IMG/VR virus record: IMGVR_UViG_3300046804_002425
Span: 1 to 20,458 of that record
DNA length: 20,458 nucleotides
Reading direction: 5' to 3' (one strand)
Origin: a virus
The notes beneath the pieces were generated by a model that saw only the letters and a program-made list of their open reading frames with translations, ran no database searches and was not told the origin of the DNA. Made by a program: the position numbers and the translations under genes. Below are positions 1 through 20,458 of this stretch, in pieces. Each line of letters starts with the position of its first letter. The first letter of the stretch is position 1.

Positions 1-199
1 ATATAAAACGCATAACTGTTGTAAAAATACAACGGCTTAACGGTTTCTCTCAAAATCTCAAAAACCTAAATCCCCCCACACGCAAAAACACCACCCTATA
101 GACGCAAAATCACCAGGCCACCGATAAACTTTCCGTATATTAAAAAAATTGCGCGGCAGTTTTTTTTGACTGTAGGACCCATTTCGGGTATATAGTATT
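1..199. other. intergenic left edge, no gene seen
   Basis: No convincing coding region on either strand. The stretch is A/C-rich, with a run of six C and several CACC/ACGC words. It contains a short hairpin (GTTGTA, loop of four A, TACAAC at 18-33) without a T-tract, and near its right end a promoter-like element for the gene starting at 200. The gene to the left must end before position 1. Confidence 0.6.
166..194 (+). promoter_or_regulatory. sigma70-type promoter of the DUF3460-like gene
   Basis: A -35-like TTGACT at 166-171 is followed after 17 bp by a -10-like TATATA at 189-194. An alternative -10, TATAGT at 191-196, has 19-bp spacing. The ATG begins at 200, so the predicted start of transcription falls at or within one base of the start codon, leaving no room for a ribosome binding site. 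Confidence 0.45.
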
Positions 200-403
200 A
201 TGAAACACTATGAAAGCGAAATAACACAATTCTTGCGTGAGCTCAAAGCAGCTAATCCCCACATAGAGCAGGATCAGCTCTACGGTCGTAGTCTACTCTG
301 GGATAAACCCTCGCCTACACGTGAAGATCGAGAACGCCTACAAGCCAGTCGTGTACCCAAAGCTGCCTACGAATACTATAACTGGCCCAAGCCTAGGTCA
401 TAA
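200..403 (+). CDS. DUF3460-like small protein
   Basis: A 67-aa soluble protein. The N-terminus (YESEITQFLRELK), the central GRSLLWDK and the later ASRVPKAAYEYYN fit my memory of DUF3460, a short uncharacterised family of Betaproteobacteria (Burkholderiales and relatives). Function unknown. The only in-frame methionine is the first residue. No Shine-Dalgarno precedes it, while a sigma70-like -10 box ends five bases upstream, so translation may be leaderless. It is the first of only four plus-strand genes in the window and converges with a minus-strand DUF2061 gene across a hairpin terminator. Because the family belongs to cellular genomes, a recent gain from the host is plausible. The family call is from recognition and could not be checked by search. 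Confidence 0.75.
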   Translation: MKHYESEITQFLRELKAANPHIEQDQLYGRSLLWDKPSPTREDRERLQASRVPKAAYEYYNWPKPRS

Positions 404-431
404 AAAAAGCACTTATTCAGTGCTTGTCTTT
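402..431 (-). terminator. intrinsic terminator overlapping the DUF2061 stop codon
   Basis: A perfect 7-bp stem (AAGCACT at 407-413 and AGTGCTT at 419-425) with a 5-nt loop. Read on the minus strand the stem is followed directly by a run of T (complement of A402-A408), the classic rho-independent layout. The stop codon of the minus-strand gene (413-415) lies at the loop edge. Read on the plus strand the stem is followed by GTCTTT, so it may also weakly stop the DUF3460-like transcript. Confidence 0.75.
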
Positions 432-601
432 AATCCCCATTTCCATTTTAACCATAGTCTTTCGTGTACATAGTGTGCTAGAGTCATCCATATGTTTATA
501 ACTATAGCACCCTGTAGTCCTGTAAAAGCTGCCGTTACCAGTGTAGCTACAATGCGCCACGATACAGCTCGTACCAGTGTACGCTTGTGTGATTCTGTCA
601 T
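413..601 (-). CDS. DUF2061 family membrane protein
   Basis: A 62-aa protein with the DUF2061 pattern: basic N-terminus, KxxxRAVSWRIVATLVTA near residues 7-24, a hydrophobic central helix, and the closing HYVHERLWLKWKWG near residues 43-56. The family consists of small integral membrane proteins of unknown function in bacteria and phages. The ATG at 601 has a strong Shine-Dalgarno (AGGAG, about 7 nt upstream), and a CATAAATA late-promoter octamer lies 34 bp upstream. The gene ends inside a hairpin terminator shared with the convergent DUF3460-like gene. The late-type promoter suggests expression with virion or lysis genes, but no role in lysis can be read from the sequence. Confidence 0.8.
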   Translation of the reverse strand: MTESHKRTLVRAVSWRIVATLVTAAFTGLQGAIVINIWMTLAHYVHERLWLKWKWGLKTSTE

Positions 602-634
602 GTGTGTTCTCCTAGTGATTTTTACACTAGGTAG

Positions 635-642
635 TATTTATG
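635..642 (-). promoter_or_regulatory. T4-type late promoter octamer (CATAAATA)
   Basis: The minus strand reads CATAAATA, 7 of 8 matches to the T4 late -10 octamer TATAAATA. It is 34 bp from the ATG of the DUF2061 gene, and no -35 element is expected for this promoter class. The surrounding stretch also has short inverted CTAG-containing arms (612-620 with 670-678). Confidence 0.5.
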
Positions 643-680
643 CCCCTACACTCTGTGCTAGGCTAGGAGAATCACTAGCC

Positions 681-959
681 TTATCTATACTTGGGTAGAT
701 CTTCTACTCTAGGACGGAATCCACGCTTGTACCATTCTGTCAAATTCTCTCTACGCCAATACTTGAGAAACAGTGATCTGTCGTCATTAAACACTCTGCG
801 CTGTAGTTCTTCTGTTACAGCCAAACAGCTCAAGAGATCTTGTCCACCCAATTCACCTTTCATAAACTCTGTGTCACAGTCCCAATAGTAGTTGGTTAGT
901 TCACGTACACTGAGATCTTCTACTGTGATTGCGGCCACGAGGGCTAGTTCTACTAACAT
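681..959 (-). CDS. hypothetical protein, 92 aa
   Basis: Not recognised. A soluble, mostly helical-looking 92-aa protein rich in acidic residues in its first half (VEDLSVRELTNYYWDCDTEF) and basic in its second (YWRRENLTEWYKRGFRPR). The ATG at 959 has a good ribosome binding site (AAAGGA about 7 nt upstream), which supports a real gene. It lies between the membrane coiled-coil gene (upstream on the same strand, 91-bp gap) and DUF2061 (downstream, 79-bp gap). No catalytic motif, signal peptide or membrane segment is visible. Confidence 0.65.
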   Translation of the reverse strand: MLVELALVAAITVEDLSVRELTNYYWDCDTEFMKGELGGQDLLSCLAVTEELQRRVFNDDRSLFLKYWRRENLTEWYKRGFRPRVEDLPKYR

Positions 960-1050
960 GTTTTATCCTTTCTGGTCAAAATTTTGCTACCGTTTTTGCT
1001 GGCGCTTGTCGCTTCGCTCTATAAAAATTTTTGCGCTCCGCGTCTTTTTC

Positions 1051-1830
1051 TTACTCACAGGTCGCCCAAATCTTTGATGTCCATGCTTTATACAAGTATG
1101 AACCCTTGGGTACTAGGCACGTACCTAATTCTGGATATCTGTGTTGTCTGTAGTCTACGATCAACATAAACATGTAGGCCACTAGAAATATCGAAACTAA
1201 AATGCTAACACCTACAGCTACCTGTAGTTTCAGTTGTTCCTGGCGGCGTTGTCTACGCTGTTCTTGTTGTCTGTGTAGCTGTATTTCACGGGCTAGTGCA
1301 ACCTTTTGTTCTTTGCCCATAATCTTCATCATTTCTTCTACTTCTGTGTAGAGTGCGCCTAGCTCGGGAGGGCTTTGATAGACCATGATTTCCCTCAGCT
1401 CTGCTCCCATGGCTTCTAGTTGTTTACGCATCAGCACACGCTGTAGAGCTCGCTTGCCTAGACTATCCTCTCCATGATAGGCTTGGTTTTTGTGGCGGCG
1501 CTCTTCTTCTTCAAATATGGCCTGGCACTTGAAATAGTTGTCATAGTAGGTGCCTAGGTGCTCGCCTATTTCCTTGTAGATGTTGGTATGATCATTCTGC
1601 TCGGCACGCCTGTTCAAATCACGTACACGATTCTTTTCTTCTATCAGCTGATTTTTTTCAGCTACTGTGGCGGGCTTGTCCTTGTGTTTCTTGTTAAATT
1701 GGTCGTCCAGATCTTGGAGTACGCCTTTGACGTCCCCAGCTGCTGATTTTATATCCTTGTAGAGCTTGCACCCAGCTTTAACAGCACTGACAGCACCGTT
1801 GGCTAGGGCAAAGAGTGTTACTGGATCCAC
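1051..1830 (-). CDS. membrane-anchored coiled-coil phage protein, 259 aa
   Basis: A conserved-looking protein of the T4-like aquatic phage pool, function unknown. Residues 1-40 form a mildly hydrophobic helix followed by KLYKDIKSAAGDVKGVL. Residues 45-200 are highly charged and helical, with a K/E/R/Q-rich coiled-coil tract at about 170-200. One membrane helix spans about 203-226 (VAVGVSILVSIFLVAYM). A short 30-residue tail follows with two cysteines (238 and 258). The start is GTG, supported by a perfect AAGGAG 5 nt before it. The layout (long helical domain, one anchor, short tail) would suit a membrane-spanning or scaffold role, but there is no signal peptide and I assign no function. A GTTAAATA octamer lies upstream. 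Confidence 0.75.
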   Translation of the reverse strand: MDPVTLFALANGAVSAVKAGCKLYKDIKSAAGDVKGVLQDLDDQFNKKHKDKPATVAEKNQLIEEKNRVRDLNRRAEQNDHTNIYKEIGEHLGTYYDNYFKCQAIFEEEERRHKNQAYHGEDSLGKRALQRVLMRKQLEAMGAELREIMVYQSPPELGALYTEVEEMMKIMGKEQKVALAREIQLHRQQEQRRQRRQEQLKLQVAVGVSILVSIFLVAYMFMLIVDYRQHRYPELGTCLVPKGSYLYKAWTSKIWATCE

Positions 1831-1866
1831 GGTCGCTCCTTGTCCAGTTATTGTGTTAACTACACA

Positions 1867-1874
1867 TATTTAAC
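1867..1874 (-). promoter_or_regulatory. late-promoter-like octamer (GTTAAATA)
   Basis: The minus strand reads GTTAAATA, 6 of 8 matches to the T4 late octamer, 36 bp before the GTG start of the 259-aa gene. It sits back-to-back with a perfect plus-strand TATAAATA at 1879-1886, giving a divergent promoter pair. Confidence 0.35.
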
Positions 1875-1878
1875 CCTG

Positions 1879-1886
1879 TATAAATA
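1879..1886 (+). promoter_or_regulatory. T4-type late promoter (TATAAATA)
   Basis: An exact match to the T4 late promoter octamer, 47 bp before the ATG of the 58-aa plus-strand ORF. It is intergenic, and its presence supports that short ORF being expressed late. Confidence 0.6.
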
Positions 1887-1933
1887 TTTTATGTTCCACA
1901 GTCCTCAAATCCGTCGCAGCATAACCATTAGTC

Positions 1934-2110
1934 ATGAGAACCTATAGACCTAGATCCTATAACGGCCGTAGCTATACTGAGTTTTTTGCTTGGTGGCCTA
2001 AGCGCATGACGTCGGGTCGGTGGGTATGGATGAACTTCTACTATCTAAGACCAGACCACAACGGCTATGGAGTCCTGTTTTCTAGTCAAGAAGTCTTAAA
2101 AGACTACTAG
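1934..2110 (+). CDS. small aromatic-rich protein, 58 aa
   Basis: A 58-codon ORF below usual length cut-offs. It starts MRTYRPRSYNGRSYTEF and ends SSQEVLKDY, and is rich in Tyr, Trp, Phe and Arg (about 15 aromatic residues in 58), with the segment NFYYLRPDHNGYGVLF in the second half. Three things support it: an exact late promoter TATAAATA 47 bp upstream, its filling of the gap between two minus-strand genes, and a stop codon that overlaps the stop of the convergent 142-aa gene by exactly four bases (CTAG). There is no clear Shine-Dalgarno. Function unknown. Confidence 0.65.
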   Translation: MRTYRPRSYNGRSYTEFFAWWPKRMTSGRWVWMNFYYLRPDHNGYGVLFSSQEVLKDY

Positions 2111-2535
2111 TCCCACATTTCACGAAACTTGCCATTGTGGCGCACGGCCGTGTAGACAGTTTCTGCTAGAAATTCAAAATGCTCTAATAGTACTCTAACA
2201 GCAGGCAATTCTGAATGAGTCAATACACGTTCATAACAGCTTTGTCCTAGATCTACATAATAGCTAGGTTGAATACCTCTGCGACTCTTTAGTTCAGGAA
2301 ACACAGCACGAGTAAACCAACAGGTATTGCCTAGATCAAGAGCTTCAGTGGGAGTGCGGATTTTCATATAACGTTCTGCATAACTGGGTTCAGGTGTCCA
2401 CGGATTTTTATCTATTTTACTGGCTAATATTTCCGCTTCATAGACCACAACATAGTGAGGAATATCCCATCCCTGGCGAGCGTTGGTTTCTTCTAGGATA
2501 GCCTTAAGGCCATTGATAGCCACGTGATTTTTCAT
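2107..2535 (-). CDS. conserved hypothetical phage protein, 142 aa
   Basis: Not assigned to a named family. The 142-aa soluble protein begins MKNHVAINGLKAILEETN, has a central PWTPEPSYAERYMKIRTPTE and ends GKFREMWD. Scattered cysteines (about residues 71 and 104) do not form a metal motif. The ATG at 2535 has AAGGTG 5 nt upstream. It lies 19 bp after the tail-fibre gene on the same strand and probably shares its late transcript. Its stop overlaps the stop of the 58-aa plus-strand ORF by 4 bp. Confidence 0.7.
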   Translation of the reverse strand: MKNHVAINGLKAILEETNARQGWDIPHYVVVYEAEILASKIDKNPWTPEPSYAERYMKIRTPTEALDLGNTCWFTRAVFPELKSRRGIQPSYYVDLGQSCYERVLTHSELPAVRVLLEHFEFLAETVYTAVRHNGKFREMWD

Positions 2536-2554
2536 AACACACCTTGATCATAAA

Positions 2555-4585
2555 TTAGTAGATTCCTACTGCAAGAGCAAAAAATGCTCGATTATCTACA
2601 TATTGTTTATTGACTAGACTTGTAGCTGTGTTGTTTACTGTGGTGAGTGTGCCCTGTGTGATTACCGCTGTGGTTATATTGTCTGTGGTGATATTAGCTG
2701 TAGTAATATTGGCTGTGGTAATGTTGCCTGTAGTTATATTATCTGTAGTAATATTGGCTGTGGTGATGTTGGCTGTGGTCACGTTGTCTGTGGTGATGTT
2801 AGCTGTGGTAATGTTGCCTGTAGTTATAGTAGCCGTAGCAATCGTTGTTGTGCCTGTAAGAGCACTATTAGTGAACATAGTAGTCTTACTTTCGTTGGTT
2901 ACATTAGATAAACCTACACTTGATTTAGTTAGGCCACTAGTTCCGCCCGTAAATTGCACAAGGCCGCCCATAGTGACTGTTCCGTTGACGTTGATTACAC
3001 TAGGAGTCATAGTAATGCCTGTTTGAGGACTGACGCCTCCACCTAGTCCGTCGCTGGTTGCAGATCTTAAACCAATAGCCCCACTATTCACTGTAATTTC
3101 ATTGTGGTTACCGCTATAATTACAAACAAGATGTATGTCTCCTGGACCGTGAATGTTTTCTGCACTAGCTCTAATTTCTATACCATTAGCATTAACACCA
3201 TATGCTCCGTTGATACTGGCTCCTTGGCCATTATTCCATACTAGGCTAGTAGGATTAATGAATGACGTGGCTGCTGTGAGAGTCATAGTCACGCCGTCTA
3301 ATTTATCTTGTAGGATCTGTGAGTCTAAGTTATTTAAGGTGTTATCTAATATAGTGATTTTACACAATATTTGATTATATAGGGGATCACTAGGATCAAC
3401 ATCTGTTTTACGAGCATATTTTGATCCGCTGTGTGTAATGTTTATTTCTGTGATTTCGCCGTCAACAACTGTAACTGTTCCTTGAGCATTATCTCTACCG
3501 TAGCCACCATCAATCCAAGGTTCGGCAAATGTAATCACGATATTACCAGGATTATCATATAATTCATTATCGCTGCGTCTTAGAGGTGTAGCTAGTACTA
3601 CAGTAGCAATACCTCCGTTGGTAATTTCTCCTAGACTAACAACTGAAGATTCGTCATTGTTAATTAGTTCACTGACTACTAGATCACTACTACCATTAAA
3701 TGCTCGTGAGTTGACATTTATGTCATTGGTTAATTGATCAGCTGTAGCCGCTGTGCCAGTGATGCTAACATCACTTAGTGTCTGGGCCGCACTTGCTCGA
3801 TTGAAGGCCACACTGGTTGTTCCAAGATAGGCACTAGAATATACAGTTGGTTTATTAAGGATAAAACCAAGTCCGCTAGCTGCTGACCAGTCTGCTTGAA
3901 TCTGTGCCGGTTGTGTTACAGTCCAATTCACAGTAGTTGTGTAACTTTGGCTAAGACTATCTACTACTGATATAATAAGACTTCCCCCGCCGAGAGTTGT
4001 ACTAGTTCCCTGAATAGTAAGACTTGCAACCTTGTTAAGAGTAGAATTCGTCCAACCACTAGGTAGTTGGCCGCTTAGAGTAAAAGTATAAGGTGCCTGT
4101 CCGCCCTGCGGAGTAAAAGTTACAGAATAAGGAGAATTTTGTATGGCGATAAAACTAGTAGGACTTATGCTAGTTATTGGACTAGGAGTAGTGCTTGGCC
4201 AAGATATAGTTATATCATATTTTATTGTTATATCACTAGGACTAGTTGTTGAACTAGGTAATTCACTTACAGTATACCCATAGCTTACTAAAAGAGGAGC
4301 AATATAGGTATAGTCAAAGTTTGTTGTTGTAATAGTAAGACTAGTATCTCCACTGTTAGCCGCTGACAATATTTCGTCAAAGATATACTGATAATTAGCT
4401 ACAATACTATTAAAGGCCGTAGTATCCTGTTTTTTCTTATACGTCTGTACAGCACTAGTAGCTTGTGATGCTGTAAAAGGAGCGGCCGTAGTTTTTTTAC
4501 TCACAGGTCCAGCTAGGCTACCGCCCCCTAATTTACCAGATAGCTGAGCAGCTGAGGACGGCAAATCTGCAACGTTTAACGGCAT
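2555..4585 (-). CDS. tail-fibre-like virion protein with Ig-like domain and NITT repeats
   Basis: A 676-aa low-complexity, Ser/Thr-rich structural protein. The start is set at the ATG at 4585 (MPLNVADLPSSA) because GGAG lies 7 nt upstream. An ORF extension seven codons further upstream has no such site. Residues about 20-120 are helical. An Ig-like domain follows (SPYSVTFTPQGGQAPYTFTL with LPSGW, He_PIG-type). Next come typical phage-fibre elements: ADWSAASGLGFILNKPTV, then VGLSNVTNESKTTMFTN, then a run of about eleven 5-residue [A/G/D]N[I/V]TT units, and finally VNKQYVD before the C-terminus. In known fibres such a run gives a long trimeric shaft, and I infer the same here. It is divergent from the proline-rich 320-aa gene, both with late octamers. 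A host-recognition role is likely but unproven. Confidence 0.85.
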   Translation of the reverse strand: MPLNVADLPSSAAQLSGKLGGGSLAGPVSKKTTAAPFTASQATSAVQTYKKKQDTTAFNSIVANYQYIFDEILSAANSGDTSLTITTTNFDYTYIAPLLVSYGYTVSELPSSTTSPSDITIKYDITISWPSTTPSPITSISPTSFIAIQNSPYSVTFTPQGGQAPYTFTLSGQLPSGWTNSTLNKVASLTIQGTSTTLGGGSLIISVVDSLSQSYTTTVNWTVTQPAQIQADWSAASGLGFILNKPTVYSSAYLGTTSVAFNRASAAQTLSDVSITGTAATADQLTNDINVNSRAFNGSSDLVVSELINNDESSVVSLGEITNGGIATVVLATPLRRSDNELYDNPGNIVITFAEPWIDGGYGRDNAQGTVTVVDGEITEINITHSGSKYARKTDVDPSDPLYNQILCKITILDNTLNNLDSQILQDKLDGVTMTLTAATSFINPTSLVWNNGQGASINGAYGVNANGIEIRASAENIHGPGDIHLVCNYSGNHNEITVNSGAIGLRSATSDGLGGGVSPQTGITMTPSVINVNGTVTMGGLVQFTGGTSGLTKSSVGLSNVTNESKTTMFTNSALTGTTTIATATITTGNITTANITTDNVTTANITTANITTDNITTGNITTANITTANITTDNITTAVITQGTLTTVNNTATSLVNKQYVDNRAFFALAVGIY
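2661..2835 (-). repeat. 15-bp tandem repeat array in the fibre gene
   Basis: About eleven 15-bp units encode [A/G/D]N[I/V]TT near the fibre C-terminus. The variable residues run roughly G-A-D-A-A-D-G-A-A-D, giving a higher-order period of three to four units. Units differ mainly at the first and third bases, so the array is old enough to have diverged yet still keeps a perfect 5-residue register. Confidence 0.85.
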
Positions 4586-4605
4586 TATAATCTCCAACGA
4601 TAACA

Positions 4606-4613
4606 TATTTAGC
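4606..4613 (-). promoter_or_regulatory. late-promoter-like octamer (GCTAAATA)
   Basis: The minus strand reads GCTAAATA, 6 of 8 matches to the T4 late octamer, 20 bp before the fibre ATG. It is back-to-back with CATAAATA on the plus strand at 4625-4632. Confidence 0.4.
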
Positions 4614-4624
4614 GGGCTTTAACG

Positions 4625-4632
4625 CATAAATA
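4625..4632 (+). promoter_or_regulatory. T4-type late promoter octamer (CATAAATA)
   Basis: Matches 7 of 8 bases of the T4 late octamer, 17 bp before the ATG of the proline-rich gene. A GGAG ribosome binding site (4640-4643) sits between the octamer and the ATG. Confidence 0.55.
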
Positions 4633-4649
4633 ACATACTGGAGATAACA

Positions 4650-5612
4650 ATGAAGATTTCTGACCTGCTAAATGAAGAAGAGTTTCCTAAACTAAAAATA
4701 GGCGATATTGATCCACGTAACGGCAAGAAAATTCTAAGTGCTATGACTAGCAGCGACGGTACTGTAGTACGTAGTAGATTTGGTGATATTTGGAACGTTA
4801 AATATGGCGAGCCGGACAAGGCTCCTGAAAAGACCCCGGATAAGGCTCCAGAGCGCGGCCCAGATGTACCAAACCCATTTATGCCTGCTCCTACTCCAGA
4901 TAATCCTAATCCCCCAGCAGATGCACCGGCCCCTACTCCAGAGGAACCATTACCTCCAGATGTAGTTCCAGATCCAGATCCAACACCTCCTGAGCCAACA
5001 CCAAAATGTAGTCCAGAAGTTCTAGCTAAGATCAAGGCAGCAAAAACATTTAGCCAAGCCTATGCTCTAGCTAAACAAAGCGAGTGTCCAGAGTTTGGAT
5101 GGTGCCAAATTGTTGATGTTCCTGGTCAAGCACCAAGCCCACAACCTGCTCCAACACCTGGCGTAAGTAACCCAATGGGTGACTTTGATCCTACAGACTT
5201 TAGTGGAGACTTTACTGGCGGAACTAAACGAGAAGCTATTGGATCAGAAGAGGAAGAATTAGAGGAATCAGAATTCCGTGTTCCAGAATCAGCAGAACTA
5301 CATCGTATGCGTGAAATCGCCGGTACGCAGGTTGTACACGAAGCCGGTGGAAAAGGTATTCCAGAAATTAAAGCACCGAGCAAACAAGCTGCGATTGAAA
5401 TTGCTCGTAAAAAGGGAATCAAGCGTTTCCGTTTCTGCGGACAGTATAAAGTAAAAGCAGGTAAGAAAGGTCAAGCACCAAGTCCTAGACCAACACCAAA
5501 ACCACCAGTAGTTCCACCAAAGACACCAGTACAAGGCGTAACTACAAACCCAATGGGCGATTTTGATCCAACCGCATTTAGTGGTGACTTCACTGGCGGA
5601 ACTAAACGTTAA
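4650..5612 (+). CDS. proline-rich protein with duplicated C-terminal tag, 320 aa
   Basis: Probably a virion protein, family not recognised. Residues 1-50 form a small domain starting MKISDLLNEEEFPK. Residues 53-118 are an acidic proline-rich linker (PAPTPDNPNPPADAPAPTPE). A compact segment with four cysteines (120, 146, 152, then 263 in the second module) follows. The protein is built from two modules, each ending in GQAPSP plus a proline linker and then a near-identical 21-residue tag (174-194 and 300-320) of the form NPMGDFDPT, D or A, FSGDFTGGTKR. The second tag is the protein's C-terminus. The residues between (195-215) are very acidic. The ATG has GGAG 6 nt upstream and a late octamer. 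The stop overlaps that of the convergent GNAT-like gene by 4 bp (TTAA). Confidence 0.8.
   Translation: MKISDLLNEEEFPKLKIGDIDPRNGKKILSAMTSSDGTVVRSRFGDIWNVKYGEPDKAPEKTPDKAPERGPDVPNPFMPAPTPDNPNPPADAPAPTPEEPLPPDVVPDPDPTPPEPTPKCSPEVLAKIKAAKTFSQAYALAKQSECPEFGWCQIVDVPGQAPSPQPAPTPGVSNPMGDFDPTDFSGDFTGGTKREAIGSEEEELEESEFRVPESAELHRMREIAGTQVVHEAGGKGIPEIKAPSKQAAIEIARKKGIKRFRFCGQYKVKAGKKGQAPSPRPTPKPPVVPPKTPVQGVTTNPMGDFDPTAFSGDFTGGTKR
5169..5231 (+). repeat. 63-bp tag repeat, copy 1
   Basis: Encodes residues 174-194 of the proline-rich protein. It is the internal copy, ending in KR and then continuing into an acidic stretch. It differs from copy 2 by one amino acid (D versus A) and several silent third-position changes. 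Confidence 0.9.
5547..5609 (+). repeat. 63-bp tag repeat, copy 2
   Basis: Encodes residues 300-320, the last 21 residues before the stop codon. See copy 1 at 5169-5231. Confidence 0.9.
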
Positions 5613-6034
5613 TCGTATTCGTAGTTAACAGTAGTTTCGTTATCGCTTAAAATATGGGCGCCGTTGGCAATATGAAAGCGGCGTGCCATTTCAGTCTTAG
5701 GACTTAGAGTTACAAAACGTGTTATTGATGGCTTATTTTCTATAATATAGTTTCTAGCTTCGATAATTAATCTTCGGCCGGCGCCTTGGGCATAGCTCCA
5801 GATTGTGTAGAATGCGGCAACATTATCACCTACACGACCTAATTCGCCTTCTGTTGTAGGAATAGCATTTAGATATGCAACACATACAACGGCAGCAGGT
5901 TTTTCATTCTCAATTAATATAAGAATTTCTGCGTGGTCGTGTACTCGGCTAGAGCTTGGGATACTTGGACGAACAGGATCGTCTTTAAGAAGGTCAATGA
6001 GTGGGTCGTTTAAATCTCGTATTACTTTTAACAT
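5609..6034 (-). CDS. GNAT-like N-acetyltransferase, 141 aa
   Basis: A 141-aa protein with GNAT-fold hallmarks: a strand of small hydrophobics (AAVVCVAYL, about 47-55), FYTIWSYAQGAGRRLI at 75-90 whose Q-G-A-G-R-R loop matches the acetyl-CoA binding signature (Q/RxxGxG/A), and RFVTLSPKTEMARRFHIANG in the last third. Relatives occur in T4-like aquatic phages and have no known substrate. The start (MLKVIRDL) has AAGG about 9 nt upstream. It is transcribed away from helicase gp41's downstream end across a 77-bp gap with a possible sigma70 promoter. Its stop overlaps that of the convergent proline-rich gene by 4 bp. Substrate and host target are unknown. Confidence 0.7.
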   Translation of the reverse strand: MLKVIRDLNDPLIDLLKDDPVRPSIPSSSRVHDHAEILILIENEKPAAVVCVAYLNAIPTTEGELGRVGDNVAAFYTIWSYAQGAGRRLIIEARNYIIENKPSITRFVTLSPKTEMARRFHIANGAHILSDNETTVNYEYD

Positions 6035-6052
6035 GATTCGCTACCTTAGGGT

Positions 6053-6081
6053 GTTATAAACGTACTTATCTTTTATAACAA
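6053..6081 (-). promoter_or_regulatory. possible promoter within a dyad, upstream of the GNAT-like gene
   Basis: The minus strand carries TTGTTA (complement of 6076-6081), 17 bp, then TATAAC (complement of 6053-6058), with an ATG 19 nt further on. Perfect 8-bp inverted arms (GTTATAAA 6053-6060, TTTATAAC 6072-6079) overlap both boxes. No T-tract follows on either strand, so a promoter or operator fits better than a terminator. The region is AT-rich and the match could be chance. Confidence 0.35.
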
Positions 6082-6111
6082 AAAATCATGTTACAAAGAT
6101 ATTAAACTATA

Positions 6112-7551
6112 TTATAACTCCTCTTGACCAATATTTTGCAATAATTGGCGAAGTTTACTAGATTCAACATTTGCCGAAGTTTTCTTAATTGTAATACCTT
6201 GAGTGGGGTCTGTTATTTCACCGGTAGATGCATCGACTACACTTTGACGTTGTAGTCCAGCCAAAATACTAGATCCTTTAGTGACTGGTGTATTTGAATC
6301 CGTTTGTCCATCTTCTCCTGGATCTGTAATACGCAGAGTATCAATATCAAAGTCCAAATCAATTTTCTGGCCAACTCCGCTTGATGAACGAGTTTTCATT
6401 AACTGAATTTGATATTTGCCTCGTTCTCTCATAGCGCGACTTGTAAAGATACCAAACACATTGTCTGCTGTCTGGATCTTACTCAGGCCTCCTGAAATAT
6501 GACTGTGATCAAATTCTACTTCTTCTACAGCACCACGATTTAACTGTGCGGCTGTAACTAGTACACAATTCTTTTCAACAGCTAAGTTGCGTAGTTCTTC
6601 AGATACAAACTTGTCTTTAATGAACAAGTTTTCTGCTGAAATCTTACGACTAATTGGCATAAGCAAATCTAAGTAGTCAACTAATAAAATGTCTACCTTG
6701 CGTCCTAGCTTAATCTCATATTCCTTTAAATAGCTTCTAACATCATTGGCTGTCTTACCGCTTGGCATATATTTGACCTGATACGTACCGCTCTTCTTGC
6801 CAACAATCTTAACACGCATTTCAACTTCGTCGATCTGTTTGAAGACCTCGCGTGTAGGAATCTCTGTGATCATACTGTCTACACGCATACTCACAAGTTC
6901 CTCTGAAAGTTCCAGTGTCAGGTATACTACATTTAACCCCTGTAGTGCCCAGTTCACACCTAGGTTCGCTAGAAATAAGCTCTTACCTGCACCAGATCCA
7001 CCTGCAAAGATGTTTAGCTCACCTCGATTCATTCCGCCAAACAACTTTCTATCTACTGTATCCCATCCAGTTTTAATTTGACCGTTTTTATCTTTAATAC
7101 GCATCAATCTGCTACGAGGATCAGCAAAATAGTCAGTGCCCATATCTTTATTAAGACCAACCTGAACCGCTGTCTTAACTAGATCCTCAACAGGACCATA
7201 CTCACCTTTTTCTAGTAGGTCTGCTGACTTAAGAATGGCTCGTTCAAGACCTTTGTGCCTAATAAAAGTTTCAAAGTCTTGTAGTAGCCAATCAAAGTGT
7301 TCTTCTCTAAGTTCTCCAGCGGATTGCAAGGTCATACCTGTTGCGGCACTGACGATTTCATAAGTAGGCAATACATTATGTTCAACTACATAGTCGTTGA
7401 TAAACTTAGCTGAATTTTGTAGTCTGCGATCAAATAATTCGTGATCAAAGATGCTTTGGCAACGCACAAATGTTTCTGCGTCACTTAGCATCATTTCTAA
7501 ATAAAGTTTTTGGATATCGTATCCGTAGTCTGCATTTTGTCTTGTTGTCAT
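6112..7551 (-). CDS. gp41: replicative DnaB-like DNA helicase (T4 gp41)
   Basis: A 479-aa hexameric 5'-3' helicase that unwinds the fork and partners primase gp61. The N-terminal helical domain spans about 1-135, then the RecA-like motor. Walker A is GGSGAGKS (184-191), Walker B is ILLVDYLDLL (288-297), with TAAQLN and HISGGLSKIQTADNVFGI further on, as in DnaB/gp41. The C-terminal 80 residues are a variable tail. The start is the ATG at 7551 (MTTRQNADYG). A longer in-frame ORF begins upstream but would run into the carbamoyltransferase, lacks a ribosome site, and its added residues do not look like gp41. No Shine-Dalgarno is seen. Instead TATAAT lies exactly 6 nt before this ATG, suggesting a leaderless message. 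The gene lies 19 bp after the carbamoyltransferase stop. Confidence 0.93.
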   Translation of the reverse strand: MTTRQNADYGYDIQKLYLEMMLSDAETFVRCQSIFDHELFDRRLQNSAKFINDYVVEHNVLPTYEIVSAATGMTLQSAGELREEHFDWLLQDFETFIRHKGLERAILKSADLLEKGEYGPVEDLVKTAVQVGLNKDMGTDYFADPRSRLMRIKDKNGQIKTGWDTVDRKLFGGMNRGELNIFAGGSGAGKSLFLANLGVNWALQGLNVVYLTLELSEELVSMRVDSMITEIPTREVFKQIDEVEMRVKIVGKKSGTYQVKYMPSGKTANDVRSYLKEYEIKLGRKVDILLVDYLDLLMPISRKISAENLFIKDKFVSEELRNLAVEKNCVLVTAAQLNRGAVEEVEFDHSHISGGLSKIQTADNVFGIFTSRAMRERGKYQIQLMKTRSSSGVGQKIDLDFDIDTLRITDPGEDGQTDSNTPVTKGSSILAGLQRQSVVDASTGEITDPTQGITIKKTSANVESSKLRQLLQNIGQEEL

Positions 7552-7557
7552 TGTAGT

Positions 7558-7563
7558 ATTATA
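7558..7563 (-). promoter_or_regulatory. -10 box of a predicted leaderless gp41 promoter
   Basis: A perfect TATAAT on the minus strand ends 6 nt before the ATG at 7551, so canonical spacing puts +1 on the A of ATG. The -35 position at 17 bp (TAGAGT, complement of 7581-7586) matches only 3 of 6, so a phage activator may be needed. No T4 MotA box (TGCTT) was seen. Confidence 0.5.
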
Positions 7564-7570
7564 TATTCTT

Positions 7571-9046
7571 TTAAGTAAAGACTCTAATTTTATATTGCCG
7601 TTCGAATGCCTGAGCATCATTATGATCATTAACCATAGGTTGACCTTTAATATTCAAACTAGTGTTTAATAACATAGGACATCCTGTCTTAGCGTACCAA
7701 AGTTCTAACAGTTTTCTAAAAGGCGAATCATCTTTAGGCACAGTTTGCACACGACTTGTGCCGTCTTTATGTACGATAGCAGGAAAGTTTTCAGGGTCTT
7801 TGCAAGCGGCAACAACCTGCATATACCTACTATTTTTCCAACCATTAGGCATTTCAAAATAATTGTGAACTAGTTCTTCTAAGATAGCCGGAGCAAAGGG
7901 CCTAAACTCTTGTCGTTGTTTAATAGCATTTACACGATCTTTAATATCAGGACCTCTTGGATCTGCTAGTAGACTACGATTACCTAGTGCCCTAGGACCA
8001 AATTCAGCGCGGCCTCGGGCAAGTCCACAAATTTTATCTTTGATAAGATGATTTACTATTGCATCATCATTGTTATGAAATCCCATGTCATAGCCTAAGA
8101 AAGGATTAGACCATTCAGTGTAGTGTTGCCAGTCTGGGTTATGTGCTAACACAGCGCCAATCGCACTACCTGCATCACCAGGATTAGGATAAATCCATGT
8201 GCTATCAAAATAATTGCCGGTCGACCTGTTAGCTAGACAATTAAGAGCACATCCTCCCATTAGTACAAGATTATTAGATTTAGTTAATTTTTTTCCTAAT
8301 TTTAAAGCCTCTTCAAAGTATCTTTCATATATTGCTTGCGTTGAGGCGGCCACATCAAAGTACTCTCTTACAGGAATATCTGTATTCCAATCTAGACATC
8401 CTCTATGAAGATTTTTCTCAAAGCTGAAGGTAGAAAAATTATCAACAAATGTGTGTAATATTTGTCCGTAATATTGATTTGAGTCGCCGTAAGCGGCCAT
8501 GCCCATAAGAATGTATTCTTCCTCGTTAGGCTTAAGACCAAGACGCTGTGTCATAGCACTATAGAACAGCCCTATACTATTTGGAAACCATTTGCTATAA
8601 ACTTTTTTAAGTTTTTTACCTTCAGCCTTCCATATAGTCAGAGTTTCAAATTCACCTATGGCATCGATTACAATAACACATGCTTGATCATAAGGACTGG
8701 TATAATACCCTAATGCTGCATGGCTGTGATGATGTGTGGTATACTTAATTGGACAATCAATATTGTATCGTCTAAGATACTTTTTTATATCGTTGTCAGA
8801 CCATTTCCATCCCTGACCTGCATATAATTGTCTAGCTGTTTTGAGATATGGATTTTCATACCAAATAACACGATCCGGCATTCCATAAAAGTTGTTACTG
8901 GCATAGTCAACTAATTCTTTGCATAAGTTTCTATCATTTTTAATTTTGCTAAATCTTTCGCTATGACTAGCAAACGCTAATTTTTCGTCGCAGAAAACAG
9001 CCAATGCTGCATCGTGACTATTTGCAGATATTCCCCATGTAATCAT
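7571..9046 (-). CDS. carbamoyltransferase, NodU/TobZ family
   Basis: A 491-aa member of the O-carbamoyltransferase family, which uses carbamoyl phosphate and ATP to carbamoylate sugars or small molecules. The Kae1/YrdC-like fold is shown by ISANSHDAAL (7-16), HHHSHA (105-110, the family's catalytic/metal His cluster), DAIGEFET, MGGCALNCLANR, the signature RAEFGPRALGNRSLLADPR, RPFAPAILEE, and LLNTSLNIKGQPM near the C-terminus. Family motifs run through to the end, so it looks complete. It is slightly shorter than NodU (about 560 aa), which fits phage-borne forms as I recall them. The ATG at 9046 overlaps the TGA of a 37-aa ORF (ATGA), implying coupled translation. It separates primase from helicase. 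The substrate cannot be read; cell-surface glycan, capsid sugar or modified nucleotide are options. Confidence 0.9.
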   Translation of the reverse strand: MITWGISANSHDAALAVFCDEKLAFASHSERFSKIKNDRNLCKELVDYASNNFYGMPDRVIWYENPYLKTARQLYAGQGWKWSDNDIKKYLRRYNIDCPIKYTTHHHSHAALGYYTSPYDQACVIVIDAIGEFETLTIWKAEGKKLKKVYSKWFPNSIGLFYSAMTQRLGLKPNEEEYILMGMAAYGDSNQYYGQILHTFVDNFSTFSFEKNLHRGCLDWNTDIPVREYFDVAASTQAIYERYFEEALKLGKKLTKSNNLVLMGGCALNCLANRSTGNYFDSTWIYPNPGDAGSAIGAVLAHNPDWQHYTEWSNPFLGYDMGFHNNDDAIVNHLIKDKICGLARGRAEFGPRALGNRSLLADPRGPDIKDRVNAIKQRQEFRPFAPAILEELVHNYFEMPNGWKNSRYMQVVAACKDPENFPAIVHKDGTSRVQTVPKDDSPFRKLLELWYAKTGCPMLLNTSLNIKGQPMVNDHNDAQAFERQYKIRVFT

Positions 9047-9156
9047 TTATAGATAAACGGATCTCTTTTCCGTAATTCCTCTAATCGTTTTTTAGTTTCT
9101 TTTCGTCGGTTATACCAACGCCACGGATACATAATAATATCAATTAGCTTTTTCAT
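9043..9156 (-). CDS. conserved micro-protein, 37 aa
   Basis: A 37-aa ORF: MKKLIDIIMYPWRWYNRRKE, then a charged helix ending ELRKRDPFIYK. It has an amphipathic, membrane-leaning first half and a very basic second half. The strong AGGAAG ribosome site (about 4 nt from the ATG), the 17-bp overlap with the end of primase and the ATGA overlap with the carbamoyltransferase all mark a real, translated gene. The RDPFIYK ending resembles, as far as I recall, tiny uncharacterised proteins of T4-like cyanophages. Its function is unknown. Confidence 0.7.
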   Translation of the reverse strand: MKKLIDIIMYPWRWYNRRKETKKRLEELRKRDPFIYK

Positions 9157-10126
9157 TTTCTTCCTTTTTAAACCAATTTTTAGATTTTAATTGAATTTTA
9201 AGTTTATTTGATTCGATACTACTTACAATCATATAAAGTGTATATAGCCTGCCATAATATCTTACAGAATCATTTATATCTTTAACATTATCTGGCCATT
9301 CAGGCATACTAACTGACCAACCATATTCTAATGCTTGCTCAACTGTTTTTAATCCTTCGTGATCTCTATCCGGTACTAATACTAATTCTTTGCCTAGTTG
9401 CTTTAATAGATAATTTTGACTATCTTTAATTTCCGAGCCAAGCAATGCACATCCTTCTATACTAAGTGCATCGAAAGGACCTTCACATACTATTGCATAT
9501 TTCCTATTATTTTGCTGTTTATCAAGATTAAAAACATATCCAGGTTGTTGTTCGCTTATATATTTAGGTTTGGCATCATTAACGGCTCTAGCTGTATATC
9601 CTACAACAATATTATCTTTGTAAAAAGGAATAATAACTCTATTGCTAAATCCTACTTTCGGAGTCCAATAAAAATCATAATCTTGAGGATATATTCCTCT
9701 TCCAATAAGATATTCAAGTATTGGAAGTAATTTTTCGGGAGGCGAATCTAGTAGTTCTAGTATAGAAATACTGTCAGGGGGCAGAGCTCTATGATCAAAT
9801 TTTGGTATAATACTACGTATCTCTTGGGTACTAGACTGATCAATTTTTAACGCCTCTAATCTAAGTTGATTTATTAAATCATCAGAAACATTAAACCATC
9901 TTAAAAGTTTATTCATTTTTTGGCTTAAATGTCTGCCGGGTTGCCAACTTGCCTTGAACCCACAATTAAAACAATGGTAACTTACAGCATCCCCTTGATT
10001 GAAGATTAAACCACCACGCTGACGCTTATCGTTACAGCAAGGGGCATTGAAGCTTATCCAACCACTTGGAGTGCGTTTATGTTTAGGAGGAAGATAAGAT
10101 TGTATAGTATCTATGATTAGATTCAT
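9140..10126 (-). CDS. gp61: DNA primase (T4 gp61-like)
   Basis: A 328-aa primase that makes RNA primers for lagging-strand synthesis with helicase gp41. The N-terminal zinc-binding domain has C30/C31 and C52-x2-C55 (YHCFNCGF) around an RGG (37-39), as in CHC2-type primases. The TOPRIM domain shows IVCEGPFDALSIE (E215, G216) and LVPDRDHEG (D253, D255), then VKDINDSV (281-288). Its length is near T4 gp61 (342 aa). The ATG at 10126 has no Shine-Dalgarno. A TTGACA-N17-TAAAAT promoter sits immediately before it, with 6 nt to the ATG. It would make sense for an early gene to have its own promoter here, because the gene upstream on the strand is a late virion gene. The end overlaps the 37-aa ORF. 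Confidence 0.92.
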   Translation of the reverse strand: MNLIIDTIQSYLPPKHKRTPSGWISFNAPCCNDKRQRGGLIFNQGDAVSYHCFNCGFKASWQPGRHLSQKMNKLLRWFNVSDDLINQLRLEALKIDQSSTQEIRSIIPKFDHRALPPDSISILELLDSPPEKLLPILEYLIGRGIYPQDYDFYWTPKVGFSNRVIIPFYKDNIVVGYTARAVNDAKPKYISEQQPGYVFNLDKQQNNRKYAIVCEGPFDALSIEGCALLGSEIKDSQNYLLKQLGKELVLVPDRDHEGLKTVEQALEYGWSVSMPEWPDNVKDINDSVRYYGRLYTLYMIVSSIESNKLKIQLKSKNWFKKEENEKAN

Positions 10127-10132
10127 AGAAAC

Positions 10133-10161
10133 ATTTTAACGTCTCACAATGATTTTGTCAA
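10133..10161 (-). promoter_or_regulatory. sigma70 promoter of primase, predicted leaderless
   Basis: The minus strand carries a perfect TTGACA (complement of 10156-10161), a 17-bp spacer, and TAAAAT (complement of 10133-10138). Six bases then lead to the ATG at 10126, so canonical +1 is the A of ATG. The whole element lies in the last codons and stop of the baseplate-like gene, so it is maintained inside coding sequence. Confidence 0.65.
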
Positions 10162-10948
10162 ACTTTCCGGTGCTGTTGTATGGTAATTGATATTTAACTC
10201 TTAACCAAATTGCATCATTATCGTAACTGATTCCTCTAACATAAGTTTTGGTTAGCAATGAATCAACATTGGTTACTGAAAAACTATCCATATCAGTCCA
10301 TACTGTAGAACCACTAATTACCTTAGCGTCCGTAGTTTGTACGTGTACAGTTGTGTTAAGGGCGACTGGGTAGAAATCTACATTTATTGTTGTAGTTTCC
10401 GCAATATAGTTAGGATCTTTAATTTGTGCACCTTCGGAATAAAAATTACGAGGCCACGGGGCAGGTTGGCTATCATCGTCCATAAAAAGAAATGTCTTTA
10501 TAGTAATAGGAGGCAATGATGTTGGCCAAGCATTGCCAATTAAGTCAATAGTACCAGATGCTCCAAACTGCGTATCTCCGTAGACTGGATAAATTTTATC
10601 ATCAACTGTTTGATATACTATATACTTTAAAAACTGAGGCTCAACAACGTCAAATGTATCAGCGGGAATTTCTACTCTAGCAATACCAGTTAGTGTACCG
10701 TCCGGAACTACTTCGCCGTCAAACACTTCTTGTCCGTGTATGTCTAATATTTTAAAATTTAAAGTTAAATCCGTAATATCTATGCGCTGTTGACTATTAT
10801 TTCTAATATCTAGTTCAACAGCATTATCTAGACCTTTATATAATTTGACGTTTTTTTGGTACACGATTCTCCACTCCAATGGTGATAATGCCAAATCAAG
10901 ATTACACTTGATCCTGTTTGGATATAAATAACTTGAAATTTTTTGCAT
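10136..10948 (-). CDS. baseplate/virion-like protein, 270 aa
   Basis: A 270-aa beta-rich protein. The N-terminal half (WRIVYQKNVKLYKGLDNAVE, then LDIRNNSQQRIDITDLTLNF and FKILDIHGQEVFDGEV) resembles the N-terminal domain of BppU-like baseplate upper proteins found in tailed-phage particles. The C-terminal half has more beta strands and few charges. The start is set at the ATG at 10948 (MQKISSYLYPNR). A TTG six codons upstream would precede the late octamer found here. A late CATAAATA (10970-10977) supports virion-phase expression. It is divergent from the 124-aa plus-strand gene, and its 3' end carries the primase promoter. Structural role likely, exact position in the particle unknown. Confidence 0.75.
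   Translation of the reverse strand: MQKISSYLYPNRIKCNLDLALSPLEWRIVYQKNVKLYKGLDNAVELDIRNNSQQRIDITDLTLNFKILDIHGQEVFDGEVVPDGTLTGIARVEIPADTFDVVEPQFLKYIVYQTVDDKIYPVYGDTQFGASGTIDLIGNAWPTSLPPITIKTFLFMDDDSQPAPWPRNFYSEGAQIKDPNYIAETTTINVDFYPVALNTTVHVQTTDAKVISGSTVWTDMDSFSVTNVDSLLTKTYVRGISYDNDAIWLRVKYQLPYNSTGKFDKIIVRR
10923..10930 (+). promoter_or_regulatory. T4-type late promoter (TATAAATA)
   Basis: An exact late octamer, 44 bp before the ATG at 10975. It lies within the first codons of the minus-strand baseplate-like gene and downstream of an in-frame TTG at 10918, which argues for the ATG as start of the plus-strand gene. Confidence 0.6.
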
Positions 10949-10969
10949 TTGGTAATAAACCCTCAACAG

Positions 10970-10977
10970 TATTTATG
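10970..10977 (-). promoter_or_regulatory. T4-type late promoter octamer (CATAAATA)
   Basis: The minus strand reads CATAAATA, 7 of 8 matches. It overlaps the plus-strand ATG at 10975-10977. With the opposing octamer at 10923-10930 it forms an interlocked pair whose transcripts would overlap at their 5' ends. Confidence 0.55.
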
Positions 10978-11349
10978 GTAAAATTAAGAGATAATATACA
11001 AGAACAATTACCCTTTATTTCTGTCCTGCACTACGGCGAAAATGAATACGTAGGTATAATAATAAATCAAGATCAATATGTAACCAGCTTCTATGATCTA
11101 AGTATTATTAAAACCCCAGAAGAAAAATCGGGTCTGTTAGAAATAGGTGAAATTTGGTGGTGGGAATCAAACCGTCAAATTCCAATTAACATCTTTTGCC
11201 GTAAAGAAATTGAACCGTTTCGCTATGCTATTAAAACCTTCAATAGCAAAGATGTTAGAATTATATTAGGTCCAGTTGTAAACTTATTAAATTTAAGTTT
11301 AAAACGTGTTAAACGAAAGTCTGTACAGTTAGTAAGAAAAAGTCGTTAA
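10975..11349 (+). CDS. hypothetical protein, 124 aa
   Basis: Not recognised. A 124-aa protein with a compact hydrophobic core (FISVLHYGENEYVGIIINQ), a Trp-rich stretch (GEIWWWESNR) and a very basic C-terminus (LKRVKRKSVQLVRKSR) that could bind nucleic acid or a membrane surface. The start is placed at the ATG 10975 because an exact late promoter lies 44 bp upstream of it. The open frame extends to a TTG at 10918, but that lies before the promoter and inside the opposite gene. No clear Shine-Dalgarno. Its stop overlaps the stop of the convergent DnaE-like gene by 4 bp (TTAA). Confidence 0.7.
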   Translation: MVKLRDNIQEQLPFISVLHYGENEYVGIIINQDQYVTSFYDLSIIKTPEEKSGLLEIGEIWWWESNRQIPINIFCRKEIEPFRYAIKTFNSKDVRIILGPVVNLLNLSLKRVKRKSVQLVRKSR

Positions 11350-11927
11350 CTATATCCGTAGCTTAGACTTTCGCAGATAAGATTCATCTGCACCACAATA
11401 GCCACAGCGTATGCTATAGCATGTGCTTTCTTAAAATAATACTCACCATTCTCCGGTTTCTTCCATATCGTCGTCCCAATCTCGGTCCATGTCTTCCCAA
11501 CTAGATTCCTTTTTGCTGGGCGGATCATAGCGATACACATTGCCAACTCTTCTATACTTCGGGGCTTCATAGTTTTCATCAATGAGGTGTGTCCATTCAC
11601 GTGAAATAGTAAATCCGTGAAATCTTTTTGCTCCAGTAGATCCCATAGTGGTTCAGTCTCCATTAGTTGTGTTAGATGTGTTTCATCTCTTACATCTTTA
11701 TAGATACTAACATTTAAAAAATCAATCTTAAAATAACCGCGTTCTTCTGCTTCTTTATAATCTATTGTACTTATTCCGGTAATAGGATTATACGGCACAG
11801 AAGTACAATACACACCGGTATTATGCTTTTTAAAAGTATTATTTTCTTCTTTTATTGCCGCCGACACGCATTCAAAGTGTTCAAGAGCACGAGTCCTATC
11901 AGCAAAATCAATATCAATATCCGGCAT
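11346..11927 (-). CDS. miniature DnaE-like (Pol III alpha palm) protein, 193 aa
   Basis: This 193-aa protein follows the bacterial replicase alpha subunit in order but is hugely reduced. MPDIDIDFADR (1-11) matches the PDFDIDF motif bearing two catalytic aspartates. HNTGVY (35-40) matches the HAGGVVI region. GYFKIDFLN (64-72) matches KFDFLGL, with D69 at the third catalytic aspartate. LWDLLEQKDFTDLLFHVNGH, then MKPRSIEELAMCIAMIRPAK matches the stretch leading to the RPGP motif, and YYFKKAHAIAYAVAI matches the FNKSHAAAYA region near the fingers. PHP, most of the fingers, the beta-binding and the OB domains are absent. It may be an inactive relic with a new role or a very small nucleotidyltransferase. 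Its start overlaps the 64-aa gene by one base (TAATG). The family assignment is from motif order and was not tested by search. Confidence 0.7.
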   Translation of the reverse strand: MPDIDIDFADRTRALEHFECVSAAIKEENNTFKKHNTGVYCTSVPYNPITGISTIDYKEAEERGYFKIDFLNVSIYKDVRDETHLTQLMETEPLWDLLEQKDFTDLLFHVNGHTSLMKTMKPRSIEELAMCIAMIRPAKRNLVGKTWTEIGTTIWKKPENGEYYFKKAHAIAYAVAIVVQMNLICESLSYGYS

Positions 11928-12121
11928 TAGTGTTTTATCTCTGTTTCAAATAATAATAAAGGCAAGTTTTGATGTAGATACGTTGCATAATTATCTGCTT
12001 GTTCTAAGTCGTCAAAGCCTGTTAGTTTGACATAAATCGTATTATCTTCTTCGGATAGAATTACCTCCATATCTAGCTGTGTTCTATCTGGAACATTTAA
12101 ACCTGTATCTTGAGAATTCAT
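11927..12121 (-). CDS. small hypothetical protein, 64 aa
   Basis: Not recognised. A 64-aa acidic protein whose middle (MEVILSEEDNTIYVKLTGF) looks like a beta hairpin followed by a helix (DDLEQADNYATYLHQNLP). Its ATG overlaps the TGA of the zinc-finger gene (ATGA, 4 bp) and its TAA overlaps the ATG of the DnaE-like gene (TAATG), so it is translationally linked to both. It may work with one of them. Confidence 0.7.
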   Translation of the reverse strand: MNSQDTGLNVPDRTQLDMEVILSEEDNTIYVKLTGFDDLEQADNYATYLHQNLPLLLFETEIKH

Positions 12122-12813
12122 AAATTAGCCTCCCTGACTACATTCTTAACTAGATCTACATCAAAGGTCTTTTTCTTAAAGAGTTTTGACCAATGTATGG
12201 GGTCTATTATACTACTTATAGCAGAAAGCTGATCATCTCTGAAACTAGCTAACATTTCTTTACCGCTTTTACAATTTAAAATTAACCACGGACTTATTTT
12301 ACCGTCTTTAACATCATAAACTGCCCTATTAGTACTTACATACTTAAAATAGTGATTCCACGCACTATTATTTTCTTTAGCCCACGATTCCATGTGTGCA
12401 ATACTTCGTTCGAGGGCTGTTTCTACAGCTTCTGTATGTATAAGTTCTAAAACATATTTTTCATACAGTTCGTCTCTTGTCCAATGATCGAGCTTCACAC
12501 CGCTTCTTACAATCCAATCAATGAAATTATCCGGATATAAGGGATTAACATTGTGTACATAACTACCAAATTTAACAAAGGCCAGATAGTAGGGGCTTTG
12601 AGCAAATTCTGCATAATTTTTATCTTTATCTGCCTTTTGTGTAAGTCGGTAAAAGCGATTATAGGTATGGAATCCTATAATAACATGCTTCTCGTCTTTA
12701 GCTAGATGCCTTCGCTTTTGTTCGCAAATATGCACAGCAAGAGTTTTTTCCTGCATGAATTCTTTATTACAATACTGACATTCGTAGGCTTTATTCACAT
12801 GTAATTTTAACAC
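12118..12813 (-). CDS. conserved phage protein with N-terminal zinc finger, 231 aa
   Basis: The N-terminus holds a zinc-finger-like motif: C12-x2-C15-x12-H28-x-C30, with H36 as an alternative ligand, preceding a basic KRRH. The remaining 190 residues (YNRFYRLTQKADKD, HWTRDELYEKYVLELIHTEA, ISPWLILNCKSGKEML) are helical and belong to no family I can name, though I recall similar proteins among conserved T4-like aquatic-phage genes. The start is a GTG that shares its first base with the TAG of the upstream gene (TAGTG), with no Shine-Dalgarno, typical of reinitiation. A DNA-binding or replication-accessory role is inferred from the finger and the neighbours only. Confidence 0.75.
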   Translation of the reverse strand: MLKLHVNKAYECQYCNKEFMQEKTLAVHICEQKRRHLAKDEKHVIIGFHTYNRFYRLTQKADKDKNYAEFAQSPYYLAFVKFGSYVHNVNPLYPDNFIDWIVRSGVKLDHWTRDELYEKYVLELIHTEAVETALERSIAHMESWAKENNSAWNHYFKYVSTNRAVYDVKDGKISPWLILNCKSGKEMLASFRDDQLSAISSIIDPIHWSKLFKKKTFDVDLVKNVVREANL

Positions 12814-13289
12814 TATTTTAATATTTTTTCAATTTGTTTATCTTCAAAACCATAATCTTGTGCTAGTCTTTTAGCTTCGGGCACTGACATAAGCTCAGCC
12901 ATAAGTTCTAGTTCATCGGTTTTACGATCGGGATATAATTCTTCTAGTAATTTAAAAATTTTATTTTGAGACTTTTTCTTTTTAAATCCAATCCATTCAT
13001 GGTAATAGATTTTATCTCCGCCTTGGCCGCACATACAGAGTAATTGCCAAAGTAACTTAGGATGCTTTTGTAAAGAAAACCAATGTTTATTAAAATATTC
13101 ATTTACGACAAGCACAAAGTATTCTTGTGTTTCTCTACTTGAGGATTTTACATTACTAATATATCGATTTAAAATAAAAAATTCATTTTTCAATGCCTTG
13201 CGCTGTTCGTCATCCATATCGTCCCACAGTTGGGTAAACTTCATATCAACAGCAGCTAGTTTTTCTTTTAGTTCAATTTTTTCGCCCAT
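12813..13289 (-). CDS. conserved phage protein, 158 aa, possibly gp62-like
   Basis: A helical 158-aa protein: FFILNRYISNVKSSSRETQE (37-56), HPKLLWQLLCMCGQGGDK, EWIGFKKKKSQNK, then an acidic helix and a basic C-terminus (DKQIEKILK). The FxxNRxxS element, the central tract and the lysine-rich segment recall the small clamp-loader subunit gp62 of T4-like phages, but the similarity is faint, and gp44 and gp45, its usual partners, are not in the window. I regard it as a conserved protein of unknown function with gp62 as a hypothesis. It starts 17 bp inside the preceding 90-aa gene. Confidence 0.7.
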   Translation of the reverse strand: MGEKIELKEKLAAVDMKFTQLWDDMDDEQRKALKNEFFILNRYISNVKSSSRETQEYFVLVVNEYFNKHWFSLQKHPKLLWQLLCMCGQGGDKIYYHEWIGFKKKKSQNKIFKLLEELYPDRKTDELELMAELMSVPEAKRLAQDYGFEDKQIEKILK

Positions 13290-13545
13290 ATCTCATCTCA
13301 TAATCTTTGTAATCATCTGTTAATCTATATATTAGTATAGCACGATCAAGCGCCTTTCGTACAGCCGGATTGGTTTTTGCAGCTTGCCGCATAGCTATAA
13401 CTAGATTATGTTCGTCCAAATCTAAACGACCCGAGTCTCTACCGATTTCAAATCTTTCTTCAGGCGACGCACCGTGTTCTCTAGCATAAGTTATGCCATC
13501 TGCATATTCATATATGTAGGTTGCTCCGGGTTTAAGAGTTCCCAT
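13273..13545 (-). CDS. conserved hypothetical phage protein, 90 aa
   Basis: A 90-aa protein beginning MGTLKPGATYIYEYADGITY, followed by GASPEERFEIGRDSGR, NLVIAMRQAAKTNPAVRKAL and a closing IYRLTDDYKDYEMRYGRKN. I recall close relatives in many T4-like aquatic phages, always uncharacterised. It starts 14 bp inside the DUF465-like gene and is overlapped at its 3' end by the 158-aa gene. No catalytic motif is visible. Confidence 0.75.
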   Translation of the reverse strand: MGTLKPGATYIYEYADGITYAREHGASPEERFEIGRDSGRLDLDEHNLVIAMRQAAKTNPAVRKALDRAILIYRLTDDYKDYEMRYGRKN

Positions 13546-13732
13546 TTAGGCCATCGATTTGTCTACGACACTTCTCTATTTCGTCCTTGATATGTAACTT
13601 AACTTTTTTTAATGTTTCAATTTTCATATCATTTCCATGTTGATTGTAGAGCTCCGTAATATCCTTATCGATTTTATTATGTTTGTCTTGTAAATGACTT
13701 ATGTGATGCTCTATTTTTTCTCTAGTCAACAT
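13532..13732 (-). CDS. DUF465/YdcH-like coiled-coil protein, 66 aa
   Basis: A 66-aa fully helical protein with the DUF465 pattern: HHISHLQDKHNKIDKDI at 9-25 and ETLKKVKLHIKDEIEK at 39-54, a two-helix antiparallel coiled coil. YdcH-type proteins of bacteria are short and uncharacterised. The ATG at 13732 has one of the strongest ribosome sites in the window (AAGGAG, 5-6 nt spacing). Confidence 0.75.
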   Translation of the reverse strand: MLTREKIEHHISHLQDKHNKIDKDITELYNQHGNDMKIETLKKVKLHIKDEIEKCRRQIDGLNGNS

Positions 13733-13741
13733 GCTATCTCC

Positions 13742-14248
13742 TTATAAGATTTTTGATAGATCAATAATTTCACTCTGGCGACTTATTTCTTTTACAAAAT
13801 AGGCGCAAGGGGGTTTTTGTTGTGTCCCTAATGGAACAGATAATAATTGTCCGTTCCTCATTTTAGGAAAATACCATTTTACATCATTGTAAAAATTAAC
13901 AATTTCAATTTTTAAAAAGTCAACTTTAAAGCTACTTAAAGGATTAAAACAAAATGCTTCAAATCCGCGATCATTTAAACTTGTAAGAGGTAAAATTTCT
14001 ATATCACATGCACTAGAGCTGTCGCCAACAGCAATACTCCAATCTATTGGCATAGTAACTTCGTAATCGCCAATTTTTAATACCATTGCAGGACTATTAA
14101 ACGATTCTAAAAATATTAGGGGCATGAAGAAAAAATCTGGATTTTGTGAGTCGCTGTTATCAAGTACAGCAAATCTCATATTTTCGTCTACTTCTTCTGG
14201 TAGATTATTTAAATCGTAGGGTACGTTATCTAATGTTAATATTTGCAT
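13742..14248 (-). CDS. conserved T4-like phage protein, 168 aa
   Basis: A 168-aa protein I recall as widely conserved next to uvsW in T4-like aquatic phages: FFFMPLIFLESFNSPAMVLK, then MPIDWSIAVGDSSSACDIEI, then LPLTSLNDRGFEAFCFNPLS, then VKWYFPKMRNGQLLSVPLG and PPCAYFVKEI. Function unknown. The start is the ATG at 14248 (MQILTLDNVPY). A TTG five codons upstream overlaps the UvsW stop and is less likely. GGAA lies about 9 nt before the ATG. It follows UvsW by 5 bp. Confidence 0.8.
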   Translation of the reverse strand: MQILTLDNVPYDLNNLPEEVDENMRFAVLDNSDSQNPDFFFMPLIFLESFNSPAMVLKIGDYEVTMPIDWSIAVGDSSSACDIEILPLTSLNDRGFEAFCFNPLSSFKVDFLKIEIVNFYNDVKWYFPKMRNGQLLSVPLGTQQKPPCAYFVKEISRQSEIIDLSKIL

Positions 14249-14253
14249 AATGT

Positions 14254-15714
14254 TTAGTTCCAATCAACCTTTTCTAGTGTAAAGGGGTATTTCGCCTCCT
14301 TATAAAATTTCTTCCTCTGCGTAAGATGACGCTTGGCGTATTTACAGGTTGATGTGACATCCCAGATCTGAACGAAGTCTTTGTCTTCGGCTTTTCTAAT
14401 ACCTCGCCCAATTGATTGTATAACCCTCGTAAAGCTCTTTCCGGGCTCCACAAGAACCAGATTAAAAATCCTAGGGATATTAATACCCACAGCGGCCACA
14501 CCATAAGTCGCCACAATAATCTTGTTATCCACAGTTTTGACTTCGTCATATTCACTTTTCCTGTCTTTTGTTTTTACTTCGCCTGATATAAACACAGAGC
14601 CTGGTATATTATCTATAATAAATTTGCCTGTTTCAATCCTATTAACTAGGACTAGGGTATTCCCACTGTTCCCAATACCATCAACCATCTTAGATATGAA
14701 TGTCATACGATCTTTGTTTGTTACAAGATATTTGTATTCTTCTGCGTATGACTTAAACTCTGGTAAGTCGATTAACTGTACAACATTAACATGACAGTTA
14801 GATAGGATGCCTTTTTCTTGTAATTCGTGTGCATGTACCTGATGTACTACTGGGCCAAGACTAGCAAATATCTGCTCAAATTCAAAATCTTCTTTAGGTA
14901 CAGTACCAGTTAATCCCCAACGAATAGGCGCATTATTAAAATTTTGTGTCAGTAGATTGCGAAGCACAGTGGCCTTGGCCATGTGTACTTCATCTACCAT
15001 AATTGTCTTAACACCATCAAGAAATTCTGCAAGCGTAAGAATTTCATGTTCGCTGTTTTTGCTTTTCTTGTCTAAAATATTAAGACTTTGCCATGTAGCA
15101 ATAGTGTGAGTTTTATTCAATTCTTTACGATCACCATAGTACACACCTACATCTAAACCGCAGTTGATAAAATCTTCTTCTGTCTGTTCGACAAGACTTT
15201 TATTAGGTACAATGGTAAATGTTCTACCATAGGGCTCGCATAACTTGGCCAAAGTTGCTGTGGTAATTGTCTTACCAAAACCAGTGGCAATTTCTTGTAG
15301 ACATTGAGGATTTTCAAGAAATTTATTAATCACTTCTACTTGGTCATCGCGTAGTCTAATAGGTTCGCCTGCGTATCTGTGTCCAGTTGGCCAAGTTTTA
15401 TCTCCCCAGAAATCTTCTTTGATGCGTGGAAATTCTAATTTAATAGGCTCACGGAAATCTTCAATTTCTCTGACATCTACACCACTATTTTCCAGGACTT
15501 CTAGTATCTTAGGTAGTTGGCTGACAAAGCCGTTTCCGCCCATGCCGAATAAGGTTACCGAGCCATCCCAGCGACCAAGTTTATATGCGGGACGATAACG
15601 AGCCGTAGGATCTTCATACTTAAAGGTGTTTGACAACTTCCTGCGAATTTCCACAGGAAGCCCCTCTAATTTAATGTTTACTTCGTCGCGTATTACTAAC
15701 TTACAGGATGTCAT
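14254..15714 (-). CDS. uvsW: UvsW SF2 helicase
   Basis: A 486-aa RNA/DNA helicase (T4 UvsW, about 500 aa) that unwinds R-loops and branched DNA and moves replication from origin-dependent to recombination-dependent mode. An N-terminal domain of about 110 residues includes YKLGRWDGSVTLF. Then come the helicase motifs: Walker A ATGFGKT (143-149), the DEVH box (241-244), LTGTVPKE (motif III), ATYGVAAVGINIPR and the arginine-finger motif QSIGRGIRKAEDKD in the last fifth. GAGG sits 6 nt before the ATG at 15714. The start overlaps the 391-aa gene by 14 bp, so UvsW shares that gene's transcript. Confidence 0.95.
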   Translation of the reverse strand: MTSCKLVIRDEVNIKLEGLPVEIRRKLSNTFKYEDPTARYRPAYKLGRWDGSVTLFGMGGNGFVSQLPKILEVLENSGVDVREIEDFREPIKLEFPRIKEDFWGDKTWPTGHRYAGEPIRLRDDQVEVINKFLENPQCLQEIATGFGKTITTATLAKLCEPYGRTFTIVPNKSLVEQTEEDFINCGLDVGVYYGDRKELNKTHTIATWQSLNILDKKSKNSEHEILTLAEFLDGVKTIMVDEVHMAKATVLRNLLTQNFNNAPIRWGLTGTVPKEDFEFEQIFASLGPVVHQVHAHELQEKGILSNCHVNVVQLIDLPEFKSYAEEYKYLVTNKDRMTFISKMVDGIGNSGNTLVLVNRIETGKFIIDNIPGSVFISGEVKTKDRKSEYDEVKTVDNKIIVATYGVAAVGINIPRIFNLVLVEPGKSFTRVIQSIGRGIRKAEDKDFVQIWDVTSTCKYAKRHLTQRKKFYKEAKYPFTLEKVDWN

Positions 15715-16876
15715 CGATGTCCTCGCCTAGCGGCTTTCTAGTATTGTAGTATACTATCAAATCAACAGCATCGCAATAGATACTTGTCTTATTGTTCTTA
15801 AAATTATTTGAGAAACTTATGACAGATTTTGGATACCAGTCGGAATTTATCAAAAATTTTGGTAATTTATTGTTTACTATTCCTACTATTTCTGTTGTCT
15901 TGTCTAGTCGTTGGTTAAAGTTTAGACTAGAAATTTTATTATTAAAAATTTTATTAGATTCAGTAGTATTGTCAAATCTAAAATATATACCAACGTTATT
16001 GAGACCAGAATTTTTTATGGTTTTTTCAAGTTTTTCAAAATTTTCGGTGGTCTCTTTAATGTCGTGACCGTTGAAAATTATTAAGGTAGGAAGACGTCGT
16101 AAGTCTACCAAACTTCTGAACAAATCATCTAAGGTGTAAGACTGAGAGTTAACGTATACCCGAGTGTTACTTCTATTAGCAAGGTCGTTAGTGAGTGTTT
16201 TTTCTGGATTTTTTTCAAAAATTTGGTATTGAAATGCCAACCGTCGATCATTCAGTAATGTTAAATTGTTTTTTGAAATAGTTCCTATCTCAGCAAAAAT
16301 ATTTTTTAGATATTTTTCATTATCGATCGAAAATATTTCAAACGGCGTTTTTTGTTCCTGTAAAATTTTCGAAATTTCTTGATAAAAATTCCAAATTTTT
16401 GGCTCTATTTGGAAATTATACTTTTTTAATTCTTTAACTATTAGATAGATATTTTTTTCGGTCAACGAGATTACACAGTATCGACCTTGAGTTTGAATTT
16501 GTCCTTGTACAACTTTAGCAAAATCGGAAAAAATCTGTTTTATTTTTTTATTAAAGGAATATTCTACTACTAATGCCGGTTCTGGATTAGAAATCGTATA
16601 AATGCATCTTACTTGATCGATGACCCTAAATCTTTCTCCCCACCTCGGGGTGTCGATCACTTCAGCTTGATTATCATTTATGACAGGAAGTAATAATTTG
16701 TTTTCTTGAAAAATTTTAACCAGTAAATTTCCTTGATTTTCTGTCAAAAAATTACCGTGTGTAATTTGTCTTGCTAAAGAAGATAAAATTTTTCTATCTT
16801 TAATTGGTATATTAGTATCTAACCGATTAATTCCAAATTTATTAAACTCTATGAGTAGTTGGTCTGTTGTAATCAT
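15701..16876 (-). CDS. uncharacterised protein upstream of uvsW, 391 aa
   Basis: Not assigned. It starts MITTDQLLIEFNKFGINRLD. The segment KILSSLARQITHGNFLTENQ (28-47) with NLLVKIFQEN looks like a small helical module. The rest alternates strands and helices without a nuclease, helicase or polymerase motif I can identify: GRYCVISLTEKNIYLIVKEL, LPTLIIFNGHDIKE, VGIYFRFDN. The gene is visibly more AT-rich than UvsW, full of AAATTTT tracts, and Asn/Lys/Ile-rich. The ATG has no Shine-Dalgarno. A perfect consensus promoter lies directly before it, 6 nt from the ATG. It overlaps uvsW by 14 bp, so a DNA-repair or helicase-partner role is a reasonable guess. Confidence 0.75.
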   Translation of the reverse strand: MITTDQLLIEFNKFGINRLDTNIPIKDRKILSSLARQITHGNFLTENQGNLLVKIFQENKLLLPVINDNQAEVIDTPRWGERFRVIDQVRCIYTISNPEPALVVEYSFNKKIKQIFSDFAKVVQGQIQTQGRYCVISLTEKNIYLIVKELKKYNFQIEPKIWNFYQEISKILQEQKTPFEIFSIDNEKYLKNIFAEIGTISKNNLTLLNDRRLAFQYQIFEKNPEKTLTNDLANRSNTRVYVNSQSYTLDDLFRSLVDLRRLPTLIIFNGHDIKETTENFEKLEKTIKNSGLNNVGIYFRFDNTTESNKIFNNKISSLNFNQRLDKTTEIVGIVNNKLPKFLINSDWYPKSVISFSNNFKNNKTSIYCDAVDLIVYYNTRKPLGEDIDDIL

Positions 16877-16882
16877 GTTACT

Positions 16883-16911
16883 ATTATATAAGAATAGGTC
16901 TTATTTGTCAA
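16883..16911 (-). promoter_or_regulatory. perfect consensus sigma70 promoter, predicted leaderless
   Basis: The minus strand carries TTGACA (complement of 16906-16911), a 17-bp spacer, and TATAAT (complement of 16883-16888): an exact consensus match. Only 6 nt separate the -10 from the ATG at 16876, so canonical +1 is the A of ATG. It should drive the 391-aa gene and uvsW. Confidence 0.75.
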
Positions 16912-16919
16912 GACCTATT
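16893..16919. repeat. perfect 10-bp inverted repeat over the -35 box
   Basis: The arms AATAGGTCTT (16893-16902) and AAGACCTATT (16910-16919) are perfect complements around a 7-nt centre. The -35 hexamer lies across the centre and second arm. It could be an operator, or a stem-loop terminator for the nucleotidyltransferase gene ending at 16927. The tract after the stem on the minus strand (CTTATAT) is a poor U-run, which favours an operator or a dual role. Confidence 0.7.
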
Positions 16920-16926
16920 GTTAAAT

Positions 16927-17685
16927 TTACTTGCGTTCTATATCTTCTTCAACACAATCATCGCCATATTGTATTTCTATAATTTTACAAGGAATTTCAA
17001 ATGGATTTCTTAATTGATGCCATTCCTTTTTAGGGACAAAATGGTGTAGATGTTCTTTAAGCATGACAATAGGCATATGATAACCATTTTCTAAGGTGCT
17101 AAAAACATCGCAAGCACCTTGTGTTACAAACCAGAATTCGTTTCTTTTAAAATGCCTTTGTAGACTTAGACTTTTACCCGGATCGATAGTGATTTCTTTC
17201 ACCTTTGTACCACTAATAGTGTACAGGACTCTGTAAAACCCCCAAGGTCTTTTAATTTTTGGAGATTTCCACTCATTAAGAATCCAACTACTTGAATTTT
17301 TCTTATCAGTGCCGCCTACACCAAATTTAAAAATGAGATTGTTATCAATCATATCCATTTCTGGTATATTATCCGGTCTTCGATCTCCCCCATTAGCGAA
17401 AATTAAAGTAGCATCTGGATAGTGGGCCCTGACTTGCTGAATAAAATGCCTAGCAGAGTCATCGGAATCATCAAAAGTATAGACTTCGTCAACCATGGTA
17501 AGATTGTTAAGAATACACAGTCTCTCATTCCACGGCATAAAGGCCTTACCTTTCTTTCTTTCTAACCATTCGTCACTGTTTAGGCCAACAATCAGCATAT
17601 CACCCAGGGTACTAGCCTCTTTGAAATAGCTTATGTGACCGGAATGAAGGGGATCAAACCCGCCTGTAACTAAAACAATTTTCAT
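16927..17685 (-). CDS. nucleotidyltransferase-cupin fusion protein
   Basis: A 252-aa two-domain protein. Residues 1-about 125 are a cytidylyltransferase-like domain: VTGGFDPLHSGHISYF with the HxGH motif at 14-17, GLNSDEWLERKKGKAFMPWN (the K/R and substrate-loop region), NERLCILNNLTMVDEV, and FANGGDRR. It resembles the nucleotidyltransferase half of HldE/RfaE or glycerol-3-phosphate cytidylyltransferases. From RPWGFYR (146) the protein becomes a cupin like the C-terminal domain of type II phosphomannose isomerase (GKSLSLQRHFKRNEFWFVTQ, ligands probably Q176, H178, E183, with HHF and WHQLRNP). This points to nucleotide-sugar or glycan synthesis. The ATG overlaps the TGA of the UvsY-like gene by 4 bp, an odd place for sugar metabolism. 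Confidence 0.85.
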   Translation of the reverse strand: MKIVLVTGGFDPLHSGHISYFKEASTLGDMLIVGLNSDEWLERKKGKAFMPWNERLCILNNLTMVDEVYTFDDSDDSARHFIQQVRAHYPDATLIFANGGDRRPDNIPEMDMIDNNLIFKFGVGGTDKKNSSSWILNEWKSPKIKRPWGFYRVLYTISGTKVKEITIDPGKSLSLQRHFKRNEFWFVTQGACDVFSTLENGYHMPIVMLKEHLHHFVPKKEWHQLRNPFEIPCKIIEIQYGDDCVEEDIERK

Positions 17686-18137
17686 AGAGTAGCATCCTCC
17701 ATGCCAGCGACTCGTAATTTTACAATATTAGTGAGTTGCCATTGTTTTTGATCAAGTGCCTTAGTAATTCCTAACCACTTGTTGCGAAGCAGAGCGAATT
17801 CATTGATAATTTTTTCAAAGTCAACTACATCGGACTCGCCCTCAACAAATTTTTCACAATCTCTTGAGGATAAAGCCCGTTGATAGTTTTCTAAGTACTT
17901 ACGAAAATGCTGACTTTTTAGTCTACGAAGCTCAATGTTCAAATATTCCAAAATTGCCTCAATTTCTTGAAGCTGACTAAATCTTTGTTCCACAATACCA
18001 GGCATACTGGCCGCCGCTTTTTCAATATTTCCCGTTATACGGCATTCATTTCGTGCGGCTTGCAACTCGGCGTTAAAATACTCCACGGCATCGGGGATAT
18101 TTGAGATGTCTTTTGAAACTTTTGTATACCAAGTCAT
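17682..18137 (-). CDS. uvsY: UvsY-like recombination mediator, 151 aa
   Basis: A helical 151-aa protein following uvsX by two genes. It holds a long helix (LQEIEAILEYLNIELRRLKS), YLENYQRALSSRD, VDFEKIINEFALLRNKWLGI, and a C-terminal QLTNIVKLRVAGMEDATL that parallels the end of T4 UvsY (137 aa; a helix, then IKHIQDMRAFEAG). UvsY displaces gp32 and loads UvsX on ssDNA. Evidence is position, length, helical pattern and this C-terminal element. A sequence search would settle it. The ATG at 18137 follows the acidic gene by 3 bp, and the stop overlaps the fusion gene's start. Confidence 0.65.
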   Translation of the reverse strand: MTWYTKVSKDISNIPDAVEYFNAELQAARNECRITGNIEKAAASMPGIVEQRFSQLQEIEAILEYLNIELRRLKSQHFRKYLENYQRALSSRDCEKFVEGESDVVDFEKIINEFALLRNKWLGITKALDQKQWQLTNIVKLRVAGMEDATL

Positions 18138-18140
18138 AGA

Positions 18141-18389
18141 TTATTCTTCGTCAACGTCATAGTCCCAGTTATCTTCTTCGTCTTCGTCTTCTTCAACACC
18201 CTCGTCGAGATAATACTCAATGGCGCTGTCGAGATTTTCATCAAACCCTGTAGCAGATTCCATGATTTTATCGCTAATTCCATGGTCTGCTAACAGGTCC
18301 ACATATCTTTCTGCCGCTTCGGCTATGGACTTCTTGTCTACATACTCTTTAAACAACATCCAGATATCTGCAATTTGATTTTCATTCAT
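18141..18389 (-). CDS. acidic conserved phage protein, 82 aa
   Basis: An 82-aa very acidic protein: MNENQIADIWMLFKEYVDKK, then SIAEAAERYVDLLADHGISD, then DSAIEYYLDEGVEEDEDEED and a C-terminus of mostly Asp/Glu (about 15 of the last 20 residues). I recall the same architecture next to uvsX in other T4-like aquatic phages, function unknown. The acidic tail could mimic DNA or contact a recombination protein. It starts 8 bp inside the end of uvsX. Confidence 0.8.
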   Translation of the reverse strand: MNENQIADIWMLFKEYVDKKSIAEAAERYVDLLADHGISDKIMESATGFDENLDSAIEYYLDEGVEEDEDEEDNWDYDVDEE

Positions 18390-19437
18390 TTTCTACTGGC
18401 TCCTCAATTTGTTCAGTTATAGTTTTATTTTTATGATTGGGGAAATCTTCCATAATCATATTTAATTTATCATCTTTCCAGTCTTTTCTGTAGTATAGAT
18501 GTTCTTCACCATGACTGTCAACAAACTTGAGTCTATTTCCTTGTTGCACCAATAGTCCTTCTTTCTCAAAAAGGTCAACGAGTCCACTGTACGGATTCAT
18601 ACCAGTTTCGTATGGAATCTTGATTTGTACAGTTTCGAAAGGCTTAGCATAACGTGTTTTCATGATCTTACATGCAGCACGAATACCATTGACTTCTGAT
18701 GTTTTATTACCTTCGTCGTCTTCTTTCAACTTCAACTTCTTCATTGCAACCACGATAGAAGATGCGTAAATGAAGCCTTGTCCGCCTGAGATTTTATCGT
18801 CTGGATCAAACATATCTTGCGAAGCGTATGTGTGATTTGTAGCCACCAACCCGACGTTATAATTACCAAACACGTTAACACAATTACGAACCAGCGCCGT
18901 AAGTGCTTTAGGCTTTCTACCCATATCACCTTTTAGATCTCCTGCTTCAAATTGATTAACATCTGTCGGGGTCAACAACATGCCTAATGAGTCAATTACA
19001 AACAAGACCTTAGGACGTTCTTCCATAGCCTTGTATTCTTTCATAAACTCATTGATTGTTTTGGCAACATCGTCAATCATTGCCATGTTAAGTTTAAGAA
19101 GCTTTTCTTCACTAGTATCTACGCCTAATGCTTTAAGCCATTCTTCGTCAAGAGCATTTTCGCTATCGACTAGGATAACATAGATCCCTTGTTCTTGTGC
19201 ATTACGGATTAAATTACCTGAACAAATGTAACTCTTACCTGCACCACTCTCTCCGGCAAACACAGTTACCTTACCTAACGGCACTCCTTTATGGAAATCT
19301 CCGCTAATAAGATAGTTTAGTGTGTAGTTGCCTGTACTAACCCAATCGGTCGGATCGTTAAAACCTACACCAAGACCGTCAATTGATTTAGTAAGAGTCT
19401 TTCTAAATTTACTCAAATCAAATGCTTTAGAGGCCAT
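18382..19437 (-). CDS. uvsX: UvsX RecA-like recombinase
   Basis: A 351-aa strand-exchange protein that forms filaments on ssDNA and drives recombination-dependent replication. Near the N-terminus is a typical UvsX motif (DWVSTGNYTLNYLISGDFHK). Walker A is GESGAGKS (62-69). Walker B is VLFVIDSLG (144-152). The loop TNHTYASQDMFDPDDKISGG (about 205-224) lies where L2 is expected. Its length fits UvsX (T4 has 391 aa). The ATG shares one base with the stop of the 63-aa gene (TAATG), and GGAG lies about 10-12 nt upstream. Confidence 0.96.
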   Translation of the reverse strand: MASKAFDLSKFRKTLTKSIDGLGVGFNDPTDWVSTGNYTLNYLISGDFHKGVPLGKVTVFAGESGAGKSYICSGNLIRNAQEQGIYVILVDSENALDEEWLKALGVDTSEEKLLKLNMAMIDDVAKTINEFMKEYKAMEERPKVLFVIDSLGMLLTPTDVNQFEAGDLKGDMGRKPKALTALVRNCVNVFGNYNVGLVATNHTYASQDMFDPDDKISGGQGFIYASSIVVAMKKLKLKEDDEGNKTSEVNGIRAACKIMKTRYAKPFETVQIKIPYETGMNPYSGLVDLFEKEGLLVQQGNRLKFVDSHGEEHLYYRKDWKDDKLNMIMEDFPNHKNKTITEQIEEPVENE

Positions 19438-19628
19438 TATACGTCTAACTCCATAGTGTTATATTCTTTGATTAGATCAACTAATTCTTGTTCAGTATTA
19501 CATACTGTCTTAGTGTTTTTCCAATCTTCTTTTTTGTCACGACCGCCAATCTCGACCATCCATGCGTTGTCATAACGATTGATAGTAATTGACTCGTTGA
19601 CCTTTGCTAATTTTGATAATTTTGCCAT
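19437..19628 (-). CDS. conserved small phage protein, 63 aa
   Basis: A 63-aa protein: MAKLSKLAKVNESITINRYD, then AWMVEIGGRDKKEDWKNTKT, then TEQELVDLIKEYNTMELDV. It looks like a short beta sheet followed by a helix. Similar genes sit between gp32 and uvsX in other T4-like aquatic phages as I recall; function unknown. A strong AGGAG ribosome site lies about 8 nt before the ATG. Confidence 0.75.
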   Translation of the reverse strand: MAKLSKLAKVNESITINRYDNAWMVEIGGRDKKEDWKNTKTVCNTEQELVDLIKEYNTMELDV

Positions 19629-19654
19629 TTTAATTCTCCTAAAAGGTATGAGAA

Positions 19655-19689
19655 CTTGAGCGTACGGTAGTTATCCGCAGAGGCCCAAG
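19655..19689 (-). other. possible RNA hairpin between gp32 and the 63-aa gene
   Basis: In the 70-bp gap the minus-strand RNA can pair CTTGGGC with GCTCAAG (7 bp with one G-U) and, inside, CGG with CCG around ATAACTA. No U-run follows directly, so it is not a standard terminator. It may attenuate or stabilise the gp32 message. Confidence 0.3.
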
Positions 19690-19698
19690 CCGTGTTAA

Positions 19699-20458
19699 TT
19701 ATTGCTTACGATTACGAATCATAGCAAGAATGTCTTCAGCGCGGCTTCCGCCTGCTGGTGCAGATGCTTCTTGCTTAGGAGCAGCAGGTGCTGTCTTAGT
19801 AACAGCTGCCGGCTCATCATCATACTCGTCGTCAGACTTAGCAACAGCCTTAGGAGTATTAGGGTCACCTGTAGCAGAGCTCATGCCTGCTGGTTTGAAA
19901 TATTGACCCCAGCGATCCATATCAAACGGCTCACCATCAACTGATGCTTCAAACATTTCTTTGATAACTTTAAGTTCTACATCGCCTGGCTTCTTAGGTA
20001 AGTAGTCTTTCAAATTAAACAAACCGTGCTTCTCAATGTTGGCTGTTTCTTCGTCACTTAATGGACGAGTACGACGGCTCCACTTTGATGTAGAGTAGTC
20101 AGCATAACCACCTTTTGAAGTCTTAATAAGTTTAAAGTCAACGCCGTTAACAGCGTCAGTTGGCAAGTCATCCATTTCTGGATCAAGCAAAGCACTCTTG
20201 ATTAGAGTAAAGATTTGAGGACCGATAATGAATCGACGGATTGCGTTTTCTGGCTTTTCAGTTTCCTTTAAGCCATCTTCAACAACAAATCCTTGGAAGA
20301 TGTATGAACGCTTCTTCCAATACTTACGACCCATGTCTTCTAGAGCAGGGTCTTTAAACCAACCACGCACCTCTGAAAGGATTGGGCAAGTTTCGCCATA
20401 CATTTCCATACACGGAACGTTAACGATTACTTGTTTTGAGTCAGTGGAGCCCTTAACA
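19699..20458 (-). CDS. gp32: gp32 single-stranded DNA-binding protein (partial)
   Basis: The 5' part is cut by the window edge. About 253 C-terminal residues are present, reading on from the right edge as VKGSTDSKQVIVNVPCMEMY. The core shows CPILSEVRGWFKDPALEDMG, RKYWKKRSYIFQGFVVED, PENAIRRFIIGPQIFTLIKS, GGYADYSTSKWSRRTRPLSD and FNLKDYLPKKP, the pattern of gp32 of T4-like aquatic phages. A flexible Ala/Pro/Asp-rich linker follows (about 60 residues), then the tip GGSRAEDILAMIRNRKQ, which in gp32 proteins recruits replication partners. gp32 coats ssDNA and interacts with UvsX, UvsY, polymerase and primase. It heads the recombination operon. Confidence 0.9.
   Translation of the reverse strand, partial: VKGSTDSKQVIVNVPCMEMYGETCPILSEVRGWFKDPALEDMGRKYWKKRSYIFQGFVVEDGLKETEKPENAIRRFIIGPQIFTLIKSALLDPEMDDLPTDAVNGVDFKLIKTSKGGYADYSTSKWSRRTRPLSDEETANIEKHGLFNLKDYLPKKPGDVELKVIKEMFEASVDGEPFDMDRWGQYFKPAGMSSATGDPNTPKAVAKSDDEYDDEPAAVTKTAPAAPKQEASAPAGGSRAEDILAMIRNRKQ

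Follow-up and report, generated by a model that had tools for sequence, protein, structure and literature searches.

Probable leaderless messages for the replicative helicase, the primase and a 391-residue protein in a clade of T4-like jumbo phages

The genes of the replicative helicase (gp41), the primase (gp61) and a protein of 391 amino acids, together with a few others, are very probably expressed as leaderless mRNAs driven by host sigma70 in a clade of T4-like jumbo phages, judging from the position of their promoters. The arrangement was studied in a 20,458-base stretch of DNA (henceforth the window) that represents part of the genome of an uncultured phage of the T4-like jumbo type. The arrangement is carried by a widespread group of very large freshwater phages and is kept in dozens of diverged relatives. 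When transcription begins right at the first base of a gene, the message probably reaches the ribosome without a landing site. In the mechanism that we propose, host RNA polymerase would begin transcription at the start codon itself, or no more than one base away from it, from host-type sigma70 promoters, and ribosomes would recognise the 5'-terminal AUG of the resulting mRNA with no need of a Shine-Dalgarno (SD) sequence; the same type of promoter, placed ~20-35 nt upstream, would drive a second set of genes, most of them shorter, whose leaders carry an ordinary SD. Both the 5' ends and the leaderless translation are predicted here from promoter geometry, conservation, absence of the SD and coding from the ATG.

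Promoters at the start codons in the window

The original prediction placed a -10 box 6 nt before the ATG of each of the three genes and no SD at any of them. All three sites were recovered exactly where it had put them, on the minus strand, and their starts indeed lack an SD, which is present at 15 of the 29 starts in the window. The features are as follows.

6112..7551, minus strand: gp41-like replicative helicase, predicted leaderless start at ATG 7551 (phrog_19 DnaB-like replicative helicase, E 3e-67; DnaB_C)
7558..7586, minus strand: gp41 promoter, perfect TATAAT at 7563-7558, 6 nt to ATG 7551; best -35 at 7586-7581, matching at only 3/6 positions
9140..10126, minus strand: gp61-like DNA primase, predicted leaderless start at ATG 10126 (phrog_47 DNA primase, E 3e-47; Toprim_2)
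10133..10161, minus strand: gp61 promoter, sigma70-type, TTGACA at 10161-10156, 17 nt, TAAAAT at 10138-10133, 6 nt to the ATG; 11/12 consensus
15701..16876, minus strand: 391-aa gene, predicted leaderless start at ATG 16876 (44 distinct upstream sequences among relatives; protein with invariant residues)
16883..16911, minus strand: promoter of the 391-aa gene, sigma70-type, TTGACA at 16911-16906, 17-nt spacer, TATAAT at 16888-16883, 6 nt to the ATG; 12/12 consensus
16893..16919, minus strand: terminator-like inverted repeat directly after the upstream gene, a hairpin in the sequence with the -35 box in its loop
166..403, plus strand: DUF3460 gene (PF11943, E 9e-21), TTGACT-17-TATATA-5-ATG at 200; promoter 9/12

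The promoter of the 391-aa gene is the sole 12/12 match in the window. At gp61, the preceding ORF contains the TTGACA in its 3' end, and its stop codon overlaps the TAAAAT. The DUF3460 gene is a possible fourth member, weaker than the other three; it had no homologue in the fetched relative loci and no relative in the scan of the genome collection.

The best cultured relative of the window helicase is that of the Pseudomonas jumbo phage PA5oct (51.6%). The 391-aa gene overlaps the start of uvsW (15714), and searches of annotated phages, Pfam and PDB sequences gave no match to its product. Its predicted model (pLDDT 89, pTM 0.59) is confident locally, and a fold search with it retrieved only otherwise unnamed phage proteins, plus weak PDB matches to parts of SF2 helicases, LAGLIDADG and SUI1-like domains, every one with E > 0.001; on this modelling the protein is possibly helicase-like. 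At least 12 relatives carry a clear intrinsic terminator ~50 nt before the ATG of this gene, abutting the -35 box and leaving room for the promoter alone. The hairpin at the window promoter is similar to these terminators, but weaker.

Conservation of the promoter spacing in relatives

Relatives were taken from IMG/VR and consisted of 80 loci with the helicase (72-92% identity), 17 with the primase and one with the 391-aa gene, in which genes were called by a simple script and not by a trained gene finder. A promoter was scored as TTGACA-16/18-TATAAT with up to three mismatches, situated 5-7 nt before the ATG, and unique upstream regions were counted. The promoter-ATG configuration is not due to chance. 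It was found in 44/71 upstreams of gp41, 58/67 of gp61 and 28/44 of the 391-aa gene (62-87%), as compared to 2.0%, 1.8% and 0.7%, respectively, of dinucleotide shuffles, and to 26/1314 (2.0%) of the other genes of the same loci. Fisher p-values for the three families ranged from 4e-32 to 7e-72, uncorrected for relatedness, and related sequences inflate the counts. A sliding control, in which other offsets were scored in the same upstream sequences, gave values near zero. Among the promoter-bearing upstreams, all with the -35 at 16-18 nt, the spacer was exactly 17 nt in 34/44 (gp41), 50/58 (gp61) and 22/28 (391-aa gene). With starts corrected where the script had misplaced them, the promoter was counted in 62/67 gp61 and 35/44 391-aa upstreams, figures that are biased upward since a choice of start was allowed.

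Distances between the -10 box and the ATG, a count that the original prediction had proposed, were tallied over 1413 distinct ATG starts in the relatives. Exact TATAAT sequences peaked sharply at two distances, 5-7 nt (94 starts) and ~25-34 nt, with few in between, and the former peak was essentially confined to the gp41, gp61 and 391-aa families. Relatives with shifted -10 boxes or conserved SDs had been named as evidence that would speak against the prediction, and here too it withstood the comparison: in relatives with shifted starts the promoter moves along with the start codon, and an SD is rare (1/62 for gp61, 4/68 for gp41 and 0/44 for the 391-aa gene). An exact search for the pattern GTATAATANNNNATGA returned no matches, the pattern being too narrow.

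Relatedness was handled through clusters of protein identity and not through a tree. The leaderless form was present in 14/15 clusters of the 391-aa family (50% identity), 20/20 of gp61 (70%) and 5/8 of gp41 (80%), the independent clusters of gp41 being few because this protein is too conserved. The 391-aa proteins in the alignment were as low as ~20-50% identical to that of the window, and the promoter spacing is still kept where the protein has diverged to ~20-30% identity. Roughly one-third of the gp41 upstreams are without the full promoter, and most of these have a bare -10, overlap the upstream stop, or carry an SD (four cases). In gp61, the strengths of the two boxes trade off, such that a weak -35 is paired with a perfect -10 and vice versa (p=1.4e-4, uncorrected for relatedness). 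Lastly, 73% of the starts have a pyrimidine at -1, versus 51% in other genes (p=4e-7), as expected if the A of the ATG is +1. A CA-rich region downstream of the start was also looked for, and only a slight excess of C was seen.

The genome-wide pattern in large relatives

Four large relatives (266-383 kb) were scanned for strong promoters before genes, which fell 5-8 nt from the start in 22 cases and 18-40 nt in 79, with just three at 9-17 nt. An SD was found in 0/22 of the first class versus 63/79 of the second, and the genes of the leaderless class were longer (median 234 vs 131 aa; p=0.017). Families leaderless in more than one genome included a PDDEXK exonuclease (4/4), DnaJ (2/2), gp46 (2/3) and a short unknown gene (2/2). 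Across ten relatives, TTGAC-N17-19-TATAAT-N5-7-RTG had 54 matches, and the reversed control had 2. The coordinated leaderless set that was proposed for a T4-like replication module is borne out in its conserved geometry and lack of SDs, but it is wider than three genes, amounting to ~1-10 per large relative.

Five of the ten larger relatives encode a phage version of ribosomal protein bS21 (G001 274961-275113, G002 10787-10945, G003 41266-41424, G005 153166-153321 and G007 106439-106591), and nothing links it to the leaderless messages. It adjoins a gene for a DexA-like 3'-5' exonuclease in G001, G002 and G005, and in G005 the exonuclease gene has the leaderless arrangement. High levels of fMet-tRNA favour leaderless mRNA; a phage initiator tRNA was considered and rejected, as none of the six CAU tRNAs inspected in G001 and G002 had the GGG/CCC anticodon stem. 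Genes for tmRNA with tag peptides occur near clusters of ~25-40 tRNA genes (L138:15530-15935, L140:17350-17781 and L162:12470-12886). A tRNA with a CUA anticodon, of the amber suppressor type, occurs in G001, L118:10196-10271; TAG is rare as a stop in G001 (15/400), yet still used.

The primase start in cultured phages

The primase genes of the Pseudomonas phages PA5oct and Paride are preceded by TTGACA-17-TATAAT-GTGCGC-GTG, i.e., a 12/12 promoter at 6 nt and no SD, and the whole genome of PA5oct contains five matches to the pattern versus none in the control. These two phages are closely related, but their primase starts are annotated at different codons (Paride OR805295 17280; PA5oct NC_071039 145884), that of Paride being an ATG 102 nt downstream of the promoter-adjacent GTG. 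The promoter position suggests that the true start in both is the GTG located 6 nt after the TATAAT. It is to be noted that GUG leaderless starts are weak in E. coli (PMC9031893), which makes the leaderless case less certain for PA5oct.

The primase of the Stenotrophomonas phage BUCT608 (L183, ATG 210) has TTGATG-17-TACAAT-6-ATG and no SD, and from this layout may be a separate leaderless case in another phage group. The idea that every T4-like or jumbo phage has a leaderless primase was rejected: the distant jumbo phages PBECO4, GAP32 and XbC2 have an SD at the primase, with a TATAAT further upstream, the T4-like KpF2 has an SD leader, and no leaderless promoter was found at the primase of Phosso or SCTP-2.

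Alternative explanations

The promoters could be real but incidental, with the proteins made mainly from longer operon transcripts through translational coupling or re-initiation. The gene order offers some room for this, as the upstream stop lies 8-13 nt before the ATG of gp61 in most relatives and 15-19 nt before that of gp41, and 11/69 gp41 genes are promoterless and overlap the upstream stop. However, the 391-aa gene is often isolated by its terminator, with no close upstream ORF in many relatives; the gp41 promoter and its spacing are conserved while the sequence upstream varies widely; and an exact gap of 5-7 nt would be needless for coupled genes. We consider this explanation improbable overall, even if, where gp41 or gp61 follows closely behind another gene, read-through with translational coupling could serve as a second route next to the leaderless one.

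It is still less probable that the ATGs are wrong and that translation begins further downstream, after an ordinary leader, as the Paride annotation would have it. Codons 2-16 evolve as coding sequence, with pN/pS of 0.10 in gp41, 0.18 in gp61 and 0.28 in the 391-aa gene (the latter from 18 pairs only), and such purifying selection indicates that the codons are translated and these ATGs used; moreover, none of the candidate starts inside the Paride frame has an SD. Alternatively, the TATAAT before the ATG might not be a promoter at all but an A/T-rich element that recruits ribosomes, since initiation without an SD can be helped by A/T-rich upstream regions that are free of structure. Against this stand the -35 hexamer, which each of the three families has at 16-18 nt (mostly 17), the trade-off between the -35 and -10 strengths in gp61, and the occurrence of the identical TTGACA-17-TATAAT at leader spacing elsewhere in these genomes; we regard this reading, too, as very improbable. 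Leaderless mRNAs made from host sigma70 promoters are the explanation that we favour.

As for what the leaderless mRNAs might achieve, we suggest tentatively, with confidence a little short of even, that weak leaderless initiation behind a strong promoter would supply replication and repair enzymes at a low, steady rate, out of competition with the SD-bearing phage messages. A switch in translation initiation, whereby a ribosome altered by the phage (e.g., by the phage bS21) or a stressed host would favour 5'-AUG messages, seems unlikely; if true, replication and repair genes would be singled out for translation at a certain stage or when the host grows slowly.

Comparison with known systems

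To our knowledge, phages of Gram-negative bacteria offer mostly single, scattered examples of leaderless mRNA, lambda cI among them. In the open-access papers covered by a limited search, no conserved leaderless helicase-primase set was described for T4-like phages. The broader claim that no coordinated leaderless set was known is nonetheless too strong, since leaderless middle and late mRNAs were reported for the Thermus phage phiYS40 (PMC3594737). There, as predicted here from the configuration, a class of phage genes has mRNAs that lack both leader and SD; however, the host of phiYS40 belongs to a phylum rich in leaderless genes, the mRNAs are middle and late, and changed levels of IF2 and IF3 accompany them. 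The cI gene of lambda (PMC9031893) likewise has a sigma70 promoter and an mRNA that starts with AUG, but it is the single lysogeny repressor of a temperate phage and not a set of replication genes.

Two bacterial systems offer further parallels. In Deinococcus, -10 boxes next to ORFs were demonstrated to work as promoters for leaderless genes (PMC12340547); the -10 lies a few bases before the start codon, as in the phages, and there the need for this spacing is experimental. These are, however, cellular genes, comprising about one-third of those in D. radiodurans, whereas here a small set is embedded in phages that otherwise use the SD. In Lactococcus cremoris, leaders are either <5 nt or ~40 nt, and lengths between 4 and 14 nt are absent (PMC10986495); this bimodality resembles the nearly empty 9-17 nt range in the phage relatives, although the leaders were measured in the bacterium, which has ~13% leaderless mRNAs, and the phage positions were read from sequence.

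The helicase and primase proteins are themselves homologous to T4-type gp41 and gp61, but the sampled primases of KpF2, GAP32 and PBECO4 have an SD leader. In the present clade, the core replication module appears to keep leaderless starts over deep divergence, beside SD genes with the same promoter type, which allows leaderless and leadered initiation to be compared as natural pairs. The idea can be tested now in the cultured Pseudomonas phages PA5oct and Paride, and the annotation of starts is affected as well, as seen in the different primase codons chosen in these two phages.

Follow-up and report, generated by a model that had tools for sequence, protein, structure and literature searches.

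Split versions of the catalytic subunit of bacterial DNA polymerase III (Pol III alpha), reduced to a minimal form, have been described in the group 2.2 jumbo phages, and the two halves have been predicted to reconstitute an enzyme (Iyer et al. 2021; PMC7824862). A literature search across open-licence papers found no experimental test of a split Pol III alpha. A truncated 'DNA polymerase III alpha' had been noted earlier in phage CBB (CBB_328; PMC5259590) and in phage Atu_ph07 (gp316; PMC6102473). Both of these proteins are the N-terminal half (hereafter, N half) of the split system; the relevant passages of the two papers name the N half only, with the catalytic aspartates residing on the C-terminal half (C half).

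Here we analyze a further member of this family, from an uncultivated phage. The stretch of DNA examined (hereafter, the window) is the 20,458-base virus record IMGVR_UViG_3300046804_002425, which contains a T4-like jumbo-phage replication module including the genes for a single-strand DNA-binding protein, UvsX, UvsW, several conserved uncharacterized proteins, the C half, primase, and a DnaB-type helicase. The system does not differ in kind from the published one: it belongs to the same family and, in the related genomes, consists of two separate proteins encoded by distant genes and coexists with a family B DNA polymerase (PMC7824862). What is added here is the exact split point, the counts of invariant active-site residues, a tally of pairing across genomes, separate structural mapping of the two halves, and an argument from the contact surfaces that have been lost.

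A DnaE-related protein with an intact aspartate triad

The C half is encoded at positions 11346..11927 of the window (minus strand) by an open reading frame (ORF) of 193 amino acids that begins with MPDIDIDF and corresponds to, approximately, residues 400-781 of Escherichia coli DnaE, with the thumb and the mid-fingers left out. A first-pass annotation, made from the sequence alone, described the product of this ORF as a DnaE-like protein, and profile searches bear this out. The protein matches the phage family phrog_11778 ('DNA polymerase'; E=1.2e-72, residues 3-187 aligned with profile positions 8-194 of 197) as well as the full-length phage DnaE profile phrog_405 (E=1.5e-10), and the Pfam fingers domain PF17657 is detected below the cut-off (17.7 of 22 bits, E=0.0024). 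Among solved structures, the best sequence-profile matches are DnaE rather than PolC. Taken alone, plain phmmer (E 0.19) and the Foldseek comparison with the PDB (0.006) are weak, and the argument is carried by the profile, family, and VIA-align results. Relatives of the C half are present in 63 phage records, including Atu_ph07, Phosso, the PA5oct group, RaK2, 121Q, GAP32, CBB, SCTP-2, XacN1, and Slicko01, and in at least 555 viral contigs, so that this is not a chance ORF. Nine contigs from assemblies labeled as bacterial carry the C half as well; at least eight of the nine are metagenome bins (Neomarinimicrobiota, Pelagibacter, Verrucomicrobia, and others), and these contigs are probably misbinned jumbo phages.

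The motifs of the C half follow the order of those in DnaE, as the first-pass annotation had proposed. The PDIDIDF motif (11904..11924, minus strand) comprises the first residues of the protein, and D3 and D5 correspond to the metal ligands D401 and D403 of DnaE. It is followed by HNTGVY (11808..11825, minus strand), opposite HAGGVV in the palm of DnaE, with the longer stretch KKHNTGVY aligned to GKHAGGVV (about residues 507-514). The K67-I-D69 motif (11721..11729, minus strand), equivalent to K553-F-D555, contains the third catalytic aspartate. IRPAK (11511..11525, minus strand) is the counterpart of FRPGP in the fingers (about 638-642), and FKKAHAIAY (11409..11435, minus strand) is aligned to FNKSHSAAY (756-764), so that Y173 matches Y764 and H169 matches H760, the proposed steric gate of DnaE (PMC8485763). 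These assignments come from local hhalign alignments, the first 13 residues of the C half being out of place in the global mode.

In an alignment of 81 distinct C-half sequences, with pairwise identity to the window protein down to about 34%, 13 positions are invariant, namely, D3, D5, D7, H35, G38, P45, K67, D69, R136, P137, K139, H169, and Y173. All three catalytic aspartates singled out in the first-pass annotation are thus retained in every sequence, and the C half displays the palm with the catalytic Asp triad that is expected of a bacterial Pol III alpha. The GS motif is absent from this polypeptide, which starts at PDIDIDF; the motif is located on the separate N half. The C-half gene evolves under purifying selection, with dN/dS values of 0.06-0.13 between the window and its closest relatives, which are approximate given that synonymous saturation is approached in some pairs, although the direction is clear.

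Structural models, built with AF2 only from the window and its relatives in viral contigs, agree with the sequence comparisons. The C-half model (pLDDT 84, pTM 0.66), in which this chain alone holds all the predicted palm strands, was aligned by VIA-align over residues 1-190 to residues 400-781 of E. coli DnaE with Z 7.5, rmsd 5.0, and 183 aligned residues, a modest score that leans on the agreement with the sequence evidence. DnaE and PolC structures account for all 12 top matches, followed by an unrelated protein with Z 3.2. The DnaE palm predicted in the first-pass annotation was thus recovered by both profile search and structure prediction. PolC (PDB 3F2B, 9QRN) shares the C-family palm (Z 5.6 when matched to the C half and 7.4-10.1 when matched to the N half), but the Zn-binding and exonuclease inserts specific to PolC are absent from the phage proteins.

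The N half and the break in the palm

When the 11 isolate genomes were searched with the profile of the DnaE NTPase/palm domain (PF07733), a second, separate partial match, covering profile positions ~16-98 of 260, was found in all 11. The respective genes (for example, 121Q gp56, RaK2 ORF162, Atu_ph07 gp316, and Paride_0087) encode proteins of 169-182 amino acids that belong to phrog_11127 and end in ...GRGSSVASYVLFLIG...YELDFDEFLN; in the isolates inspected, they are located one to a few kilobases upstream of the clamp-loader gene. The proteins represent the stretch of DnaE that immediately precedes the C half (~203-393), including the GRGS motif (hhalign E=1.7e-9), and the four residues of this motif are invariant in all 57 distinct N halves. 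At least 274 relatives were found with a query taken from the window's own relatives; the N half of Phosso, used as a query, yielded no matches, its sequence being too divergent.

The N-half model (pLDDT 89, pTM 0.70) maps with its residues 61-168 onto DnaE 273-393, with Z 8.3-9.2 for the E. coli structures and a best value of 10.1 elsewhere, and all 15 leading structural matches are C-family polymerases. The structural maps of the two halves adjoin at the split point, with no overlap. For the first ~60 residues of the N half, the model shows a small alpha/beta region (pLDDT about 90) that has no clear counterpart among solved structures.

The position of the split is uniform. A conserved end of the EFLR type is found in 49 of 49 distinct N halves from viral contigs, and seven of the eight isolate sequences are similar, the exception being Slicko01, in which the protein ends with ...ELSKEM. 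The DnaE sequence across the break is '...FERFLN-PERVS-MPDFDVDF...', where FLN (393) marks the end of the N half and MPD (399-401) the beginning of the C half, so that the palm is broken within a loop of about six residues. The C-family palm is thus divided such that the triphosphate-binding motif is on one chain, and the metal-binding aspartates along with the steric-gate histidine are on the other one.

Compared with E. coli DnaE (PDB 2HNH), the phage proteins share the palm with D401, D403, and D555, K553, the RPGP element, and the helix with the H760 steric gate, the GS motif being contributed by the partner, but comprise two chains and lack large parts of the enzyme. With the limits of the thumb, the tip of the fingers, and the tau and clamp contacts taken from the literature (PMC4703070), the missing regions are most of the PHP domain (1-280), the thumb (433-509), most of the fingers segment 643-752, with the tau contact (657-667) inside it, the tip of the fingers (811-928) with the clamp motif (920-924), the OB domain, and the tail; the alignment of the C half to 400-781 skips the thumb and the mid-fingers. 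The pair retains the nucleotidyltransferase core together with the dNTP-contact helix. The first-pass estimate that some 80% of the enzyme is missing is accurate if the C-half gene is considered by itself, although a second gene elsewhere in the genome encodes some of the missing region.

Co-occurrence of the two halves with a family B polymerase

The two halves occur together in 11 of 11 isolate genomes and, with phrog_11127 as the N half, in five of five related contigs of 180 kb or longer, one of which, 270 kb in length, has a C half about 74% identical to that of the window. The view of the C half as a lone fragment, taken in the first-pass annotation, is therefore not supported, given that the adjoining stretch of the palm, with the GS motif, is encoded by a distant gene in all these genomes. 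Shorter related contigs contain neither the N half nor the family B polymerase gene, as would be the case for fragments. Of the 60 C-bearing phage records listed by tblastn, 58 recur among the N-bearing records listed; in one of the others, Slicko01, the N half is found with a hidden Markov model (HMM), which leaves PP728206 (109 kb). The 20-kb window itself contains no member of phrog_11127, and the record is too short to represent the whole genome of the phage.

We also considered a GS-containing half that would be frameshifted relative to, overlapping with, fused to, or adjacent to the C half. The N-half HMM produced no match in 80 C-half loci with up to 6 kb of flanking sequence, nor did the reverse search in 80 N-half loci, so that no such arrangement was seen across the 160 loci. 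The Pol III epsilon subunit was likewise rejected as a constant third component: a DnaQ-type RNase_T domain was detected in eight of 16 genomes and in none of the five long contigs nearest to the window.

A family B polymerase gene, which is not found in the 20-kb window, is present in each of the 11 isolates and in each of the five long related contigs (180 kb or more). The first-pass annotation had found a DnaE fragment unexpected in phages of the T4-like type, which use a family B polymerase; the two evidently coexist. In three window-like contigs, the exo I (FFDIE) and catalytic (YGDTDS) motifs of the family B enzyme are intact. The presence of this complete-looking polymerase implies that the minimal Pol III is an addition to the replication apparatus rather than the replicase. 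In Atu_ph07 and Paride, the family B polymerase itself is contained in two open frames, which suggests that some phages of this kind have this gene, too, in a divided or interrupted form.

Predicted activity of a proposed two-chain enzyme

The findings described above are best accounted for by a two-chain, minimal catalytic core of the C family (Pol III alpha) formed by the C and N halves and functioning as an auxiliary polymerase or nucleotidyltransferase, a reading to which we assign a probability of about 0.72. We infer the physical association of the halves, the catalysis, and the role from the combined comparative evidence. Under this scheme, the N half would provide the helices with which the palm begins, along with the triphosphate-binding GRGS motif, whereas the C half would contribute K67, the shortened fingers with the steric-gate histidine, and the palm sheet that carries the three metal-binding aspartates. 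Association of the halves would re-form the palm cut between DnaE residues 393 and 400 and create a single nucleotidyltransferase site. Lacking the thumb, the tip of the fingers, the PHP domain, and the clamp-binding part, such an enzyme would probably act distributively and in an auxiliary role alongside the family B replicase, with nucleotides added during repair, the filling of gaps, or synthesis linked to recombination. Because deletion of the thumb removes the main grip on the duplex, templated synthesis by the pair would not be assured. Tentatively, the thumbless core might be active in a non-replicative capacity, such as the filling of gaps, synthesis primed by recombination, or 3' addition without a template. 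Should the halves reconstitute an enzyme, it would be among the smallest natural cores of a bacterial replicase, with about 360 amino acids in two pieces compared with 1160 in E. coli DnaE, and a ready-made minimal Pol III catalytic module; this phage lineage would then keep polymerases of the bacterial and the archaeo-eukaryotic types together.

A related but rather unlikely alternative is that the halves form an active enzyme that is not a templated DNA polymerase but, for example, a template-independent nucleotidyltransferase tailing or repairing DNA or RNA 3' ends or acting on another substrate. Such an activity would fit the invariance of the metal ligands, the GRGS motif, and the dNTP-contact residues in proteins that have nevertheless lost the duplex-holding thumb and the tip of the fingers (PMC4703070), and the DnaE palm indeed has the Pol-beta-type nucleotidyltransferase fold (PMC7824862). 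However, the histidine that rejects ribonucleotides (H760) is retained as H169 in 81 of 81 sequences, favoring the use of dNTPs, and the C-half gene lies within a replication module with primase, helicase, and UvsW.

The first-pass annotation suggested, instead, a decoy for the clamp or the replisome. More broadly, the C half could be a subunit with no catalytic activity that serves a structural or regulatory function, or else a decoy binding host tau, clamp, or DnaE, which would be compatible with the extreme truncation and with the separate, intact family B polymerase. We consider this improbable: the three aspartates, K67, R136, and H169 are invariant over the 81 sequences, and the partner gene with the GRGS motif is present in every sufficiently complete genome tested. 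The loss of the DnaE surfaces that contact tau and the clamp argues specifically against an inhibitor or decoy of this kind and for a minimal catalytic core.

The other first-pass suggestion, a minimal nucleotidyltransferase, comes close to the likely truth, except that two chains appear to be involved, as already published (PMC7824862). That the C half would act as a single chain, with no need for a partner, is very improbable despite its holding every predicted strand of the palm, since the GS motif is missing from it and found in the co-occurring N half. Finally, the idea of a polymerase relic, that is, decay of a dnaE gene that had been captured and then disrupted by mobile elements, which could draw on the known occurrence of split genes in these phages (the two-frame family B polymerase), is hardly tenable, being contradicted by purifying selection (dN/dS about 0.1), the uniform split point, the diversity of the hosts, and the synteny in most loci.

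Gene neighborhood of the C half

The surroundings of the C-half gene were compared across 91 loci, with some of the absences reported below caused by contig ends. Directly downstream, on the opposite strand, is the convergent gene phrog_11637 (10918..11349, plus strand), found in this position in 85 of 91 loci; in the window, its 3' end overlaps the 3' end of the C-half gene by 4 bases. This appears to be a long-kept tail-to-tail pair in an otherwise one-strand block. On the upstream side, an ORF of 64 amino acids (11927..12121, minus strand) shares one base with the C-half start codon and is less conserved (28 of 91). It is followed by two conserved genes on the minus strand, phrog_11058 (12118..12813; 88 of 91), the product of which shows a weak match to a C2H2-like zinc finger at the N-terminus, and phrog_11758 (12813..13289; 89 of 91). 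These two proteins are possible partners of the C half.

The remaining recognizable genes of the module are on the minus strand as well. Based on the annotation of homologous genes, 14254..15714 encodes a UvsW-type helicase (82 of 91 loci) and 6112..7629 a replicative helicase of the DnaB/gp41 type. The primase gene (9140..10126) is part of the replication module in 79 of 91 loci. The UvsX/RecA-like recombinase (18382..19437) was recognized from the sequence by eye, and the single-strand DNA-binding protein (phrog_1192; 19699..20409) is of the gp32 type by position.

Several other genes of the window (all on the minus strand) are of separate interest. Between the primase and the DnaB-type helicase, 7571-9046 encodes a carbamoyltransferase (Carbam_trans_N and Carbam_trans_C domains) that is present in 56 of the 91 loci, none of them from isolates. 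The product of 16927-17685 is a fusion of a cytidylyltransferase-like domain with the C-terminal cupin of mannose-6-phosphate isomerase, and 2555-4606 encodes a large structural-like protein that has no Pfam match and ends with degenerate 'TANITTDNITT' repeats.
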